This document shows positions 1-64,000 of a stretch of 64,000 nucleotides of DNA, piece by piece. The translations under genes were made by a program, and so were the position numbers. The DNA comes from Thiotrichaceae bacterium. GTDB taxonomy: Bacteria; Pseudomonadota; Gammaproteobacteria; Beggiatoales; Beggiatoaceae. The notes beneath the pieces are model-generated. The model did not search any database. It saw only the letters and a list, made by a program, of their open reading frames with translations, and was not told where the DNA came from. Each line of letters opens with the position of its first letter. Within the stretch, counting starts at the first letter, position 1. The stretch spans positions 1 to 64,000 of the forward strand of contig JAABRD010000029.1 of assembly GCA_011391085.1 (NCBI GenBank), written 5' to 3'.

Positions 1-54
1 AGTTGGTAAACAGGTCGGTTAAGGCCATGCCAAAAATACGGTGCCAATCTATCA
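1..54 (-). CDS. 5' end of a conserved hypothetical gene (copy of the 2648-3514 gene), cut by window edge
   Basis: These 54 bases are identical to 3461-3514, the first 18 codons of the 288-residue protein encoded at 2648-3514. The start codon is at 52-54 on the minus strand, and the homology continues upstream into the same leader and promoter repeat (family A). Only the N-terminus is in the window, so whether this second copy is intact cannot be judged. It shows that the gene together with its promoter block is duplicated in tandem about 3.5 kb apart. Confidence 0.7.
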
Positions 55-60
55 TGAGAA

Positions 61-267
61 CAGCCCTGAAGTGGGTTAATTTAGGTTTGACAGTCTGAAA
101 ACGACTACACCTTCTATTCTATAACACACCCTAACCAAAAGTCAAGCCCGCCCGTTACTAACACGTACCCCTGCCACGGTCTCTCGACGCTAGGACAGAC
201 ACCAAGCAACGTGGTCTCTCAGCAAATTTGACGGTTCGCACCAAGCGTAGCAAAGGACTCCTGGCCC
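61..267 (-). repeat. Repeat family A, copy 1
   Basis: A dispersed repeat of up to about 200 bp, shared with 1300-1440, 2223-2388 and 3515-3717. Shared landmarks are two GGTCTCTC boxes about 40 bp apart and the segment CTCGACGCTAGGAC. At its upstream edge on the minus strand it carries a sigma-70-like promoter. It ends in a partial family E motif (GGACTCCTGG). Confidence 0.85.
118..145 (-). promoter_or_regulatory. Sigma-70-type promoter in repeat A copy 1
   Basis: On the minus strand TTGACT (140-145) is separated by 16 bases from TATAGA (118-123). It points at the gene fragment starting at 54. The same pair occurs at the same place in repeat A copies 3 and 4. Confidence 0.6.
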
Positions 268-308
268 AGGTTGACTCCTGGTCCGGGTTGGTTAAGGAAC
301 AAAATCAT

Positions 309-716
309 CTACTCATTGCCAGTCCAAATATCTTGAAAAACCTGCCTTAAATCCTCATTGCTAGGACGTTTGGCAAACTGTTCATGACTATAAATCCACA
401 CTGGGAAAATCACTTGTTCTACAGGATTGACCAAATACATTAACCGAATTTGCCCTGACGCACCTTTGCCAATTTTCAGTCTTAACTTGTAAAAAGTCCA
501 CCCTTTCGGCAACTCTACCCCCGGCAAAGGTTCCAGAGAAGCCTCTTCAGGATAGGGATTTTCCAGTAAATTTTCTAAAATTTCTCCAAAATAAGTCGTA
601 AAATTCTGATTTCTGAGATATGGCAGAGAATTTTTACCATATACTTTAGCCAATTTTCGAAAGGAACGCTCAAAATTGGCCGACGATTTAAGTGAGAAGT
701 GAGTGGAGCCAATCAT
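309..716 (-). CDS. RelE/ParE-like toxin of a Panacea-type TA pair
   Basis: A 135-residue protein with the size and pattern of the RelE/ParE superfamily: an N-terminal helical segment (FERSFRKLAKVYG), then beta strands ending in GQIRLMYLVNPVEQVIFPVWIYS. The start at 716 was chosen because a strong AGGAG lies 7-8 bases upstream; the frame is open further upstream without a comparable site. The start overlaps the end of the Panacea gene by 29 bases, so the two are co-translated. By analogy with Panacea systems this gene would be the toxin (probably an mRNA interferase or gyrase poison) neutralised by the upstream protein. The fold assignment is by pattern only. Confidence 0.6.
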   Translation of the reverse strand: MIGSTHFSLKSSANFERSFRKLAKVYGKNSLPYLRNQNFTTYFGEILENLLENPYPEEASLEPLPGVELPKGWTFYKLRLKIGKGASGQIRLMYLVNPVEQVIFPVWIYSHEQFAKRPSNEDLRQVFQDIWTGNE

Positions 717-1275
717 GGACCTCTCCTTTTTGAAGAGGTTTCGAAGCACCGGTGAATGGCACCTCTCCAATCAGTTTCGACAAAGTCGGCTGATAGAGTG
801 GATGTGTACGTTCAATCCACTCTAACTTTTGTAACCCCAAAGCTTTCAGGTCATTCAATAAAATCGGTGCTTCGGACCTAGCGGTGGCGGGCAAATTTTG
901 CCGGGCTTTCTGCCACGGAAATTCAGAATGGGTCATGCCACTTAAACGATAAGCATGATAACCGCCGAAATATTCCCAAACTTCCTCTAACACCGCCCGA
1001 GTTTCTTCATTCAGATTGGCCAAACCCGTCCTCTCAGGAATGGGCAACTGTTTGGCTTCAAACTCACTATAATAACGGTAAGCCGCAGGACACACGGGCC
1101 CATAACGCCAGGCTTGAATTTCCTCTTCAAACAACGGTTCGTCATATAACGCCAAATAGAGGCTTTGTGCATAGTAAAGGAGTTTCTGAAGTTTCAGATT
1201 AGTGAGTTCCGAGTCAACCCCGTCCTCATACGCACGTACCATAAAGTAATTGGCTATCAGTTGATAAGCGACCAT
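688..1275 (-). CDS. Panacea-domain (DUF4065) antitoxin
   Basis: A 195-residue protein with the Panacea/DUF4065 signature: LTNLKLQKLLYYAQSLYLAL near residue 25, EIQAWRYGPVCPAAYRYYSEF near residue 52, and a central LSGMTHSEFPWQKAR. Panacea proteins are antitoxins paired with many unrelated toxins. Here the next gene downstream is RelE-like and overlaps by 29 bases. A family A promoter lies 18-47 bases upstream of the start codon. The protein is of normal length and looks intact. Confidence 0.85.
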   Translation of the reverse strand: MVAYQLIANYFMVRAYEDGVDSELTNLKLQKLLYYAQSLYLALYDEPLFEEEIQAWRYGPVCPAAYRYYSEFEAKQLPIPERTGLANLNEETRAVLEEVWEYFGGYHAYRLSGMTHSEFPWQKARQNLPATARSEAPILLNDLKALGLQKLEWIERTHPLYQPTLSKLIGEVPFTGASKPLQKGEVHDWLHSLLT

Positions 1276-1292
1276 AAGTACAATCTCCTCAG

Positions 1293-1322
1293 ATTATCTA
1301 ACATACTCCATTCAAAAGTCAA
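1293..1322 (-). promoter_or_regulatory. Sigma-70-type promoter for the Panacea operon (repeat A copy 2)
   Basis: Minus strand TTGACT (1317-1322) followed after 16 bases by TAGATA (1295-1300), or after 18 bases by GATAAT (1293-1298). It lies directly upstream of the Panacea start at 1275. Confidence 0.55.
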
Positions 1323-1440
1323 GCCCACCCGTTACGGACCAGTACCCCTGCCACGGTCACTCGACGCTAGGACTGACACCAAGCAACGTGGTCTCTCAGA
1401 ACATTTGACGGTTCGCACCCAGCGTCGCAAAGGACTCCCC
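1300..1440 (-). repeat. Repeat family A, copy 2
   Basis: Shares the GGTCTCTC boxes and the CTCGACGCTAGGAC segment with copies 1, 3 and 4. It fills almost the whole gap between the DUF3368 remnant and the Panacea gene. Confidence 0.8.
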
Positions 1441-1448
1441 TCCTACTC

Positions 1449-1826
1449 TCACCTCGGCAAATAAATCTGTTGTTTCTCTAGTAACTGCATCGTTTCTGAA
1501 AAGGACACGATTAACCCCAATGACTCCGCCTGTTGCAATAGCACCGACGTTTTCAACACCTTCAAACCCAATTCTAACGCCTCATTGCGGGCCTTCCTAT
1601 CATCTATCAGCAACCAATCCGCTTGTTTCTCAACGGCCAACTGAATCACACCTTGTTCACCAGGCCCTAACACCCTCTTAAATGCCACTTGAGTCTGTGG
1701 TTCAACGACTTGAAGAAAATTTTCCCTCAGCGCTGCTAAAATTGCCTCTTGTTGAGAAATGAGGCGACTTCGTAGAACCGTTTCTTCAAACACCGCAGTG
1801 GGGATATAAACTCGATGTTCAAGTTT
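1449..1826 (-). pseudogene. DUF3368 (PIN-like) toxin, N-terminally truncated
   Basis: The reading frame matches the C-terminal two thirds of DUF3368 toxins: VYIPTAVFEE, then GEQGVIQLAVEKQADWLLIDDRKAR, then GLKVLKTSVLLQQAESLGLI. Family members start about 25 residues earlier with a PIN-type DTSP strand. Here the frame runs into a TAA at 1827-1829, inside a 160-bp inverted-repeat element. The first methionine-type start downstream (1793) would give a 114-residue product without the first PIN acidic residue. It is therefore probably inactive. Its usual partner, a UPF0175 protein, lies immediately upstream and is also truncated at the same element. Confidence 0.75.
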
Positions 1827-1969
1827 TTAGTTAGGGGTGCGAATTGTTACGAATCGGCAATCTTCTCTCTGGAGCGCAATAAGGATTATTGCGAACGGTG
1901 GTGCAATAATTCTTATTGCACTCCAGAGGCTATAGGAAGAGTCTTACTTTAAAAACTTGAACATCGAGT
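1810..1969. repeat. 160-bp element with 20-bp terminal inverted repeats between antitoxin and toxin remnants
   Basis: The 20 bases at 1810-1829 are the exact reverse complement of 1950-1969. The interior contains a second palindrome (1867-1929) built on GCAATAA...TTATTGC with CTCTGGAG/CTCCAGAG ends. That inner palindrome recurs at 26958-27035 and 62285-62375 (family B). The outer repeats overlap the 3' end of the UPF0175 gene and the 5' end of the DUF3368 remnant. Confidence 0.8.
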
Positions 1970-2129
1970 CATACGTTAAACCTAACAATTGCGCCCCTTG
2001 ACCGAGAGAAATATGACCTTTTTGAAATTCTTGGGCCAGAAAATCGGCATAAACAATGGGTGGCAGTTGTTGAGGAGAGTCATAGTAGGCACTAATCTCC
2101 TCTGGAATCTCTAGTTGAATGGTTAACAT
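1944..2129 (-). CDS. UPF0175-family antitoxin, C-terminally altered
   Basis: A 61-residue protein. MLTIQLEIPEEISAYY, FLAQEFQKGHISLGQGAQLLGL and TYDSMFKFLK fit the UPF0175 antitoxin family up to its helix-turn-helix; the usual C-terminal extension of about 20 residues is missing. The last residues are encoded by the inverted repeat at 1950-1969, so the gene was probably cut there. Start at 2129 follows a G-rich Shine-Dalgarno-like run. UPF0175 proteins normally neutralise DUF3368 toxins, which is the neighbour here. It may still be expressed from the family A promoter at 2239-2266. Confidence 0.7.
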   Translation of the reverse strand: MLTIQLEIPEEISAYYDSPQQLPPIVYADFLAQEFQKGHISLGQGAQLLGLTYDSMFKFLK

Positions 2130-2222
2130 AACTATTCCCCCCAACCCAATACGCACAATTTAACCCATTTCATAACTATACCCTTAAAATTTATACAAGT
2201 TGAAAGAACAAATCCCCGAACA

Positions 2223-2388
2223 CGACTACACCTTCCATTCTATAACACCCCCCACTCAAAAGTCAACCCCACCCGTTACTAACCCGTCCCCCTACCACGG
2301 TCTCTCGACGCTAGGACTGACACCAAGCAACGTGGTCTCTCAGCAAATTTGACGGTTTGCACAAAGCTACGCTTTGGACTCCTGGCAA
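2223..2388 (-). repeat. Repeat family A, copy 3
   Basis: Same architecture as copies 1 and 4, ending with a hairpin half GCTACGCTTTGGACTCCTGG (family E). Confidence 0.85.
2239..2266 (-). promoter_or_regulatory. Sigma-70-type promoter in repeat A copy 3
   Basis: Minus strand TTGACT (2261-2266), 16-base spacer, TATAGA (2239-2244). It lies 110 bases upstream of the UPF0175 start. Confidence 0.55.
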
Positions 2389-2395
2389 GTGCTGG

Positions 2396-2620
2396 TTAAT
2401 GCGACCGTTGACTCTTTAACTTCGACAAATAGGCTTCAATTTCATCGGGCGACAGCCCTTGCAACCGTTGGTCGGGCGACAACCCTTGCAACCGTTGGTC
2501 GGGCGACAGCCCTTGCAATCGCTGGTCAAGCGAAAAACGTGGCAACACCTCCTCTGGCGCCAAATAATGCAAGTGCGCCTTGGTATAATCTTTCACATAA
2601 TCATCGACGGTGTAAGACAT
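2396..2620 (-). CDS. Free-standing copy of the repeat tail (RLQGLSPD repeats)
   Basis: A 74-residue ORF that duplicates the C-terminal tail (MSYTVDDYVKDYTKAHLHYL, repeats, EIEAYLSKLK) of the adjacent 288-residue protein. It has its own AGAGGG 8-9 bases before the ATG at 2620. The middle consists of RLQGLSPDQ units of 9 residues (27 bp) repeated head to tail, so the copy number differs from that of the full gene. No enzymatic motif is present. It could be a tail-only protein made separately or merely a duplication by-product. Confidence 0.5.
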   Translation of the reverse strand: MSYTVDDYVKDYTKAHLHYLAPEEVLPRFSLDQRLQGLSPDQRLQGLSPDQRLQGLSPDEIEAYLSKLKSQRSH

Positions 2621-2870
2621 AATAATACCCTCTTGACCAGCCCGGTTTTAATGCGGGCGATTCTTCAATTTAGACAAATAGGCTTCGATTTCCTCCGGCG
2701 ACAACCCTTGCAACCGTTGGTCGGGCGAAAAATGTGGCAACACCTCCTCTGGCGACAGCCCTTGCAACCGTTGGTCGGGCGAAAAACGTGGCAACACCTC
2801 CGCCGGCGACAACCCTTGCAACCGTTGGTCAGGCGAAAAATGTGGCAACACCTCCGCCGGTGCCAAATAA
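2445..2870. repeat. Coding minisatellite (27-bp and 54-bp units)
   Basis: Two clusters (about 2445-2545 and 2690-2860) of the unit encoding RLQGLSPDQ, partly organised as an 18-residue unit EVLPxFSPDQRLQGLSPE. On the plus strand the recurring text is CCTTGCAACCGTTGGTC. Unit number and sequence vary between the two tail copies. Confidence 0.85.
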
Positions 2871-3514
2871 TGCAAGTGCGCCTTGGTATAATCTTTCACA
2901 TAATCATCGACGGTGTAAGACATAATAATACCCTCTAAATGGTAACATTCAAATAACTGGTTTATCAAGGAACTTAACGTGGATTGTTTCCACTGATAAT
3001 GAGTCCCCCCATATAACACTTTCTCCGCTTTGGCACTGAATAACTGCCAAAACGCATTGTTGGGGGTCTGGGGAAACTGACTTAACACCAACACCCGTAT
3101 CGGATGACAAAATTCGATTTCATAAACTCCTGCCTGCACCTTAGTCAACAACTTATCCAAGTTAGCGGGATAACTAGCACTGGCCGCATAGAGACGAAAC
3201 TCCTCTTCAGGCCGTAAATGATTGAGGTCAGGACTTACTAATTTGCGATACGCGATGTAATAACCCACCAACTCTTTCAGCGCCCATTTATCCAGAGTTT
3301 CTTGATGCGATTTATACGTCAGTAAATTGTGTTTGGCCAAATTGTCCAAACCGTCTGGAAGAGACGCCACCGGCGGTCCTTCGGTTTGTTCCACTATCAC
3401 GACATCTAAAAATTGTTGTTGGGTGGAAACATCTTTTTCTAATTCCACTTGGTAATTAGAGTTGGTAAACAGGTCGGTTAAGGCCATGCCAAAAATACGG
3501 TGCCAATCTATCAT
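2648..3514 (-). CDS. Conserved hypothetical protein, possible PD-(D/E)XK-type fold, with repeat tail
   Basis: 288 residues. The N-terminal about 195 residues contain QQQFLDVVIVEQ (near 33-44) and NLLTYKSHQETLDKWALKELVGYY (near 62-85). That arrangement, an acidic residue in one strand followed by TYKS in the next, is reminiscent of PD-(D/E)XK nucleases and Rpn-like proteins. This is a pattern-level suggestion only. The C-terminal 91 residues are the MSYTVDDYVKDYTKAH tail with three EVLPxFSPDQRLQGLSPE repeats and an EIEAYLSKLK end. An internal ATG at 2921-2923, preceded by GAGGG, could start the tail separately. Transcription probably comes from the promoter at 3577-3604. Confidence 0.65.
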   Translation of the reverse strand: MIDWHRIFGMALTDLFTNSNYQVELEKDVSTQQQFLDVVIVEQTEGPPVASLPDGLDNLAKHNLLTYKSHQETLDKWALKELVGYYIAYRKLVSPDLNHLRPEEEFRLYAASASYPANLDKLLTKVQAGVYEIEFCHPIRVLVLSQFPQTPNNAFWQLFSAKAEKVLYGGTHYQWKQSTLSSLINQLFECYHLEGIIMSYTVDDYVKDYTKAHLHYLAPAEVLPHFSPDQRLQGLSPAEVLPRFSPDQRLQGLSPEEVLPHFSPDQRLQGLSPEEIEAYLSKLKNRPH

Positions 3515-3717
3515 GAGAACAGCCCTGAAGTGGGTTAATTTAGGTTTGACAGTCTGAACACGACTACACCTTCTATTCTATAACACACCCTAACCAAAAG
3601 TCAACTCCACCCCTTACTAACCCGTACCCCTACCACAATCTCTCGACGCTAGGACTGACACCAAGCAACGTGGTCTCTCAGCAAATTTCACGGTTCGCAC
3701 CAAGTGTAGCAAGGACG
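3515..3717 (-). repeat. Repeat family A, copy 4
   Basis: Nearly identical to copy 1 over its whole length, including the leader of the downstream gene. Confidence 0.85.
3577..3604 (-). promoter_or_regulatory. Sigma-70-type promoter for the 288-residue protein gene
   Basis: Minus strand TTGACT (3599-3604), 16-base spacer, TATAGA (3577-3582), 62 bases upstream of the ATG at 3514. Confidence 0.65.
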
Positions 3718-3795
3718 AGTACAGCGGATCTTGGGGATACACGGATAACCCAATGAGAATCTGTGGATTCATAAAATCCGTGGGACTCTGCCCAC

Positions 3796-3870
3796 TTAGC
3801 CAAGTCGAGTGGGCAAGGGTTTCTTGGCCCATCCAGGCCTCCCGCGTTAGTGGGTAACGAGAAATTTGTA
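3796..3870. repeat. Left direct repeat flanking the VapBC module
   Basis: About 74 bp (TTAGCCAAGTCGAGTGGGCA to the AGAAA of TAACGAGAAA), repeated in the same orientation at 4603-4676 with a few substitutions. The repeats bracket the VapBC pair at 3922-4544. The segment 3885-3925 also retains a short match to the LFECYHLEG part of the 288-residue protein. Confidence 0.75.
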
Positions 3871-3921
3871 GCTTGACTACCGCCCTCAAAATGATAATTT
3901 TCAAATAACCGGTGAAGCAAT

Positions 3922-4323
3922 TCAATTCTCCACCATTAAAGCCGGGACCCGGGCAAATTCTTTGACATTATTAGTTGCCAAGATATAACGTTCGGTCAAA
4001 GCGTGTGCGGCAATCCATAAGTCATTAGCCCCAATTGGCCTCCCTTGTTTTTCCAAATTGGCACGAATACGCGCATAATGATTAGCAGTTTCCATAGGAA
4101 GTGGCAACGCTGGCAGGAATCGCAATAGATTCTGTAAAGCATAGTGTGCTTTTTCCGCAGGTTGACGGTTTTCTATGCCTAAATAAAGTTCTCCTAACGT
4201 AATCAGAGAAATGGCAACTTCACCTGCCTGTAACTCACTGAATTTTTCAAAGACCCTCAGTGGTTGTTGCTTCACAATGTAAATACAGATATTAGTATCT
4301 AGTAAATAACGTACCTGTGTCAT
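3922..4323 (-). CDS. vapC: VapC-type PIN-domain toxin
   Basis: 133 residues, full length for the family. PIN motifs are all visible: YLLDTNICIYIV (first Asp, residue 9), ISLITLGELYLGIE (Glu near 45), GRPIGANDLWIAAHAL (Asp near 100) and LATNNVKEFARV (last acidic patch). Such proteins are Mg-dependent RNases that cut tRNA or rRNA and are blocked by the upstream antitoxin. The ATG overlaps the antitoxin stop as ATGA. The pair is flanked by 74-bp direct repeats. Confidence 0.9.
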   Translation of the reverse strand: MTQVRYLLDTNICIYIVKQQPLRVFEKFSELQAGEVAISLITLGELYLGIENRQPAEKAHYALQNLLRFLPALPLPMETANHYARIRANLEKQGRPIGANDLWIAAHALTERYILATNNVKEFARVPALMVEN

Positions 4324-4544
4324 AACGGTTCTCGTTCTTCTGGAAGTCCATCTTGACGTGGTTCCTCAAAACCCTCGGTGGGCAGTTGTGTAAACCAATA
4401 AAAGGCTTCCGCCAAAGAGTGGTCAGGAAGTGGAGAGGGGAGGTGGAAACGTTGTTGCAAAAACACGGCAAAATGTAATAACTCCACCTGTTGAGGAGGT
4501 GAAAGTCGCTGGGCAATTTGATAAATTTGAACACTGGTATTCAT
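4320..4544 (-). CDS. DUF2281/VapB-like antitoxin
   Basis: 74 residues: MNTSVQIYQIAQRLSPPQQV, then ELLHFAVFLQQRF, typical of DUF2281 antitoxins, followed by a Pro/Glu-rich tail that would wrap the toxin. The start at 4544 follows GAGGTGG; the frame is open upstream through the direct repeat but that part is not conserved. Four-base overlap with vapC. Confidence 0.8.
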   Translation of the reverse strand: MNTSVQIYQIAQRLSPPQQVELLHFAVFLQQRFHLPSPLPDHSLAEAFYWFTQLPTEGFEEPRQDGLPEEREPL

Positions 4545-4602
4545 AACCACCTCTGTGGAAGCGCAATCATTTGACTGGTTTGAGGATTCTACTCTACTTT
4601 GG

Positions 4603-4676
4603 TTAGCCAAGTCGAGTGGGCAAGAGTTTCTTGGCCCATCCAGGCCTTCTGCGTTAGTGGATAACAAGAAACCTGT
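4603..4676. repeat. Right direct repeat flanking the VapBC module
   Basis: Partner of 3796-3870, same orientation, 807 bp apart start to start. Confidence 0.75.
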
Positions 4677-4698
4677 GGCCCACACTCTACCCGACTGA

Positions 4699-4880
4699 TT
4701 AAGGTGATGGTTGACTTTTTAGTTTGGCTAAATAGGCTTCGATTTCGTCAGACGACCAGTGTCGCAAGACTTCGTCGAATGACAACCCTTGCAACCGTTG
4801 GTCAGGCGAAAAACGTGGCAACACCTCCTCTGACGCCAAATAATGCAAGTACGCCTAGGTATAATCTTTCACATAACGCC
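4699..4880 (-). pseudogene. Degenerate copy of the repeat tail
   Basis: Encodes YVKDYT, then a TAG where the intact copies have AAG, then AYLHYLASEEVLPRFSPDQR, QGLSFDEVLRHWSSDEIEAYL and AKLKSQPS. The ATG end is missing and the frame is interrupted, so this is a decayed fragment of the tail found at 2396-2620 and 2648-2923. Confidence 0.7.
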
Positions 4881-4922
4881 CGCTGGGTCAACAGGACACT
4901 TCGGACTTCAGGTCCACTCTGG

Positions 4923-5290
4923 TCAATGCGACCGTTGATTCTTTAACTTCGACAAATAGGCTTCGATTTCGTCAGGTAACAGCCCTTGCAACCGTTGGTC
5001 GGGCGATAACCCTTGCTAACCAACCTGTTCACCTCAATGGCACCTTCTGCCAGCATCACCGCCGCGCCTGCTGGTTGAAATTTCGCTAACGTGTCATTCG
5101 TAGTGGTAGCAATGGCCAATTGCGGAACGTGGTAACGTCCCAGGGCTTCTTCAATTTCCAGGTCGCTTATGTGTATCTGCAACGGTTGGTCCCGTAGCCA
5201 GTGCTGGATATTGGTATACAACTGGTTGACCCGTTGTAAGTACTGTTGTTTCTGTCATTCCAGGTCGAGAGTGTTGCGGTTTAAGTTCAT
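4923..5290 (-). pseudogene. Chimeric pseudogene: HEPN-partner gene fused to repeat tail
   Basis: From the ATG at 5290 the sequence matches the start of the intact gene at 17119-17595 (MNLNxNTxDLE, QKQQYLQRVNQLYTNIQHWL, LGRYHVPQLAIAT). A TGA at 5255-5257 replaces a serine codon. Near 5017 the homology ends abruptly and the DNA continues, in another frame, into QGLSPDQRLQGLLPDEIEAYL and its stop at 4923. This is a decayed second copy of the HEPN-associated gene joined to the RLQGLSP tail; the HEPN gene itself is absent. Confidence 0.75.
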
Positions 5291-5335
5291 AGTAGTTCCT
5301 TGTGGTTTCTTTTTAACAGGCCCGATTGACAGGAG

Positions 5336-5412
5336 GGGAGTTTCGTCGGTCTCTCGGTTCTCACTTCGACTTAGCAATTCCCACACCTCTCCCCTAAGTC
5401 ACCGTGAGAACC
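5336..5412. repeat. Spacer repeat M, copy 1
   Basis: About 75 bp upstream of the HEPN-partner remnant, shared with 14396-14456 and 17638-17718. Landmarks are CACACCTCTCC and CTAAGTC(A/G)CCGTGAGA. Confidence 0.65.
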
Positions 5413-5430
5413 CCCACATTACAATTGCTT

Positions 5431-5560
5431 ACCCCCTACTTCCACCCGAATCGTATGCGTCCGCAAGTCCTCCGTACTCCGTGGGAGGAGGTCGCGGGCG
5501 GTGATGAGGAATCGGCAAGCGTTTTCGAGGCTGACAACGGTCCTCACTCTAACCCCCGTG
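5431..5560. repeat. Repeat family C, copy 1
   Basis: Plus-strand landmarks CGAATCGTATGCGTCCGCAA, then a GC-rich stem-loop (TCCTCC...GGAGGA), then GGTCGCGGGCGGTGATGA. The arms GTCTGCGTCCGC and GCGGGCGGTGATGA pair imperfectly, giving a hairpin of about 60 nt. It lies 3' of the Uma2 pseudogene. Confidence 0.85.
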
Positions 5561-5579
5561 GCGGTGCCAAATCGCCGAT

Positions 5580-6416
5580 CTAATGTGGCTTCCAGTTCTT
5601 GAGTATCTCGTCAGGATTCACTCCCAATGCCCGTAACTGGTTGGCTAAGAACGCCTCCCGTTGCCGTTCCAACTCCATTTGCTGTTGTGCCTCTTGATAC
5701 GCTGCCACGGCCTCCGAATAAGTAAACAGATAGTTGCCCGTCTTGGGGTCAAACAGCCGCAAATTCCCCCGTTCCAACCGCAATTCCAGACCGCCTAACA
5801 CCCGACTGGTGAACCGTAAGCTACCATCTAACCCATAGACCGGGGTCATCAGTTGATAGTATCCAGAGTCGGTCAGCCGCCGACCCTTTAAAGCGGGTTT
5901 CAGGTATTCGCCCTTGGAGTCATATTGAAAGTATTCTGGAATCCCTAAGTGACGATACAACTTGGGTTTGACCTCTTCATCTTTCTTCTTGGTCGTGCGG
6001 GAGGTGATTTCAATCACCACGTCCGGGGCCTTCCCTTCTTCCCACACTTTGTAAATATCGCGTTGGTGTTTAGGAACGTCGGTAGTGATGCAATGTGGGT
6101 GATAGACACTTCCCCCCACCCCCAGCCCCACCCCCAAAAGGCGTGGGGAGAACGGCGGTACCCGTGGTTTTCACCCCTCTCCCCCTGGGAGAGGGGCCGG
6201 GGGAGAGGGTAAACATATCACAAAGAATTGCATCACTACCTAAATGAGTAAGTTGCCAGACACATAGACTTGGGGTTGGTTTTGAAAATAGTCGCTTAAC
6301 GCCGACCGTAAGTAAGTCAACGAGTCGGCTTGAAAATCGCTTTCCGCCATAGGTTCAAAGTCCGTGTCAGGATAATAGATAGGTTCGAAAGGTCGTGCTA
6401 ACGAAACAGCAGGCAT
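5580..6416 (-). pseudogene. Uma2-family (DUF820) nuclease-like gene, disrupted
   Basis: The start at 6416 (AGGAGAA upstream) and the first about 61 codons match the intact copies at 12589 and 15695. At 6240 the frame runs into a 160-bp palindromic element (family D). Homology resumes at 6080 with DVPKHQRDIYKVWEEGKAPD and continues to the normal end. About 55 bp, covering the APDVFVV strand with a predicted PD-(D/E)XK acidic residue, are missing at the insertion. The downstream part is open from within the element but lacks the fold's first half, so activity is unlikely. Confidence 0.85.
6081..6240. repeat. Family D palindromic element, copy 1 (inside Uma2)
   Basis: Begins GGTAGTGATGCAAT and ends with the inverse ATTGCATCACTACC. 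The interior differs from the other D copies and contains a C-rich hairpin near 6165-6210. It replaced a segment of the Uma2 gene. Confidence 0.85.
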
Positions 6417-6451
6417 AAAGTGTTCTCCTGGGGAAAAATCAGATGGCTTTT

Positions 6452-6474
6452 CTCACCACCTAAGGAGGGTGAGA
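6452..6474. repeat. Leader hairpin upstream of Uma2, copy 1
   Basis: CTCACC and GGTGAG arms around CTAAGGAG, 36-58 bases upstream of the Uma2 start. The same hairpin precedes the Uma2 genes at 13398-13420 and 16482-16505, so it belongs to the Uma2 module. Confidence 0.65.
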
Positions 6475-6582
6475 GTGGCAGTGGTTTCTTCTCCTCCCTC
6501 AAGACTTCAAGTCCGCCAGGCGGGAGGAGATAGGTAAAGTGGAGGGGTGGGCCAAGAAACACTTGTCCACCCTACTTGACGG

Positions 6583-6915
6583 TTAAGATAAACGAGACCT
6601 CGTAGCCCCAGTTTTCGCAGGCCCAGGTCCCCAGTTATTCGGTTTCACGGTCACCGTCACTGGTAAACCTACACTGACTAGCATTCCAATGAGTTGTTCA
6701 ACCGTGAAGTCATTGATGTCATCGTTGAGTAGTTTCTTCACGGTGGTTTTGGTCGTCTTTAATTGTTTGGCCGCTTGTGTCACATTCCATGGCTGATGTG
6801 CCAGATAATTTTGTAACGCTATCATCAATTGGGCACGAATCCGCAAAGCTTCCGCTTCCGCGGGCGAAAAGCCTAAATCCAAAAAGACGTTGCCACAGGA
6901 TTTTATCATTTTCAT
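6583..6915 (-). CDS. HigA-like XRE-family antitoxin (copy 1)
   Basis: 110 residues. GNVFLDLGFSPAEAEALRIR and QLMIALQNYL are the hallmark of the HTH antitoxins paired with Gp49-like toxins; the HTH is WNVTQAAKQLKTTKTTVKKLL (about residues 43-63). It follows its toxin gene. The original overlap (TTATGA) is preserved in the DNA but not used, because the toxin frame now ends 55 bases earlier. Paralogue of 9646-10068. Confidence 0.85.
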   Translation of the reverse strand: MKMIKSCGNVFLDLGFSPAEAEALRIRAQLMIALQNYLAHQPWNVTQAAKQLKTTKTTVKKLLNDDINDFTVEQLIGMLVSVGLPVTVTVKPNNWGPGPAKTGATRSRLS

Positions 6916-6970
6916 AAAGTTTGCCTCTCTTTCAGCAGTTGTTGATAACGAGTTTTGGCTAATTCGATAT

Positions 6971-7261
6971 CTATCTTAAAGAGGTTTTTTGAGTGTTCTT
7001 TGCAAAGACGTGTAAGACATAGACTGCTTCTACAAATTTAGCCACATAAATAACACGATATTCACCGTTGATACGAATTTTCAGTTCCAGAACGCCTGTG
7101 CCAATCGTGGTCATCGGTTTCCAAGGTGCAGAGATTTGACCTGTTTGTACTTTGTGAAGTTGTAAACCAGCCGTTCGCTGGACTGGCACCGGGAATGCTT
7201 TTAAGTCTGACAGTGAGTAACCCAAAAACTGTAAAGGTTTCATAATTAAAGTGTGTTTCAT
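6971..7261 (-). CDS. HigB/Gp49-like toxin with frameshifted C-terminus
   Basis: 96 residues of the phage Gp49/DUF891 RelE-fold family: GTGVLELKIRINGEYRVIYV, AKFVEAVYVLHVFAKNTQK. The frame stops at TAG 6971. In the frame one base over, the DNA continues with IDIELAKTRYQQLLKERQTL and a TGA that overlaps the antitoxin ATG, matching the intact paralogue at 10056-10415. A one-base indel near 6978-6990 has thus removed the C-terminal helix. The start at 7261 was chosen because an open frame running through repeat C2 ends there in an ATGA overlap. Activity is uncertain. Confidence 0.75.
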   Translation of the reverse strand: MKHTLIMKPLQFLGYSLSDLKAFPVPVQRTAGLQLHKVQTGQISAPWKPMTTIGTGVLELKIRINGEYRVIYVAKFVEAVYVLHVFAKNTQKTSLR

Positions 7262-7349
7262 GAGGCAAAATTTAGCATCGTTTTTGGGAGAGGGCCAGCC
7301 GACCTGCCGGCCCCCCCTCTCCACTTCATAATTCTTTCCAAATTCACAG

Positions 7350-7445
7350 CCCCTACCTCCCCACCCGAATCGTATGCGTCCGCAAGTCCTCTGGGGGAGG
7401 AGGTTGCTGGCGGTGATGAGGAAGCGACTCCAGTCTTCTTAGGTT
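7350..7445. repeat. Repeat family C, copy 2
   Basis: Contains CGAATCGTATGCGTCCGCAA and GGCGGTGATGAGGAAGCGAC. The central stem is shorter than in other copies (about 10 bp deleted). On the minus strand an open frame (GLADAYDSGGE) crosses it and ends at the higB start at 7261. Confidence 0.8.
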
Positions 7446-7449
7446 TCTG

Positions 7450-7536
7450 ACTCACCCACCCAGCGGCCCCATTCCTCTTGACGTTGTCGGGCACGATTGA
7501 CTAATCGTTTATCTCCTGTCTAAAATGCTGTTCCGT
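7450..7536 (-). pseudogene. 3' remnant of a VapC gene
   Basis: About 87 bases align with the last 28 codons of the VapC genes at 11549 and 17846 (shared ATAAACGATTAGT and the final GGGTGGGTGA), but the frame is shifted. It sits between repeat C2 and the yhaV gene, showing that another VapBC module once stood here. Confidence 0.6.
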
Positions 7537-7539
7537 CGT

Positions 7540-7992
7540 TCACCATTCTTGAGACCGTTTCATCAATTCCGCCAGACTGGAGGGAACTTCACCCGCTTCT
7601 AACATTCGTTTAAACACTTCATAAACGTCGGTTTTCGCCCCCGCTTTGCGTAACGTCTGAGGGTCGTTAAACCAAACATAGACGATGGTTTTGACCGGTA
7701 CGCTACGGAATTGAAAAAATAATCGGTAACGGTGTGGCATTCCTTGTTTGACCCGTCGCCAATGACGATTAGCTTCGCCTAATGTCTTGCCTAGCCAAAA
7801 TTCGCGATGGGTGGGGTCTCGCGGGACCCGTTCTAACACGCATTGGTAAAGAGAGGCTAACAATTTGGTTTGCGGATGAGATTTATAGCCGTCTGGGTCT
7901 TGGTTTCGTAATTGAGTCACTTCTTGTTCCAATTCCGTTAATTTAGCCGCAAAGAGGTCAAAATATCGCAATTGCCACTGATTAACTTGCAT
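7540..7992 (-). CDS. yhaV: YhaV-family toxin
   Basis: 150 residues, full length. Family motifs: a WQLRYFDLFAAKLTELEQEV start, HPQTKLLASLYQ, RVPRDPTHREFWLGKTLG, HRYRLFFQFRS, KTIVYVWFNDPQTLRKAGAK and YEVFKRMLEAGEVP. YhaV proteins are ribosome-associated RelE-fold RNases. The gene starts 2 bases after the stop of the 101-residue upstream gene, so the pair is one operon. That partner is not of the PrlF/AbrB type known for E. coli YhaV. Confidence 0.9.
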   Translation of the reverse strand: MQVNQWQLRYFDLFAAKLTELEQEVTQLRNQDPDGYKSHPQTKLLASLYQCVLERVPRDPTHREFWLGKTLGEANRHWRRVKQGMPHRYRLFFQFRSVPVKTIVYVWFNDPQTLRKAGAKTDVYEVFKRMLEAGEVPSSLAELMKRSQEW

Positions 7993-7994
7993 GT

Positions 7995-8300
7995 TTAATC
8001 CACCTCTACGCCTTCTATCAGTTCCGCAATTCGTTTGAGTTGCGCCTCGTCTAGGGGCTGAATCCGTTCAGGATGTTTCACCATTTCCTGGTCTAACCAA
8101 GACAAAAACGTCCTTAAAGTTGGGTCGCGTTCCTCATCTTCCTCTTCCATGATAGGTGGGAAAGGTTGGACAAGGATAGTTTCCCCCTCGATTTGGGGGG
8201 AGACCACGATGGTCAGGCGTAGCGGCTGGTCGGCCTGTGGTGGTGGGTCAAGCCAATGGAGTTGACCTTGGTGATAAATGGCTTCGTAAGTTTGTAACAT
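7995..8300 (-). CDS. Probable antitoxin of YhaV, DUF104-like N-terminus
   Basis: 101 residues. The opening MLQTYEAIYHQGQLHWLDPP resembles the DUF104/AF2212 antitoxin beta hairpin. The rest is acidic (EEEDEERDP near 51-59), with a C-terminal helix suited to wrapping a toxin. Identified mainly by position two bases upstream of yhaV. RBS GGAG lies about 10 bases before the ATG. Confidence 0.7.
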   Translation of the reverse strand: MLQTYEAIYHQGQLHWLDPPPQADQPLRLTIVVSPQIEGETILVQPFPPIMEEEDEERDPTLRTFLSWLDQEMVKHPERIQPLDEAQLKRIAELIEGVEVD

Positions 8301-8394
8301 AAAGGGGTCTCCTTGGCAGGCCAGGGGAAACCCCGTGGCCTGCGGTTGCTTTCCTAACGGGTGGTCTTCCAGAACTCGTGGGGTTCTATCTCCC

Positions 8395-8472
8395 TCCCCC
8401 TACCTCCCCACCCGAATCGTCTGCGTCCGCAAGTCCTCCGGACGCCGGGGGAGGAGGTCGCGGGCCGTGCGG
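8395..8472. repeat. Repeat family C, copy 3
   Basis: Landmarks CGAATCGTCTGCGTCCGCAA and GGGGGAGGAGGTCGCGGG. The right third is missing. It follows the PIN/antitoxin module. Confidence 0.8.
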
Positions 8473-8484
8473 AACCCCACTCTC

Positions 8485-8664
8485 CTACGGCGACCGAATT
8501 AATGGGGCCGATGGTTGAACCAACCGTTGATATAATCCGATTTGTGCAGCATACTGGTCATTCTGTTGTTGTAAGTAGGCAATGTATTTCTTCGGGTCAT
8601 GGTCAAATTCTTGCGAAATTTGATGACGGATTTCGCGAAGTTCGGCGATAGCTTCATCTTTCAT
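8485..8664 (-). CDS. Small antitoxin-like protein downstream of a PIN gene
   Basis: 59 residues: MKDEAIAELREIRHQISQEF, then DHDPKKYIAYLQQQ and DQYAAQIGLYQRLV. Proteins with this ExREIRHxISxEFxHDPxK pattern commonly accompany MKPxxYIETSI-type PIN genes. The ATG overlaps the PIN gene's stop as ATGA, so order here is toxin then antitoxin. It looks intact although the PIN frame upstream carries a frameshift, so it would be an orphan antitoxin. Confidence 0.75.
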   Translation of the reverse strand: MKDEAIAELREIRHQISQEFDHDPKKYIAYLQQQNDQYAAQIGLYQRLVQPSAPLIRSP

Positions 8665-9135
8665 AGTGGTTCTCCAAGAAGTTGTAATGGTGTAATCAGT
8701 GAGGGCACGGTTAATCCTAGCAGGGTATTGATTCTTCTAAGATGGGCAAATTGGTTGGCGTTCGCCAGGTGTTGACAATTCCAGGTCAACAGGTAATCAC
8801 ATTTATGATAAGACGCTAATGCTAGGTGTAAAGCATCTCCCAAAGGGTCTTTAGGCATCAGGTGGTGTGCAATATACCGCGACGATTTCAGTTATCTCTT
8901 CTGAAGGGGTTATGACTGGTAGTGTCAAAGCCAATGTCCGGGCTTTATCTTTATGTGGCTTCTGACCTTTGCTTAACTCCTCAAGAACGGCGGTACTGGT
9001 GACCAATTGAGAATTACCGCGGTCCCGGTCCCACCATTCTTGAGTCCATTCTCGTCTGACGACAATCGCAGGATGTGTACGTTCATCGTAGTAAAAACTG
9101 AAAATCGAGGTTTCTATATAAGTTAATGGTTTCAT
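8661..9135 (-). pseudogene. PIN-domain toxin gene with a 2-bp frameshift
   Basis: The first part (MKPLTYIETSIFSFYYDERTH, WTQEWWDRDR, LVTSTAVLEELSKGQ, up to EIVAVY) is in one frame and stops at 8851. The second part (HHLMPKDPLGDALHLALASY, LLTWNCQHLANANQ, LGLTVPSLITPLQLL) is in another and ends at 8661. Joining them needs two extra bases in the ATAT tract near 8870, giving a normal PIN protein of about 157 residues. The acidic PIN residues are all still present across the two frames, so decay is recent, or it is a sequencing error. Confidence 0.8.
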
Positions 9136-9314
9136 GTGTGTTGGTGTTCACAGGTGCAATTCTGTTCGTTAGGGGAGGTGGCATTTCCACACGCGAGTGC
9201 GGGAACCGAATCAACGTGGTTACTTTCACTTCCCTCTGCCACGCCCTTTGTTTAAAGTTCTCCAGAAATGGGGAAGAACATCGTCCTTCCCCTTTGTTGG
9301 TCCAGCAACCCCCT
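9136..9314. other. Noncoding leader of the PIN module
   Basis: About 180 bases between repeat C4 and the PIN gene. No coding sequence, hairpin or promoter was convincing on either strand. Confidence 0.5.
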
Positions 9315-9430
9315 GCCCCTATTTCCCTCCCCGAATCGTCTGCGTCCGCAAGTCCTCCGGACTCCGGGGGAGGAGGTCGCGGGCAGTGAGGTCGCGGGCA
9401 GTGATGAGGAAGCGACTCATATCTTCCTTG
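9315..9430. repeat. Repeat family C, copy 4 (with internal 14-bp duplication)
   Basis: Landmarks as in other copies. The segment GAGGTCGCGGGCAGT occurs twice in a row near 9372-9402. Confidence 0.85.
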
Positions 9431-9458
9431 GAGAAGGAAGCGCAACAGAGGTCATCGT

Positions 9459-9548
9459 TTATAGTCTCTTCATCCATGGTGTCTCTTCGACGTCTTTCAA
9501 TAATAAGTTGCGGTCCTCTTGAACTGTTCTAAACTCCAAGTTGGCCAT
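9459..9548 (-). CDS. Possible 29-residue fragment gene
   Basis: An ATG at 9548 opens MANLEFRTVQEDRNLLLKDV followed by EETPWMKRL and a stop. It occupies the gene position between C4 and C5. No clear ribosome site is seen, and it is too short to classify; it may be the stump of a lost module. Confidence 0.25.
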   Translation of the reverse strand: MANLEFRTVQEDRNLLLKDVEETPWMKRL

Positions 9549-9635
9549 AGAAATGAAGACCCCGTCTGGTGAAATTCTCTCTCAGAGTCTTCATTCCCGC
9601 TGCCAACTCGCCGTTCCAGACCTAGGAACTCTCTC

Positions 9636-9690
9636 CCTCAGTTCCTCAAGTCCGCCGGACCTCGTGGGAGGAGGTTGCGGGAATGAATAA
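9636..9690. repeat. Repeat family C, copy 5 (degenerate)
   Basis: Only CAAGTCCGCCGGACCTCGTG and GGAGGAGGTTGCGGG remain recognisable. It overlaps the 3' end of the HigA-like gene. Confidence 0.6.
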
Positions 9691-10068
9691 GGAAGCAACT
9701 TTTCGAATGCCAATGGTCGCGGAGTTCACGGCGCCAGGTGAGACCGAAACGGTCTTTTTAGGGGCGGGAGTGCTTCGGCGTTTCAAAGCCGTTTCCTTGA
9801 CCTTGATTTCTACCGGCAAACCTATGTTGACTAGCATCGCAATGAGTTTTTCCACAGTGAAGCGATTAATATCTCCGTCCAGCAGTTCCTTAACGGCCGC
9901 AGGGGTGATGCCGAGTTGTTTGGCGGCAACGGTCACGGTGAGAGGGGGTGACTTTAGATAGTCTTGTAAGGCCATCATCAATTCCGCACGAATCCGTAAA
10001 TTTTCGGCTTCGGCCGGCTTAAAACCTAAATCCAGAAATACATTGCCTGAGGATGTTACGATTTCCAT
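9646..10068 (-). CDS. HigA-like XRE-family antitoxin (copy 2), C-terminus read into repeat C
   Basis: 140 residues. GNVFLDLGFKPAEAENLRIR and an HTH (LTVTVAAKQLGITPAAVKEL, about residues 43-62) match copy 1 at 6583. The last about 15 residues (PATSSHEVRRT) are encoded by repeat C5, so the native stop appears lost. The ATG lies inside the toxin gene's last codons (13-base overlap). Confidence 0.85.
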   Translation of the reverse strand: MEIVTSSGNVFLDLGFKPAEAENLRIRAELMMALQDYLKSPPLTVTVAAKQLGITPAAVKELLDGDINRFTVEKLIAMLVNIGLPVEIKVKETALKRRSTPAPKKTVSVSPGAVNSATIGIRKVASLFIPATSSHEVRRT

Positions 10069-10415
10069 AATTTCTGCCTATCAATTAACAGTTGTTGATA
10101 ACGACGACGGGCCAAGTCAAGGTCGGTTTTAGGGGTTTTGGAGGTCTTTTTCGCAAAGACATGTAAGACATAGACGGCTTCTACAAATTTAGCCACATAG
10201 ATAACACGATATTCGCCGTTGACGCGGATTCTTAATTCCATCACACTTGCCCCTATCGTGGGCATCGGTTTCCAATCCCCAGGTGGTTTGCCTGTTTGTA
10301 CGTTCTTTAGCTGGAAGCCTGCTTTGCGACGTGCTTGGACGGGAAACTCGGTTTTTAAATCTTGCAATGAGGTAGCCAAAAACCGTAACGGTTTCATAAC
10401 TAAAATGTGTTTCAT
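10056..10415 (-). CDS. HigB/Gp49-like toxin (copy 2)
   Basis: 119 residues. MKHILVMKPLRFLATSLQDL, GASVMELRIRVNGEYRVIYV and AKFVEAVYVLHVFAKK identify the Gp49-like RelE-fold toxins. The C-terminal helix LDLARRRYQQLLIDRQKLW is intact, unlike in copy 1. The start at 10415 forms an ATGA overlap with the stop of an open frame that comes from the upstream VapC gene through repeat C6, suggesting translational coupling. Probably a ribosome-dependent mRNA interferase. Confidence 0.85.
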   Translation of the reverse strand: MKHILVMKPLRFLATSLQDLKTEFPVQARRKAGFQLKNVQTGKPPGDWKPMPTIGASVMELRIRVNGEYRVIYVAKFVEAVYVLHVFAKKTSKTPKTDLDLARRRYQQLLIDRQKLWKS

Positions 10416-10993
10416 GAGGTAAAGTTTAGCATCGTTTTTAGGAGAGGGCCAGCCGACCTGCCGGAACCCCCTATCCACTTCATAATTCTTTCCAAATTCA
10501 CGGCCCCTATTTCCCTCCCCGAATCGTCTGCGTCCGCAAATCCGCCGGACGTCGGGGGAGGAGGTCGCAGGCCGCTTGCCTCTAGGCCTTTAATCCATTC
10601 ATACGTCCCCGCTACTTTTTGTAAAAGTTTTTGGTCGGCGGTAATGAACTCACAACCATAAAGTTGGGCGAGTCGAACAAAGACTGCATCATAAACGGCA
10701 ATCTCGTGTTGATAGGAGAGGGACAAGGCTTCTGGTAACAATTCGTGCCATTCTATCACGGTCAAGGGTAAACGTTTCAACTGTTGCCAAATCGTTAAAC
10801 AGGCGGATTCCGTCAGGCCATTGCGGCGCCGGACCCAGAGAACGTTCGCCACTTCATAGAACAATGAGGAGGGGATTAAGACAAGGGCTTGACCTGCTAC
10901 CAGTTCTTCTAAGAATCCTTCGGTGGCCTGACTGTCTTCCTCTAGCAGAAACCATTTGACGATAATGTTCGTGTCTAAGACTCTCGTTACCAT
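10412..10993 (-). CDS. vapC: VapC-type PIN toxin with repeat-derived C-terminal extension
   Basis: 193 residues. The PIN core ends near residue 140: MVTRVLDTNIIVKWFL (Asp 7), SSLFYEVANVLW (Glu near 47), AVYDAVFVRLAQLYGCEFIT (Asp near 101) and ADQKLLQKV. After WIKGL the frame continues through repeat C6 (PPPPTSGGFADADDSGRE) and a stretch shared with the leader of the HigB-like module, ending at the higB start as ATGA. Normal VapC proteins stop near the end of the core, so about 50 residues are acquired. The start overlaps the upstream antitoxin by 7 bases. Confidence 0.85.
   Translation of the reverse strand: MVTRVLDTNIIVKWFLLEEDSQATEGFLEELVAGQALVLIPSSLFYEVANVLWVRRRNGLTESACLTIWQQLKRLPLTVIEWHELLPEALSLSYQHEIAVYDAVFVRLAQLYGCEFITADQKLLQKVAGTYEWIKGLEASGLRPPPPTSGGFADADDSGREIGAVNLERIMKWIGGSGRSAGPLLKTMLNFTS
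10504..10572. repeat. Repeat family C, copy 6 (inside the extended vapC frame)
   Basis: CGAATCGTCTGCGTCCGCAA, then CGGGGGAGGAGGTCGCAGGC; the right end is truncated where it joins vapC. Confidence 0.8.
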
Positions 10994-11220
10994 CCTTGGT
11001 CACGTCCTTGTCTAATTAGAGTGGTGCTATTGGGCATGGGTCCCAATGCTTGACGGAAGTCACGAATTTGTTGCAATAACTCCCAGGTTGGTGTCGTGGG
11101 AGGGGGATTTTCGTGATTCCAGAGAATCACTTTGATTGGCTTATTCTGCCAGTCTGGATAAGACTTAGGAATCTGAAGTTGTCCTTGAGAGGAAGTTGTT
11201 TCAAATTGAATGGTTTGCAT
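10987..11220 (-). CDS. VapB-like antitoxin
   Basis: 77 residues: MQTIQFETTSSQGQLQIPKS, an N-terminal beta strand pair typical of small VapC partners, then PIKVILWNHE and a C-terminal helix LLQQIRDFRQALG. Overlaps vapC by 7 bases. Assigned by position and layout. Confidence 0.7.
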   Translation of the reverse strand: MQTIQFETTSSQGQLQIPKSYPDWQNKPIKVILWNHENPPPTTPTWELLQQIRDFRQALGPMPNSTTLIRQGRDQGW

Positions 11221-11432
11221 AAGAGGTTTCTCGTTGTGTGAATCACCTAATCGTCTTGGTTAAAACGGTTTGAAAAGACATTGAGTTTCACCTCTCCAGG
11301 AGGCGGTGAGTTAGCCTCCGGGAGAGGGTAACTGAGGGGCGGGGGGGGGTATAAATGGATGCCGCCTTTGAATAGGTAACCTCCATTCCACACGGTGGTG
11401 ATAAAGAGACTATCCTCTCCCTTCTCTCTCCT
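11221..11432. other. Noncoding spacer before VapBC-1 repeat
   Basis: Contains a G-run (11335-11350) and an inverted repeat around CTCTCCAGGAGGC...GCCTCCGGGAGAG (11291-11327) near the 5' side of the antitoxin gene. No gene seen. Confidence 0.5.
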
Positions 11433-11550
11433 CCCCCTACTTCCCCACCCGAATCGTCTGCGTCCGCAAGTCCGCCGGGGGAGGAGGTTGCGGGCGGTGA
11501 TGATGAAGTAACTCAGGTCTTCTTTGCTGAAGGAACAGCGGTTTGAGGTT
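11433..11550. repeat. Repeat family C, copy 7
   Basis: Full right end: GGCGGTGATGATGAAG, then CTTCTTTGCTGAAGGAACAG and CGGTTTGAGG, ending directly at the vapC stop. The central stem is shortened. Confidence 0.85.
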
Positions 11551-12007
11551 AGTCTTCACCCACCCAATGAATCCACTCCAGTTTCAGTTGCTTCGCCCGA
11601 TTCACTAATCGTTTATCACCCGTCCAAAACTCCGCGTGTCGTTGTTCCGCCAGGGCCACGTAAAGACTGTCATACACTTTGGACTGTTGGAACTGGGTGG
11701 CCCAAACCAAAGCACGGTGGCAAAGTTCTAGGGTGAGAGGAATAATCTCTACTTCCAAGGCAAATAAATCGTTCAGCGCGGTTTGGCCTTGTTCAACAGA
11801 AATCGCCTTAGAATAAATGAGTTGACGAACGACAGAAGTGGTTTCGGCTACCCAAAAATTGGGTACGATTATCGGTTGCTGTCGTTGACACCATTGGGCC
11901 AATCGCCCGACCGTGCTGACTACCGCAATTTTAGGTAGTACGGCCCACACGGCCACATTGGCGTCAATGACGAGAATGGGTGTGGAAGTTGGCAAGGAGT
12001 TCTGCAT
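11549..12007 (-). CDS. vapC: VapC-type PIN toxin (VapBC-1)
   Basis: 152 residues. ILVIDANVAVWAVLP (Asp near 13), FWVAETTSVVRQLIY (Glu near 57), KVYDSLYVALAEQRHAEFWT (Asp near 108) and GDKRLVNRAK give a complete PIN active site. The start at 12007 is preceded by GAGAGGAACG. It overlaps vapB by 44 bases. A close paralogue is at 17846-18301, with the same flanking C repeat. Confidence 0.9.
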   Translation of the reverse strand: MQNSLPTSTPILVIDANVAVWAVLPKIAVVSTVGRLAQWCQRQQPIIVPNFWVAETTSVVRQLIYSKAISVEQGQTALNDLFALEVEIIPLTLELCHRALVWATQFQQSKVYDSLYVALAEQRHAEFWTGDKRLVNRAKQLKLEWIHWVGED

Positions 12008-12296
12008 CTCGTTCCTCTCGGAGTTGGTCAAGAATTGCCACCGTGTCAACCGTTGGTGGTTGCGAACCGGCTTGGGCTAAGTAGGTCGCTTGTTGTTGCT
12101 GGAGACGTTCTAAGGTTTTCAGACGCCGCGAAAAGGTAGAATTATCCTGAGTCTGACGACGAACCTGAATGGCTTCTCGTAAAATTTTTTCGACCCATTC
12201 TAACATCGTTTGACCCTCTTGACGGGCCAGGGTCGTAATAGTTTGACTTAATTCTGGATTAAGTAGGTTTTGCAAATTGGCTTCTGGACTTAACAT
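11964..12296 (-). CDS. vapB: VapB-like antitoxin (VapBC-1)
   Basis: 110 residues: MLSPEANLQNLLNPELSQTI, TTLARQEGQTMLEWVEKIL (ribbon-helix-helix-like), a central coiled segment LKTLERLQQQQATYL and a toxin-binding tail VDTVAILDQLREERDAELL. RBS AGAGGAG lies about 9 bases before the ATG. Paralogue at 18261. Confidence 0.85.
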   Translation of the reverse strand: MLSPEANLQNLLNPELSQTITTLARQEGQTMLEWVEKILREAIQVRRQTQDNSTFSRRLKTLERLQQQQATYLAQAGSQPPTVDTVAILDQLREERDAELLANFHTHSRH

Positions 12297-12333
12297 AGTT
12301 AGTTTCTCCTCTTAATGAGAGAGTCGTCGTGAC

Positions 12334-12392
12334 AGTTGGAGTATCGAATGGATACCATTTGAGACCAGATGAAATCAATTCCGTACTCCAAC
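12334..12392. promoter_or_regulatory. Inverted repeat upstream of vapB-1
   Basis: GTTGGAGTA (12334-12342) and TACTCCAAC (12384-12392), about 40-95 bases 5' of vapB. An equivalent inverted repeat with a different sequence precedes vapB-2, suggesting an operator or a transcript hairpin. Confidence 0.4.
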
Positions 12393-12440
12393 ATTTCCGC
12401 ACTCCAACTATTACCGTGGTAATAGATAGACCCCACCCTC

Positions 12441-12560
12441 CCCTACCATCTTCCCCGAATCGTATGCGTCCGCAAATCCGCCGGACTCGGGGGGAGGATG
12501 TCGCGGGCGGTGATGAGGAAGCGGCAACCGTTTTCGAGGCTTCGAACGGTCCTCACTCTA
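12441..12560. repeat. Repeat family C, copy 8
   Basis: Right end variant with GGCAACCGTTTTCGAGGCT, shared with copies 1 and 11, all three 3' of Uma2 genes. Confidence 0.85.
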
Positions 12561-12588
12561 ACCCCCGTGGCGGTGCCAAACCGCCGAC

Positions 12589-13362
12589 CTAATGTGGCTT
12601 CCAGTTCTTGAGGATCTCGTCAGGATTCACTCCCAATGCCCGTAACTGATTGGCTAAGAACTCCTTTTGTTGCAACGCGGATTCCTTCTGTTGTCGTTCC
12701 AACTCCGCTTGCTGTTGTGCCAACTGTCTTTGTCCGACCTCTTGTTGATATGCCGCGACGGCCTCCGAATAAGTGAACAGATAGTTGCCCGTCTGCGGGT
12801 CAAACAAGCGCAAATTGCCACGTTCCAAACGTAACTCCAGGCCGCCTAATACCTGGCTGGTGAACCGTAAGCTACCATCTAACCCATAGACCGGGGTCAG
12901 CCGTTGATAGTATCCAGAGTCGGTCAGCCGCCGACCCTTTAAGGCCGGTTTTAGGTATTCGCCCTTGGGGTCATATTGAAAGTATTCTTGAATCCTTAAT
13001 TGACGATATAACTTGGGTTTGACCTCTTCATCTTTCTTCTGGGTCGTGCGGGACGTGATTTCAATCACCACATCTGGGGCCTTCCCTTCTTCCCACACTT
13101 TGTAAATATCACGTTTGTGCTTGGGAACGTCAAGGACGACAAACACGTCTGGCGCCACCGACCGTTCCGGGTGGCCTTCTTCATAGTAAATGAGTAAGTT
13201 GCCAGACACATAGACCTGGGGTTGGTTTTGAAAATAGTCGCTTAACGCCGACCGTAAGTAAGTCAACGAGTCGGCTTGAAAATCGCTTTCGGCCATAGGT
13301 TCAAAGTCCGTGTCAGGATAATAAATGGGTTCTAAAGGTCGTGCTAAAGAGATAGCAGGCAT
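12589..13362 (-). CDS. Uma2-family (DUF820) endonuclease-like protein, intact copy
   Basis: 257 residues. The PD-(D/E)XK-like pattern is seen in ERSVAPDVFVVLDVPKH, EEGKAPDVVIEITSRTT and YRQLRIQEYFQYDP (acidic, acidic and Lys/Tyr elements at about residues 70, 100 and 130). The last 60 residues form a Gln/Glu-rich coiled coil ending in GVNPDEILKNWKPH. Function of Uma2 proteins is not settled; they are common in mobile and TA-rich regions. Almost identical to 15695-16447. Confidence 0.85.
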   Translation of the reverse strand: MPAISLARPLEPIYYPDTDFEPMAESDFQADSLTYLRSALSDYFQNQPQVYVSGNLLIYYEEGHPERSVAPDVFVVLDVPKHKRDIYKVWEEGKAPDVVIEITSRTTQKKDEEVKPKLYRQLRIQEYFQYDPKGEYLKPALKGRRLTDSGYYQRLTPVYGLDGSLRFTSQVLGGLELRLERGNLRLFDPQTGNYLFTYSEAVAAYQQEVGQRQLAQQQAELERQQKESALQQKEFLANQLRALGVNPDEILKNWKPH

Positions 13363-13397
13363 AAAGTCTTCTCCTGGGGAAAAATTAGAGTGAGTTT

Positions 13398-13420
13398 CTC
13401 ACCACCTAAGGAGGGTGAGA
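13398..13420. repeat. Leader hairpin upstream of Uma2, copy 2
   Basis: Same CTCACC/GGTGAG stem as at 6452-6474, 5' of the Uma2 start at 13362. Confidence 0.6.
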
Positions 13421-13435
13421 GTGGCAGTGGTTTCC

Positions 13436-13482
13436 TCCCTACTTCCCCACCCGAATCGTCGGCGTCCGCAAGTCCGTGGAAG
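13436..13482. repeat. Repeat family C, copy 9 (left half only)
   Basis: CCCGAATCGTCGGCGTCCGC followed by AAGTCC, then the gene sequence starts. It encodes the last residues (DLRTPTIRVGK) of the overlapping gene. Confidence 0.75.
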
Positions 13483-13813
13483 TGGAGAGTTGGGCTTCGG
13501 ACAAGGGTTTTACTAGCGTGTCGGCCAATAATTGGGGTAAGAGGTTAGCCAACGATTTCTCAACTTGTTGTTCAATCCGGTGGTTTATCCACTGTTCTAA
13601 CTGTTGGAGGAACTCGGCGGAGAGGACGCTAGAACTGGTGGCCGGTGCCGCCGGGCGCATAAAGTTGTCATCAAATTCGCGGGCCGTCCGAAATAAGACC
13701 GCAAACTCACAGTCTCGGCGTTTGACCATCTCTCGTTGTAGTTCTTCATGACTCATGGCGAGAAGTTTGCTAAGAGTGAGTCGTACCGCGTCTTCCATCG
13801 TGTGGTTGTTCAT
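13439..13813 (-). CDS. Hypothetical protein downstream of an ADP-ribosyltransferase-like gene
   Basis: 124 residues, mainly helical and charged: MEDAVRLTLSKLLAMSHEEL, REMVKRRDCEFAVLFRTARE, LQQLEQWINHRIEQQVEKSL. The C-terminus DLRTPTIRVGK is written by repeat C9. Start at 13813 has AGAGGG 7 bases upstream, 3 bases after the stop of the preceding gene, so the two are co-translated. No family recognised; position suggests an immunity or antitoxin partner. Confidence 0.6.
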   Translation of the reverse strand: MNNHTMEDAVRLTLSKLLAMSHEELQREMVKRRDCEFAVLFRTAREFDDNFMRPAAPATSSSVLSAEFLQQLEQWINHRIEQQVEKSLANLLPQLLADTLVKPLSEAQLSTSTDLRTPTIRVGK

Positions 13814-13815
13814 GT

Positions 13816-14343
13816 TCAACCCTCTTCAAGGTTAACTGAGTGGATACAGGTGGGGTCTCGAACCACGTAGGCAAGTGGATTCCCCAATAAAAAAGTTGGA
13901 TAATTTAGGCATTTGGGAGGAGACGGGATTCGAACTTGGCAAACTTTATATGTTTGTTGGGCCGCGATTTCCAGTTCGCCAATGAATAAATTGTAGAGTA
14001 CACCCAGTTCACCAGCATCATCAGCGGGGCTGATTTCAGAAGGTCGAGTCTTGGCGAAGAGGCTTAACGCATCTTTATACGAAGGGTGTTCCAAGTCCAA
14101 AAATTCGTTCTCATTCACGTAGATATCCGCCGCGAGGAGAATGCCCTCATGGGCCTGATAATCTCCTTTCCGGACACGATATTCGTACCAGCAGAATGCC
14201 AATTCTTTGGCGTAAAGACTGTCTCGCCAAAAATATACACCACTGCCTACTCGTCCTGTTGGAGTCGCTTGAAAAGTTTGTTGTTGGACAATTTTCTGGG
14301 CCGCCGAACGAGTGGTGCCATGGATGCCTTTGAGTATCAACAT
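13816..14343 (-). CDS. ADP-ribosyltransferase (PARP-like fold)-type protein, possible toxin
   Basis: 175 residues. LKGIHGTTRSAAQKIVQQQT (HGT at 8-10) followed by GRVGSGVYFWRDSLYAKELA (GSGVYF at 33-38) is the H and Y signature region of PARP/DTX-like ADP-ribosyltransferases that bind NAD. The third catalytic residue cannot be fixed by eye. The start at 14343 was chosen because the open sequence upstream is repeat C10 and spacer. Together with the next gene it has the form of an ART toxin and partner module. Confidence 0.55.
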   Translation of the reverse strand: MLILKGIHGTTRSAAQKIVQQQTFQATPTGRVGSGVYFWRDSLYAKELAFCWYEYRVRKGDYQAHEGILLAADIYVNENEFLDLEHPSYKDALSLFAKTRPSEISPADDAGELGVLYNLFIGELEIAAQQTYKVCQVRIPSPPKCLNYPTFLLGNPLAYVVRDPTCIHSVNLEEG

Positions 14344-14395
14344 AATTTTGGTGTTCGAGTGAAGTCCTCGAAGGCTTTGGTGTGAATGGGTTATC

Positions 14396-14456
14396 TTGAG
14401 GAATTTAGCAATTCGCACACCTCTCCTCTCCCCTAAGTCGCCGTGAGACTTCCCTC
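14396..14456. repeat. Spacer repeat M, copy 2
   Basis: Shares CACACCTCTCC and CTAAGTCGCCGTGAGACTTC with 5336-5412 and 17638-17718. Confidence 0.6.
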
Positions 14457-14458
14457 TC

Positions 14459-14552
14459 CTCCCCCTACTTCCCTCCCCGAATCGTCTGCGTCCGCAAATC
14501 CTCCGGGCGCCGTGGGAGGAGGTTGCAGGCGGTGATAGAGAAATCATTACCA
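14459..14552. repeat. Repeat family C, copy 10
   Basis: CGAATCGTCTGCGTCCGCAA, CGCCGTGGGAGGAGGTTGCA and GGCGGTGATAGAG; lies 3' of the HigBA pair. Confidence 0.8.
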
Positions 14553-14627
14553 TCTCGTTCTGAATAATCACTCCGGTTTGGTTCGGTGACAACCGGTTTC
14601 CTCCCGGCCAAAGGGTTGACAGGTTCG

Positions 14628-15062
14628 TCAACGGTTTGCCTGTGACTTAAACACTTCTGGAGATACCGAAAAATGCTTACAAAGGGCGTCAATCTGATTA
14701 CCAGTTAACGGCCGGTGGCCATGGAGAATATCCCACACGATGGCCTCATTTCCAAGTTCCTCGCGTAAGTCCATCGGCGTGACTCGATGTTCCTCCATCA
14801 AAAATGCCAATTGGTCGATATCTGACACTTCTGGCACAGGATAATGTTCATTTTCATAAACCTCCATCAACGTCGCCAGCGTTTCCATCAAATCTGCCAG
14901 CGGGTGTGATTCCTTGTCGCCCACAGTATCCACGAGTTCATTGAGTAATGTCACGGCCCGATCATATTCTGCCTCCGTATGGGGGACCGACAAGAAATCT
15001 GCTACGCGGGGCCAACGGGTGACAGGGGGGGCAAGAACGTCAACGTCAGTGGTTCTCATCAT
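14628..15062 (-). CDS. higA: HigA antitoxin (XRE family)
   Basis: 144 residues. The C-terminal XRE-type helix-turn-helix reads LAFLMEEHRVTPMDLREELG, AIVWDILHGHRPLTGNQIDA, LCKHFSVSPEVF, as in HigA partners of RelE-fold HigB. The start at 15062 has AGAGAGG 8 bases upstream; an in-frame GTG at 15149 would overlap higB but has no visible ribosome site. Autoregulation through the HTH is expected from the family. Confidence 0.85.
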   Translation of the reverse strand: MMRTTDVDVLAPPVTRWPRVADFLSVPHTEAEYDRAVTLLNELVDTVGDKESHPLADLMETLATLMEVYENEHYPVPEVSDIDQLAFLMEEHRVTPMDLREELGNEAIVWDILHGHRPLTGNQIDALCKHFSVSPEVFKSQANR

Positions 15063-15138
15063 AAGTTTAAACCTCTCTTCATTTCCAGAGAAGAGTGGGT
15101 AAGAGTCATTCACCGGTGAGTTTAATCTGGTGGTTTGA

Positions 15139-15438
15139 TTACTTATCACACTCTTTCCTCCATTTGTTTAAATCATATTCAACATGTGTTAACACATGCC
15201 TAATGTAAACGATTTGTCGATTGTAGTGAATAGCAGTGATGAGTCGGAACTTGTTTCCACCGATATTAAAAAGGGTACAATGGCCCACTCTATCCGCGTT
15301 TGGAAAGGTTTTTCGCAACTCTTGAAAGTTGTTGAAAGTCTCGGTTTTCAAGAGTGCCAACCAACGTTCTAAGGTTGGCTTTGCCTCTGGATGTCTTTCC
15401 GCAAACTGAAAGAGGGTCTTTTTCGTGATGATTCTCAT
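15139..15438 (-). CDS. higB: HigB-family toxin (mRNA interferase)
   Basis: 99 residues, the normal length: MRIITKKTLFQFAERHPEAK, LERWLALLKTETFNNFQELR, then VGHCTLFNIGGNKFRLITAI and RHVLTHVEYDLNKWR. The FNIxGNKxRLI and LTHxEYD motifs define the family. It precedes higA. Order and size are canonical and no damage is visible. Confidence 0.93.
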   Translation of the reverse strand: MRIITKKTLFQFAERHPEAKPTLERWLALLKTETFNNFQELRKTFPNADRVGHCTLFNIGGNKFRLITAIHYNRQIVYIRHVLTHVEYDLNKWRKECDK

Positions 15439-15543
15439 TTGATTGGTGTGACTGGAAATGAGAGTAGTTCAATGCTGGTGGAATGATTTGGAAGAAGACC
15501 AGAAGGCCCATACCTCATTCGGTTTTTCAATTCGGAACGTCTT

Positions 15544-15660
15544 ACCCCCTACTTCCCCAACCGAATCGTATGCGTCCGCAAGTCCTCCGGACTCCGGGGG
15601 AGGATGTCGCGGGCGGTGATGATGAAGCGGCAACCGTGTTCGCGGCTGACAACGACCCTT
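15544..15660. repeat. Repeat family C, copy 11
   Basis: CGAATCGTATGCGTCCGCAA, full central stem TCCTCCGGACTCCGGGGGAG, then GGCGGTGATGATGAAGC; 3' of Uma2. Confidence 0.85.
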
Positions 15661-15694
15661 ACTCAAACCGCCGGCGCCGTGCCAAACTGCCACC

Positions 15695-16447
15695 TTAATG
15701 TGGCTTCCAGTTCTTGAGTATCTCGTCAGGATTCACTCCCAACGCCCGTAACTGGTTGGCTAAGAACTCCTCCCGTTGCAACGCGGATTCCTTCTGTTGC
15801 CGTTCCCACTCCGCTTGTTGTTGTGCCTCTTGATACGCCGCCACTGCCTCCGAATAAGTAAACAAATAATTACCCGTCTTGGGGTCAAACAAGCGCAAAT
15901 TCCCCCGTTCTAAGCGCAACTCCAGACCACCTAATACCCGGCTAGACAACCGTAAGCTACCATCTAACCCATAGACCGGCGTCATCCGTTGATAGTATCC
16001 AGAGTTTGTCAGCCGCCGACCTTTTAAAGCAGGTTTGAGGTATTCGCCCTTGGGGTCATATTGAAAGTATTCTTGAATCCCTAATTGACGATACAACTTG
16101 GGTTTGACTTCTTCATCTTTCTTTTGAGTGGTGCGCGACGTGATTTCAATCACGACGTCCGGGGCCTTCCCTTCTTCCCACACTTTGTAAATGTCGCGTT
16201 GGTGTTTGGGGACGTCCAAGACCACAAACACGTCTGGCGCCACCGAGAGTTCTGAGTGACCTTCTTCATAATAAATAAGTAAGTTGCCAGACACATAGAC
16301 TTGGGGTTGGTTTTGAAAATAGTCGCTTAACGCCGACCGTAAGTAAGTCAACGAGTCGGCTTGAAAATCGCTTTCGGCCATAGGTTCAAAGTCCGTGTCA
16401 GGATAATCGATAGGTTCTAAAGGTCGTGCTAAAGACACCGCAGGCAT
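15695..16447 (-). CDS. Uma2-family (DUF820) endonuclease-like protein, second intact copy
   Basis: 250 residues, nearly identical to 12589-13362, with SVAPDVFVVLDVPKHQRDIY and EITSRTTQKKDEEVKPKLYR. It differs mainly in the coiled-coil tail (one block of about 7 residues shorter). AGGAGAACACTTT precedes the ATG, and the leader hairpin is at 16482-16505. Recent duplication is likely. Confidence 0.85.
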   Translation of the reverse strand: MPAVSLARPLEPIDYPDTDFEPMAESDFQADSLTYLRSALSDYFQNQPQVYVSGNLLIYYEEGHSELSVAPDVFVVLDVPKHQRDIYKVWEEGKAPDVVIEITSRTTQKKDEEVKPKLYRQLGIQEYFQYDPKGEYLKPALKGRRLTNSGYYQRMTPVYGLDGSLRLSSRVLGGLELRLERGNLRLFDPKTGNYLFTYSEAVAAYQEAQQQAEWERQQKESALQREEFLANQLRALGVNPDEILKNWKPH

Positions 16448-16481
16448 AAAGTGTTCTCCTGGGAAAAAATTAGATTGAGTT

Positions 16482-16505
16482 TCTCACCACCTAAGGAGGG
16501 TGAGA
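16482..16505. repeat. Leader hairpin upstream of Uma2, copy 3
   Basis: CTCACC/GGTGAG stem as in the other two Uma2 modules. Confidence 0.6.
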
Positions 16506-16613
16506 GTGGCCGTGATTTCTTCTCCTCCCTCAAGACTTCAAGTCCGCCACGCGGGAGGAGACCAGTCGTGGTGGGGTGGGCAAAGACACACTGGCCCCCG
16601 ACCTGACTGGACG

Positions 16614-17162
16614 CTATGGATTAGCCAGAAGAATCTCCACAATTCTAGTCAAAGTGAGATAAACGGCCCTCGGGGTAAGAGGTGACAAACTTTGTTGCGT
16701 ATGTTTACCATGTGCCACCCAATTCCGGTAATGATAGATCTGTTTGGCTTCACCAGCCAGGTGAGGTTGATTTTTTAACAGACTTCGTTTGAGAAACTCT
16801 AAAATCTCCTCTGGTCGCCAAAATTCAACTTCGGTTTGGAAGTGAGAGTACATTTCCTCCGCCAGGTCCGCGGGCGTAAGATGTTGCTGTAACACTTGTC
16901 CTTTAGATTGCAAGTAGTCCCGCAGAAAGCGTTCAAAAGCGGCCCAAAGCGCCAGCACAAACAACGAATTTACTGCGATTTCGCTGTCGGTAATGACACG
17001 TTCGGCATCTGAACTTGTGGGGGTCTCTAGGTCGGTACGCTGTAGTAATCGCTGTCTCGCCTTGGGTTCCGTGGTTTTGATAGCCCGTTTGGTGATGGTA
17101 AAGCTATCTTGGGCAGTTTCATACAGTTGTTTGAGTGGCAGTAACGGATTCAGGAAATTCAT
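16614..17162 (-). CDS. HEPN-like protein, probable RNase toxin
   Basis: 182 residues, all helical in character. SLFVLALWAAFERFLRDYLQ (67-86) and EAKQIYHYRNWVAHGKH (138-154) match HEPN-type proteins; RNWVAH (146-151) is an R-x4-H motif, the catalytic signature of HEPN RNases. Its first 44 bases overlap the end of the 158-residue gene upstream, which fits a TA or abortive-infection pair. The specific HEPN subfamily is not recognised. Confidence 0.65.
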   Translation of the reverse strand: MNFLNPLLPLKQLYETAQDSFTITKRAIKTTEPKARQRLLQRTDLETPTSSDAERVITDSEIAVNSLFVLALWAAFERFLRDYLQSKGQVLQQHLTPADLAEEMYSHFQTEVEFWRPEEILEFLKRSLLKNQPHLAGEAKQIYHYRNWVAHGKHTQQSLSPLTPRAVYLTLTRIVEILLANP

Positions 17163-17595
17163 AGTCGCTTACTTGGGTAATCAATTTTAATAACCAGGGT
17201 GGGTTGAGAGGATGAGGTGGCTTCTCCATGTATCTTTCTTCCCAATACCAACCGTCCTCTTGAACGCCTTGCAAAATACTGTAGTATCCCGCGGTTTGGA
17301 GATAGAGTACATACTCTTGGTTCAACCAGCCTCTTACCAGAATAATTCCGTCGGCGCCAAGGGTCGCGGCCCCGGCGGGTTGAAATTCCGCTAACGTGTC
17401 GTTCGCAGGGGTAGCAATGGCCAATTGCGGAACGTGGTAACGTCCCAGGGTTTCGGCAATTTCTATCTCGCTTCGGTGTATCTGCAACGGTTGGTCCCGT
17501 AGCCAGTGCTGGATATTGGTATACAACTGGTTGACTCGTTGTAAGTACTGTTGTTTCTGTGATTCCAGGTCGTGTGTGTTGCTATTTAAGTTCAT
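17119..17595 (-). CDS. Conserved partner of the HEPN gene, candidate antitoxin
   Basis: 158 residues, no family recognised. Visible features: a charged N-terminal helix (LESQKQQYLQRVNQLYTNIQ), IAETLGRYHVPQLAIAT, and a C-terminal beta-rich, Trp/Tyr-rich part (EYVLYLQTAGYYSILQGV, GWYWEERY). The start at 17595 has AAGGAA upstream. Overlaps the HEPN gene by 44 bases. A broken copy lies at 5017-5290, without a HEPN gene. Confidence 0.6.
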   Translation of the reverse strand: MNLNSNTHDLESQKQQYLQRVNQLYTNIQHWLRDQPLQIHRSEIEIAETLGRYHVPQLAIATPANDTLAEFQPAGAATLGADGIILVRGWLNQEYVLYLQTAGYYSILQGVQEDGWYWEERYMEKPPHPLNPPWLLKLITQVSDYEFPESVTATQTTV

Positions 17596-17637
17596 AGTAG
17601 TTCCTTGTCGTTTCTTAATAGGCCCGATTGAGGTGAG

Positions 17638-17718
17638 GAGAGTTTCGTCGGTCTTTCGGTTCTCACTTCGACTTAGCCATTCCCACACCTCTCCCCCCTA
17701 AGTCGCCGTGAGACTTCC
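17638..17718. repeat. Spacer repeat M, copy 3
   Basis: Nearly identical to 5336-5412, which also lies just upstream of a HEPN-partner gene. Confidence 0.65.
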
Positions 17719-17720
17719 CC

Positions 17721-17848
17721 CTCCCCCTACTTCCCCACCCGAATCGTCTGCGTCCGCAAATCCGCCGGACTCCGGGGGAGGAGGTCGCGGGCGGTGATGA
17801 TGAAGCGACTCAGGTCTTCTTTGCGGAAGGAACAGCGGTTTGAGGTTA
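17721..17848. repeat. Repeat family C, copy 12 (full length)
   Basis: The most complete copy: CCCGAATCGTCTGCGTCCGC, stem TCCGCCGGACTCCGGGGGAG, GGCGGTGATGATGAAGCGAC, CTTCTTTGCGGAAGGAACAG. It ends at the vapC stop. Confidence 0.88.
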
Positions 17849-18301
17849 GTCTTCACCCACCCAATGAATCCACTCCAGTTTCAGTTGCTTCGCCCGATTC
17901 ACTAATCGTTTATCACCCGTCCAAAATTCCGCGTGTCGTTGTTCGGCCAAAGCCACGTAAAGACTGTCATAGACTTTGGATTGTTGGAACTGGGCGGCCC
18001 ACGCAAACGCACTTTGGCAAAGTTCTAAGGAGAGAGGAACAATTTCTACTCCTAATGTAAATAAGTCCGCTATCGCAATATTTCCCTCTGCCATCGTAAT
18101 CGTTTTGGTATAGACAAATTGACGAACCACCGAGGTTGCTTCGGCTAACCAGAAGTCGGGAACTACCAATTGATAGCCTTGTTGATGCCAGTTGAGAAGA
18201 CGGTTTGCCGGATGAATGGTAACGGCTTTGGGTAATACGGTCCACACCGCTACATTGGAATCAATCACGATGGTAGTTGAGGCACGCCAAGATTTCTGCA
18301 T
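17846..18301 (-). CDS. vapC: VapC-type PIN toxin (VapBC-2)
   Basis: 151 residues, paralogue of 11549-12007. IVIDSNVAVWTVLPKAV, FWLAEATSVVRQFVYT and KVYDSLYVALAEQRHAEFWT hold the PIN acidic residues. The C-terminal 60 residues are almost identical between the two copies while the middle differs, suggesting gene conversion or selection on specificity. Overlaps vapB by 41 bases. Confidence 0.9.
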   Translation of the reverse strand: MQKSWRASTTIVIDSNVAVWTVLPKAVTIHPANRLLNWHQQGYQLVVPDFWLAEATSVVRQFVYTKTITMAEGNIAIADLFTLGVEIVPLSLELCQSAFAWAAQFQQSKVYDSLYVALAEQRHAEFWTGDKRLVNRAKQLKLEWIHWVGED

Positions 18302-18599
18302 CTCGTTCTTCTCGTAGTTGGTCAAGAATTGCCACCGTGTCAACGTTTAGCAGTTGACCGTGGGCCGCTAAATAGTTAGCACGTTGTTGTTTCAATCGTT
18401 CTAACGTGTTTAAGGCTTCAGATACCTTAGATACCTGTTTTTCACAGTTGTGGGGGCGAGAATCAGCCCGAACCGCCTCCCGTAACTGGTTTTGGACCCA
18501 TTGTAACATGGTTTGACCCTCTTGACGGGCTAGGAGGGCAATGGTTTGACTTAATTCTGGATCGAGTATGCCTTGCAAACTGACGTCTGGATTCAACAT
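18261..18599 (-). CDS. vapB: VapB-like antitoxin (VapBC-2)
   Basis: 112 residues: MLNPDVSLQGILDPELSQTI, ALLARQEGQTMLQWVQNQLR, LKQQRANYLAAHGQ, VDTVAILDQLREERDAEILA. The N- and C-terminal parts match copy 1 and the central linker diverges. Confidence 0.85.
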   Translation of the reverse strand: MLNPDVSLQGILDPELSQTIALLARQEGQTMLQWVQNQLREAVRADSRPHNCEKQVSKVSEALNTLERLKQQRANYLAAHGQLLNVDTVAILDQLREERDAEILACLNYHRD

Positions 18600-18642
18600 A
18601 GTAAGTGTCTCCTGTTTTTCAACAAATCAAGTGGTTGTGAGA

Positions 18643-18702
18643 GTTGGCGTATCGACAGGAATGCACTGGTTGCAGACCAGAAAATCCCTTCGATACGTCA
18701 AC
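18643..18702. promoter_or_regulatory. Inverted repeat upstream of vapB-2
   Basis: GTTGGCGTATCGA (18643-18655) and TCGATACGTCAAC (18690-18702), with one mismatch, 44-103 bases 5' of vapB-2. Position equals that of 12334-12392. Confidence 0.4.
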
Positions 18703-18728
18703 CTCGCTACGGTTTTAGAATATAGCCC

Positions 18729-18852
18729 TCCCCTATTTCCCTCCCCGAATCGTATGCGTCCGCAAGTCTTCCGGACTCCGGGGGAGGATGTCGCGGGCGG
18801 TGATGATGAAGCGACTCATGTATTCTTTGCTGAGGGAACAGCGGTTTGAGAA
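18729..18852. repeat. Repeat family C, copy 13
   Basis: Last copy of the series, full length. It replaces the native 3' end of the filamentous-haemagglutinin-type gene. Confidence 0.87.
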
Positions 18853-20907
18853 TGACGGCTGGGCTGATGGCGGTGGTGGCGGTGGTGGTAGTTCTTTAAA
18901 CACCCATTGTTTACCTTCCATTTGCACTTTCCCCGGACGACCTATGTTAGAAGAGGCATCTATTAGAGTAAAACCTTGGTCGATTTTCTCCTGAAGCGTC
19001 GGACCAAATTCTGTATAGTATTCTTTCTGTTCAAATGGATAGGAGAAAATAAGGTGATTAGCTTCTTGCGCCCTAATTTTTCCACCATCACCATTGTTAG
19101 CCCTTGCAAACAGTTGGCTTTTTTCCAGAACAAACAGGCTAGGATAGTTAATTGTAACATTTCCTCCGCTATGTTCTAGCCGGTCTCCTCTTGCACTGGC
19201 TGAAATAAAACTTTTGTTTAACAACAAGAGGTTACCCTCCACATCAACAGTAATGTCACCACCACCTGCCGCCATTGCTTGAGTAGCAATAGAACTTTTT
19301 GTGAGTGATAATTCGTTGGCCCGAATATGGATTTTTCCGGCATTTTTAGCATTTTCAGCCTCCAGGTTACTACTAGCCTTTATCCAACTCTCCTTCAATG
19401 TCAAACGTTGGATGTTTAGTTCAATATCTCCAGCCGCACCACTTGAATCTGAGGAAGCTGTGATAAAACTGGAACCCAATAAAGAGAATTCTGAACCATT
19501 GATGGTGATATTGCCACCGTTGTCGGCACTGTGAGTTGACGAATTTATGTTGCCGCCTTCAGTCAAAATCACTCGTTGCGCATCGATTCGAATGTTTCCA
19601 ACGGGACCAATTTCCTCTTTCTCTGAAAAATTGTTCATCGTTTCCAAAACACCAGGACCCATTTCCAACACTTCAGCACGGATGCTAATATCTCCTCCCT
19701 TGCCGGGAGAGGGACTGTAGTTGTTAGTATCAATCCTGCTTTGACTGGCCCGATCAGCTTCCTTATAAGCCTCCACCTTTGCTTCTTCCTCTGAAAGGCC
19801 ACTAGAAAGGAAATCTCGGAGATAACTCCGATAGAGTTTGTCCATGTAATCTTCATTTTGTCCACTGAATGAGAGATGTCGCGTTTTTACGCTAATATCT
19901 CCCCCCTGAGTATTTTCACAGTCTTTTTGACAGAGATTACTTGCAGATATCCACGCACTGTTTTTCAATGAAATTTTCTCCGTAATTTCTATATCAATGC
20001 CTCTTCCAGTTCCAGAATAGGTGTTGGTCCAAATGCGACCCTGGTCTAAAAACAGTTGACCAGCACGGATAACGATATGTCCACCCGGCCATGTACCATC
20101 TTCACTGCCACTGGCATCGAGGTTAGCCATCTCAAGTTTTTCAAGCGGTTCATAATATGACTGGGACAATGTTATCTTGCCCAATCCTCCAAGGGTGGTG
20201 ATGGCTACATTATCGGCAGTATGAGAAACCTCACCTGCGGAAGCCATGGCCACCAGATTAATTTGTCCAGATGGAGCCAATAACCTGCTGTCTTGGATAG
20301 TTAAGTCACCACCAATAAAAGATAAAGTTTGTTTTGGATTGACTTTGATTTCGAGAAGATGGCCTTGATTACCTTGAATGGAAATGGACGCAGGTGAACC
20401 ATTTAAAAAACCAAAAGCTTTTGGAGGCGCTACGGTTAACTGACTCTTGTTAGGTTCTAGGGCATCAAAATGTCCGCCATCTTGAAAACGCAACACTTCC
20501 GCAGTACTGGCATGAAATGAACCTAACACATCCAATTTGGCATTCTCCCCAAACATGATACCACTAGGGTTGAGTAGGTATAAATTAGCCTGGGGCATTT
20601 TAGAGGTCAGTGTGCCATCGATCCAAGAGTGATGACCCCCTGTCACTTTGGTCAAAATGTTTTGAATCGAGTCAGGCCCCGTGAAAATAGCACTTTCATT
20701 CGTGTTGATATTAAATTCTTTGAAACTGTGAAACAAGTTACTGCCTCGTTGCTGACCTAAATCAGCAGGAATCTCAAAGTTTGGACCTGTCAAGTTAGTT
20801 TCTACTCCCAACGTACCGTCGGTAGCAATCTGGGCAAATAGTGGAGTATTTGATAACAAGATGTCCAGCACAACAAACATTATAAGAGGCGTTCTTAAAA
20901 TTAACAT
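18733..20907 (-). CDS. Two-partner secretion exoprotein (filamentous haemagglutinin N-terminal domain), altered 3' end
   Basis: 724 residues. A signal peptide (MLILRTPLIMFVVLDILLSN...LFAQ) is followed by the TPS domain: FKEFNINTNESAIFTGPDSI, ILTKVTGGHHSWIDGTL, NLYLLNPSGIMFGENAKLDV and GSFHAST (about residues 60-140). The remainder is beta-helix repeats with NI(T/R)I-type strands. Such proteins cross the outer membrane through a TpsB porin, which is not in the window. After PPPPPPP near residue 675 the C-terminus (FSNRCSLSKEYMSRF onward) is translated repeat C13, so the native end is missing. Start 20907 has AAGGAC upstream. Confidence 0.85.
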   Translation of the reverse strand: MLILRTPLIMFVVLDILLSNTPLFAQIATDGTLGVETNLTGPNFEIPADLGQQRGSNLFHSFKEFNINTNESAIFTGPDSIQNILTKVTGGHHSWIDGTLTSKMPQANLYLLNPSGIMFGENAKLDVLGSFHASTAEVLRFQDGGHFDALEPNKSQLTVAPPKAFGFLNGSPASISIQGNQGHLLEIKVNPKQTLSFIGGDLTIQDSRLLAPSGQINLVAMASAGEVSHTADNVAITTLGGLGKITLSQSYYEPLEKLEMANLDASGSEDGTWPGGHIVIRAGQLFLDQGRIWTNTYSGTGRGIDIEITEKISLKNSAWISASNLCQKDCENTQGGDISVKTRHLSFSGQNEDYMDKLYRSYLRDFLSSGLSEEEAKVEAYKEADRASQSRIDTNNYSPSPGKGGDISIRAEVLEMGPGVLETMNNFSEKEEIGPVGNIRIDAQRVILTEGGNINSSTHSADNGGNITINGSEFSLLGSSFITASSDSSGAAGDIELNIQRLTLKESWIKASSNLEAENAKNAGKIHIRANELSLTKSSIATQAMAAGGGDITVDVEGNLLLLNKSFISASARGDRLEHSGGNVTINYPSLFVLEKSQLFARANNGDGGKIRAQEANHLIFSYPFEQKEYYTEFGPTLQEKIDQGFTLIDASSNIGRPGKVQMEGKQWVFKELPPPPPPPSAQPSFSNRCSLSKEYMSRFIITARDILPRSPEDLRTHTIRGGK

Positions 20908-20986
20908 AATGTTCTAGTCCTTATGTTCCAACTATTAGATTAGTATGAAAAAATGAGATAAGCGGAGGCTCATATATTATTGATTC

Positions 20987-21060
20987 CACTTATCCCGTTT
21001 CTATACCCGGCATGGGAACTAGATTGAGATTGCTGAATCTGGTCCCAGCCGGGATAAGTG
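20987..21060. terminator. Hairpin between the giant protein gene and the TPS gene
   Basis: CACTTATCCCG and CGGGATAAGTG arms with a further inner stem, immediately 3' of the stop at 21064. It lacks a T-run. Confidence 0.5.
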
Positions 21061-21063
21061 AAC

Positions 21064-24000
21064 TCACCATGGTGACGATGGTCCGCAGTTTTGTTTACAA
21101 GGAGGCGGTTTTGTGGCTTGGTTGACTTTGATGACCCCTGGAATGATCTTAGCCGTAAAGGCTTTTGTCCCTCTCCTTGCCCCCCCACTTAGATCATCCC
21201 CATAAGTCACCAACACCGGCACCTCCTCCACCACTCCATCCTTGTTCATCAACATGACTCGCGCCTCAATAAAGTATCCCTGTACGACACCAGTTGACTC
21301 AAACCCCTTCACCTCCGCATCCTTGGGCCGAATCTTAACACTCTTCGTGTACTCCTTCCCCTCCTCCTTCTCCTTCCCCGCTGGTGCGGGTCTGAAGAAC
21401 TCCTTATCAGCCAGGCCATCCGTTGTTGGCCAAGTTGCACCAAGGGTTTCGGGTGTACTCAAGTTAACCAATGATTGTACCGTCAAGATAGCCGGTTGTG
21501 CCCATCCCAAAGCCTCCCGCAATCTCGCAGCATTATCCCCCACATCCATGGGATACCGGTCAGCAGGCAACTCACCCGTGTCAATCGTGCCCTCCTTGTA
21601 AGTCTTCGTCCGCAACTCCTGCCCCGCAATATCCAGTTCGCTGTTGAAATACACCTGACAAACCGTGTCAACCGCCGGCATTTCAAAGCGGTACTGCGGC
21701 TTCTTGGCCAGCGATTCTATCACCGAGTTCAGAGTCCCTTTTAGCATGAGTACATCTCTCAATGTGGAACTGAGAAACGGCACCACGGGTTGCTGATTGT
21801 CCTTTCGGTAGCAATTCCAGCGCGTGAACTCCCAGTACGTCTTGGAACCACTATTGACCTTCTCAATGTGGCTGGCAAGACTCCGCAAGCGGACTACCTT
21901 GGTCGGGTTGTAATACGTGATTCCTTTGTTGTATCCATCCCCTAAGTTGATGGTGAGGCGACCATCAATCACGCGACCGGCCCCGGCATCTGGCAGGTTG
22001 GTCTTGGTATTCCACAGTTGCACTTCCAGTTTGGGCAGCCCCGGTGGGTTGGGATCCACATCAAAATAGGCGGTGCAACTCTTGGAAGTCTCGCTGAGAA
22101 TCGTGGAAAACTTAGAGTAGGGGAGAATATAGAAGGCATCTTTCCCTAAACCTTCGGCGTTCCCTATGGCACCGTCAGCCTTTTTGATAGCCCAAAAGCT
22201 ATTTGTGATGGGTACGGTCACTGGGTCCTTCGTGGTGAGGGAGTACAAGGTAGTTGTCTCTTCCAAATTGGACACGGTGAGAGTAATCTTACAAGCCGCG
22301 GCCGGCGGAAGCGTGATGGAAGTTTTCAGGCCAGCAGCCATCGGTTGAAGAACTTTCGTAACCGTCGTTTCCGTCTCCGTGGCAGTCGATTGACATGAGG
22401 TCGTCCATCTATATTTGGCCGTCTCTGGATACTGTTTAGAGATGGGGGAAGCATCCAAATCGACGGACAAGTTATTGTCATTTTGACAATCCCCTCCCCA
22501 ACCCGTGAAGACCGACCCTGGGTAGGTGGTGGCCCTTAATTCCACGGGTGTGCCAGGATAGTAGTTAGTCTGTTGTTGTAAGCAGATGTCAGGAAAACAA
22601 CTGAGGTTGACCGCACTGCCTGGCTTACTCTTGTCCTGGGAACGCATGATGACTTGACCAGAACCTGGGTCATTGAGGTTACGGCTATCCTTGTCGACGG
22701 TCACGTAAACGATAGGCACAGTGATGGTTTGTTTGACAGAACTGCTGTCGCCTGCATTGTCTGTCACAGTGAGGATAATATCACAAGTCGCATTTTGCGA
22801 GAAAGTGATAGAGGTACTCACACCCATCGCAGTGGGTCCACATGAGGTGGTCCATTGATAACCGATAATCTCGCCATCCAGGTCATCCGACTCACTGGCA
22901 TCTAAATAAATCGTGTAGCCGCTGACTTTTTCAGGGTCTATATAAAAGGCAGCTTCTGAAGTATCGCCTGCTTTGGCGATAATGAGAGATTTCGCGGGTA
23001 ACTTCACTTGTTTTTGCGTGTACGACTCAGTCTTCCCCTCTGCATCGGTCACGGTGAGAGTAATATCACAAACTCCCGCTTGTGGGAAAGTGATGGACGT
23101 TTTGGGGCCCGTGGCAGTCGGTCCACAGGAGGTGGTCCAGTCATATTTGGACTTGCCACTCAAGGGAGAGGCGTTTAAGTTCAAGGTCAAACTGCCTGGG
23201 GGTGGCAGAATGTTGAAAGCAGCCACTGGCAGAAGTTGTGGACAATCTGGCAAGCTGGTTATCTCTGACTTATTTTGCCAATTTCCATAGTCAAGAGTGG
23301 CACTTTTACACAGTGAAGTGCCTAAGAGGTTTAACTCCGTTAGGGTGGTAATCCCGGTTAAAGTGGGTGGTAGCAGTCCGCCCAAATTGATATTGTCTCT
23401 CACATCAAACTTCTGTAATCCCGCGAGGATACTCATATCTGATGGAAGTGTTCCGTTCAATGAGTTATTGGGCAACACAATGGCCGAGACTTTGCCATCC
23501 TCGGTACAATCGACGCCTGCCCAATCGCAAGGAGTGAGAGAGTTCTGCCAGCCGTCAGTGAGGTCTTTCCAAGAGTCACCTTTGGCACCATTGAAAATGG
23601 AAACCAATGCTTGACATTCGCTTGGAGAAATTTGCGAGACGCTGTTGCAAGAGAAACTTTCAAAACGTGCGGTGCAAGATTTATTGCTATCCATCGTTAG
23701 GGTAGCGACGGGGTTCCGGGCGAAACTGGCACAATCACCCAACCAACCGACGAAGCTGGAACCCGCCGCCGTGACGGCTTCGAGGGTGACAGTGGTCGTT
23801 GGCGGATAGAAAGTACACTCGGTCCCACAAGACAGGTTGCTGTCTGGGGAGAGGGTTTTCACATTCACCGTACTCTCGTCATTGGTAGAGTCAGATTTGA
23901 TGACTTTGACGGCCAGAGGATTTAGGGCGCGAACCCCAAAGTTAACCACGCTGTTTTGCCGTGTCCAACTGGTCTCGACCTGGAGGGGCGTATTGACCGG

Positions 24001-26574
24001 TGGATTCCGTACTGGGGTGGTCTGTTGCTGAGTATTAACGTCCAAATTACTCGTGATGGTGTTGGTGCCATAAGGTACCTCAATCTTGTAAGAACCCTCT
24101 GGACCACCCGTCGTCGGGGCGGTGAGGACCCAGCCAGTCGCCGAATTGATGACGGTGATAGTCTGATCTGCCAAGCCTGGTTCTCCCGCATCTTGGCGAC
24201 CATTATCCAGGCTGTCGCTGAATTTAAAACCAGTGATTTCTCCCATGCAGGTAGAAAATGCGTCGAGGTCATTAGTGGCAGTGGCCCAATTCGGTGGAGT
24301 CAGGGCAGTGTCCCACCAGGCCCACTTACCATAACTTCCTGGGCGCGTTGGGTCTTTGCACAACTTGGGGTTGTTACTCAATTCCAGAGTTTGCAACTTG
24401 GTGAGTTTGTCTAGCGCAGGAATAGGACCTTCCAGTTGGTTGTTTTTTAACAACAGGGTTTCTAAATTGACCAAACCATTGAGTTCAGGTATCAAGCCAC
24501 TGAATTGGTTGTTGCTTAAATCCAGCACTTGCAATTCCGTGAGTTTACTCAAGTCTGGAAACGCACCAATCAGTTGATTCGTACCCAACTGGAGTTTTTG
24601 CAAACTCGTCAAAGCACTCAAGTCTGGCAAAGTGCCTTTGAGTTTGTGATTGGCCAGGTTAATTTCCGTGACCGTGGTCTTGCCTTCGTTACAGATGACA
24701 CCTTCCCAAGAACAAGGGGTGTTAGTGTTATTCCAGCCGGTGTTGGAAGACCATTTAGGACCTTCAGTACTGTTATATAAAGCAAGTAACACCTCACATT
24801 GCGCTTGAGGAATTTCGGTGATGTCATCACACAGCGTCTTCTCAATAATGGTTGTGACTCTGGCATACCAACTTTCATTCCCTTGAGTCTGATTGTCATT
24901 GACAATGGTATTGGCAACATCGTTAGCCAACGCATAGTCCCCATCATAGGCTGTGACCGCGACATAGTAAGTGCCGGCAATCAGCCCTGTGAGAGTATAA
25001 GAAGTCACCTTACCTACGTCTTTCATCTTGGCGTAAGGATGAATCACGTCCGCAGTATCCCAATAGACCTTATAACCTGTGGTATCCGATTCAGAGTTAG
25101 CCGCCCAAGTTAAGGTAATTTGGCCAGTCTCAGGGGTTGCCGTCAATCCAGTTGGCGGAGAAATGGGGGCCTCGGTGCGAATGGCCGTTGCCCAAGGAGT
25201 ATAAGTCACCGTTCCGTTGCTGGAATCATCAGTGGCATCAAAAATCTTGTTCTGAATATCCGACTCGGTAGTGGTGCCCCACCAGCTATTGGCGGCGCTG
25301 AACGTCTTATCTTTACCACCTAAAACTTTTAGTTCATAAGTGGCAATGTTGCCGAAGAGGTTGTTGTCATCTAAGATGGGACTGGTGTCGGTGGAAACAA
25401 TATAAGTATCAGAATCAGTGGTTTGATTCTGAGTGATCGTATTGTATTGAAAGACTCCTTGTACTTCATCAATAATTCCATTGACAGCCTTATTGCCTGT
25501 AAAGGAATTGTTACGGAACGTTCTATCCCGCGCTGTAGGTGGCACTCCGATGCCGCCGATACCACTCGACGCCACGTTGTCGCTGATGATGTTACAAGAA
25601 ATAATGCTAGCCCCATAATCATAAACCCCCGCCCCATTTCTTGCGGTATTATTGACAATGTAGTTGCTTGAAAGGTCCACTTGACCGTCAAGCACTCTAA
25701 TACCGCCACCCACCAAGTCAGCAGAGTTATTGGCAATGATATTGCCAGAAACAGTGGCCGTTCCTTTTATAGAGAGTCCGCCACCCGTAGAATCAAACTT
25801 GATGGTATTGTTCGTGATGGTATTGTTGGTAATCGTGGCGGCTGGTATCACTGAATAGATTCCTCCCCCTGAACCTTGATTACTGGCAGGAGAAGAAACA
25901 TTCTTGGTAATGATACTGTTGGTAAGATAAAAGTTGCCTGCATTACTGGCACTCAGACCACTCACATTAATACCTGCACCATCGCTAGACGATTCGTTCT
26001 CGCTGATAGTGCTATTGGCCACTCGCAACATCTTCGTGAGATTCCAACCATGAATCCCTGATGCTTGGTTGTTGCGAACGGTCACGTCATTGAGAAAGGG
26101 GTGTGCATTGTCCATTCGCACTGCGCCATTGTTCTCCACTGGTACCCCGCCGGCTTTTTCCACCGTGCAGTATTCCAACACTGAACCACTGACATAATTG
26201 CCACTGCCATCATAAGTGGCATCCGTGCTGGAATCGGAAAAGAGGATACTCCCCCAGTTATCGGCACTGTTAGCCGTAAAGACGATGTCATTGCCAGACG
26301 TGCCTTTGGCAATGAGTTCCCCATCTATTTGGATGGATTTGTCTTTATCAAATTTTACCTGTACCCCTGACTCAATCGTCAATGTCGTTCCGTTGGCAAC
26401 CACAACATCTCCAGTTACCACATAAGGACTCGCTGATAGCGTCCAAGTCGTATTGGTGGCAATTGCACCGCCCGGCACCGTGGTATCTGCGGATACCTGA
26501 TTGGCAAAGGGCATTCCACCTAGTATAAGAAGTAATCCCATCAGAATGGATGGTAAAGACAGTGGGAATTTCAT
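21064..26574 (-). CDS. Giant secreted multidomain protein (beta-helix, FN3, LRR, SdrD-B-like, PKD)
   Basis: 1836 residues. Start at 26574 has AGGAGG 8-9 bases upstream and opens a signal peptide (MKFPLSLPSILMGLLLILGG). Domains in order: right-handed beta helix (about 60-460, many NNTI/NSI turns); FN3 (about 475-560, PPTGLTATPETGQITLTW); LRR with a plant-like cap (about 595-740, NTPCSWEGVICNEG); SdrD-B-like (about 770-830, GRQDAGEPGLADQTITV); a Cys-containing bacterial beta repeat (FVGWLGDC); a second LRR (about 985-1105); two PKD-like domains (about 1110-1290); a further WGGDC repeat; and a unique C-terminus. No sorting signal was recognised. Probably a surface or matrix protein. Confidence 0.8.
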   Translation of the reverse strand: MKFPLSLPSILMGLLLILGGMPFANQVSADTTVPGGAIATNTTWTLSASPYVVTGDVVVANGTTLTIESGVQVKFDKDKSIQIDGELIAKGTSGNDIVFTANSADNWGSILFSDSSTDATYDGSGNYVSGSVLEYCTVEKAGGVPVENNGAVRMDNAHPFLNDVTVRNNQASGIHGWNLTKMLRVANSTISENESSSDGAGINVSGLSASNAGNFYLTNSIITKNVSSPASNQGSGGGIYSVIPAATITNNTITNNTIKFDSTGGGLSIKGTATVSGNIIANNSADLVGGGIRVLDGQVDLSSNYIVNNTARNGAGVYDYGASIISCNIISDNVASSGIGGIGVPPTARDRTFRNNSFTGNKAVNGIIDEVQGVFQYNTITQNQTTDSDTYIVSTDTSPILDDNNLFGNIATYELKVLGGKDKTFSAANSWWGTTTESDIQNKIFDATDDSSNGTVTYTPWATAIRTEAPISPPTGLTATPETGQITLTWAANSESDTTGYKVYWDTADVIHPYAKMKDVGKVTSYTLTGLIAGTYYVAVTAYDGDYALANDVANTIVNDNQTQGNESWYARVTTIIEKTLCDDITEIPQAQCEVLLALYNSTEGPKWSSNTGWNNTNTPCSWEGVICNEGKTTVTEINLANHKLKGTLPDLSALTSLQKLQLGTNQLIGAFPDLSKLTELQVLDLSNNQFSGLIPELNGLVNLETLLLKNNQLEGPIPALDKLTKLQTLELSNNPKLCKDPTRPGSYGKWAWWDTALTPPNWATATNDLDAFSTCMGEITGFKFSDSLDNGRQDAGEPGLADQTITVINSATGWVLTAPTTGGPEGSYKIEVPYGTNTITSNLDVNTQQQTTPVRNPPVNTPLQVETSWTRQNSVVNFGVRALNPLAVKVIKSDSTNDESTVNVKTLSPDSNLSCGTECTFYPPTTTVTLEAVTAAGSSFVGWLGDCASFARNPVATLTMDSNKSCTARFESFSCNSVSQISPSECQALVSIFNGAKGDSWKDLTDGWQNSLTPCDWAGVDCTEDGKVSAIVLPNNSLNGTLPSDMSILAGLQKFDVRDNINLGGLLPPTLTGITTLTELNLLGTSLCKSATLDYGNWQNKSEITSLPDCPQLLPVAAFNILPPPGSLTLNLNASPLSGKSKYDWTTSCGPTATGPKTSITFPQAGVCDITLTVTDAEGKTESYTQKQVKLPAKSLIIAKAGDTSEAAFYIDPEKVSGYTIYLDASESDDLDGEIIGYQWTTSCGPTAMGVSTSITFSQNATCDIILTVTDNAGDSSSVKQTITVPIVYVTVDKDSRNLNDPGSGQVIMRSQDKSKPGSAVNLSCFPDICLQQQTNYYPGTPVELRATTYPGSVFTGWGGDCQNDNNLSVDLDASPISKQYPETAKYRWTTSCQSTATETETTVTKVLQPMAAGLKTSITLPPAAACKITLTVSNLEETTTLYSLTTKDPVTVPITNSFWAIKKADGAIGNAEGLGKDAFYILPYSKFSTILSETSKSCTAYFDVDPNPPGLPKLEVQLWNTKTNLPDAGAGRVIDGRLTINLGDGYNKGITYYNPTKVVRLRSLASHIEKVNSGSKTYWEFTRWNCYRKDNQQPVVPFLSSTLRDVLMLKGTLNSVIESLAKKPQYRFEMPAVDTVCQVYFNSELDIAGQELRTKTYKEGTIDTGELPADRYPMDVGDNAARLREALGWAQPAILTVQSLVNLSTPETLGATWPTTDGLADKEFFRPAPAGKEKEEGKEYTKSVKIRPKDAEVKGFESTGVVQGYFIEARVMLMNKDGVVEEVPVLVTYGDDLSGGARRGTKAFTAKIIPGVIKVNQATKPPPCKQNCGPSSPW

Positions 26575-26879
26575 ATAGTGATTCCTCCTGAGAAGTTGTG
26601 GTTCGACGGTTCGAACTTGGTGACGTTGTGGCCCATGCCGGTGAGGCTTTGCCAGAGGCAAGGCGTGTCAGTCTCATTCCAACCAGTTTTGTGAGTCCAA
26701 GCAGTGTTGCCACCCGTATCATTATATATAGATAACAGAGTGTCACATTGGGCCTGCCCGATTTGAGTGACTGCGGTTGCGGTGCAGTCAGTGGCGGCCC
26801 ATGTCGTTAATGGCAGACTGAAACAGAGTCCAGTCCAGATAGCCATTCTTAATTTTGAAGAACGGAGAAGTGTTTTCAT
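26571..26879 (-). CDS. Truncated secreted LRR-cap protein
   Basis: 102 residues. Signal peptide MKTLLRSSKLRMAIWTGLCF...TWAA, then CTATAVTQIGQAQCDTLLSI, YNDTGGNTAWTHKTGWNETD and TPCLWQ, the cysteine-bracketed N-terminal cap that precedes LRRs. The usual repeats do not follow; the frame ends in NHNFSGGITI and overlaps the start of the giant gene by 4 bases (ATGA). GGAGGA precedes the start at 26879. It may be a remnant of a larger LRR gene or a leader ORF coupled to the giant gene. Confidence 0.6.
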   Translation of the reverse strand: MKTLLRSSKLRMAIWTGLCFSLPLTTWAATDCTATAVTQIGQAQCDTLLSIYNDTGGNTAWTHKTGWNETDTPCLWQSLTGMGHNVTKFEPSNHNFSGGITI

Positions 26880-26926
26880 AACTTCCTCCAATATGTTATG
26901 TTGCTTTGATAAAAGTGGTCGCGGTG

Positions 26927-27069
26927 TATAGTAATATTCCTCCAAATCTGTACGATTTCCTCTGGAGTGCAATAAGAATTATTGCCCCCTGCGTTGCGTA
27001 GCAACGGCGCAATAATTCTTATTGCGCGTAAGAGGGTATGTACAAACGTATAGGAACATTACCATAACA
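26927..27069. repeat. Family G/B palindromic element, copy 2 of the GCAATAA type
   Basis: Outer ends TATAGTAATATTCC and, inverted, GGAACATTACCATA. The interior has CTCTGGAGTGCAATAAGAAT and ATAATTCTTATTGCG arms. The upstream end lies 48 bases 5' of the 26879 start. Confidence 0.8.
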
Positions 27070-27551
27070 CCGTTTTTGTACTCACCTTCTGGTCATGGTG
27101 AGTCAGCCTACCAAGTGCAACTTCTGTTTTAGGTTTCCTAAACCTTGGAGGTGTAGGAAACCTTATATAGTGGTGGGGTCTAGGCTTGCTATAACGGCAT
27201 GACGTTATAGCAAGTCTAATATTTGAAATCTGTTATTTTTTATAGTAATAATTTAGGAGTTGCACTTTATCATTATAATATAGTCATCCTAAGATTTCCA
27301 AATTTGAAAATTTGGATTTCTGTATTGTTACATACATTACAGCAAATATATTTTTAGAATGTCTATCAAATCATTTTAAAAAATGACAATGGGTTAGTCA
27401 AGAGGGTTCTAAAAAAATGTTGCCAGGAATCCAAAGCGTAGCTTTGTCCACGGACAAAACGGCGCTTTGGACTCCTGAACCATTACTTTTACTATAACAC
27501 TACTATAAATAATGAAAAATCATTCAACTTCCTTGGCGGTGACAGACACAG
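27070..27551. other. Noncoding, AT-rich region with three hairpins
   Basis: No gene seen. It holds a TAGGTTTCCTAAACC/GGTGTAGGAAACCT hairpin (27131-27166, family F), a GACTTGCTATAACG-type hairpin whose arms read CTTGCTATAACG and CGTTATAGCAAG (27185-27218), and a family E hairpin around AAAGCGTAGCTTTG/CGCTTTGGACTCCTG (27424-27478). Confidence 0.65.
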
Positions 27552-27824
27552 ATGATAAAATCTTTCAAACACAAAGGGCTGAAATTATTTTATGAAACGG
27601 GTAGCACCGCAGGTGTTCAAAGTATCCATCGTCAAGCGTTAAGCCACGCAGAAGCAAGCAGGTTGGCAGGTTCGGTGGAATTAGGTTTAGGAAAGCTGAA
27701 ATCTCGACTCGACTTGAACACGTTGCGGGTTTAGCTTTCCTAAACCTAAGTGCCATCCCACCGGCGCTTTAACAGACTAAAACAGGTGTTGCACACAGGG
27801 TTTGGCGGATTACCTTTCAATTTG

Positions 27825-27987
27825 GGTAGTGATGCAATGTGGGTTCTCTGTCTGAACTTTGATTAGAATGATTTTCAGATGGACTATGATTCGTCAAGCC
27901 TCCTTTCAGAGTCCTCATTTAATCATATAAATCACAGTTCAAGACCAACGAGAAACCTCTCGATATTTCACCCAGATTGCATCACTA
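27825..27987. repeat. Family D element, copy 2 (inside higB)
   Basis: GGTAGTGATGCAAT start and ATTGCATCACTA end, in reverse orientation relative to copies 3-5, with which it shares the interior (for example TTCAGATGGACTATGATTCG). Confidence 0.85.
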
Positions 27988-28122
27988 TAGTAATATTCCT
28001 TTTCATTTGTACCCCCCCAGCCCCCCCGCACGCGGGGGGAGTCACTCTCCCCATGGACGGGGGCACTCCCCCCCGTGTACGGGGGGCTGGGGGGGGTACA
28101 AATGAAAAGGAATATTACTATA
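27987..28122. repeat. Family G palindromic element, copy 1
   Basis: Perfect or near-perfect long inverted repeat: TATAGTAATATTCC(TT), CATTTGTACCCCCC and G/C runs, mirrored by GGGGGGTACAAATG and GGAATATTACTATA. It abuts the right end of the D element. Confidence 0.88.
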
Positions 28123-28175
28123 CCTCAATTTGAAGCCGGTAATGTTTATATCATTGATTATGAGAATTATCACTA

Positions 28176-28493
28176 ATGGCCATGTACAATCCCCCCCATC
28201 CGGGCGAATTTCTTCAAGAAGTTTATTTGAAACCGTTAGAATTAAGTTCTCGACAAGTGGCAATACGACTAAGAGTGTCACCTTCCACGTTGGGACGTTT
28301 ACTTAGAAAACAAAGTCGAATCACGCCGGCAATGGCATTACGTTTATCTACCGTTTTAGGTCGAAGTCCAGAGAGTTGGTTGGCCTTGCAAGATAATTAT
28401 GATTTATGGAAAGCGAGACGACAGGTGAATTTGGAGGGGCTGGAAAAATTGGTTGCAGTTAAAACGTTGCAACGAACGCCTGGTTTTGTGTGA
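28176..28493 (+). CDS. higA: HigA-family antitoxin (orphaned)
   Basis: 105 residues, intact: NPPHPGEFLQEVYLKPLELS, an XRE helix-turn-helix SSRQVAIRLRVSPSTLGRLL, RITPAMALRLSTVLGRSPES and WLALQDNYDLWKARR, the classical HigA pattern. TAATG overlap with the broken higB. It should still act as a DNA-binding autorepressor. Confidence 0.92.
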   Translation: MAMYNPPHPGEFLQEVYLKPLELSSRQVAIRLRVSPSTLGRLLRKQSRITPAMALRLSTVLGRSPESWLALQDNYDLWKARRQVNLEGLEKLVAVKTLQRTPGFV

Positions 28494-28504
28494 GAGTTAC
28501 AGCA

Positions 28505-28545
28505 CCTCAGAAACTAAGTTTCTTGAAGAAACTTAGTTTCTCGTC
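28505..28545. terminator. Hairpin of family J after higA
   Basis: AGAAACTAAGTTTCTT and AAGAAACTTAGTTTCT, a long stem with a minimal loop just 3' of higA. Similar stems at 47655-47687, 51565-51603 and 56646-56682. Confidence 0.6.
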
Positions 28546-28605
28546 ACGTCAACTTACGTCAGTCTTAAATTCTTATCAGAAAATAAATCCATCGGAGACG
28601 ATTTT

Positions 28606-29649
28606 ATGAGTCAAGTCTTTCCACAACCACGGTCGGGTTTGCCTGACCTGGTAACATTATATCCCCTCGTGAGACCACACTTTGATAAATCGGTGCGATC
28701 CTGGGAAACGTCCACCCATTTGGAGGAAGAATTATTTGAGAACTTAATAACGGAGGATGAGGAACCCGTGGACAATCTCTTTTCGGCGAAACAACAACGT
28801 TTACTGGTGGAACCTTTATATAGTTCTTGGACCTGCGGTACCCCATTTCTAGCGGACGCCAATGTGGGAGTCTTTCACACCCCGAATACCCCGCCGTTGG
28901 TACCAGATATGTTTCTGAGTCTCCAGGTGCGGGTTCCCGAAGACTGGTGGCAAAAACGGCATCGTTCTTATTTCGTCAGCGAATTTGGGAAACCGCCAGA
29001 AGTGGTGATTGAAATTGTGTCCAATCGAGAGGGTGAGGAGGATGGTAGCAAGTTGTTGGACTATGCCCGCATGGGAGTCCGTTATTACATTATTTTTGAC
29101 CCTCTGGAAGAACTGAAGGAAGGGGTCTTGCGGGTGTATGAATTACAAAGGGGGGCTTACGTCAAGAAGAACACGCGATGGTTGGCCAAGGTCGGGTTGG
29201 GAGTGACTTTGTGGACGGGGTTCTTTGAAGAAAAACAGGAGGTGTGGTTGCGTTGGTGTGACAGGGAGGGGAACTTGATTCCGACAGGTAAGGAAGATGC
29301 CGCGGTAGCCAAAGAAGAGTCGCAACAGGCTAAAGAACAGGCGCAACAGGCTAAAGAACAGGCGCAACAAGCTAAAGAACAGGCGCAACAGGCTAAAGAA
29401 CAGGCGCAACAGGCCAAGGAACAGGCGCAACAGGCGGAGTTCCGGGCACAACAGGCGGAGTTCCGGGCGCAACAGGCCGAATCGGCGTTGGAACAGGAAC
29501 GGTTGCAGGCGCAACAGACCGCGGCGGCGTTGGAACAAGAACGTTTGCAGACGCAACGGGCGGCGGCGGCGTTGGAACAGGAACGTTTGCAGAAGGAACG
29601 TTTGATGGCGCAGTTGCAGGCGCTGGGTCTGGCACATCTTCTGGATTGA
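28606..29649 (+). CDS. Uma2-family protein with long coiled-coil tail
   Basis: 347 residues. Uma2 core: PPLVPDMFLSLQVRVPEDWW, PPEVVIEIVSNREGEEDGSK and MGVRYYIIFDP carry the PD-(D/E)XK-like acidic residues at about 105 and 137. From about residue 240 the chain is an almost pure coiled coil of QQAKEQA heptads (21-bp tandem repeats, 29320-29440), then QAEFRAQ and ALEQERLQ units. A different subfamily from the three minus-strand Uma2 genes. The tail length probably varies by repeat slippage. Confidence 0.85.
   Translation: MSQVFPQPRSGLPDLVTLYPLVRPHFDKSVRSWETSTHLEEELFENLITEDEEPVDNLFSAKQQRLLVEPLYSSWTCGTPFLADANVGVFHTPNTPPLVPDMFLSLQVRVPEDWWQKRHRSYFVSEFGKPPEVVIEIVSNREGEEDGSKLLDYARMGVRYYIIFDPLEELKEGVLRVYELQRGAYVKKNTRWLAKVGLGVTLWTGFFEEKQEVWLRWCDREGNLIPTGKEDAAVAKEESQQAKEQAQQAKEQAQQAKEQAQQAKEQAQQAKEQAQQAEFRAQQAEFRAQQAESALEQERLQAQQTAAALEQERLQTQRAAAALEQERLQKERLMAQLQALGLAHLLD
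29320..29440 (+). repeat. 21-bp coding tandem repeat (QQAKEQA)
   Basis: Five to six near-identical units containing CAACAGGCTAAAGAACAGGC, encoding a heptad that fits a coiled coil. Confidence 0.85.
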
Positions 29650-29681
29650 GTGAATTGCGAACAAGAAATTGGTTTGCCCTT

Positions 29682-29734
29682 GGAGTACGGAATTTATTCC
29701 GCGTTAGACGGAATAAATTCCGTACTCCAAATTC
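29682..29734. terminator. Family H hairpin 3' of Uma2
   Basis: TTGGAGTACGGAATTTATTC and GAATAAATTCCGTACTCCAA flanking a short loop, a 20-plus bp stem just after the gene. The same stem is repeated at 38415-38590. Confidence 0.65.
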
Positions 29735-29888
29735 TTATGTTTACTTTTTAAATCTTATCGATTAGACTTATATGCGTAAAGGAATAATAACAATCGAAGA
29801 GAAAAAGTAATTTCTATGTTTCCACAACCCCACCACTTATTACTAACCTTAAAAGGGGCCGTCCCAACATGACCTCATTATATATTTA

Positions 29889-29922
29889 GCTTTCCTAAGC
29901 CTTTAAGGTTTAGGAAAGCGAC
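29889..29922. repeat. Family F hairpin
   Basis: AGCTTTCCTAAGCC/GGTTTAGGAAAGC. Lies 75-108 bases upstream of the next start. Other copies at 27690-27750, 37901-37935 and 45370-45455. Confidence 0.6.
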
Positions 29923-29996
29923 GTGGCGTCAGTCATAAATCAATTTAATCAGGAAATTTGGCCCGGTCTCCTTCACTTTATAAAGGGGAACTCATT

Positions 29997-31766
29997 ATGA
30001 AGCATTCCAATTTTGAATATGGCAAAGTCATGCCATCAAATCTAAACCCAATGGCTTGGGATACCGTTTTGGAGAGTGTGAATGACCGATTAGGTCAACA
30101 TCAACCGACGGGTCCTTCGACGCCTGTCTGGACTTGTTGGAAACAGTCACAGGCGTCAGGAAAAAAGTTCTTCCTTACGTTGGGAACCGCATCAGTCTTG
30201 GCCACCGCAATTTCTGTAGCGGCCCACGCGGAGATTATGTCTGTGAACCAGGAGGTGGACTTGATTGCCTCTACGCTGGATATAGATGGGGACGAGTTAC
30301 CCGATTTATCCTGTACCTCTGATGTGGTATCCGATGGTTTTGCGGTTAATGGGGAGGTGAGTTGTATCGACATCAATGGGGAGATAGTGGAAGTAGGTGA
30401 CGGTATTTGTGACCTCCCCAAACGGGATGATGAACCCGTAAATGACGATGCCCAAACCGATACACAAGTTTGTCCAGCAGGTGCCGCTAAGTCTTTGGCT
30501 ATCAAAACCAGTGGTGACAGAAATGCGTGGGTAAAGATGGTGATGGATGCGGATAGGCTGGTGGCGAAGACGGTGGAGTGGGGGTATGAACGTTGTGTAG
30601 GTTTCCCTATTGAGGTGGGACAGACGACGGGAGAGGTGACTTGTCCTCCTACTGATGCAGAAACGACAACAGAAGGGGGTACCGGCGTCGACCTACCGCC
30701 ACCACCTCCCATTCTTCCAGCCGAGTTAACGTCTCAAATAGATTCATCAGGCAACGTTAGACTTTGTTGGAAAGACAACAGCAACAACGAAACCGGGTTT
30801 AAGGTTTCTCGTGATGGCAAGTTGATAGGGATGACTGCTGCTAATCTGACCTGTTATACTGACACGGGCTTACCACCATTGGCTTCAAAAGTAACTTATA
30901 CGGTTGTGGCCACTAACGGTGCTGGTGATTCCCCACCAGCGACAACGGAACAGCCCATTGTGAACACGCACTTAGGTCAGGAGGCTATGTTGTTTATAGC
31001 CGTAGATGGGGCAGGTTCAGGTAAGATCACCACCTCGCCCGGTGTGATTTCGTGTGAAGTGAGTAATTGCCATGACGATCCAAATGATTCGCTGGTTCCG
31101 AAGTGCAATCCCCAAAAATGTGCAGAGTCGGTGGATATAGGAAAGACAGTTACGCTTACGCCTCATGCAGACCGAGGATCATTCTTTAGTAGTTGGGGAG
31201 GTCACCAAGATTGTGTAGATGGCCAAGTGACGATGACGAATAGCAAGTTGTGCATTGCTTTCTTTAGGCAAAACGGACTAAACGACAGACTTCGGCCACC
31301 GGAAGAAACCAGAATCTCGCAGGTGTGTGAGGGTGTGGTGTTTGATAGCGAGGGTAAGGACCAAAGTACCAGTGCCCAGTTTGAGAGTAGAGTGTTGGTC
31401 AATGGAGTTGATGTTGCCACCGTCAAAACGACAGACCAAGTAGATATTCTGGGTTATATTAGGATAGATTCACAACATCTATCTTTACTTGCCGACATTT
31501 TTGCCTATGCCAGTCACCAAGCCACGGTTCGAGAGAAGCCGTCCTACTGGATGATTGAGAACGATAAGTTCTTACCATGGGATGAAAATCCAGCACATTT
31601 AGTTCCATTCCGCAAGGAAGTTCTCTCCCATGGTGAACTTTCGGTAAAAGTCTATCATGGAAAGATGCCGTCCAGCGGGATAGTGAAGTTCCATTTGGGG
31701 TACCGATTAGAGGATGGTACTGTCGTATGTAGTTCTCGACCCACTGAAATTAATGTGGAGAAGTAA
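29997..31766 (+). CDS. Secreted or anchored FN3-containing protein
   Basis: 589 residues. Start at 29997 has AAGGGGA upstream. A hydrophobic segment FFLTLGTASVLATAISVAAHA (about residues 57-77) after a long polar N-terminus looks like an internal signal or anchor. Then a Cys-rich region, a proline run before an FN3 domain (about 240-320, GNVRLCWKDNSNNETGFKVS), and a bacterial beta repeat with SWGGHQDC (about 385). The C-terminal about 150 residues are of unknown type. It shares the FN3 plus GGxxDC layout with the giant protein at 21064. Confidence 0.65.
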   Translation: MKHSNFEYGKVMPSNLNPMAWDTVLESVNDRLGQHQPTGPSTPVWTCWKQSQASGKKFFLTLGTASVLATAISVAAHAEIMSVNQEVDLIASTLDIDGDELPDLSCTSDVVSDGFAVNGEVSCIDINGEIVEVGDGICDLPKRDDEPVNDDAQTDTQVCPAGAAKSLAIKTSGDRNAWVKMVMDADRLVAKTVEWGYERCVGFPIEVGQTTGEVTCPPTDAETTTEGGTGVDLPPPPPILPAELTSQIDSSGNVRLCWKDNSNNETGFKVSRDGKLIGMTAANLTCYTDTGLPPLASKVTYTVVATNGAGDSPPATTEQPIVNTHLGQEAMLFIAVDGAGSGKITTSPGVISCEVSNCHDDPNDSLVPKCNPQKCAESVDIGKTVTLTPHADRGSFFSSWGGHQDCVDGQVTMTNSKLCIAFFRQNGLNDRLRPPEETRISQVCEGVVFDSEGKDQSTSAQFESRVLVNGVDVATVKTTDQVDILGYIRIDSQHLSLLADIFAYASHQATVREKPSYWMIENDKFLPWDENPAHLVPFRKEVLSHGELSVKVYHGKMPSSGIVKFHLGYRLEDGTVVCSSRPTEINVEK

Positions 31767-32022
31767 TCGCTTGAGAGTGACAAACTTTAGTTTGTTAAAT
31801 CTGCTAAACTGAAGTTTGCCACGCAGACCCCCACTGAGTCTTGAATGGATGCACAAAATAACTATGCTTCATATGAATTGAATCCGGTGTAAATAAGTAG
31901 TGAAGCAGAAATGTTCTGGACCCCCGGCCCCTCTCCCAGGGGGCCAGGGGTGAGGGCGACGATTGAAAATATGGTAAAATTTCTGCTAGGAATAATTTTA
32001 TTTACTCCATTATTCACTATTC
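31767..32022. other. Noncoding gap with two hairpins
   Basis: Holds an AAACTTTAGTTTG/CTAAACTGAAGTTTG hairpin (31784-31820) and a CCCCTCTCCCAGGGGG stem (31924-31950), then the left end of a D element. No gene seen. Confidence 0.6.
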
Positions 32023-32186
32023 GGTAGTGATGCAATCTGGGTGAAATATCGAGAGGTTTCTCTTCGTCTTGAACTTTGATTTAGATGATTAAATGAGGGC
32101 TATGAAAGGAGGCTTGACGAATCATAGTCCATCTGAAAATCATTCTAATCAGAGTTCAGATATTTCACCCACATTGCATCACTACC
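32023..32186. repeat. Family D element, copy 3
   Basis: 164 bp. GGTAGTGATGCAAT and ATTGCATCACTACC ends. The interior forms an imperfect long hairpin (CTTGAACTTTGATTTAGATG against CATTCTAATCAGAGTTCAG). An ATG inside (32093) creates a spurious N-terminal extension for the downstream gene. Confidence 0.9.
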
Positions 32187-32212
32187 CACTATTCATTATT
32201 CATTCAAACAAA

Positions 32213-33103
32213 ATGCCCCCCAAACTCAGCATCGTCTTCCTAAACTATAACCGTCTGTCAGAAACTCGCTACACTCTGACCCATTTACAACGCTTTATGG
32301 AAGTACGGCAAGACCTTGAAGTGATTGCCATTGATAACGGTTCCACGGACGGTACGGGAGAGTTTTTACAAACTCAAAGCCATTGGATACAGGTGATACT
32401 GCTTCCCACCAACACGGGCATTGCCGGTTACAATGAAGGATTCAAACAAGCTAAAGGAGACTATTTGTTAATTCTGGATGACGACTCTCATCCCGTCGAT
32501 GAGATGACTTTAAATCGCATCATTCAATGTTTAGACACTCGTCCCGAAATTGGCATCGTAGCTTGCCGGATTGAAACACTGGAGGGACAAACCACTTACA
32601 CTTGGCATCTCCCCAAACAAGATGAACCAGGCCCTGCTATGGCCTTCGTAGGCTGTGGCTTTGCTATTCGCCGTCACCTCTTTGAACAAGTAGGCTGGTA
32701 TCCCGCCGAATTTTTCCTTTACCAAAATGAAATTGAAGTCGCCATTCGCATCCTCTGTCAATCCTATCAAATTTACTATGACCCCCTTTGTCGTGTTGTC
32801 CACCGTTGTTCCCCGCAAGGTCGTCCGCAGTGGCGCCGTGTATTTTATCCCACACGCAACACTATTTGGATAATCCGCCGCTACTTTCCTTTTCCTGCCG
32901 CCGCTTATCTAATTGCGTCACGCCTCTGTTTAGGATTGATACGGGCGTTTCAATCCTGGGAATTTAGATGGTACTATCAAGCCGTGAAAGAAGCTTTTCA
33001 AAGACCCATTGAACCACACATTTTACCGCCTTCGCTACGTAAACAACTGACTCCTTTTTATCGACAAAACAGTGTATTTCATCAATTACTTGGAATTTTA
33101 TAG
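32213..33103 (+). CDS. Family 2 glycosyltransferase
   Basis: 296 residues. The start at 32213 begins the canonical GT-A fold: PKLSIVFLNYNRLSETRYTL, LEVIAIDNGSTDGTGEF, GIAGYNEGFKQAKGDYLLIL and DDDSHPVDE (DxD-type metal site, about 88-91), then the RIETLEG and ALxFxGCGFAIRR region. The open frame extends upstream into D element 3, which is not part of the family. Probably transfers sugars to a cell-surface rhamnan, O-antigen or glycoprotein; substrate unknown. Confidence 0.88.
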   Translation: MPPKLSIVFLNYNRLSETRYTLTHLQRFMEVRQDLEVIAIDNGSTDGTGEFLQTQSHWIQVILLPTNTGIAGYNEGFKQAKGDYLLILDDDSHPVDEMTLNRIIQCLDTRPEIGIVACRIETLEGQTTYTWHLPKQDEPGPAMAFVGCGFAIRRHLFEQVGWYPAEFFLYQNEIEVAIRILCQSYQIYYDPLCRVVHRCSPQGRPQWRRVFYPTRNTIWIIRRYFPFPAAAYLIASRLCLGLIRAFQSWEFRWYYQAVKEAFQRPIEPHILPPSLRKQLTPFYRQNSVFHQLLGIL

Positions 33104-33106
33104 TAA

Positions 33107-33201
33107 CATATAGTAGTACTCCTCATCACTTGTACCCCCCCAGCCCCCCGTACACGGGGGGAGTGACTCCCCCCGCGTGCGGGGGGCTGGGGGGGTATAA
33201 A
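33107..33201. repeat. Family G palindromic element, copy 2
   Basis: TATAGTAGTACTCCTC, TTGTACCCCCCCAGCCCCCC and GGGGGGCTGGGGGGGTAT; the right AT-rich end is missing. Confidence 0.8.
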
Positions 33202-33205
33202 CTCC

Positions 33206-33265
33206 ATGAATCCAAGGCGTAGCTTTGTCTATTTCCTGGCAAAGCTACGCTTTGGACTTCTGAAT
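33206..33265. repeat. Family E hairpin
   Basis: AATCCAAGGCGTAGCTTTG and CAAAGCTACGCTTTGGAC, loop of about 17 bases. Other copies at 27424, 61350 and (half) 62229. Confidence 0.7.
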
Positions 33266-33408
33266 GCGTGATGGCGTGATAGATGTGGAATGGGCCAATA
33301 TTTTTTGGCCCTACTTGACTTCTCTGCGACGACCGTGCTAACATAAACAAACTATCAAATGGCACAACCCTAATCACCACTATACTACTTGTCAAGAGTC
33401 CACCTAAC

Positions 33409-33864
33409 ATGATGATTTTTCGTGAAACTTTCTTCCGTCCGCCAGAATTAAGACGAGAATCTTTGACCCTTTCAGCCACCCTGTATCATCGCATTCATCG
33501 GTTGCTAAAAACCGCCCATCAACAAACGAAATCCGTTTTTGTACCCATTCGTACCATGCAATATTTAGCCATTGTGGATGCCGAAGAAGTAGCCTTTGTG
33601 GACGCTGAGGGCGGTTATAAATACCAACAAGGTAACTTAGGTGGACGAATCATTGAACTCTCGTGGCGACATTTTCACCCACAATCGCGGGCCTCTATTG
33701 CAGACCCGGTACCTTATGTGGTAATCTATTATTTAGACCGTGCCGAACACACCATGAAACAGATTTTTAGTGAATTTTCCAAAGCATTGGAACAGTTGGA
33801 ACACTCCCATCAATCCTCTCAACCTATTTTAAAAGAGGCACATATCCTGCCATTTCGACGGTAA
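33409..33864 (+). CDS. Conserved-looking hypothetical protein
   Basis: 151 residues, soluble. Visible: MMIFRETFFRPPELRRESLT, FVPIRTMQYLAIVDAEEVAF, GGRIIELSWRHFHPQSRASI and DPVPYVVIYYLDRAEHTMKQ, then a helical C-terminus. No family recognised. It is followed by a long hairpin (33866-33960), so it is probably a single-gene unit. Confidence 0.6.
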   Translation: MMIFRETFFRPPELRRESLTLSATLYHRIHRLLKTAHQQTKSVFVPIRTMQYLAIVDAEEVAFVDAEGGYKYQQGNLGGRIIELSWRHFHPQSRASIADPVPYVVIYYLDRAEHTMKQIFSEFSKALEQLEHSHQSSQPILKEAHILPFRR

Positions 33865-33865
33865 T

Positions 33866-33970
33866 GGAGAATGGAAAATACCAGGCCGGACTGGAGGCTT
33901 TAGCCGGAAATCGTGGCACGTCACCGGCTAAAGCCTCTAGTCCGGCCTGGTGTTTTTCATTCTCCATTAT
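33866..33970. repeat. Family I hairpin (AGGCTTTAGCCGG type)
   Basis: ATGGAGAATGGAAAATACCA and GGCCGGACTGGAGGCTTTAG arms mirrored by CTAAAGCCTCTAGTCCGGCC and CATTCTCCAT; a stem of more than 40 bp. Confidence 0.8.
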
Positions 33971-33982
33971 CCATTAAAATTT

Positions 33983-36106
33983 ATGACCTCACCCTCTGAT
34001 ACACAATATACAAACGCCCTCATCAGTGAAACCAGTCCCTACCTGTTACAACACGTCCATCAACCGGTGCAATGGTATCCCTGGGGAGAAAATGCCTTGA
34101 CATTGGCTAAACAACTGGATAAACCAATTTTGTTATCCATCGGTTACTCTGCTTGTCACTGGTGTCATGTGATGGCCCATGAATCTTTTGAAGACCCCAA
34201 AATTGCCACCGTGATGAATCAGTTGTTTGTCAATATCAAAGTTGATCGAGAAGAACGTCCAGACTTAGACAAAATTTATCAACTGGCCCATCAATTGTTG
34301 ACACAACGGACTGGCGGTTGGCCATTGACCATGTTCTTGACGCCAGACACTCACTATCCATTTTTTGGAGGAACTTATTTTCCACCGACGCCACGTTATG
34401 GAATGCCGGCATTTATTGACATTCTGAAAAAAGTGGCAGAGTTTTATCATGCCCATCAAGACCAGATTCGCGAACAAAATTCGTCCTTGGCTTCGGCATT
34501 AGACCACTATTTAGTTCCTAAAAAGTTAGTGGATGTTTGGCCCATCCGCGACACGGAAACACTTTATATTGCCCGGCGCGAAATTGCCGAACGTTTTGAA
34601 ACCAAACAAGGTGGTTTTAGTAAGGCACCCAAGTTCCCCAATTTTTCCCTTCTGGAACGTTTGTTACATCACTATATTCTCACCACTCGTTACGAAACTC
34701 CGGATGTGGAGGGACTCGAAATGGCTTTGTTTAGCCTGAAAAAGATGGCATTAGGGGGGTTGTACGATCAATTGGGAGGTGGATTTTATCGCTATGCCAT
34801 CGATGACACTTGGATGATTCCGCATTTTGAAAAAATGCTGTATGACAATGGTTACGGAGTAGCGATATACAGTCAAGCTTGGCAACTTCTGCATATCCAT
34901 CCTGAGTTGTCCAGATACTACGCGGAGTTAGGAGAATTATTTAAACGTGTGGCCATGGAAACGGCCACCTGGGTCATCCGTGAAATGCGGTCTTCCGAAG
35001 GTGGATTTTATTCTTCCCTAGATGCCGATTCAGAAGGTGAAGAAGGCAAATTTTATGTGTGGACCAAAGACAAATTGAAAAGACTGTTAACAGACGAGAG
35101 GTATCCCCTGTTCGCCTACCATTTCGGAATTACCCGGCCCGCCAATTTTGAACGACATTATTGGCATTTACATGTTCACCATGAATATGAAGAAGTGGCC
35201 AAAAAATATCATTTGTCTCTCCCTGAAGTGAAAGACCGGTTAGATCAAGCCCGAACCATGTTATTTCAACACCGGGAACATCGGGTTCGTCCAGGACGAG
35301 ATGACAAAATTCTCACTTCTTGGAATGCTTTAATGATAAAGGGAATGGCCACCGCAGGCCAAGTCTTGGGACATCAAGAATATTTAGACGCCGCGTTTGG
35401 CGCCCTCGATTTCCTAAGAAATCATCTCTGGGTCAATGGACAGTTATTGGCTACCTATAAAGATGGCAAAGCCCATTTAAATGCGTATGTAGATGACTAT
35501 GCGTTTTTGTTAGAAGCCCTGTTAATCTTATTGCAAGCGCGGTGGCGTGCGGAAGATTTACGTTTTGCCATACAGTTAGCCGACGTGTTATTAGCGGAAT
35601 TTGAAGACCCGGAACTGGGAGGTTTCTTTTTTACTGGCCATCACCATGAAAAATTGATCTCTCGCCCCAAAGTGTTTGCTGATGATTTTCTACCCACTGG
35701 CAATGCCATAGCAGCCATGGCATTAGGACGTTTAGGCTACTTAGTGGGTGATTCGCGTTATTTAGCGGCTGCCGAAAAAACGGTTCAAGCGGCTTGGATT
35801 AATATGAACCAAGCGGCTTCTGCCAATACTTCGATGTTATTAGCTTTGGAAGATTATTTATTTCCACCACAACTGATTATCTTGCGCGGTACCCCAAATG
35901 TGGTGAAAGTCTGGCAAACCGACTGTCACCGCCAATATGCCCCGCAACGTTTATGTTTCGTGATTCCCAACGAAGCGGACGATCTGCCGGAACAATTGGC
36001 TAACAAACCACCTCAAGGAGAAGCCGTGGCCTATATTTGTCAAGGGACGAAATGCGAGGTGCCAATCACGTCGTTGGAGGCGTTGAGAGATAAGTTGGGA
36101 CTCTAA
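33983..36106 (+). CDS. DUF255/YyaL-type thioredoxin-domain protein
   Basis: 707 residues, full length for the YyaL/SPATA20 family. The N-terminal thioredoxin-like domain ([47 protein letters not shown] with CHWC at 58-61, [10 protein letters not shown]) is followed by an alpha/alpha barrel resembling N-acylglucosamine epimerases ([46 protein letters not shown]). Precise function in bacteria is not established. The start at 33983 lies after the hairpin. Confidence 0.9.
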
Positions 36107-36600
36107 CGTTGGAGGTCTCGAATTCTCGTGCCGCTAAGACCTCGGAGGTCTCGAATTATAGTCATATTCATTCAAATTTGTACGATTTAAGTCAAAAAAT
36201 GCCGTTGGACTAGAGGCTTTAGCCGGCCGGCGGTAGGCATTCCCCTTTCTCAAAGATTGGAGTGTGCCTACCGCCGGCCGGCTAAAGCCTCAATGCCATT
36301 AAGTTAAGGTGGAGTGGAGGCTTTAGCCGGCCGGCAGTAGGCATCACCCCCTACTAAAATTGCGGGGCACCTACCGCCGGCCGGCTAAAGCCTCCACTCC
36401 ACCGTACCTTAACTTAATGGCATTGCGGCTAAAGCCTCCAGTCCAACGTACCTTAACTTAATGGCATTGCGGCTAAAGCCTCCAGTCCAACGTACCTTAA
36501 CTTAATGGCATTACGGCTGAAGCCTCTAGTCCCGCAGTTTCTCCTATCTTTAAGCCTTCTTACATTACGACATATTATTCATCATTCATTATTCATTAAA
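36107..36600. repeat. Compound array of family I hairpins and 57-bp tandem units
   Basis: After a GGAGGTCTCGAATT duplication and a half G element (36160-36190), two large hairpins with CTTTAGCCGGCCGGCGGTAG arms (36210-36290 and 36310-36400) are followed by three head-to-tail units of about 57 bp (GGCATTGCGGCTAAAGCCTC, CAGTCCAACGTACCTTAACT). No gene. Confidence 0.85.
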
Positions 36601-36605
36601 CCACC

Positions 36606-37529
36606 ATGACCCCCTCACTAGGTTTTATCGGCTTAGGCATCATGGGCAAACCCATGGCCTTAAATCTTTGCAACGCAGGACACCGTCTATTTGTCCATGC
36701 CCGTCGTCCACCGATGATGATAACTTTAACAGAAGTAGGGGCCACCGCCTGTTCTTCTCCTTTAGAAGTCGCCAAACAGGCAGACATTATTTTCACGATG
36801 GTCTCTGACACCGCGGATGTTGAACAAGTCATTTTAGGTGACTTGGGCATCATTCATGGGGCAGGTCCTGGCAAATTGGTCATTGACATGAGTACCATTT
36901 CCGCCACGGTCACCCGACGCCTTGCAACATCTTTAGGGGAACGCGGAATCGAGATGCTAGATGCGCCCGTCTCTGGGGGAGAAACAGGCGCCCTCGCAGG
37001 TACCTTGTCTATCATGGTTGGTGGCAAAACGACCCAATTCGATCGCGCCCTTCCCTTTTTCAAAAGTTTAGGGCAAAATATTGTTCACATTGGTGAACAT
37101 GGGGCCGGCCAAATTGCTAAAACTTGTAATCAAGTGTTATTATCACAAACCCTGACTGCGGTAGGAGAAGCATTGATTTTAGCCAAAGCAGCAGGTGTCG
37201 AACCTGCCAATGTATGCAAAGCCTTGTTAGGCGGATTTGCCAGCAGTCGCATTTTGGAATTGTACGGACCGCGCATGTTAAACCACGATTTTAAGCCGGG
37301 CTTTAAAGTCAAGTTACATCATAAAGACTTGCGAATTGCCATGCAAATCGCCCACGAGTTGGGTATTGCTTTACCAGGCACAGCGGTTGTCGCCCAATAT
37401 CTCAATGCGTTAATGGGCATGGGACACGGTGAATTAGACAACGGCGCCCTCGTGCTGGTGCAAGAACAACTTTCCAACGTGCATTTGACAGACTCTGTTC
37501 CACCTTCTCAGCAACGTGAAAAATTATGA
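36606..37529 (+). CDS. garR: NAD(P)-dependent beta-hydroxyacid dehydrogenase (tartronate semialdehyde reductase type)
   Basis: 307 residues. Rossmann motif GFIGLGIMGKPMALNL (6-21), substrate-loop DAPVSGGETGALAGTLSIMV, catalytic GAGQIAKTCNQ (Lys 172) and DLRIAM. These are the 3-hydroxyisobutyrate dehydrogenase superfamily signatures; GLGIMGKPM and the overall pattern favour the GarR/GlxR (2-hydroxy-3-oxopropionate reductase) branch of glycolate/glyoxylate metabolism. Overlaps the next gene by 4 bases (ATGA). Confidence 0.88.
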   Translation: MTPSLGFIGLGIMGKPMALNLCNAGHRLFVHARRPPMMITLTEVGATACSSPLEVAKQADIIFTMVSDTADVEQVILGDLGIIHGAGPGKLVIDMSTISATVTRRLATSLGERGIEMLDAPVSGGETGALAGTLSIMVGGKTTQFDRALPFFKSLGQNIVHIGEHGAGQIAKTCNQVLLSQTLTAVGEALILAKAAGVEPANVCKALLGGFASSRILELYGPRMLNHDFKPGFKVKLHHKDLRIAMQIAHELGIALPGTAVVAQYLNALMGMGHGELDNGALVLVQEQLSNVHLTDSVPPSQQREKL

Positions 37530-37888
37530 GTATCAAATGGATAACAGTCGCTTATATCTTCTTTTTGCTAATCATTATCGCCATCGTCAATATGGGCGAT
37601 TACAACTATCTGTTCCAATTGGTCTATACACTTCCTTATGGTGACAAAGTCGCCCATTTCTTTTTAATGGGTGGCCTGGCCTTTATGGTCAACCTCAGTC
37701 TCAAAGGCACCCAGGTGAAATTCTATAAACGACGCTTCCTCCTGGGTAGCCTCATTGTGCTTGCCCTGGTGACGTTTGAAGAAGTTACGCAAATTTTTGT
37801 TGCCACCCGCACTTTTGATTTAGGTGATTTGGGATGCGACTATGTCGGAATTTGGATGTTTGGACAGATGGCGAAATATTTTGTATAA
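37526..37888 (+). CDS. VanZ-like membrane protein
   Basis: 120 residues with four hydrophobic segments (about 5-22, 44-58, 70-88, 100-116). LPYGDKVAHFFLMGGLAFMV and TFEEVTQIFVATRTFDLGDL (K-x2-H and E-E-x-x-Q plus DxxD motifs) define VanZ-like proteins. Translationally coupled to the dehydrogenase. Function unknown in this context. Confidence 0.85.
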   Translation: MSIKWITVAYIFFLLIIIAIVNMGDYNYLFQLVYTLPYGDKVAHFFLMGGLAFMVNLSLKGTQVKFYKRRFLLGSLIVLALVTFEEVTQIFVATRTFDLGDLGCDYVGIWMFGQMAKYFV

Positions 37889-37898
37889 TGCCTACCTT

Positions 37899-37935
37899 TA
37901 GCTTTCCTAAACCTGCGCGGTTTAGGAAAGTTGAC
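37899..37935. terminator. Family F hairpin after the VanZ-like gene
   Basis: AGCTTTCCTAAACC, short loop, GGTTTAGGAAAGTT. Possible terminator without a long T-run. Confidence 0.5.
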
Positions 37936-37967
37936 CAGAATTAACCAACCATTTTTGGAAACTCTTT

Positions 37968-38405
37968 ATGAACACGAACAACTTCACCATTCAAATCGAA
38001 ACCTTAATCTCTTCCATACTCAACATTCGCGGGGAAAAGGTGGTCACGGTGTCTATCGGCGGACAAGAACCGTTTATCATTGATGTCAGCCCCGAAGGTG
38101 TGTTTGGCCATGATGACACACATGATTCACTCTTTAGACACCAACTGGGGGTGGCCTTTCGATATGACGGTGGATTAGTCGTCCGGCAAATTTTGCCGAT
38201 CAAAACCGAAATTCAAACCGCCGACGGGAATAAAACCTGGGTGCCAAGAAAACTCTTGTATGGTGTTTATATCGGGAAAGGACAATGGTTTCCCTTGTCC
38301 AAAAACGAGATGAAAATAGCCCATTGCACAGACCCGAAATCGGGGAAATGGATTAAGCCTGGACAGGATATAGGGTTTCGGGATTTTCCTGTGGCCAAGT
38401 CATAG
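37968..38405 (+). CDS. Hypothetical protein
   Basis: 145 residues, beta-rich, no signal peptide: MNTNNFTIQIETLISSILNI, VTVSIGGQEPFIIDVSPEG, FRYDGGLVVRQILPIKTEI, YIGKGQWFPLSKNEMKI. GGA lies 10 bases before the ATG. No family recognised. Confidence 0.6.
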   Translation: MNTNNFTIQIETLISSILNIRGEKVVTVSIGGQEPFIIDVSPEGVFGHDDTHDSLFRHQLGVAFRYDGGLVVRQILPIKTEIQTADGNKTWVPRKLLYGVYIGKGQWFPLSKNEMKIAHCTDPKSGKWIKPGQDIGFRDFPVAKS

Positions 38406-38414
38406 GTTCGGTAT

Positions 38415-38590
38415 AGCGGTTTTGGAGTATAGCGGTTTTGGAGTACGGAATTTATTCCGTTGAAGTACGAAACTAATTCCGTTGGAGTCCGGAATTTATT
38501 CCGTTGAAGTATGGAACTTATTCCGTTGGAGTCCGGAATTTATTCCGTTTCGAACGGAATAAATTCCGGACTCCAAAATCTATTCCGGAC
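38415..38590. repeat. Family H array
   Basis: At least five copies of a GGAGTxCGGAATTTATTCCG unit of about 30 bp in one direction and two in the other, so the stretch folds into long alternative hairpins. Same unit as the hairpin at 29682. Confidence 0.85.
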
Positions 38591-38668
38591 TCCAAAATCT
38601 ATATTACCTTTGCAACACGGCTGATTGTATCGCCACCCAAAAAAACATTCTAACCACAAATATCATTC

Positions 38669-40474
38669 ATGTCAAATACCCCCTCGCCCTCCCCCGACTC
38701 CTCCCCCGGTTACACCTGGTCCCACATTTTCCAAATGGCTTTGCAACACCGTCGCCAACTCTTTCTGGGCAACTTGATTGCCATTGTGGCGACCCTTCTC
38801 ACGATTCCCATTTACCTCCTCGTTCCCCTCTTGGTGGACGAAGTTCTCCTCAACCAACCGGCTACCCTGGTCAATACTCTGCATTGGTTATTTCCCAGTC
38901 ATTGGCAAAGTACGGTGTTCACCATTTTGGTCATTGCTTCGTTCACCATCTTGTTACGGTTCTGTACGCTGATTTTAGGCGTCCTACAAACTCGTCAATT
39001 TACCATTATCGCCAAACATATCGTCTATCACATTCGCACCGATTTGATTCGTCGCCTCCAACGTATTTCTATGGCAGAATATGAAACGTTGGGCAGTGGT
39101 CAAGTGATTTCTCACCTGGTCACCGATTTAGATACGTTGGATCAATTTATTGGGGCATCCACCAGTCGTTTGCTAATTGCGATCCTCAGTTTGATAGGTA
39201 CCGCTGTCGTCTTAATCTGGATTCATTGGCAACTGGCTTTGATTATTTTGTTAATTAATCCAATCGTCATTTATTTGACAACCTTGTTGGGAAACCAAGT
39301 CAAAGAGTTGAAGCGCAAAGAAAATGAGGCTTACAGTGTCTTCCAACAAGCCTTGACCGAAACATTGGAAGGGATTCATCAAATTCGTGCGTATAATCGC
39401 GAAACTTACTATTTGAACCGTCTCAGTGACCATGCCAATACCATGAAACAGCGGGCCATTGCTTACCACTGGCAGAGTGATGCCGCTACGCGCCTGTCTT
39501 TCAACGTCTTCCTCTTAGGCTTTGAAATATTCCGCGCCCTTAGCATGTTCATGGTTCTCTTCTCCGACCTCTCTATCGGTCAAATGATGGCCGTGGGTGG
39601 GTATTTATGGTTTATGATGACTCCCGTGCAAGAGATTATTAATTTGCAATACAGTTATCACAGTGCCAGGGCCGCCCTCCAGCGCGTCAATAAACTCTTC
39701 TCTCTCTCCTTAGAACCGCATTATCCGCACCTGTCAGACCCCTTTAAAAAACGCGCTACCGTTTCCATTCGACTAGAGAATATTTGCTTCTCTTATAACC
39801 AACAAGATTTGGTGCTAGACCGCGTTTCATTAAATATTAAAATGGGTGAAAAAGTCGCATTAGTGGGTGCCAGCGGTGGCGGCAAAACCACCTTGGTTCA
39901 AATCCTCCTGGGTCTCTACGTACCCACGTCTGGCAACATCTATTTTGACGACGTTCCCATCACTCACATTGGCATGGATGTCGTTCGCGAACACGTTGTC
40001 ACCGTCTTGCAACATCCCGCGTTGTTCAATGATACCTTACGCATGAATTTGACGCTAGGACGTGACCTGCCCGATGAAAAATTGTGGCACGCCTTGCATA
40101 TTGCACAACTCAGTGATACGGTACACTCTTCGGAAAAAGGTTTAGACACTTTATTAGGCCAGCGCGGGGTACGTTTATCGGGTGGACAACGCCAACGGGT
40201 TGCCGTCGCCCGTATGATTCTAGCGGACCCTAAAGTGGTCATTTTAGATGAGGCCACTTCTGCGTTAGACACCGAGACGGAAGCAAAATTGCATGAGGCC
40301 CTTCAGACCTATTTGGCTGACAAAACCACGATTATCATAGCCCACCGCCTGAGTGCCGTGCGGCAAGCGAATCGTGTATTAGTCTTTGACCAAGGACGAA
40401 TCATTGAGGACGGACACCATGATCAACTCATTTTGGAAAATGGGTTATATGCAAAATTGTATGGAGGACAATAA
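38669..40474 (+). CDS. ABC exporter, fused permease and ATPase (MsbA/MDR type)
   Basis: 601 residues. Six-helix exporter domain (about 25-330) followed by an ATPase: Walker A GASGGGKTT (400-408), ABC signature LSGGQ (503-507), VVILDEATSALD (Walker B, about 522-533) and IIAHRLSAV (H-loop). A homodimeric exporter of lipid or drug type at the inner membrane. No neighbouring partner gene suggests the substrate. Confidence 0.92.
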   Translation: MSNTPSPSPDSSPGYTWSHIFQMALQHRRQLFLGNLIAIVATLLTIPIYLLVPLLVDEVLLNQPATLVNTLHWLFPSHWQSTVFTILVIASFTILLRFCTLILGVLQTRQFTIIAKHIVYHIRTDLIRRLQRISMAEYETLGSGQVISHLVTDLDTLDQFIGASTSRLLIAILSLIGTAVVLIWIHWQLALIILLINPIVIYLTTLLGNQVKELKRKENEAYSVFQQALTETLEGIHQIRAYNRETYYLNRLSDHANTMKQRAIAYHWQSDAATRLSFNVFLLGFEIFRALSMFMVLFSDLSIGQMMAVGGYLWFMMTPVQEIINLQYSYHSARAALQRVNKLFSLSLEPHYPHLSDPFKKRATVSIRLENICFSYNQQDLVLDRVSLNIKMGEKVALVGASGGGKTTLVQILLGLYVPTSGNIYFDDVPITHIGMDVVREHVVTVLQHPALFNDTLRMNLTLGRDLPDEKLWHALHIAQLSDTVHSSEKGLDTLLGQRGVRLSGGQRQRVAVARMILADPKVVILDEATSALDTETEAKLHEALQTYLADKTTIIIAHRLSAVRQANRVLVFDQGRIIEDGHHDQLILENGLYAKLYGGQ

Positions 40475-40557
40475 ATCGTTAAATGAATAATGAATAATGA
40501 GTCTGGAGTGCAAGATGAAATCTTGCACCAAATTTTCTTAAACCTAGGAACCACAAC

Positions 40558-42900
40558 ATGATTTTTACCACCATCGAACAAGTAGAGTTACCTCAACATC
40601 CCATTGTGGGAAAAGGGTTCATCGTCACCGTGATAGCTAACGGCGATATTCCATTTTCCCAAATTATCCTCCGCCAAGCGGACGGTTGGGAATGGTTTGT
40701 CAAAGATTTACGGGTGACCGTGGAAGGACCGGGACGCTATCGTTTCCACATTTTGCCCGGCGCCTATCATGCGGGCACCGCCTACTTACAAATAGAAGGT
40801 TGTCGCGTGGCAGATATTAGCCGGGCTGCCCCTCACGATTGGATTAAAGTCCATCGTGAATTACAGATTCTGGAGGTTCCTCCAGAACTGCCTAAAGAAG
40901 TTCCCGCAGAACCGTTGTCTATCCGAGAACCCTCGGCGGCAGAAACTTCCACTCAAACAGTCTCGGTGGCAGAGACTCCGACTCAAGAAGTTTCCGCACG
41001 GGACGTTTCTATTCGAGAAATCTCGGCAGTAGAGGTATCTATGTCAGAAGAGGTAGCACCGCCTGCGCCAGTAGCACCGCCTGCGCCAGTTGAACCACCT
41101 AAACTGGTTCCGCAACCGGATTTATTCGCGGCGCCACCTGTCGTGACGTTGGAGGAATCCAATGAACCCGTCATTTATTTTGGCATCCATAAACACATGC
41201 ACCAACCCTATTACAATGCGACTGATGTCGACTATTGGGATGGTGAAAAGGACGGTATTTTTGGGCAACGGCAGGGACCTTATAGCCATTTTATTCCTGC
41301 TGCGGTTCGGCAATATATTCAAGGCAAACTGTCTCATGCAGGACTCTCTACCAGTTGGTCTGGTTCTCTGATTGAACAACTGCATCGGTGTGCTGAAAAA
41401 GGACGTTGCAATGGCGTGTTTCAACACTGGCACCACGCTTTACGTGAGGTGGCCCAAGCGAAAACGGCGTTTGGCAACCCCCGCCTTGACTTCACTGCAT
41501 TTGGCTTCTTTCACCCGCTGATGCCTCTCATGCCGGCCCGCGATATTATCGGTCAAATCGAATGGCATCGTCGCATCATCCAAGACACTTTTGGTGGGGA
41601 AGCCAGTGACGTTCTCTTTCCACCAGAAACCGCGTTTCATCCGCATATCATTCCAGCATTGAAGAAAGCGGGAGTGAACGTGGTTATTTACGACTCGATT
41701 CATCATTTTCGGGCCTGCAAAGAATATCCTTATGCAGGTAAGGATGAAGGCATGTTGCCTCCCAATCCGGCGGATCAAGACAATCCGCCCGTCAAAGATT
41801 GGTTGCAACTGAACAACATTTGGGGACCGAGTAAAATTTCTCCTCAACTGTTAAAACCTTGCCTCCTTTCCTATACTGACCATAAAGGTCAACGCTATGA
41901 CATCATTGGCGTCCCGGCGGAACGTTATTTGGGTAATGAAGATGCCCGTGGTGGTTATGGCGCGTTACAATATGAACTGGTGATGGGGCAGATTTATGAC
42001 CAACTCTGCAAAACCAACACCTACGACTCCAAACATCCCCCCTTCTTCTTATTGCACTCCGACGGTGACAATCATGGTGGCGGGGCTGACAGTTACTACA
42101 ATGCCAACACCGGGCGGCTGGTTCAAATGTGCCAAAATGACCGGCGGTTTCAACTGGTCACGATAAAAGATTACCTCCACCGCTTCCCCGTAGATCCTAA
42201 AAATGTGGTTCACTTGGAACCGGGGGCTTGGGCGGGTGCGGATAATGGCGATCCACAGTTCACTAAATGGTTTTCTTGGACCGACAAAGACTATTCCCCG
42301 GACCTCAACAGTTGGGCCGTGTTAACAGCGTTCCAAAATGTAGTACATTCGCTGGAAGACGCCCGTGAAAATGCCGACCTGCTAACCACTTTGAAACGTC
42401 TCCTCTACACCGCCGAAACCAGTTGCTACTGGTACTGGACTGGTCAAGAAGTGTGGGACCGACAAGTAACGAATGCGGCCAATCAAGGGTTAGAAATGGC
42501 GAAAACGGTCCTAGACAATTTCTCCAAGTCGCAAAAGGACAAGACTGGTCCCACCATTTTTGTTCCTTGGGTACGTCCCGCCAACCCAGGTGGTAAAGAC
42601 TGGGGTCAAGGGGGATTGGTCAATGCGGCACGGGAAGCCACGTTCCGCACCTTTGTGTATGACCTTTCAGGCGTCAAGAAGGTGACATTGCATTATCATA
42701 AAGTGGGAAACAAAACGAAGAAACGAGTGGTGATGGAAAATTGCGGCGCGTATCCTTCGCGTACCAATCCTAATCTGATTGCCACGCAATACAAAGCCGT
42801 GCTGCCTGCTGGTACGGGCAATATTCGGTATTTTATAGAAGCCGAGGATGGCAAGAAAAATGTCTCTCATAGTCCTGTGGGAAGAATTTATATTGCATAA
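40558..42900 (+). CDS. Glycoside hydrolase family 57 with N-terminal accessory domain
   Basis: 780 residues. Residues 1-110 form a beta-rich accessory domain (VELPQHPIVGKGFIVTVIAN, PGRYRFHILPGAYHAGTAYL); 120-195 is a Ser/Glu then Pro/Ala linker of short repeats. The GH57 barrel starts at IYFGIHKHMHQPYYNATD (HxHQP motif). Predicted nucleophile is Glu 357 in FPPETAF and acid/base Asp 502 in HSDGDNHGGG. A C-terminal beta domain follows. Likely an alpha-glucan amylase or branching-type enzyme; no signal peptide, so cytoplasmic glycogen is a plausible substrate. Confidence 0.88.
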   Translation: MIFTTIEQVELPQHPIVGKGFIVTVIANGDIPFSQIILRQADGWEWFVKDLRVTVEGPGRYRFHILPGAYHAGTAYLQIEGCRVADISRAAPHDWIKVHRELQILEVPPELPKEVPAEPLSIREPSAAETSTQTVSVAETPTQEVSARDVSIREISAVEVSMSEEVAPPAPVAPPAPVEPPKLVPQPDLFAAPPVVTLEESNEPVIYFGIHKHMHQPYYNATDVDYWDGEKDGIFGQRQGPYSHFIPAAVRQYIQGKLSHAGLSTSWSGSLIEQLHRCAEKGRCNGVFQHWHHALREVAQAKTAFGNPRLDFTAFGFFHPLMPLMPARDIIGQIEWHRRIIQDTFGGEASDVLFPPETAFHPHIIPALKKAGVNVVIYDSIHHFRACKEYPYAGKDEGMLPPNPADQDNPPVKDWLQLNNIWGPSKISPQLLKPCLLSYTDHKGQRYDIIGVPAERYLGNEDARGGYGALQYELVMGQIYDQLCKTNTYDSKHPPFFLLHSDGDNHGGGADSYYNANTGRLVQMCQNDRRFQLVTIKDYLHRFPVDPKNVVHLEPGAWAGADNGDPQFTKWFSWTDKDYSPDLNSWAVLTAFQNVVHSLEDARENADLLTTLKRLLYTAETSCYWYWTGQEVWDRQVTNAANQGLEMAKTVLDNFSKSQKDKTGPTIFVPWVRPANPGGKDWGQGGLVNAAREATFRTFVYDLSGVKKVTLHYHKVGNKTKKRVVMENCGAYPSRTNPNLIATQYKAVLPAGTGNIRYFIEAEDGKKNVSHSPVGRIYIA

Positions 42901-43088
42901 TCAATAACGTCCATTTTGATTTATTTGGACCTGCGACACGGAGTCACCTGGTTTGGGGTAGTGATGCCTGACACTGGGTGACTCCGAGGTTGATGAGATA
43001 TGTTTAGGCAAACATTCAAATATGTCTTTTCTATTAAAGTTAGTTATCTTGGTATGATACTTTACCGCGTCACTGATTTCATATCTAG

Positions 43089-43220
43089 GTGGTGATGCAA
43101 TGTGGGTGGTTTTCTGGTAGGGGCAACCCTTGTGGTTGCCCTGACGACGGTTTGGGCAACCACAAGGGTTGCCCCTACCAGAGGCGTGTCGTTGTCGGTC
43201 AATTTATTTCTTGGTAGCCC
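43089..43220. repeat. Partial D end with GGGGCAACC hairpin
   Basis: GGTGGTGATGCAATGTGGGT at 43089 matches a D terminus, but no inverse end is found. Inside, GGTAGGGGCAACCCTTGTGG is mirrored by CCACAAGGGTTGCCCCTACC (43117-43182). Confidence 0.7.
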
Positions 43221-43221
43221 C

Positions 43222-44235
43222 TTACCATATCAAAACCACCCTCTCCTCCATTTCTGGCGTCATAGAAACCTTCCTGGTGTCATCAACTACCATCACTAAT
43301 TTCACCCCCATCTGATTGGCCACTCGTTGCCATTCCTGTTTTCCTGCTACCATCAACGCGGTGGAGGCGGCATCGGCTAATGACCCACTACAGGCAATCA
43401 CAGTGACTGAAACCAAATCCGTGACTGGCTTGCCAGTGCGAGGGTCAAGAATATGACAATATCGCACTCCTTGGTACTCTCGAAAGCGTTCATAACAACC
43501 GGAGGTTATCACACTCTCCTCCCCAGATACTTCCACATGGGCTAATACGCCTTGACCACTGGGGTGCCGAATCCCAATGGACCAAGGACGATCTCCCTTT
43601 TTCCCCATCGCTTTTAAATTACCACCAGCATTCACAATCGCATTCTGGATTCCTAACTGGCGTAATTTATCAATGGCCAAATCCACCGCATAGCCTTTCG
43701 CAATCGCCCCAAAATCCAATTGAACCGCGGGATTGCTGGAAGACACTCGGTTTTGGTCAATGACCACATCCTCCATACTCGGTGCTAGGCGTACCCATTT
43801 TGCCAACTCTTCAGAGGTCGGCGGCGGACCTGCTGGAACTTCATCACTTTGAAATCCCCACAAGGCTATCAGTTGTCCAATCGCGGGGTTAAACAGCCCT
43901 TCACTACGTTTCGCAAAGAACTTAGATTGTTCGATCAAAGATAATAGCGAACGGTCTGTGATCACCCGTGCTTCGCCCTTTGCCAACGCTTGATTCAATT
44001 CAGTTAACGCACTCGGTTGCCAAGCGTGCCAAGTGCGGTGCATAGTTTCAAAATCCGCCGTAATCGCATTAACCGCCTGCCGCGCTGTTGGTTCTGGAAC
44101 TCCCCAAATACTGATTTCCACGATAGTGCCAAAAGTGTACAGAGGATTGGCTTGATAGAGTTGGTTGGAATGGTTGCAACCGGCAAGCAGGGTTAATGTT
44201 AAGTAGCCCAGAGAGATGTAAAAAAGTGGTTTCAT
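43222..44235 (-). CDS. apbE: FAD:protein FMN transferase (ApbE), lipoprotein
   Basis: 337 residues. Lipobox LAGC with Cys 20. ApbE motifs: MHRTWHAWQPSALTELNQAL, LDFGAIAKGYAVDLAID, NAGGNLKAMG, ESVITSGCYERF, CHILDPRTGKPVTDLVSVTV and ADAASTALMVAG. The enzyme attaches FMN to Thr of periplasmic flavoproteins such as NqrB/C or RnfD/G. No such target gene is adjacent. The only minus-strand gene in the 28-56 kb stretch. Confidence 0.95.
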   Translation of the reverse strand: MKPLFYISLGYLTLTLLAGCNHSNQLYQANPLYTFGTIVEISIWGVPEPTARQAVNAITADFETMHRTWHAWQPSALTELNQALAKGEARVITDRSLLSLIEQSKFFAKRSEGLFNPAIGQLIALWGFQSDEVPAGPPPTSEELAKWVRLAPSMEDVVIDQNRVSSSNPAVQLDFGAIAKGYAVDLAIDKLRQLGIQNAIVNAGGNLKAMGKKGDRPWSIGIRHPSGQGVLAHVEVSGEESVITSGCYERFREYQGVRYCHILDPRTGKPVTDLVSVTVIACSGSLADAASTALMVAGKQEWQRVANQMGVKLVMVVDDTRKVSMTPEMEERVVLIW

Positions 44236-44278
44236 AACTAAGAAGGTAAAATGGGATTTGACGAAAAAACAAAAATTG

Positions 44279-44443
44279 GGTAGTGATGCAATCTGGGTGA
44301 AATATCGTGCGGTTTCGCGTCGATCTTGAACTGTGATTTATATGATTAAATGAAGGCTATGAAAGGAGGCTTGACTAATCATAGTCCATCTGAAAATCAT
44401 TCTAATCATAGTTCAGACATTTCACCCACATTGCATCACTACC
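44279..44443. repeat. Family D element, copy 4
   Basis: Same ends and interior as copy 3. An internal ATG (44350) adds a false N-terminal extension to the downstream ATPase. Confidence 0.9.
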
Positions 44444-44556
44444 AAAAATTGAATCTAAAATTGAAGCAAGAGTTCAAAGCTATGCTTTGGACTCCTGGGG
44501 TGTTTGTGGTATCATTATTCGCATCTGTTCTATTTATCTATCGAGACTTATTCACT

Positions 44557-45369
44557 ATGGAAGCCCGCGTCTTTAAACCTGAAGCTTATTTGATTGATAC
44601 CGAACCTTATTATGAACCCGTTGGCAATGAAGTTCAACTCTTTGAAGCGGCTTATCGCAACCAACTACCTATTCTTCTCAAAGGACCAACAGGGTGTGGT
44701 AAAACTCGCTTCATGGAATATATGGTCTATCGTCGAAAACGTCCTCTCATCACCGTGTCTTGCCATGACGACCTCACGGCTTCGGACTTAGTAGGACGTT
44801 TCCTCATCAGCGGTGGCAACACTGTCTGGGTCGATGGCCCGCTGGCCAAAGCCGTCCGTCATGGGTGCATTTGCTACCTTGACGAAATCGTCGAGGCCCG
44901 CAAAGATACCACCGTTGTCATTCACCCACTTGCTGATGATCGCCGCATCCTCCCCATAGAAAAATTAGGAGAGATTTTAGTTAGCCCGCCTGAATTTTGC
45001 CTTGCTTTATCGTATAATCCAGGCTATCAAAGTATCCTTAAAGACCTTAAACAAAGTACACGACAACGTTTTATAGCCTTGGAATTTAACTACCCTGCCC
45101 CCATTGTAGAGGGCAAGATTATCGTCAGTGAAACTGGCATTGACGTAAATAGTGCGGAGAAATTAGTCAAATTTGCCCACTTGACACGTCATTTAAAGGG
45201 TAATGGCTTAGAAGAAGGCGCCAGCACACGGTTGCTGGTTCATGCGGCTAAATTGATGGTCACTGGGATTTCTCCCATGATAGCTTGCCGTAGTGCGATT
45301 GCCCAAGCCTTATCTGATGATGAAGAAATGTTAACGGCTATCAATGAGTTGATAACCTCAATATTTTAA
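44557..45369 (+). CDS. MoxR/CbbQ-NorQ-type AAA+ ATPase
   Basis: 270 residues, the normal size for CbbQ/NirQ/NorQ proteins when started at 44557. LLKGPTGCGKTRFMEYMVYR (Walker A 43-50), ITVSCHDDLTASDLVGRFLI, WVDGPLAKAVRHGCICYLDE (Walker B) and LALSYNPGYQSILKDLK fit the family. These ATPases usually activate an enzyme together with a VWA-domain protein (CbbO/NorD), absent here. Substrate therefore unknown. Confidence 0.88.
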   Translation: MEARVFKPEAYLIDTEPYYEPVGNEVQLFEAAYRNQLPILLKGPTGCGKTRFMEYMVYRRKRPLITVSCHDDLTASDLVGRFLISGGNTVWVDGPLAKAVRHGCICYLDEIVEARKDTTVVIHPLADDRRILPIEKLGEILVSPPEFCLALSYNPGYQSILKDLKQSTRQRFIALEFNYPAPIVEGKIIVSETGIDVNSAEKLVKFAHLTRHLKGNGLEEGASTRLLVHAAKLMVTGISPMIACRSAIAQALSDDEEMLTAINELITSIF

Positions 45370-45455
45370 TAACTCGCTTTTCTAAACAGTTTAGGAAAGT
45401 TGACGGCTTTCTTTTAACTCACTTTCCTAAACCACGACGGTTTCGGAAAGTTGAC
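45370..45455. repeat. Two tandem family F hairpins
   Basis: CTTTTCTAAACAGTTTAGGAAAG, then CACTTTCCTAAACC...GGTTTCGGAAAGTTGACGGC; both end in GTTGACGGCTTT. Confidence 0.7.
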
Positions 45456-45465
45456 GGCTTTACCT

Positions 45466-46446
45466 ATGACCCCAGATACTCTCATTTCGGTTCAAAACCT
45501 GTGGCGCTACTATGACAATCTCTGCGCTGTCAAGGACCTTAGCTTTGAGGTTCAACGCGGCCAAATTTTAGGCTTCCTTGGGCCCAACGGTGCGGGTAAA
45601 ACCACCACCATGCAAATTCTCACAGGGACTCTTGCCCCCTCATTGGGACAAATCACCGTGGCTGGTTATGACCTCCTTGACCATCCCAAAGAAGCGAAAC
45701 AAGCCCTTGGTTATCTTCCTGAACAACCGCCTCTTTATCGAGATATGCAAGTGGAAGAATACCTCAAGTTCTGCGCCCGCATCCACAATGTCCCGCGTTC
45801 TGCTATCACTGCCGCAGTCCACCGGGTGGTCGAACAATGTGGTTTAAACGATGTCACGCAACGCTTGATTGGCAACCTTTCCAAAGGCTATCAGCAACGT
45901 GTTGGCATTGCCCAAGCGATTATTCATAATCCTCCCATCGTCATTTTAGATGAACCTACAATTGGTCTCGACCCCAATCAAATTCGCGAAATTCGTGACT
46001 TGATTCGTAATTTGGGGAATGAACATAGCGTCATTCTATCCACCCATATTCTTCCCGAAGTGCAAGCAGTTTGCAATCAAGTTCAAATTATTAATCAAGG
46101 CCAAATCGTTCTCAATGACACCATTGAAGGCTTGTTTGCCCAAATCCAAACGACTCATTTGCAGACCGGTTTTCATCGCCCGCCGGCGAAAGAACAATTG
46201 CTACAAATTCCAGGTGTAGAAGCTGTGGAATATCTGGATGGCACCCATTTTCGCATACAACATGCCGCCGATAACAATCCTGCGGAAGCCATTGTCGAAA
46301 AATCTGTGACAGGACGTTGGGGGTTGTATGAACTGATTCCGGAGAAGCGGACTTTGGAACAAATTTTTGTGGAATTAACTTGTCAAGAAGAAATCGAAGA
46401 ACCTGCTGATGAATCGGTTCAGCTGATGTCGAAGGGAATGGATTGA
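45466..46446 (+). CDS. ABC transporter ATPase, GldA-like
   Basis: 326 residues. Walker A GPNGAGKT (39-46), signature LSKGYQQRVGIAQ, Walker B IVILDEPTIGLDPNQI, H-loop ILSTHILPEV. After the ATPase core a C-terminal domain of about 90 residues is typical of GldA/CcmA-like ABC-2 ATPases. First gene of the conserved GldA-GldF-GldG-DUF4340 order; the ATG at 45466 was preferred to an in-frame TTG at 45451. Confidence 0.92.
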   Translation: MTPDTLISVQNLWRYYDNLCAVKDLSFEVQRGQILGFLGPNGAGKTTTMQILTGTLAPSLGQITVAGYDLLDHPKEAKQALGYLPEQPPLYRDMQVEEYLKFCARIHNVPRSAITAAVHRVVEQCGLNDVTQRLIGNLSKGYQQRVGIAQAIIHNPPIVILDEPTIGLDPNQIREIRDLIRNLGNEHSVILSTHILPEVQAVCNQVQIINQGQIVLNDTIEGLFAQIQTTHLQTGFHRPPAKEQLLQIPGVEAVEYLDGTHFRIQHAADNNPAEAIVEKSVTGRWGLYELIPEKRTLEQIFVELTCQEEIEEPADESVQLMSKGMD

Positions 46447-46452
46447 AATATC

Positions 46453-46617
46453 GGTAGTGATGCAATCTGGGTGAAATATCTTGCGGTTTCTCTTAGGTCT
46501 TGAACTCTGATTGAAATGATTAAATGAGGGCTATGAAAGGAGGCTTGACGAATCATAGTCCATCTGAAAATCATTCTAATCATAGTTCAGACCTTTCACC
46601 CACATTGCATCACTACC
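46453..46617. repeat. Family D element, copy 5
   Basis: Begins 6 bases after the GldA-like stop. Ends and interior as in copies 3 and 4. Confidence 0.9.
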
Positions 46618-46627
46618 GAAATATCTT

Positions 46628-46765
46628 TGTAGGGTGCGTCCCACGCACCACTAATTGTAGGGTGCGTCCCACGCACCACCTGGGCACCGTACACTTTTCT
46701 ATCAGGTGCGTAGGACGCCCCCTACCTTCAGGTGCGTAGGACGCCCCCTACCTTCTTATCACCAA
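46628..46765. repeat. Family K inverted/direct repeat cluster (GTAGGGTGCGT)
   Basis: Two copies of GTAGGGTGCGTCCCACGCAC and two of AGGTGCGTAGGACGCCCCCT in opposite sense, forming a large stem-loop 23-160 bases upstream of the permease gene. Confidence 0.8.
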
Positions 46766-46787
46766 ATAACTAACAACTCAATTCACT

Positions 46788-47534
46788 ATGTGGATCATTG
46801 CAACACGCGAACTACGCAGTCTTTTCCTCTCCCCCCTGGCGTGGAGTATTTTAGGGGTGGTACAATTCATTTTCGGTTGGATTTTTGCCGTCCTTATCTA
46901 TTGGTATCTCCAACCGGACTTACAATCTCAACTGGCTAATCATCCAGACGCCCCGGGTCTCACCGACATAGTTGTCGTCAACCTCTTTGAATGGGTAGCT
47001 ATCGTCTTCCTGTTGGTTTCGCCTCTCCTCACCATGCGCTTGATTAGCGAAGAACGGCGAAATAAAACGTTGCCATTGCTACTTTCGGCGCCAGTGTCGA
47101 TGACTAGCATCATTTTGGGAAAATATTTGGGTCTCATGGGATTTTTGTTCATCATGTTATCCATGATCATGTTAATGCCCCTCTCCTTACTACTGGGGGC
47201 CACCTTGGACTACGGTCAACTTCTCTCAGGATTGTTTGGCGTCACCCTGCTATTGGGCGCCTTTGCTGCCATTGGTTTATACATCTCCACATTGACCGAA
47301 CATCCTACCGTTGCCGCAATTAGCACCTTTGGGATTCTCCTCCTATTATGGATTATCGATTGGGCGGGCCACACAGGTGGACAGAGTGGCGTTTTCACTT
47401 ACTTGTCGATCACTAACCATTATCAAGCGTTGTTAAGAGGCTTGTTTAACTCGCAAGATGTGATTTATTATGTGTTAGTCATTACCCTGTTTTTGGTTTT
47501 AAGTATTCAAAAATTGGATGCTGATAGATTTTAA
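46788..47534 (+). CDS. ABC-2 permease, GldF-like
   Basis: 248 residues with six hydrophobic segments (about 15-38, 60-80, 103-130, 138-165, 170-190, 222-242). FEWVAIVFLLVSPLLTMRLI and SEERRNKTLPLLLSAPVSMT are typical of GldF/NosY permeases. Works with the ATPase at 45466 and the GldG-like protein at 47716. Its stop is immediately followed by a G element. Confidence 0.9.
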   Translation: MWIIATRELRSLFLSPLAWSILGVVQFIFGWIFAVLIYWYLQPDLQSQLANHPDAPGLTDIVVVNLFEWVAIVFLLVSPLLTMRLISEERRNKTLPLLLSAPVSMTSIILGKYLGLMGFLFIMLSMIMLMPLSLLLGATLDYGQLLSGLFGVTLLLGAFAAIGLYISTLTEHPTVAAISTFGILLLLWIIDWAGHTGGQSGVFTYLSITNHYQALLRGLFNSQDVIYYVLVITLFLVLSIQKLDADRF

Positions 47535-47640
47535 TATAGTAATATTCCTCCTCAGTTGCACCCCCCGCACGCGGGGGGGGGAGTCCCTCCCCCCGTGTAC
47601 GGGGGGCAGGGGGGTACAAATGAGAAAGAATATTACTATA
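47535..47640. repeat. Family G palindromic element, copy 3
   Basis: TATAGTAATATTCCTC, CCCCCCGCACGCGGGG, mirrored G-run, GGGTACAAATGAGAAAGAAT and ATTACTATA. Inserted directly after the permease stop codon. Confidence 0.85.
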
Positions 47641-47654
47641 ACTCACGCCGTACT

Positions 47655-47687
47655 AAGTTTCCAAAAGAAACTTAGTTTCTTCTCCGG
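47655..47687. repeat. Family J hairpin
   Basis: ACTAAGTTTC, short loop, GAAACTTAGT; same stem as at 28505. Confidence 0.6.
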
Positions 47688-47715
47688 TATAATCACATTC
47701 ACCACGGAATCATAC

Positions 47716-49101
47716 ATGAAACTCACTTCCAACACTCGTTTCCAAATTCGTTTCCAAAACGTTATTTTGATAGCGTTACTGTTTGCCACGTTTGGTCTAT
47801 TGGCTTGGCTGAGTACCCGCTATGAGGTCAAAATCGACTGGACCTTGAATCGTCGTCATACCTTGTCTGAGACCAGTCAAAAAGTCTTGATGAAACTCAC
47901 GGCACCGCTGACTGTCACGGTTTATGCCAGTCAAGAAGAAGAGGTGCGGCGTCCCATCCAAGAATGGATAGAACGCTATCAACGCCAAAAAAAGGACATC
48001 ACGTTACGCTTTGTCGATCCGTTTAGTAATCCCGTGGAGGCCAAAGAACTGGGCATCAAAAACAATGGGGAACTGTTGCTGAATTACCAAGGGCGGGTTG
48101 AACATCTCAGCGAACTCAAAGAACAAGACATCGGTGCCGCTTTACAACGGTTGGCCCGCACCGAGAGTCGTCTGATTGTCTTCTTACAAGGACATGGGGA
48201 ACCCAGTCCCACGGCGTTTTCGGAACAAAATTTCAACAATTGGGCCGATCAGATGAGGAAGGCAGGATTGGTAGTAGATACGCTGAATTTCGGTAAAGAA
48301 GCTACCTTGCCCAATCAAACTTCCGTGTTGGTCATTGCCAACTCTCAAACGAGGTTGCTGCCCGCTGAGGTGACCGCAATTACTGATTATGTGAACCAGG
48401 GAGGCAATTTACTTTGGCTACTGGATCCGCCGGGTCAATTGCAAGGATTAGAACCATTGGCCAAACAAATTGGGTTAACTGTTCAACCTGGTATAGTGGT
48501 GGACCCAGTCGGTCGTTTTTTGGGCGTCAACAATCCGACAGTGGTCGCAGTCACTACCGAGGGTTATACTTATCACCCTGTCACCACGGGTTTAGAGGAG
48601 TATTTAACCTTATTCCCGCAAGCAGTAGGATTGAAAGTAGAAGCACCTGAAGGTTGGGAAAACACCGCTATTCTCAAGACACATCCACAAGCCTGGTCAG
48701 AAATCGGTAAGATCGAAAACGCGGTGGAATACGACGAGAGTCAAGATATTAACGGCCCCCTCAATATTGCTATCGCTTTGGAACGTGGGAAAACGTCAGA
48801 TAATTCGGCCAAAGAAGACTCGGAGAAAGCACGTCAACGAATCCTGGTGGTGGGAGACAGTGATTTTCTCACCAATGCGCTATTATCTTATGGAGGCAAC
48901 CCAGAACTGGCCATGAAAATGATTAACTGGTTGGCTTCTGATGACACGTTTTTGGACATTCCCGCGAAAGTTGCGAAGGACTTGGAACTGCATTTGTCTA
49001 ATCAAGCCACGATTTGGTTAGGTTTAGTCTTCTTATTTGTCTTACCGCTGAGTTTACTCAGCACCGGTTTTTTTGTCTTTTTACGTAGGAGGAAAGCATA
49101 A
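47716..49101 (+). CDS. GldG-like ABC-associated protein
   Basis: 461 residues. N-terminal membrane segment (FQNVILIALLFATFGLLAWL), then WTLNRRHTLSETSQKVLMKL, LTVTVYASQE and IGAALQRLARTESRLIVFLQ GHGEP, as in GldG/IFT52-like proteins, and a second membrane helix at the C-terminus (WLGLVFLFVLPLSLLSTGFF). The start at 47716 lies after the repeats; the open upstream part is G element. Overlaps the next gene by 1 base (TAATG). Confidence 0.88.
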   Translation: MKLTSNTRFQIRFQNVILIALLFATFGLLAWLSTRYEVKIDWTLNRRHTLSETSQKVLMKLTAPLTVTVYASQEEEVRRPIQEWIERYQRQKKDITLRFVDPFSNPVEAKELGIKNNGELLLNYQGRVEHLSELKEQDIGAALQRLARTESRLIVFLQGHGEPSPTAFSEQNFNNWADQMRKAGLVVDTLNFGKEATLPNQTSVLVIANSQTRLLPAEVTAITDYVNQGGNLLWLLDPPGQLQGLEPLAKQIGLTVQPGIVVDPVGRFLGVNNPTVVAVTTEGYTYHPVTTGLEEYLTLFPQAVGLKVEAPEGWENTAILKTHPQAWSEIGKIENAVEYDESQDINGPLNIAIALERGKTSDNSAKEDSEKARQRILVVGDSDFLTNALLSYGGNPELAMKMINWLASDDTFLDIPAKVAKDLELHLSNQATIWLGLVFLFVLPLSLLSTGFFVFLRRRKA

Positions 49102-50111
49102 TGCGTTCACGTTGGTTACTTAACTTGGCCCTGTTGGGCCTCATCCTTATCCTAGTGCTTCTGGTCATGTATGAACCTGGTTTGGATAAACCGGTAGAAT
49201 CACCCAAACTCACGGCAGTCGATGTCGACCAACTCAAGCATCTCCGGGTGGTCCGCAGGGAAGCACCGGTCCTGGAATTTGAAAAAGATGCCAAGGATCA
49301 ATGGCAAATGACGGCGCCACTGACCTTGCCGGCCAATTCGTTTCGGGTGGAGAGAGTGTTAAAAATCCTTTCAGAACGAGATTATAAATCCTTGGATGTC
49401 AACACTCTCAAACTTGCGGACCTCAAGTTATCGCCACCAGAAGTGCAAGTGAGTTTTGATCAACTCACGGTGGCCTTTGGGGACAGTTCACCCATGAACG
49501 ATGGCAGACGGTATGTGCAATTGTCCAGTCAACCGCAACGGGTTTTTCTCGTCCGGGATGACACTTATTATTCTCTGATAGACAAGGCCACGTCCTTTGT
49601 TCATCTCTCCCCCTTGGGGGAGGCGCCGAAACTCACAGAACTGAAGTTGCCAGATTCTCATCTCGTGTTGAAAAATGGCACTTGGACCTTCGCTACGCCA
49701 GTTCCAGATACCATTGATAGTAGCACCGATGCCCTCAATGGTTTAATTGAAAATTGGCAACGTCTTCAGGCGATTGAAGTGCAAAGTTATGCGGGAAATT
49801 CAGAAACAGCGGGAGACATTCAGGTGACTTTGGAAGGACAACCACAGCCTCTGCGGTTCGTGATTCAAGCCACCCGTCCGGAGTTAATTTTGGCACGTCC
49901 TGATAAACAAGTGCAATACAAAATCTCTTCCTATCAAGTCGAGAAGTTGCTTCATTTGCCCAGTAAATCCCTCACCACGAATGACATGGCAACACCTTCG
50001 ACGGGGCTACAGGGGACGATAAATATGGATGATGTAGATGAAGCGCCGTCGGCAGAGGAGGCAACGGCAGAAGAGGTGGCATCTGAAGAGGAGGTGATGG
50101 AAGAGGAATAA
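49101..50111 (+). CDS. DUF4340-family protein
   Basis: 336 residues. N-terminal membrane helix (WLLNLALLGLILILVLLVMY), then a beta-rich periplasmic domain with VVRREAPVLEFEKDAKDQWQ, RVERVLKILSE, RYVQLSSQPQRVFLVRDDTY, typical of DUF4340 that sits downstream of gldG. The last 35 residues are strongly acidic (EEATAEEVASEEEVMEEE). Translationally coupled to the GldG-like gene. Confidence 0.88.
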   Translation: MRSRWLLNLALLGLILILVLLVMYEPGLDKPVESPKLTAVDVDQLKHLRVVRREAPVLEFEKDAKDQWQMTAPLTLPANSFRVERVLKILSERDYKSLDVNTLKLADLKLSPPEVQVSFDQLTVAFGDSSPMNDGRRYVQLSSQPQRVFLVRDDTYYSLIDKATSFVHLSPLGEAPKLTELKLPDSHLVLKNGTWTFATPVPDTIDSSTDALNGLIENWQRLQAIEVQSYAGNSETAGDIQVTLEGQPQPLRFVIQATRPELILARPDKQVQYKISSYQVEKLLHLPSKSLTTNDMATPSTGLQGTINMDDVDEAPSAEEATAEEVASEEEVMEEE

Positions 50112-50554
50112 TGCCTGCTTAGGAGTTACGCAAAATAGTTTTTCTAAATCGTTTAGGTAAGCTAAATGACGTATTTATCAAATTATTATCGTGACTCATT
50201 TGACGCACCTAAACTGAAATAACACGTTGGAGAAACTGAAATAATACATTGGAGTAACTGAAATAACACGTTGGAGTAGAGGCTTTAGCCGGTAGGTATG
50301 CCCCAATATTTAATATGGTTTACCCACCGGCTAAAGCCTCTACTCCAACGTTATGTCCCCCACCGGCTAAAGCCTCTACTCCAACGTTATGCCCAAAATA
50401 TCGGTGTTACGTTCCAAAATATGGACTCAGGGCAATTACCATAGAAGAAATGGTGTTGCACACGTGGTAAAGAATATTCTAAAATAAATAGTTAGAAAGT
50501 TTGATGACAATAACCATACTTACATTCGTTTGATTCACACAAGAGGAAACTTAC
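50112..50554. other. Repeat-filled gap upstream of a secreted-protein gene
   Basis: Contains a family F-like hairpin (50140-50170), three tandem copies of AACTGAAATAACACGTTGGA (50214-50278), and a family I hairpin (50275-50385, AGAGGCTTTAGCCGG/CCGGCTAAAGCCTCT) whose right arm is duplicated. The last about 150 bases are AT-rich and probably hold the promoter. No gene. Confidence 0.7.
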
Positions 50555-51541
50555 ATGAAAAAACTGACCTTAATCTTCTGTCTAGCCGTTTTTGGTCTTT
50601 GGTTTAACCCGTTGTACGCCAGTTGTACCAAGGAAGAAATCATGAGATTGTTGGACCGCGGTTTTGACAAAACGCAAATTGAGAAAATTTGCAGTGCCGA
50701 TAACGGTGAGAAATCACGCCCTAAAAGTGACTCTGGTAGCCAGGGCAACGCTTCTGCCAAACTCCAAGTGGCATTCAAGGACCACATCATCGATTACAAA
50801 GGTGTCTTTGAATACGACGGGGAAACTGCCAAACTGCGGGTGAAATTGTACGACCAGGAAACCTCTCGTCTCATCAAGGAGGAAACTCGTGACCTAGAGT
50901 TAGTCTTTTCGGAACACGGAAAAGGCTTTCGGACTCGTTTTTTCATTCCCTTCGATAGTACCACACCGAACCCTCATTATCACGAAGTCATCTTGATTTT
51001 CGAGAAAAACGAGGATGGTTCGATTGCTTTGCAAAACTGCAATCAGGACGATTGCTACCCTGGCGAAGTGAAAATTCTCAAGGATTCTTCTTCTTCTCGT
51101 GATTCCAATGCTAACCAACCCACTTTAAGTGGGGCGTTTCGGTTGGAATATACGGCAGGTACTTATGTACATCAAGCCCTGCTAATTATGACCGGGTCAT
51201 CTGGAAAAATGAGGGTGCAATTTTTTGACCCAGAAACCGAACGAACCGAATTGGTGGAAATGAACATGCAGTTCAAACGCACTCTCAAGGGTGACATTAT
51301 TGAGGGTTCTGAACCTACGGATGTGAAAAAGGGGAAGAAGCACCCGACCTATGCTGCCGACAACTTTGAGTTCAAACGCTACCCAAATGGGGAACTGAAA
51401 GTGTTCAATGTCGATGACAATCAGGTGGCGGTGGAAGTCGATTTGCAACCCATCGAAACGAAACAGGAATTTAAGGAAGCCTTGAAAAAATTTCAATGGA
51501 AACTGGCAGCTATTCCGGAATTTGAGGAACCGTTGCGTTAA
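50555..51541 (+). CDS. Secreted protein with duplicated beta domain
   Basis: 328 residues. AGAGGAAAC precedes the ATG. Signal peptide MKKLTLIFCLAVFGLWFNPL...YA, then CTKEEIMRLLDRGFDKTQIE (a short helical motif seen in other proteobacterial exported proteins). Two related domains follow (about 68-175 and 190-290): GETAKLRVKLYDQETSRLIK against SGKMRVQFFDPETERTELVE. No catalytic motif; no family recognised. Confidence 0.65.
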   Translation: MKKLTLIFCLAVFGLWFNPLYASCTKEEIMRLLDRGFDKTQIEKICSADNGEKSRPKSDSGSQGNASAKLQVAFKDHIIDYKGVFEYDGETAKLRVKLYDQETSRLIKEETRDLELVFSEHGKGFRTRFFIPFDSTTPNPHYHEVILIFEKNEDGSIALQNCNQDDCYPGEVKILKDSSSSRDSNANQPTLSGAFRLEYTAGTYVHQALLIMTGSSGKMRVQFFDPETERTELVEMNMQFKRTLKGDIIEGSEPTDVKKGKKHPTYAADNFEFKRYPNGELKVFNVDDNQVAVEVDLQPIETKQEFKEALKKFQWKLAAIPEFEEPLR

Positions 51542-51559
51542 GTTTTGATTTGAAAGGTC

Positions 51560-51605
51560 ACTTCACAGAAACTAAGTTTCGGAAAGCAAACTTAGTTTCT
51601 ATTAG
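51560..51605. repeat. Family J hairpin cluster
   Basis: GAAACTAAGTTTC and AAACTTAGTTTC, with an extra half copy, 3' of the secreted-protein gene; possible terminator. Confidence 0.55.
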
Positions 51606-51672
51606 TTTCTAAGTGATTGCACCCCTTCACGGAACACTCTTCCGCACACCTTCTTCTGCCAATAAACATATT

Positions 51673-53253
51673 ATGCCAACTCTACCTGAAGAAACCGCAA
51701 ACCGTCGCACGTTTGCTATTATTTCTCACCCTGACGCCGGGAAAACCACGGTCACCGAAAAACTGTTATTGTTTGGCGGCGCCATCCAACTGGCAGGCAC
51801 TGTCAAAGGTCGTAAAGCTTCTCGTCATGCCACCTCCGACTGGATGGAATTGGAAAAACAACGTGGCATTTCCGTTACCACTTCCGTCATGCAATTTCCC
51901 TATCATGGCATCGTTGTCAACTTATTGGATACCCCAGGCCATGAGGACTTTTCGGAAGACACTTATCGCACTTTGACTGCCGTCGATTCAGCCTTAATGG
52001 TCATTGATGCGGCCAAAGGGGTGGAGGAACGTACTATTAAACTTCTCGATGTGTGCCGGCTACGCAACACACCTATTTTGACCTTTATCAATAAACTCGA
52101 TAGAGATAGTCGTCCTCCCATTGAACTCATGGATGAAGTGGAAAAAATCCTGAAAATCCGCTGTTCCCCTATCACTTGGCCCATTGGAATGGGTAAGCAT
52201 TTTAAAGGCATTTATCATTTTCTCAATGACACGGTGACTCTGTTTGAACCTGGTAAAAATGCAGTGGTCACAGAAGGTCGACAATATTCTTTAAGCGACC
52301 CCGAACTCGTTGCTGAAATCGGTCAAAATGATATTGATAGCCTCACCGAAGAACTGGAACTGGTTTTGGGTGCCAGCCATACGTTTGATTTAAAACAATT
52401 TTTAGCCGGTACCCTGACGCCTGTTTTTTTTGGTTCAGCCTTGAACAACTTTGGTATCAAAGTCCTCCTAGACAGTTTCATTCACTATGCGCCTCCTCCG
52501 CAACCGCGTCCTACAATGACTCGTCAGGTGGAGGCAACGGAAGATAAATTTTCGGGTTTCGTCTTTAAGATTCAAGCGAATATGGATCCGGCCCACCGGG
52601 ACCGGATTGCTTTTTTGAGAATTTGTTCGGGTCAATATCGTAAAGGCATGAAATTATACCAAGTGCGTATCAATCGAGAAGTCCAGATTTCTAATGCCCT
52701 GACTTTCATGGCAGGCGAACGTGAACATGTGGAAGAGGCCTGGCCTGGTGACATTATTGGCCTCCACAATCACGGCACGATTGCGATTGGTGACACTTTT
52801 ACGGAAGGAGAGAATTTGAAATTTACTGGCATTCCCCATTTCGCCCCCGAAATGTTCCGCCGGGCCCGACTACGTGACCCATTACGAATGAAAGCCTTGT
52901 TAAAAGGTCTCCTCCAGTTGAGTGAAGAAGGCGCCACTCAATTGTTTCGTCCAGTCAATAATAACGACCTAATCTTAGGGGCAGTAGGTCCGTTACAATT
53001 TGATGTCGTCACCTGGCGACTGCAAAATGAATACGGTGTAGAGTGCGCGTTTGAACCCGTTCAAGTACAACTAGCCCGTTGGATTCATTGTGACGACGCC
53101 AAAATGTTAGAAGAATTTAAACGCAAAGCTACCACCAATCTGGCTTTAGATGGTGCTGACAATCTCACCTATTTGGCCCCCACCAAAGTCAATCTTTCTT
53201 TGATGGTTGAACGGTGGTCGGAGATTCAATTTTTTGCGACGCGGGAACATTAG
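51673..53253 (+). CDS. prfC: Peptide chain release factor 3
   Basis: 526 residues, normal length. GTPase motifs: [20 protein letters not shown] (G1 at 18-26), [12 protein letters not shown] (G2), [20 protein letters not shown] (G3, DTPGH 86-90), TFINKLDRD (G4). RF3 recycles RF1/RF2 from the ribosome with [23 protein letters not shown] is specific for RF3. Start at 51673 by homology; no strong RBS visible. Confidence 0.96.
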
Positions 53254-53261
53254 TGAAACCT

Positions 53262-53362
53262 TGTTGGACTAGAGGCTTCAGCCGGACTGGACTAGAGGCT
53301 TCAGCCGGGAAACTCCTATCATCCGATCCGGCTGAAGCCTCTAGTCCAGCCCGTGTTTAGAA
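53262..53362. terminator. Family I hairpin after prfC
   Basis: GGACTAGAGGCTTCAGCCGG (twice) mirrored by CCGGCTGAAGCCTCTAGTCC. Then four tandem copies of a short TATCCACTATCCAC motif precede accD. Confidence 0.65.
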
Positions 53363-53420
53363 ATATTTGGCATCTGCTATCCGTTATCCACTATCCACTA
53401 TCCACTATCCACTAATAAAA

Positions 53421-54338
53421 ATGAGTTGGTTTGAAAAACTTCTCCCGTCTCGCATCCGCACGGACGGCAAAAAAACTAAACATACAGTCCCCGAAGGTCT
53501 GTGGAACAAATGCCCGGTTTGTCAAACGGTCCTCTATCGTGCTGAATTGGAAAGAAATTTTCAAGTGTGTCCGAAATGTAGTCACCACCTTCGATTAAGT
53601 GCCAGACAACGTTTAGAATCGTTCCTTGACCCTGAACCACGTGAAGAACTTGGAATTAACCTTGCCCCTCAAGACCGTTTGAAATTTCGAGACAGTAAAA
53701 AATATAAAGATCGTCTCCTCCATGCGCAAAAAGCAACAGGTGAAAAAGATGCGCTGGTTGCCTTCAAGGGACAGGTATTAGGTCTTCCGTTGGTAGCTTG
53801 TGCTTTTGAATTTGAATTTATGGGTGGGTCGATGGGCGCCGTGGTTGGCGAACGTTTTGTACGTGCCACGAACACGGCCATCGACCATCATCTCCCCCTG
53901 GTTTGCTTCACCGCCAGCGGTGGGGCTAGAATGCAAGAAGCCCTCTTAGCTTTGATGCAGATGGCCAAAACCAGTGCCGCTTTGAATCGTCTGAATCAAC
54001 ACCGCTTGCCGTTCATTTCAGTGTTGACGGATCCGACGATGGGTGGCGTCTCTGCCAGTCTCGCTATGTTGGGGGACATTAATATTGCGGAACCTAACGC
54101 TTTGATTGGTTTTGCAGGTCCTCGAGTGATTGAACAGACGGTTCGCGAAACTCTTCCCGAAGGTTTTCAACGGAGTGAATTTTTACTCAAACACGGTGTT
54201 GTCGACATAATTGTAGATCGTCGGGAGATGCGGCAAAAAATGGTTTCTTTACTCACAATATTGACTCGTCAACCACCTCCTGAAAACTTGGGTTTGAGTC
54301 GGTTGACGCATCAGGTGACGGCGGAAAATAACCAATAG
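53421..54338 (+). CDS. accD: Acetyl-CoA carboxylase carboxyltransferase subunit beta
   Basis: 305 residues, normal length. N-terminal zinc ribbon CPVC (31-34) and CPKC (50-53), then the crotonase-like carboxyltransferase core: [77 protein letters not shown] and [12 protein letters not shown]. Forms the alpha2beta2 carboxyltransferase with AccA for malonyl-CoA synthesis. Start at 53421 by homology. Not followed by folC, its frequent neighbour. Confidence 0.97.
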
Positions 54339-54824
54339 GATGACACCAGCGCGGGACTAGAGGCTTTAACCACAATGCCATTAGGTTGAGGAACATTCAT
54401 TCAATGTAGGGTAGATTAAGCGATAGCGTATTCACCCAAGATTCGAACACTTCCAAGATTTCCCGTTTGAATGGGTAGTTAGGCAACGTTGAACCCGTCA
54501 TCCATTCTATAACCATAGAAATTTAATAGTTACATGATGATTTGCATCGCAATTTGCATCTTAAATTGCGTTAAATTAACAATTTGCTATTCAAATTTCA
54601 ATAAATCGTCTTTTGGTATTCAGTCATTAATTCTTTCGAATCAAATATATAATTAAAAAACCAGGTTTGGCACGATTTATTCATATTTTTATGGTATGAC
54701 TCAAATATAGTCCGGTTGGACAAGCGGATATTTTCATCAACCTGAAAATGTCACTTTGACAGCTACTGAGTCTAAATAGCTTTGTTAAGTGTTTTAAAAA
54801 TCACAAGAATGAGGGAGACATATT
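54339..54824. other. AT-rich noncoding region upstream of the LamG gene
   Basis: After a half I motif (54351-54372) there is a 450-base AT-rich stretch with two AATTTGCATC-type boxes (54542-54575) and no hairpin or gene. It probably contains the promoter and control region of the secreted-protein gene at 54825. Confidence 0.5.
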
Positions 54825-56567
54825 ATGAAAACCTTGTGCTTAAAAGTCGCAACGTTGACCGTTGCAATTGGTTTGGCAATCACTTCGCCGGTTCAAGCCG
54901 GTGTTGGAGATGGAATGATTGGCTTTTGGTCATTCAATGATAACCCACCCCCGGCCCTTCCTACCATCGCGGATCCCTTCGCAGATAAGTCGGGGAAGGG
55001 GAACAACGGCATAGCCACAGAGGTGGACCGTTGGGAAATGGGTGTTGGGATGGGAGGATGGTGGGGCTGGCTGGATTGGTGGCAAGCCAAACGTAGTTTG
55101 GTGGCTAATTTCAACGGCGCTAGCAGTGTTGTCGTTGTGAATGAAAATCCCACCTTAGCTAGTTCTATCGCATTGCGGTTAAACTCGGGTTCTTTTACGG
55201 TGGCCGCGTGGGTTAACTTGGGATGGCAACCTACAAATGGTGAACATCCTATCGTTACCAAACCAGGCTGGCGTCTGTCAGAAATGACGACCACTCGCAC
55301 CGAGTTGTATGATTACGATGGTGATGGTGTCGAAGACCATGAGGATGTTGATAAAGATTGGATGCTGGACACGGAAGACCTGAATTATAACGGTATGCTT
55401 GACCCAGCAGAGGACAAGAATAACAATAGTATGCTGGACACGGAAGACCAGAATGGGAATGGGTGGCTTGACTCAGGGGAAGACCTCAATGGCAATGGGC
55501 TACTTGATTTTGAAGATGTGAATTACAATGGTACACTTGACCTTGCGGAGGATAAAGATGGCGACAACGTGATTGACACGGAGGATGCGAATGGCAATGG
55601 ATGGATGGATGAGGATTATTGGTACACCTGGATAGAGGCCACCGCAAAATTTTGCAGTGGGACAACGTGTGTCGAAGGTGGAGTGCCTCTTTCAGGGGGG
55701 GACGAGTGGCACCATCTGATGGTTGCTTACGACAGTGTCAAGAAGATGGTAACTCTTTACGTGGATAGTAGTCCAACAGGCACCCTCACTCCATTTCCCT
55801 CGCCTGCGCCTACAGCAGGAGGGTTGTTGGTAGGTAAAGATGGAGTGGCCAATCAGTTCCTTGCAGGCCAGTTAGACGACGTGCGGATTTATAACCGGGT
55901 CTTGACGGCTGATGAAATGCGGGAACTGGCTAAAGGGTGTAAACCTGCGATTTACGATCCTAAGACTGGAAAACTCTCTATTCCATGCGTAGCAGATGCG
56001 ACGTATTATCCACCTGTCATTTACAAGGTGGAAATGCAACAAGCGGTTTCTCCAGGTGGCGACATGCTTCTTCCATCTCTTGACGACCTCAGTTTTGGAA
56101 TAAGTACCGCGATTCCACCCAAACTTGCTATAGCCACTCCTACCAATCCGGAACCGGCTTGGGGTGCGGGTGTGGTGGGCTACTATGTGAATGACTGGTA
56201 TGGCAACAATGTCTATCAGAAGGGAGATGATACCATTTTCCTCAGTGGCTTCCTGTCTTTTCCCATGGTGGCAGTGCTTAACCCCATTGCGGCGCCAAAA
56301 ACTCAATGTTATGGGGTTCGTCTGGACCAGGTATTCTATACCAACCGTTTTTTCTTGACGCAACCATGGAATGTTTGGTATAATGGTCCCGATTGTGAAA
56401 AGGCCCAGATCGGACCAGAACAAGGGCAACAGGGGGCACAAGGAATACAAGGTGCGGCAAGTGCTGGGGAAGGTCAACAACCAGCCCGGGACTATCAAAT
56501 TCCTAAACCGACAGGTGTGCGGAGTAAGGAGAATGTGACCCACTTTGAAGACCTCTTCGCAAACTAG
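54825..56567 (+). CDS. Secreted LamG-like protein with Ca-binding acidic repeats
   Basis: 580 residues. GAGGGAGA precedes the ATG. Signal peptide MKTLCLKVATLTVAIGLAIT...VQA, then a LamG/concanavalin-like domain (about 30-310: IGFWSFND, RLNSGSFTVAAWVNLGW, WHHLMVAYDSVKKMVTLYVD, LDDVRIYNRVLT). Inserted into it (about 165-265) is a run of DxDxDGxxDxxD/E repeats (DYDGDGVEDHEDVDKD, DLNYNGMLDPAEDKNN, DANGNGWMDED), like thrombospondin type 3 or EF-hand loops. A C-terminal GPEQGQQGAQGIQGA stretch is collagen-like. Probable surface adhesin. Confidence 0.75.
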   Translation: MKTLCLKVATLTVAIGLAITSPVQAGVGDGMIGFWSFNDNPPPALPTIADPFADKSGKGNNGIATEVDRWEMGVGMGGWWGWLDWWQAKRSLVANFNGASSVVVVNENPTLASSIALRLNSGSFTVAAWVNLGWQPTNGEHPIVTKPGWRLSEMTTTRTELYDYDGDGVEDHEDVDKDWMLDTEDLNYNGMLDPAEDKNNNSMLDTEDQNGNGWLDSGEDLNGNGLLDFEDVNYNGTLDLAEDKDGDNVIDTEDANGNGWMDEDYWYTWIEATAKFCSGTTCVEGGVPLSGGDEWHHLMVAYDSVKKMVTLYVDSSPTGTLTPFPSPAPTAGGLLVGKDGVANQFLAGQLDDVRIYNRVLTADEMRELAKGCKPAIYDPKTGKLSIPCVADATYYPPVIYKVEMQQAVSPGGDMLLPSLDDLSFGISTAIPPKLAIATPTNPEPAWGAGVVGYYVNDWYGNNVYQKGDDTIFLSGFLSFPMVAVLNPIAAPKTQCYGVRLDQVFYTNRFFLTQPWNVWYNGPDCEKAQIGPEQGQQGAQGIQGAASAGEGQQPARDYQIPKPTGVRSKENVTHFEDLFAN

Positions 56568-56635
56568 AGGTTAAACATTGAGTGGTAGTTTTCCAAACGT
56601 CTTCTTTTCAGGGAGACAGGAAGGCTATCCACTCA

Positions 56636-56742
56636 TCTCATTAAGAAACTCTGTTTCTCATTATCGGAAACTGAGTTTCTTCTTTCGTGGGAACCTGAGT
56701 TAAACCTGACAGGTCTCGAAGACCTGTCAGGTTTGAGGAGTG
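56636..56742. terminator. Two hairpins between convergent genes
   Basis: AAGAAACTCTGTTTCT/GGAAACTGAGTTTCTT (56646-56682) and a perfect 14-bp stem AAACCTGACAGGTC-loop-GACCTGTCAGGTTT (56702-56734). They would terminate transcription from both sides. Confidence 0.7.
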
Positions 56743-56784
56743 ATGGCCGCTATTATCACTACCCCACCTCTTATTACCCCATTC

Positions 56785-59520
56785 TCACCTCTCCCTAACA
56801 AACCACCGCCTCACCAATTCCACCTGAAACCGATAATAATGGTCATCCCTTTTTTCCAAAATTTCGCGTTTGATTAATCCCTGTAACGTCTCTTCGAAAG
56901 GGCTGGGAAACTGACGTTGTAACTCCTCCATACTCACCCCCGCCCCTTCTCCCCGCGCCGCTATCTGACGCAACACGTCTCGTCCATGGTCATCTGTTTG
57001 ATTTATTTCAATATCCGCAAAACAGAACCCACCATAACTTAACGCTTGCGGAATAATTTTGTCCACTTCCTCTATGGTGACGTGAAAACGTTGCCGGTCC
57101 CGTTGGGCATTCTTGAACTGTATCATTTGATGACACATCAACTGCACAAAGGCCGGATGACCACGAGTGAGAGAAAAGAGGTGGTACTTCGCTTCCTGCG
57201 AATAGTGCAAAGGAAACTCTTTGATGGGCTGTTCCATCAAGGTGTGGGCTTCGCGTTCAGATAAATAACTGATATGAACCACCGATACATTGATTAAATA
57301 AGTTGCCCACTGCGCGAGTTCTTCAAAGGTTTGAGTCCCCGAAAATAGCCACCGACACCGCGGGCGATGTTGCATCAAATGCCGAAACGTACCTAAAAGC
57401 GACGGACGATGTAAACGCTTCTCTAAAAAGGCTTCTTCAAGTACCATAAACTCATCTAACGCCAGCAAGAGGAGACGATTCCCGGCCAGTTTTTCCACCG
57501 CATCTAACCATTCCTCAAAATGACTGGCTGGCTGGTCTCGCCATTCGTCTTTCGAGAACGGCGGAAAGGTGAAATCGGGTTGTTCATTATTTTTGATAGT
57601 CCAAGCCAATCCGTAGAAAAAACTCACGTCGTCAGTGGCACTTGCCAGCGGTCCTTGACAATCGATAAAGAGTAAAATAAACGGTAAGTCAGCTAAAGAC
57701 CGCGGTAAATTTTTCAACAAGGAAGTCTTCCCGGTACGCCGTTGTCCATAAAGTAACAAAGGCGGAGAAGGTCGCGGTTGTAACAACTGGGCAATCTGCT
57801 TACTCAAGTCCGTCCGTCCCACAAACGTCTCATGTTGCGAATCTAGCGGCATTCCTACCAAGTAGGGATTGGGAATCTCCGGCAGTTCCTCTAGTAACTC
57901 ATTGGCATACTGGTCTAGCAACTGTTGCCAAGCCACCGCAATCGCCCCAAAGTATCGTTCTTCCTCGCTACGATTCTTCATTCCCGCTAACACACCTTGT
58001 AAAAAATTGGCTACATTTTTCAACGCTTGATGTTGTTGAAATGGGTGAGAATGAGAGATAGCAGTCTCGACTTGATGACTACAGTGACGCAAATGATGTA
58101 ACCAATCTCCTGTTACCCCTCTCAATTCATCGCCACCAATCAACATTTTACCATGCAGATTGGCGATGTCAAATATGGTACGACACTGAGTTAAACTACG
58201 TTTATCTAATTCTACTTGGGTCGCTAACACCGCCCACTTTTGAAAGCCGTCACGTAACTGTTTCATCACTGCCAAACCAGCTTGTGGCGACTCTTCAGAT
58301 AACCAAAGTAACTGGGTTTCCAATCCCCATAACGGCAATTGTTGACGCTTATCCCAAAACGCGGAATGTCGACGCAACCATTCTTCTCCCTGTTTGGGAT
58401 TCCGTTTCTGTCCCCACCAGAGAAATAAGTTCCAGGTGATTTCAAACGGATACATCAGTATCGACCACCACCATTTGAGTGTGAGTCCTGCGGTGACACA
58501 GAGGAGACCACCCATGAATAAATAACTGAGATCAGAGAGACCATGATAGAAAAATAATCCTAAATAACCTCCTAGACCACCTAATAAACCCGCGCTAAGA
58601 CTTGCCCAGAGACTGTTGCTAATATGGCGTGCTAATGAATAGGGTAAGGTAAATAAAGCCACCATGACTATTGCATTGGCGGTGCCTCCTGTGATTCCAA
58701 ACAAGATATATTGGATGACAGGGGTACGTATTTCAGGTAACAGATTTTGAGTTAAGCTAATCAAGAAGGCTATCAGACTGCCAAAAAATAAACCTAAGAC
58801 GAGTCCTAAGCGTAGGTCACGCAATCGAAAACCTAAGACCATTCCCATTGCCACGGCCATGGCCAAAATTTCTACACATTCTGCACAGATCTGAAGACCG
58901 GGCAAGAGTCGCAGGAGGAGGCGTCCAACGAGAATACCAATGGCTAAAACTAGCACCGTAATGATTTCTCCCACCATCACGCCGGCCCATTGCCAACGTA
59001 AGGGACGTGTTAGTGAAGTCGTCTGCCAGGGCAAGGTAGCGGTGATGTGACTGGTTAGGCCGAGAACAAATGCGGCGATAAAGAATGCTTCAATATTTTC
59101 CGTTGTGTCTGTCAATCCCATTAGCAGACCGATGCCCAAACCACCTAAGGTACCAGCCAGCATTCCGAAGGCGACGGAAATGGCTAAACTGCTAAGACTG
59201 CCTACCACCCAACAGATTAGGGTGCCATACGTGATGCCTAACCAGATTGAGGCGGAGGTTTTGCCACTGATCAGAAGTAGGAAGCCAATCAATATAGCTA
59301 TCCAGAGAGGTTGCACAAAGAAAATTAAGGTTTGTAACTGTAACCATTCTGGACGACGCCATTGGTCAGGTTGCAAATCGGCAAAGGCAAAGTGGGGTGG
59401 TAAATGGGGATCCACACGGGCGAGGTAGTCGGTCCATTGGGTGGGGTAGAGGAGGAGCCAAATGAATAGTTGGCCGGTAGCGATAAAGGGGTTGGCGGAG
59501 AGTTGGGGAGGGGAAGACAT
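56785..59520 (-). CDS. Membrane-anchored AAA+/STAND-like ATPase
   Basis: 911 residues. The first about 360 residues hold roughly ten hydrophobic segments (for example FIWLLLYP, IAILIGFLLLISG, LLGGLGGYLGLFF). A soluble linker (about 380-560) leads to an ORC/Cdc6-type ATPase: FVGRTDLSKQIAQLL, Walker A GQRRTGKTS (592-600), Walker B LLLLALDEFMVL (Asp 689, Glu 690), sensor LFSGTQTFEELA, then a winged-helix-like end (VLRQIAARGEGAGVSMEELQ). It lies downstream of a second AAA ATPase on the same strand. Role unknown; signalling or defence is possible. Confidence 0.75.
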   Translation of the reverse strand: MSSPPQLSANPFIATGQLFIWLLLYPTQWTDYLARVDPHLPPHFAFADLQPDQWRRPEWLQLQTLIFFVQPLWIAILIGFLLLISGKTSASIWLGITYGTLICWVVGSLSSLAISVAFGMLAGTLGGLGIGLLMGLTDTTENIEAFFIAAFVLGLTSHITATLPWQTTSLTRPLRWQWAGVMVGEIITVLVLAIGILVGRLLLRLLPGLQICAECVEILAMAVAMGMVLGFRLRDLRLGLVLGLFFGSLIAFLISLTQNLLPEIRTPVIQYILFGITGGTANAIVMVALFTLPYSLARHISNSLWASLSAGLLGGLGGYLGLFFYHGLSDLSYLFMGGLLCVTAGLTLKWWWSILMYPFEITWNLFLWWGQKRNPKQGEEWLRRHSAFWDKRQQLPLWGLETQLLWLSEESPQAGLAVMKQLRDGFQKWAVLATQVELDKRSLTQCRTIFDIANLHGKMLIGGDELRGVTGDWLHHLRHCSHQVETAISHSHPFQQHQALKNVANFLQGVLAGMKNRSEEERYFGAIAVAWQQLLDQYANELLEELPEIPNPYLVGMPLDSQHETFVGRTDLSKQIAQLLQPRPSPPLLLYGQRRTGKTSLLKNLPRSLADLPFILLFIDCQGPLASATDDVSFFYGLAWTIKNNEQPDFTFPPFSKDEWRDQPASHFEEWLDAVEKLAGNRLLLLALDEFMVLEEAFLEKRLHRPSLLGTFRHLMQHRPRCRWLFSGTQTFEELAQWATYLINVSVVHISYLSEREAHTLMEQPIKEFPLHYSQEAKYHLFSLTRGHPAFVQLMCHQMIQFKNAQRDRQRFHVTIEEVDKIIPQALSYGGFCFADIEINQTDDHGRDVLRQIAARGEGAGVSMEELQRQFPSPFEETLQGLIKREILEKRDDHYYRFQVELVRRWFVRER

Positions 59521-59579
59521 AAGGGAGTTGTTAAGTTTTCAAAGTTATTAAGAGGGTGCGGGACAAAAGGCTTTTTTCG

Positions 59580-59712
59580 GTGTTGGAGTGGAGGCTTTAG
59601 CCGGTGGCTTTGTTGGAGTGGAGGCTTTAGCCAGTCGGCGGTGGGCGTCCCCCCACTCTTGAGACACGGAGTCTGCCTACCGCCGGCCGGCTAAAGCCTC
59701 CACTCCACCGGA
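59580..59712. repeat. Family I hairpin between the two AAA genes
   Basis: TTGGAGTGGAGGCTTTAGCC twice, then a CGGCGGTGGGC/CTACCGCCGGCCGG arm pair and CTAAAGCCTCCACTCCACCG. Confidence 0.75.
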
Positions 59713-59736
59713 GTCTTAATTCCTTCATCACACTTC

Positions 59737-60816
59737 TCACCGTTTCAATAAATAGCCAAACGGTTCCACATTTTTCAACCCTACTTCTTTCCAAAAATCC
59801 CCCTCCGGGCAATTGATTCGTGCCTGACATAAAATCTGTAACAACACCGGCCAGCCTCGACTTGCCGTTATCATCCATTGCTGTTCTTCAAGCGTCAGAG
59901 GTATCGGCGAATGTTGAAAAAAATCACTCGCTTCGGCTTTGGTAAATGGATCTAACCAGAAGATATTGAAGATATTGAAAAACGGTGAAGAAGGATAGTC
60001 GCTTTGGATAATCCGAGTATCCTTGGCCGTCACCACAAATCGTAATTTGGCTGGTGTCTCTTGTGCTAAAGAACGTAGTTGGTGCCAAAATCGGGTATTA
60101 AATTCTGGGGCGTTGAGTCCTTTTTCAATATCATCGAGAAACACAACCGTGACTTTCTTTTGTTTTCGGAGAATATCATAAACCGAAAAGAGTAAGTCTG
60201 ATGCCTCCCAATTCTTTACCCAGTCTATCTGTTTTTCTTGACCAATTCCTTTCAATACCATTAGTAAAAAATCCGCAGGACCGCGTATTTTTCCCACTTC
60301 ACCCAATTTAATTAAGACCCGTTGAAAATGCGTGGGCAACCAACCCGCTGGCCAACCTGGATTCGGTTGGTTTTTCCGCAATTCGGTAGCGGGGGTATGA
60401 ACAATGGTATTTAGATAGTTTAACAAAGAGGTTTTACCAGTGCCACTGGGACCTAGAATGGCGACATTTTGTATCATTCTCTCGTTTTGCCAGGCGTTGT
60501 AAAGATGTTTGAGAACCGTTTCGCGTCCAAAAAATTGACAAGGGGAAGTCATCGAAATGCCTATGACAGGCAAGTATGGAGGACAGGGTGGTTTGGCTTC
60601 GCCATAGCCTGCGGCTCCGCTAAAACCTTTGGCCTCTTCTGGTGTCAATCTCAGAATGTCGATCATCTTTCTCACGTTTTCACAACTGGGGCGAGTCACA
60701 TTATTTCGCCAACGCCAAACTGTCATTCGGCCCACGTCAATTAATCTAGTCAGTTTGTTATCGGTCAAGAAAATTCTTTTCATGTAGGAGTCAAGCTGGT
60801 CACCGAAATTGTTCAT
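59737..60816 (-). CDS. HTH-AAA+ ATPase (ORC/STAND type)
   Basis: 359 residues. N-terminal XRE-like HTH (LTRLIDVGRMTVWRWRNNVT, about 22-41). ATPase: FFGRETVLKHLYNAW, Walker A GPSGTGKTS (122-130), Walker B VTVVFLDDIEKG (Asp 228-229), RFVVTAKDTRIIQ. A helical C-terminus follows (LTLEEQQWMITASRGWPVLL). GGAGGAAAT precedes the start. The region upstream carries TGTAAC boxes that could be its own operator. Function not assigned. Confidence 0.7.
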   Translation of the reverse strand: MNNFGDQLDSYMKRIFLTDNKLTRLIDVGRMTVWRWRNNVTRPSCENVRKMIDILRLTPEEAKGFSGAAGYGEAKPPCPPYLPVIGISMTSPCQFFGRETVLKHLYNAWQNERMIQNVAILGPSGTGKTSLLNYLNTIVHTPATELRKNQPNPGWPAGWLPTHFQRVLIKLGEVGKIRGPADFLLMVLKGIGQEKQIDWVKNWEASDLLFSVYDILRKQKKVTVVFLDDIEKGLNAPEFNTRFWHQLRSLAQETPAKLRFVVTAKDTRIIQSDYPSSPFFNIFNIFWLDPFTKAEASDFFQHSPIPLTLEEQQWMITASRGWPVLLQILCQARINCPEGDFWKEVGLKNVEPFGYLLKR

Positions 60817-60847
60817 ATTTCAATATTTCCTCCGTTTCTCAGTAAAT

Positions 60848-60898
60848 TGTAACACCTGTAACATCCTCCCCCACCTCCCTGTTACACCTCCTTGTAAC
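60848..60898. promoter_or_regulatory. Cluster of TGTAAC boxes
   Basis: TGTAAC at 60848-60853 and 60857-60862 (direct, 9-bp period), TGTTACA at 60880-60886 (inverse), TTGTAAC at 60892-60898. It lies 32-82 bases upstream of the HTH-AAA start and could be the operator bound by its HTH. Confidence 0.5.
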
Positions 60899-60956
60899 TA
60901 ACCGCGAGTCCTGCTTTTTTGAAAACGCCCCCTATATAAGGGACTTGGTTCATTTT

Positions 60957-61013
60957 AAAGACAGTAGAGTTTGACTTATCTGATAAATCTATTATCAGGG
61001 TGCCTCTGTCTTT
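60957..61013. promoter_or_regulatory. Nested dyad upstream of the small winged-helix gene
   Basis: Outer arms AAAGACAG (60957-60964) and CTGTCTTT (61006-61013), inner arms CTGATAA (60980-60986) and TTATCAG (60992-60998), 71-127 bases 5' of the ATG at 61084. Could be an operator or a structured leader. Confidence 0.5.
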
Positions 61014-61083
61014 AATCAAGATGACTAACAGAATTTTTTAAAAAAACCACCGAGTTTTCCAATTTGAGTAGGAGATTATTGCT

Positions 61084-61338
61084 ATGAATACGTCAACCAC
61101 ATGTTCCTCTAAAACATTTCAGGCTACCGGCGTGATTTATCAAACGTTGGAACAGTTGTCGAATAACACTCACGCGGTCTTCGTCAGTTACAACGAACTA
61201 GCTAAACGCAGCGGTTATTCCCGTACCTGTGTGATTTCTGCGGTGAAGCGACTGATTTTGCAACATCGTATCTTTAAGCAAAGCGAGTGCGATGTGGAGA
61301 AAGGGTATCTCCGTAATTTCTATGTGCTGGCGGCTTAA
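61084..61338 (+). CDS. Small winged-helix DNA-binding protein
   Basis: 84 residues. GVIYQTLEQLSNNTHAVFVS, YNELAKRSGYSRTCVISAVK and RLILQHRIFKQSE form a GntR/replication-initiator-like winged helix, then a beta wing (GYLRNFYVLAA). TAGGAGATT precedes the ATG. Divergent from the HTH-AAA gene across a control region with two sets of dyads, so it may regulate that gene or be regulated with it. Only DNA binding is supported. Confidence 0.65.
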   Translation: MNTSTTCSSKTFQATGVIYQTLEQLSNNTHAVFVSYNELAKRSGYSRTCVISAVKRLILQHRIFKQSECDVEKGYLRNFYVLAA

Positions 61339-61349
61339 TAGAGTGGATT

Positions 61350-61412
61350 TCCAGGAGTCCAAAACGTAGCTTTGAGAAAAATGGGTTCAAAGCTACGCTT
61401 TGGACCTCTGTT
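61350..61412. terminator. Family E hairpin between convergent genes
   Basis: CCAGGAGTCCAAAACGTAGC and CAAAGCTACGCTTTGGACCT arms between the 61338 stop and the 61442 stop. Confidence 0.6.
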
Positions 61413-61441
61413 TGAGATATTTGGGACGTTTGGGATGTTTC

Positions 61442-61720
61442 CTATTTTTTGGGAGGCGCCGCATTGATAAATTTAGGTAACGCTTTGTCAAGATAAGCTT
61501 TAATATCCGTGAGGGCGTCTTGAGTGGCCTTATTCAAAATCTTTTGAAATCGTTTCTCAATAATCTCTTCAAGTTGTTGTTGGAGGATGTTCATTTGAAC
61601 GTCACTCAGCAGTATGGAAGAGGTGGATTTAACAGGGAGGGCCTTGCCTGGCACAACGATGTCTTTTAAGACGGGGACCTCAAATTTTTTAGCTGGTGGT
61701 TTAGATTTTTCAGTCGTCAT
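61442..61720 (-). CDS. Hypothetical coiled-coil protein downstream of holC
   Basis: 92 residues: a basic, Pro-rich N-terminus (MTTEKSKPPAKKFEVPVLKD), then amphipathic helices VQMNILQQQLEEIIEKRFQK and ALTDIKAYLDKALPKFI. It lies 41 bases after holC in the pepA-holC direction and may be co-transcribed. In many gammaproteobacteria a short gene of unknown function follows holC before valS; no clear homology is seen. Confidence 0.55.
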   Translation of the reverse strand: MTTEKSKPPAKKFEVPVLKDIVVPGKALPVKSTSSILLSDVQMNILQQQLEEIIEKRFQKILNKATQDALTDIKAYLDKALPKFINAAPPKK

Positions 61721-61761
61721 GATGTTCTCTGTGTTCTTCCTTACCCGTTTGAACTTGACGC

Positions 61762-62202
61762 TTAACGGGAAATGTCGTGGGTTTTTAGTTCAAAACCATG
61801 GTCTCTATAAAAACTGTAACGTTGTCGTCCCGCTTGACGGGCGATGGGGGTGTCCATAACAATTTCTGCGATGCGTTGAAATTGATGCACAACAGATTCG
61901 GGTACGGTGTCCGTGAGGTTGATTAACACGGGGAGATTGGGACAGACTTGTTGGGGGTCATAACCAATCCGGATGGGGGCGATTGAGGATGGTTCATCTG
62001 GGTAAAGGTCATGGGGTAAAAACCGTTCCGTTTGAAAGGTCCAAAGAAAATCATCTAGTCGTTTCGCTTGCACGATAGACATAGTATGAATATAAATCTG
62101 GTAACCTTGATGCCAAACTTTGTCGGCGAGTTGACAGGCAAAACGGTCTCGGTCAGTATTGATTTGGGTGTGATGAAGGATATAAAAGTTAACTTGGGGC
62201 AT
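61762..62202 (-). CDS. holC: DNA polymerase III subunit chi
   Basis: 146 residues. MPQVNFYILHHTQINTDRDR, ACQLADKVWHQGYQIYIHTM, LDDFLWTFQTERFLPHDLYP, PVLINLTDTVPE and FQRIAEIVMDTPIARQAGRQ RYSFYRDHGFEL are chi-subunit signatures. Chi binds SSB and links the clamp loader to DNA. pepA followed by holC is the usual gammaproteobacterial order, here separated by a palindromic insertion. Confidence 0.95.
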   Translation of the reverse strand: MPQVNFYILHHTQINTDRDRFACQLADKVWHQGYQIYIHTMSIVQAKRLDDFLWTFQTERFLPHDLYPDEPSSIAPIRIGYDPQQVCPNLPVLINLTDTVPESVVHQFQRIAEIVMDTPIARQAGRQRYSFYRDHGFELKTHDISR

Positions 62203-62228
62203 GGTGTTTTAAAAAAAGTCATCTTTTG

Positions 62229-62400
62229 CCGGGAGTCCAAAGCGTGGCTTTGTCCGTAACCTGGCATAGTAGTATTCCTATAAATTTGTACGATTCCCTC
62301 TGGAACGCAATAAAAATTATTGCGCCATGGTTCACAATCCCATTCGCAATAATTCTTATTGCGTTCCAGAGGGAATGGTATCGTTGTTACAGGTATTTTA
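62229..62400. repeat. Half family E motif plus family G/B element between pepA and holC
   Basis: GGAGTCCAAAGCGTGGCTTT (62231-62250), then ATAGTAGTATTCCT, TTTGTACGATTCCCTCTGGA and GCAATAA arms mirrored by TTATTGCGTTCCAGAGGGAA (to about 62375). Same construction as 26927-27069. Confidence 0.8.
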
Positions 62401-62402
62401 CA

Positions 62403-64000
62403 TTACCTTTGGCCAGGGTAGGAGGATTCATTTTCTTCTTCTCTCTCTCTCTCTTCTTCTCTGTCTTCTTCTCTCTCTTCGATTCTCTCTTCTACTTCTT
62501 CCTCTTGTCTTTCGTCATCTGACGTTTCAAAAGAAGAAGAGGCTTCCATAGAGGTGGCGGTTGGTGAAGAAGCAGGCGCGGTTGCCATGACCGTTTGATC
62601 ACGACTGCGGTCAATCAGATATTGGGTCAATAAGGGCACAGGGCGGCCCGTGGCACCCTTTTCTTTACCTGTCAAGTAAGCGGTGGCAGCAATATCTAAA
62701 TGGGCCCAGTGGAATTTTTTGGCAAAGCGAGAGAGGAAGCAGGCACCTTGGATGGCACCAGCGTCACGGTCAGGTCCCACGTTGGCCATATCGGCAAAAC
62801 GACTATCCAATTGTTCTTGGTAGTCATCCCATAAAGGTAATTCCCACGCCCGGTCACCGCTTTGACGACCAGCGTTGAGGAGATCATTAGTTAATGGATT
62901 ATGGTTACTCATCAAACCATGGGCATGTTTGCCCAACGCAATTTGACATGCCCCTGTGAGGGTGGCAACATCAATCACCACGTCAGGTTTATAACGTTCT
63001 GCATACGTGAGGGCATCGGCCAAAATCAGACGGCCTTCGGCGTCGGTGTTGAGAATCTCTACCGTTTGCCCAGACAGAGAGATGATAATATCCCCTGGTT
63101 TCGTCGCTTTCCCACTGGGGAGGTTTTCGACCGCAGGAATGATGACGACAATGTTCAGTGGCAGTTGGAGTTCCACCGCGGCAGATAGGGTGCCAAGTAC
63201 GGCGGCGGCCCCGGCCATGTCAAATTTCATTTCGTCCATGTCTTTGGCAGCTTTGATGGAAATGCCACCAGCGTCGAAGGTGACACCTTTGCCAATGAGG
63301 ACGATAGGGTTGTCATGTTTGCGTCCAGCGCGGTATTCTAGGGTGATGAGACGGGGAGGTTGTTCACTCCCTTTGGCAACGGCAAGAATGGTATTGAAGC
63401 CTTGTTTTTCCAGATGACTTTCATTGAGAACTTTACACGTCAGTTTTTCATGGAGGTTGCACAAAGCTTTGGCTTGGTCAGCTAAATACGAAGGGGTGCA
63501 AATATTCCCTGGCAAGTTCGCCAAATCTTTGGCCAATTTGATACCTGTGGTAATTGCTTGCGCTTCACGACTGGCTTGTTCAGCCATCGGCAGTTCACGC
63601 CGGGAGGCGACGCTAAAGACGATTTTGCGTAAGGGGCGGCGGGCGATGTCTTTTTTACTTTTGAGTTGGTCAAAAGAATATAGAGTAGCTTGGGCCGTTT
63701 CAATGGCTTGCCGAATGCGCCAGGCCGTGTCACGGCCACGCACATTGACTTCGGTGAGATAGCAAACCGCCTCCATGGACCCTGTGTCATGGAGAGTACG
63801 AATGGCTTGCGAAATCACTTTGCGATATTGGCTATCGCCCAGATCGCGTTCGCGTCCGCAACCGACTAGCAGAACACGGTCTGCAAGGGTGCCTGGGACA
63901 TTGTGCAACAAGAGAGTTTGACCAACCTTGCCTTCGATGTCGCCGCGGCGTAAAATAGTAGAAAGATAACCTTGACCAATTTCGTCAATTTGGCGGGCCA
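62403..64000 (-). CDS. pepA: Leucyl aminopeptidase (PepA), 5' end cut by window; acidic C-terminal extension
   Basis: The frame is open to the right edge (first complete codons read ARQIDEIGQGYLSTILRRGD), so the N-terminus is outside. M17 motifs: VLIGKGVTFDAGGISIK (Lys and Asp metal ligands), MKFDMAGAAAVLGT, NTDAEGRLILADAL (signature with Asp and Glu), LTGACQIALG and HLDIAATAY. The enzyme domain ends near LLTQYLIDRS; about 60 further residues follow, with a Glu/Arg-rich run (ERQEEEVEERIEEREEDREE), not typical of PepA. Confidence 0.93.
   Translation of the reverse strand, partial: ARQIDEIGQGYLSTILRRGDIEGKVGQTLLLHNVPGTLADRVLLVGCGRERDLGDSQYRKVISQAIRTLHDTGSMEAVCYLTEVNVRGRDTAWRIRQAIETAQATLYSFDQLKSKKDIARRPLRKIVFSVASRRELPMAEQASREAQAITTGIKLAKDLANLPGNICTPSYLADQAKALCNLHEKLTCKVLNESHLEKQGFNTILAVAKGSEQPPRLITLEYRAGRKHDNPIVLIGKGVTFDAGGISIKAAKDMDEMKFDMAGAAAVLGTLSAAVELQLPLNIVVIIPAVENLPSGKATKPGDIIISLSGQTVEILNTDAEGRLILADALTYAERYKPDVVIDVATLTGACQIALGKHAHGLMSNHNPLTNDLLNAGRQSGDRAWELPLWDDYQEQLDSRFADMANVGPDRDAGAIQGACFLSRFAKKFHWAHLDIAATAYLTGKEKGATGRPVPLLTQYLIDRSRDQTVMATAPASSPTATSMEASSSFETSDDERQEEEVEERIEEREEDREEEREREEENESSYPGQR

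Follow-up and report, generated by a model that had tools for sequence, protein, structure and literature searches.

A conserved gene pair for a membrane STAND-type ATPase and its homologue with a predicted DNA-binding head in Beggiatoaceae, cyanobacteria and Chloroflexi

Genes and control region of the locus

The window (the whole stretch of 64,000 nucleotides analysed here) belongs to a genome of 5.77 Mb and contains two genes in tandem on the same strand, designated H and M, with a small gene, W, divergent from H (Table 1). A first-pass annotation, made from the letters alone, had described an HTH-AAA protein, a membrane AAA protein and a divergent winged-helix gene around a region of repeated boxes and a nested dyad. 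All three open reading frames, the four boxes and the dyad are present where it had placed them; conservation of the three genes as one set was not confirmed by comparison with other genomes.

Table 1. Coordinates of genes and other features at the locus, numbered from the first letter of the window
Feature	Coordinates	Strand	Description
M	56785..59520	-	911-aa membrane STAND/AAA protein
Dispersed palindromic repeat	59589..59702	.	inside the 216-bp H/M gap
H	59737..60816	-	359-aa Cro/C1-like HTH + Orc1/Cdc6-like AAA protein
Intergenic control region, H/W	60817..61083	.	single copy in the genome
Four TGTAAC/GTTACA boxes	60848..60898	.	
Nested dyad	60955..61015	.	10-nt outer arms; 7-nt inner arms CTGATAA/TTATCAG
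W	61084..61338	+	84-aa winged-helix protein (HTH_36), divergent from H

The N-terminal membrane region of M has eight hydropathy segments, all before residue 291. In the AlphaFold2 model (mean pLDDT 89.7, pTM 0.63) long helices at the N-terminus are followed by a helical linker (about 375-544) and a C-terminal unit composed of an AAA domain (about 550-830) and a winged helix (about 840-909), with the Walker A motif GQRRTGKTS at residues 592-600 and the Walker B motif LDE at 688-690. This unit superimposes on 2qen with a Z-score of 24.2 and an rmsd of 3.7 over 323 residues aligned to its 350; CED-4 and plant NLRs rank below 2qen in comparison with the AAA-winged-helix half, with Z-scores of about 18-20. 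The structures 2qen and 2fna are those of archaeal STAND-like ATPases, placed in Pfam ATPase_2 and in the MNS clade; M shares their AAA and winged-helix fold but differs in the added membrane domain and linker. The Pfam ATPase_2 model itself scores 21.9 bits with M, below its cut-off of 33.2 bits, a Pfam scan of M revealed no recognised effector domain, and a sequence search of solved structures with M returned no relative.

In the model of H (mean pLDDT 86.1, pTM 0.73), five helices at the N-terminus (about residues 4-68) are arranged as in a Cro/C1-like HTH domain and precede an Orc1/Cdc6-like AAA domain (about 85-357). Residues 3-59 weakly match the NCBIfam model of DicA (18.1 bits versus a cut-off of 101), and a sequence search of solved structures with H gave five weak relatives, the best with E 1.5e-5. 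The Walker A motif is GPSGTGKTS, and the Walker B motif is LDD, in most relatives LDE. Walker A and B motifs within a predicted AAA fold place both H and M among the AAA+/STAND NTPases. The AAA domain of H has the fold of archaeal Orc1/Cdc6 proteins (2qby_A, Z 19.1, rmsd 3.6, 242 residues aligned), from which H differs in two respects: its model stops at residue 357, where the AAA lid ends and no winged helix follows, and the nearest Orc1/Cdc6 family model scores 22.3 bits, far under its cut-off of 181.3 bits. The role of a replication initiator was rejected on these grounds, in agreement with the first-pass annotation, which had placed the locus outside replication.

A genome search with the control region between H and W found no second copy. 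Its four boxes form the sole quadruple of the hexamer TGTAAC/GTTACA within 51 bp in the window; a four-in-51-bp cluster is shown somewhere in the window by 25 of the 2034 hexamer classes, and some hexamer occurs four times in 51 bp in 14 of 300 shuffles of the control region. The 10-nt arms of the nested dyad are perfect, a result equalled by 8 of 300 shuffles. The dyad could form a hairpin in the leader of W, its RNA fold having a z-score of -3.4 that falls to only -1.0 with wider flanks. Boxes and dyad exceed shuffled sequence modestly and are private to this locus. They had been taken for a shared control element, which is not borne out: 77 of 88 H homologues, a tally in which some loci appear twice, have no box within 300 bases upstream, and the boxes were thus rejected as a general H operator. 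Three boxes each are present upstream of H in two relatives (L078 and L104), and no operator common to the H homologues was found in their upstream regions.

W matches HTH_36 (E 1.5e-6) and has relatives in 10 of 95 genomes, that of the window included; its one close paralogue in the same genome (78% identity) adjoins a PD-(D/E)XK transposase-like gene. At 12 loci of other genomes with W-like genes (L063-L074, 1.8-3.2 kb each), H, M and the c0 gene introduced below were found beside them in no case (0/12). W is a private neighbour, outside the conserved H-M pair. The first-pass annotation had made conserved linkage of the three genes in other genomes its own test, and the three-gene set fails it, the loci inspected showing no linkage of W. 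The window pair also appears to lie at a private site: holC is matched in 24 other Beggiatoaceae genomes, and among the matches listed there, judged by coordinates, no H or M place occurs within 80 kb of it. A post hoc count, which is not evidence, gave the dispersed repeat at 4 of 5 M flanks versus 104 of 607 other flanks.

Distribution and common history of H and M

At a threshold of E 1e-5, relatives of H occur in 39 and relatives of M in 40 of 42 Beggiatoaceae genomes, a sample of 25 genera, some of these matches being partial (the AAA half only for M of G006 and G008, the head only for H of G035 and G036). Neither protein was found at this threshold in 53 other families of the class, each represented by one genome (0/53 for each). 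The same number of genera is given for Beggiatoaceae in the accessible part of PMC11172852 and, together with the names of the records that hold close M relatives (below), makes Beggiatoaceae the probable family of the window. When genomes were sampled evenly across the phylum, the M profile (E 1e-30) matched at least three of 396 besides that of the window, in the C-terminal part only, a count that may be low, mostly two first-look candidates per genome having been scored. Outside the phylum, H at E 1e-60 is present in at least nine of 291 cyanobacterial and at least three of 301 Chloroflexota genomes, counts that each include the centre genome; with mostly six first-look candidates scored per genome, these numbers may be low as well.

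In a scan of named genomes, the best 80 of the 334 M relatives come from Beggiatoaceae, from other Thiotrichales and gammaproteobacterial records, from Chloroflexi (largely Anaerolineae) and from cyanobacteria, the latter including Nostoc, Oscillatoria, Tychonema, Calothrix and one Acaryochloris; close relatives within the same 80 are found in records named Parabeggiatoa, Thioploca, Thiomargarita and Marithrix. Most of these genera are filamentous. That filamentous gliding bacteria have exchanged genes across distant lineages is argued in PMC6390638 (accessible part) and, to the extent covered there, would suit the spread of the pair. Carriage as plasmid cargo was rejected, neither H nor M having a match in 72,556 plasmid records, and M was likewise rejected as phage cargo, with no match in 50,697 phage records.

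Among the loci of these best 80 of 334 M relatives, 65 had room for the comparison, and in 51 of them H has the strand of M and lies upstream of it at a distance of no more than 3.5 kb; the remaining 14 have no H beside M. Adjacent H and M genes are found in Beggiatoaceae, in some cyanobacteria and in some Chloroflexi, so that for these two genes the neighbourhood conservation proposed as a check by the first-pass annotation extends over three phyla. The AAA domains of the two proteins are homologous to each other (hhalign probability 99.1).

Removal of copies identical over M residues 101-400 reduced 77 adjacent pairs to 67, over which the pairwise distances of H and M correlate with r = 0.92 (0.96 within Beggiatoaceae, 0.96 within Chloroflexi and 0.78 within Cyanobacteria). 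None of 2000 shuffles reached these values, either overall or in any group. Because relatedness of species alone could give such a correlation, labels were also swapped only within genomes; for the 13 pairs of five multi-pair genomes, two of the 1152 possible arrangements, one of them the true one, were as good. H and M are a conserved gene pair whose divergence matches paralogue by paralogue.

In both the H and the M trees, 16 Beggiatoaceae pairs, drawn from 13 numbered genomes of the family and from three named records, form a slowly evolving core clade, and the Beggiatoaceae pairs outside it, including that of the window, are fast variants. The window pair stands in both trees near Parabeggiatoa and a few more pairs of the family (L075, L116, L076, L077 and L078); the H tree puts three variants apart from the main group of Beggiatoaceae. 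Long branches leave the finer placement in these trees unsure.

DNA-binding heads and divergent neighbours

The N-terminal heads of H relatives, as far as domain models tell, differ from group to group, being Cro/C1-type HTH, winged HTH or SARP/BTAD, and are joined to an ATPase that is constant. Among 33 H relatives, five match HTH_24, and models of the Cro/C1 type or related HTH domains are matched by two (HTH_26), three (HTH_31) and one (HTH_3). All five tested Chloroflexi H proteins longer than 520 aa carry a SARP-type head with BTAD (E 4.6e-22 to 1.3e-18).

In 58 of the 67 pairs, the part of H in front of the AAA domain is 70 residues or longer. In seven others the frame is closed and the head shorter than 70 residues (in L093 by two residues only), four of these seven belonging to the slow core clade; the two remaining heads are cut by contig ends. 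Beyond the pairs, a head-less copy of H, with a match starting at residue 81-84 and an open frame no longer than 318 aa, is present in 11 of the 42 family genomes, of which four are the short-head core cases or their counterparts and one is the window's own genome (at C68). H, M and c0 occur together without a head at L084, L086, L087 and L136, and since c0 and H overlap at L086, no room for an operator is left there. Of all the evidence, head-less H, four times in H-M-c0 core loci, weighs most heavily against the view that transcription is the sole output of the pair.

The c0 gene, present in 39 of the 42 family genomes, is divergent from H in 16 of the 30 Beggiatoaceae pairs with room for it. 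Its products are mostly of about 230-250 aa, begin with an apparent signal peptide (judged by eye) and have three residues invariant across 15 sequences. At the window pair the divergent position is occupied by W, not by c0, and the best reading is that the window holds a fast-evolving H-M paralogue without its usual divergent partner. In Chloroflexi, 10 of 15 pairs with room have a divergent neighbour related to the L148 cluster, and three of the five proteins of that cluster have TadE/TadG-like domains; a scan of the neighbours of cyanobacterial H revealed no common theme. Twenty stretches were chosen for further c0-like domains, and c0 was matched in 18, six of which (L216, L217, L222, L224, L230 and L234) also hold a CHAT protein. 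The vicinity of H or M contains CHAT or caspase genes at L077, L078, L096, L109, L111, L184 and L173.

Known systems and possible functions of the pair

In regulators of the AfsR/SARP and MalT types a DNA-binding domain is joined to a STAND NTPase. H has the same arrangement, with BTAD heads in Chloroflexi, and the NCBIfam AfsR model is matched by five of 33 H relatives. The window H differs from these regulators in having no C-terminal TPR-like sensor, either as a TPR match in Pfam or in the model, and in that a membrane STAND partner is supplied by a second gene. A two-gene nSTAND2 operon, in which one of the NTPases is eroded and has a GT4 or HEPN effector fused to it, is described in the accessible part of PMC8195603; as far as that description goes, it likewise consists of two adjacent genes, each for a STAND-type NTPase, but H and M both keep their Walker motifs and have no GT4 or HEPN match in Pfam. 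Pfam nSTAND2 is matched by one of 33 H relatives, not by H of the window. Five window proteins scanned (54825-61720) gave no Pfam match to MoxR or vWA, whose genes are adjacent in the ternary VMAP/iSTAND systems. A catalogued anti-phage system (PADLOC-DB 2.0.0) was rejected, its models giving weak P-loop-type matches only: the best for H has E 5.1e-4, and among 42 M proteins three match PDC-S27 (best E 1.2e-4) and two match PDC-S01. The earlier interpretation stands insofar as it pointed to regulation or defence rather than replication and to no exact known counterpart, no PADLOC or NCBIfam defence family fitting the locus; the three-gene set and the shared control element have dropped out of it. 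A literature search of titles and abstract openings, covering few subscription journals, found no description of an H-M pair among the papers listed.

A relay through homologous motor domains is the most economical account of H and M, and we give about even weight to the proposal that they form a membrane-to-DNA STAND signalling pair. M would be a membrane-anchored STAND NTPase that responds to some cue at or in the membrane and then engages, through its cytoplasmic NTPase domain, the homologous domain of H; H would in turn switch transcription at putative target promoters through its N-terminal DNA-binding head. The target may often be a divergent gene whose product is secreted or belongs to the cell surface; in the window the divergent place is taken by the private gene W. 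The membrane modules, the DNA-binding modules and the exchange of heads in this scheme are all predicted. More tentative, and on balance doubtful, is the broader suggestion that the H-M hetero-complex represents a class of envelope-to-promoter signalling, with swappable heads, in mostly filamentous members of three phyla, of which we have found no description.

A STAND regulator usually consists of one protein, to which a soluble inducer binds. The pair, if it acts as proposed, would connect the envelope to the promoter by a simple route driven by ATP, split into membrane and DNA-binding halves and distinct from two-component systems. With H and M relatives in nearly all sampled Beggiatoaceae, defined genes are at hand for study in cultivable Beggiatoa, Nostoc and Oscillatoria. 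Several observations run against a relay, namely the head-less and short-headed copies of H, the lack of a shared operator, the M loci without H (14/65) and the extent of the c0 link (16/30 Beggiatoaceae pairs, that of the window not among them). The caspase and CHAT genes near some pairs suit defence or cell death too.

We regard it as rather unlikely that the pair serves defence or regulated cell death, forming an apoptosome-like STAND complex in which M is the membrane effector and H the sensor or regulator. This explanation draws on the resemblance of the AAA-winged-helix half of M to STAND proteins including CED-4 and plant NLRs, on paralogues that are numerous and fast-evolving in some genomes, and on the seven loci with CHAT or caspase genes near H or M. 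The spread of the pair is also like that of conflict systems of multicellular bacteria, as outlined in the accessible parts of PMC7159879 and PMC8195603. It is opposed by the slow evolution of the core clade, the lack of a recognised effector domain in M, the misfit of every PADLOC family, and searches that gave no H or M match in plasmid records and no M match in phage records. The weight that defence keeps is due to the CHAT/caspase neighbours and the fast variants.

Unlikely, too, is a membrane-associated machine of M and H, for example for surface-protein assembly, a pilus or gliding, whose head would only autoregulate the operon. The frequency of the apparently secreted c0 or of the TadE/G-like cluster as divergent neighbour would suit it, as would the head-less H in 11 of 42 family genomes and the four loci that combine H, M and c0 without a head. 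However, an N-terminus of head length is retained in 58 of 67 pairs, and the Chloroflexi head is a SARP activator domain, seemingly more than autoregulation needs.

That the three genes are a chance neighbourhood without any functional link is very improbable, for although W is unlinked in the loci seen, a dispersed repeat separates H from M in the window and the listed H and M places in the 24 other Beggiatoaceae genomes are all away from holC, the adjacency of H and M is conserved and their divergence cognate; for W alone, a chance neighbourhood may be the explanation.

Genes flanking the H-M pair

The secreted nature of the LamG-domain protein encoded beside M (the membrane STAND/AAA protein gene) is suggested by the look of its N-terminus. 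On the other side, the block around holC is kept in part in relatives, where the gene for the 92-aa protein recurs at 6 and pepA at 5 of 11 short holC loci, and this partial retention helps in placing the edge of the variable region.

Features around the H-M pair
Feature	Position	Remark
LamG-domain protein gene	54825-56567	adjoins M
Dispersed palindromic intergenic repeat	59589-59702	between H and M
Further copies of the repeat	33892-33939, 36211-36484, 50277-50378	
92-aa protein gene, holC and pepA	61442-63911	

A dispersed palindromic repeat

The repeat, defined by the core TGGAGGCTTTAGCC with one mismatch allowed, is abundant, with 73 clusters in 555 kb of the window's genome, three of which lie wholly within ORFs of at least 150 aa. 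The copy separating H (the HTH-AAA protein gene) from M folds strongly as single-stranded DNA (z -8.0).

Further H, M and c0 genes

The window's genome also carries two further H genes, one at C22 and one, lacking the HTH, at C68. In addition it has M genes at C92 and C118 and a gene for c0, the frequent divergent neighbour of H, at C114. All of these (L095, L096, L097, L098 and G000:C114:117-824) lie at separate places. Among relatives, H in Marithrix (L086 10636-12245; L136) is too short at its N-terminus to accommodate the DNA-binding head; in L086 its start overlaps the divergent c0 gene. Two H-type genes stand in tandem ahead of M at L076, L094, L106 and L113. In Marithrix sp. Canyon 246 (L173 8080-10011), the gene for a caspase-domain protein is located between c0 and M.
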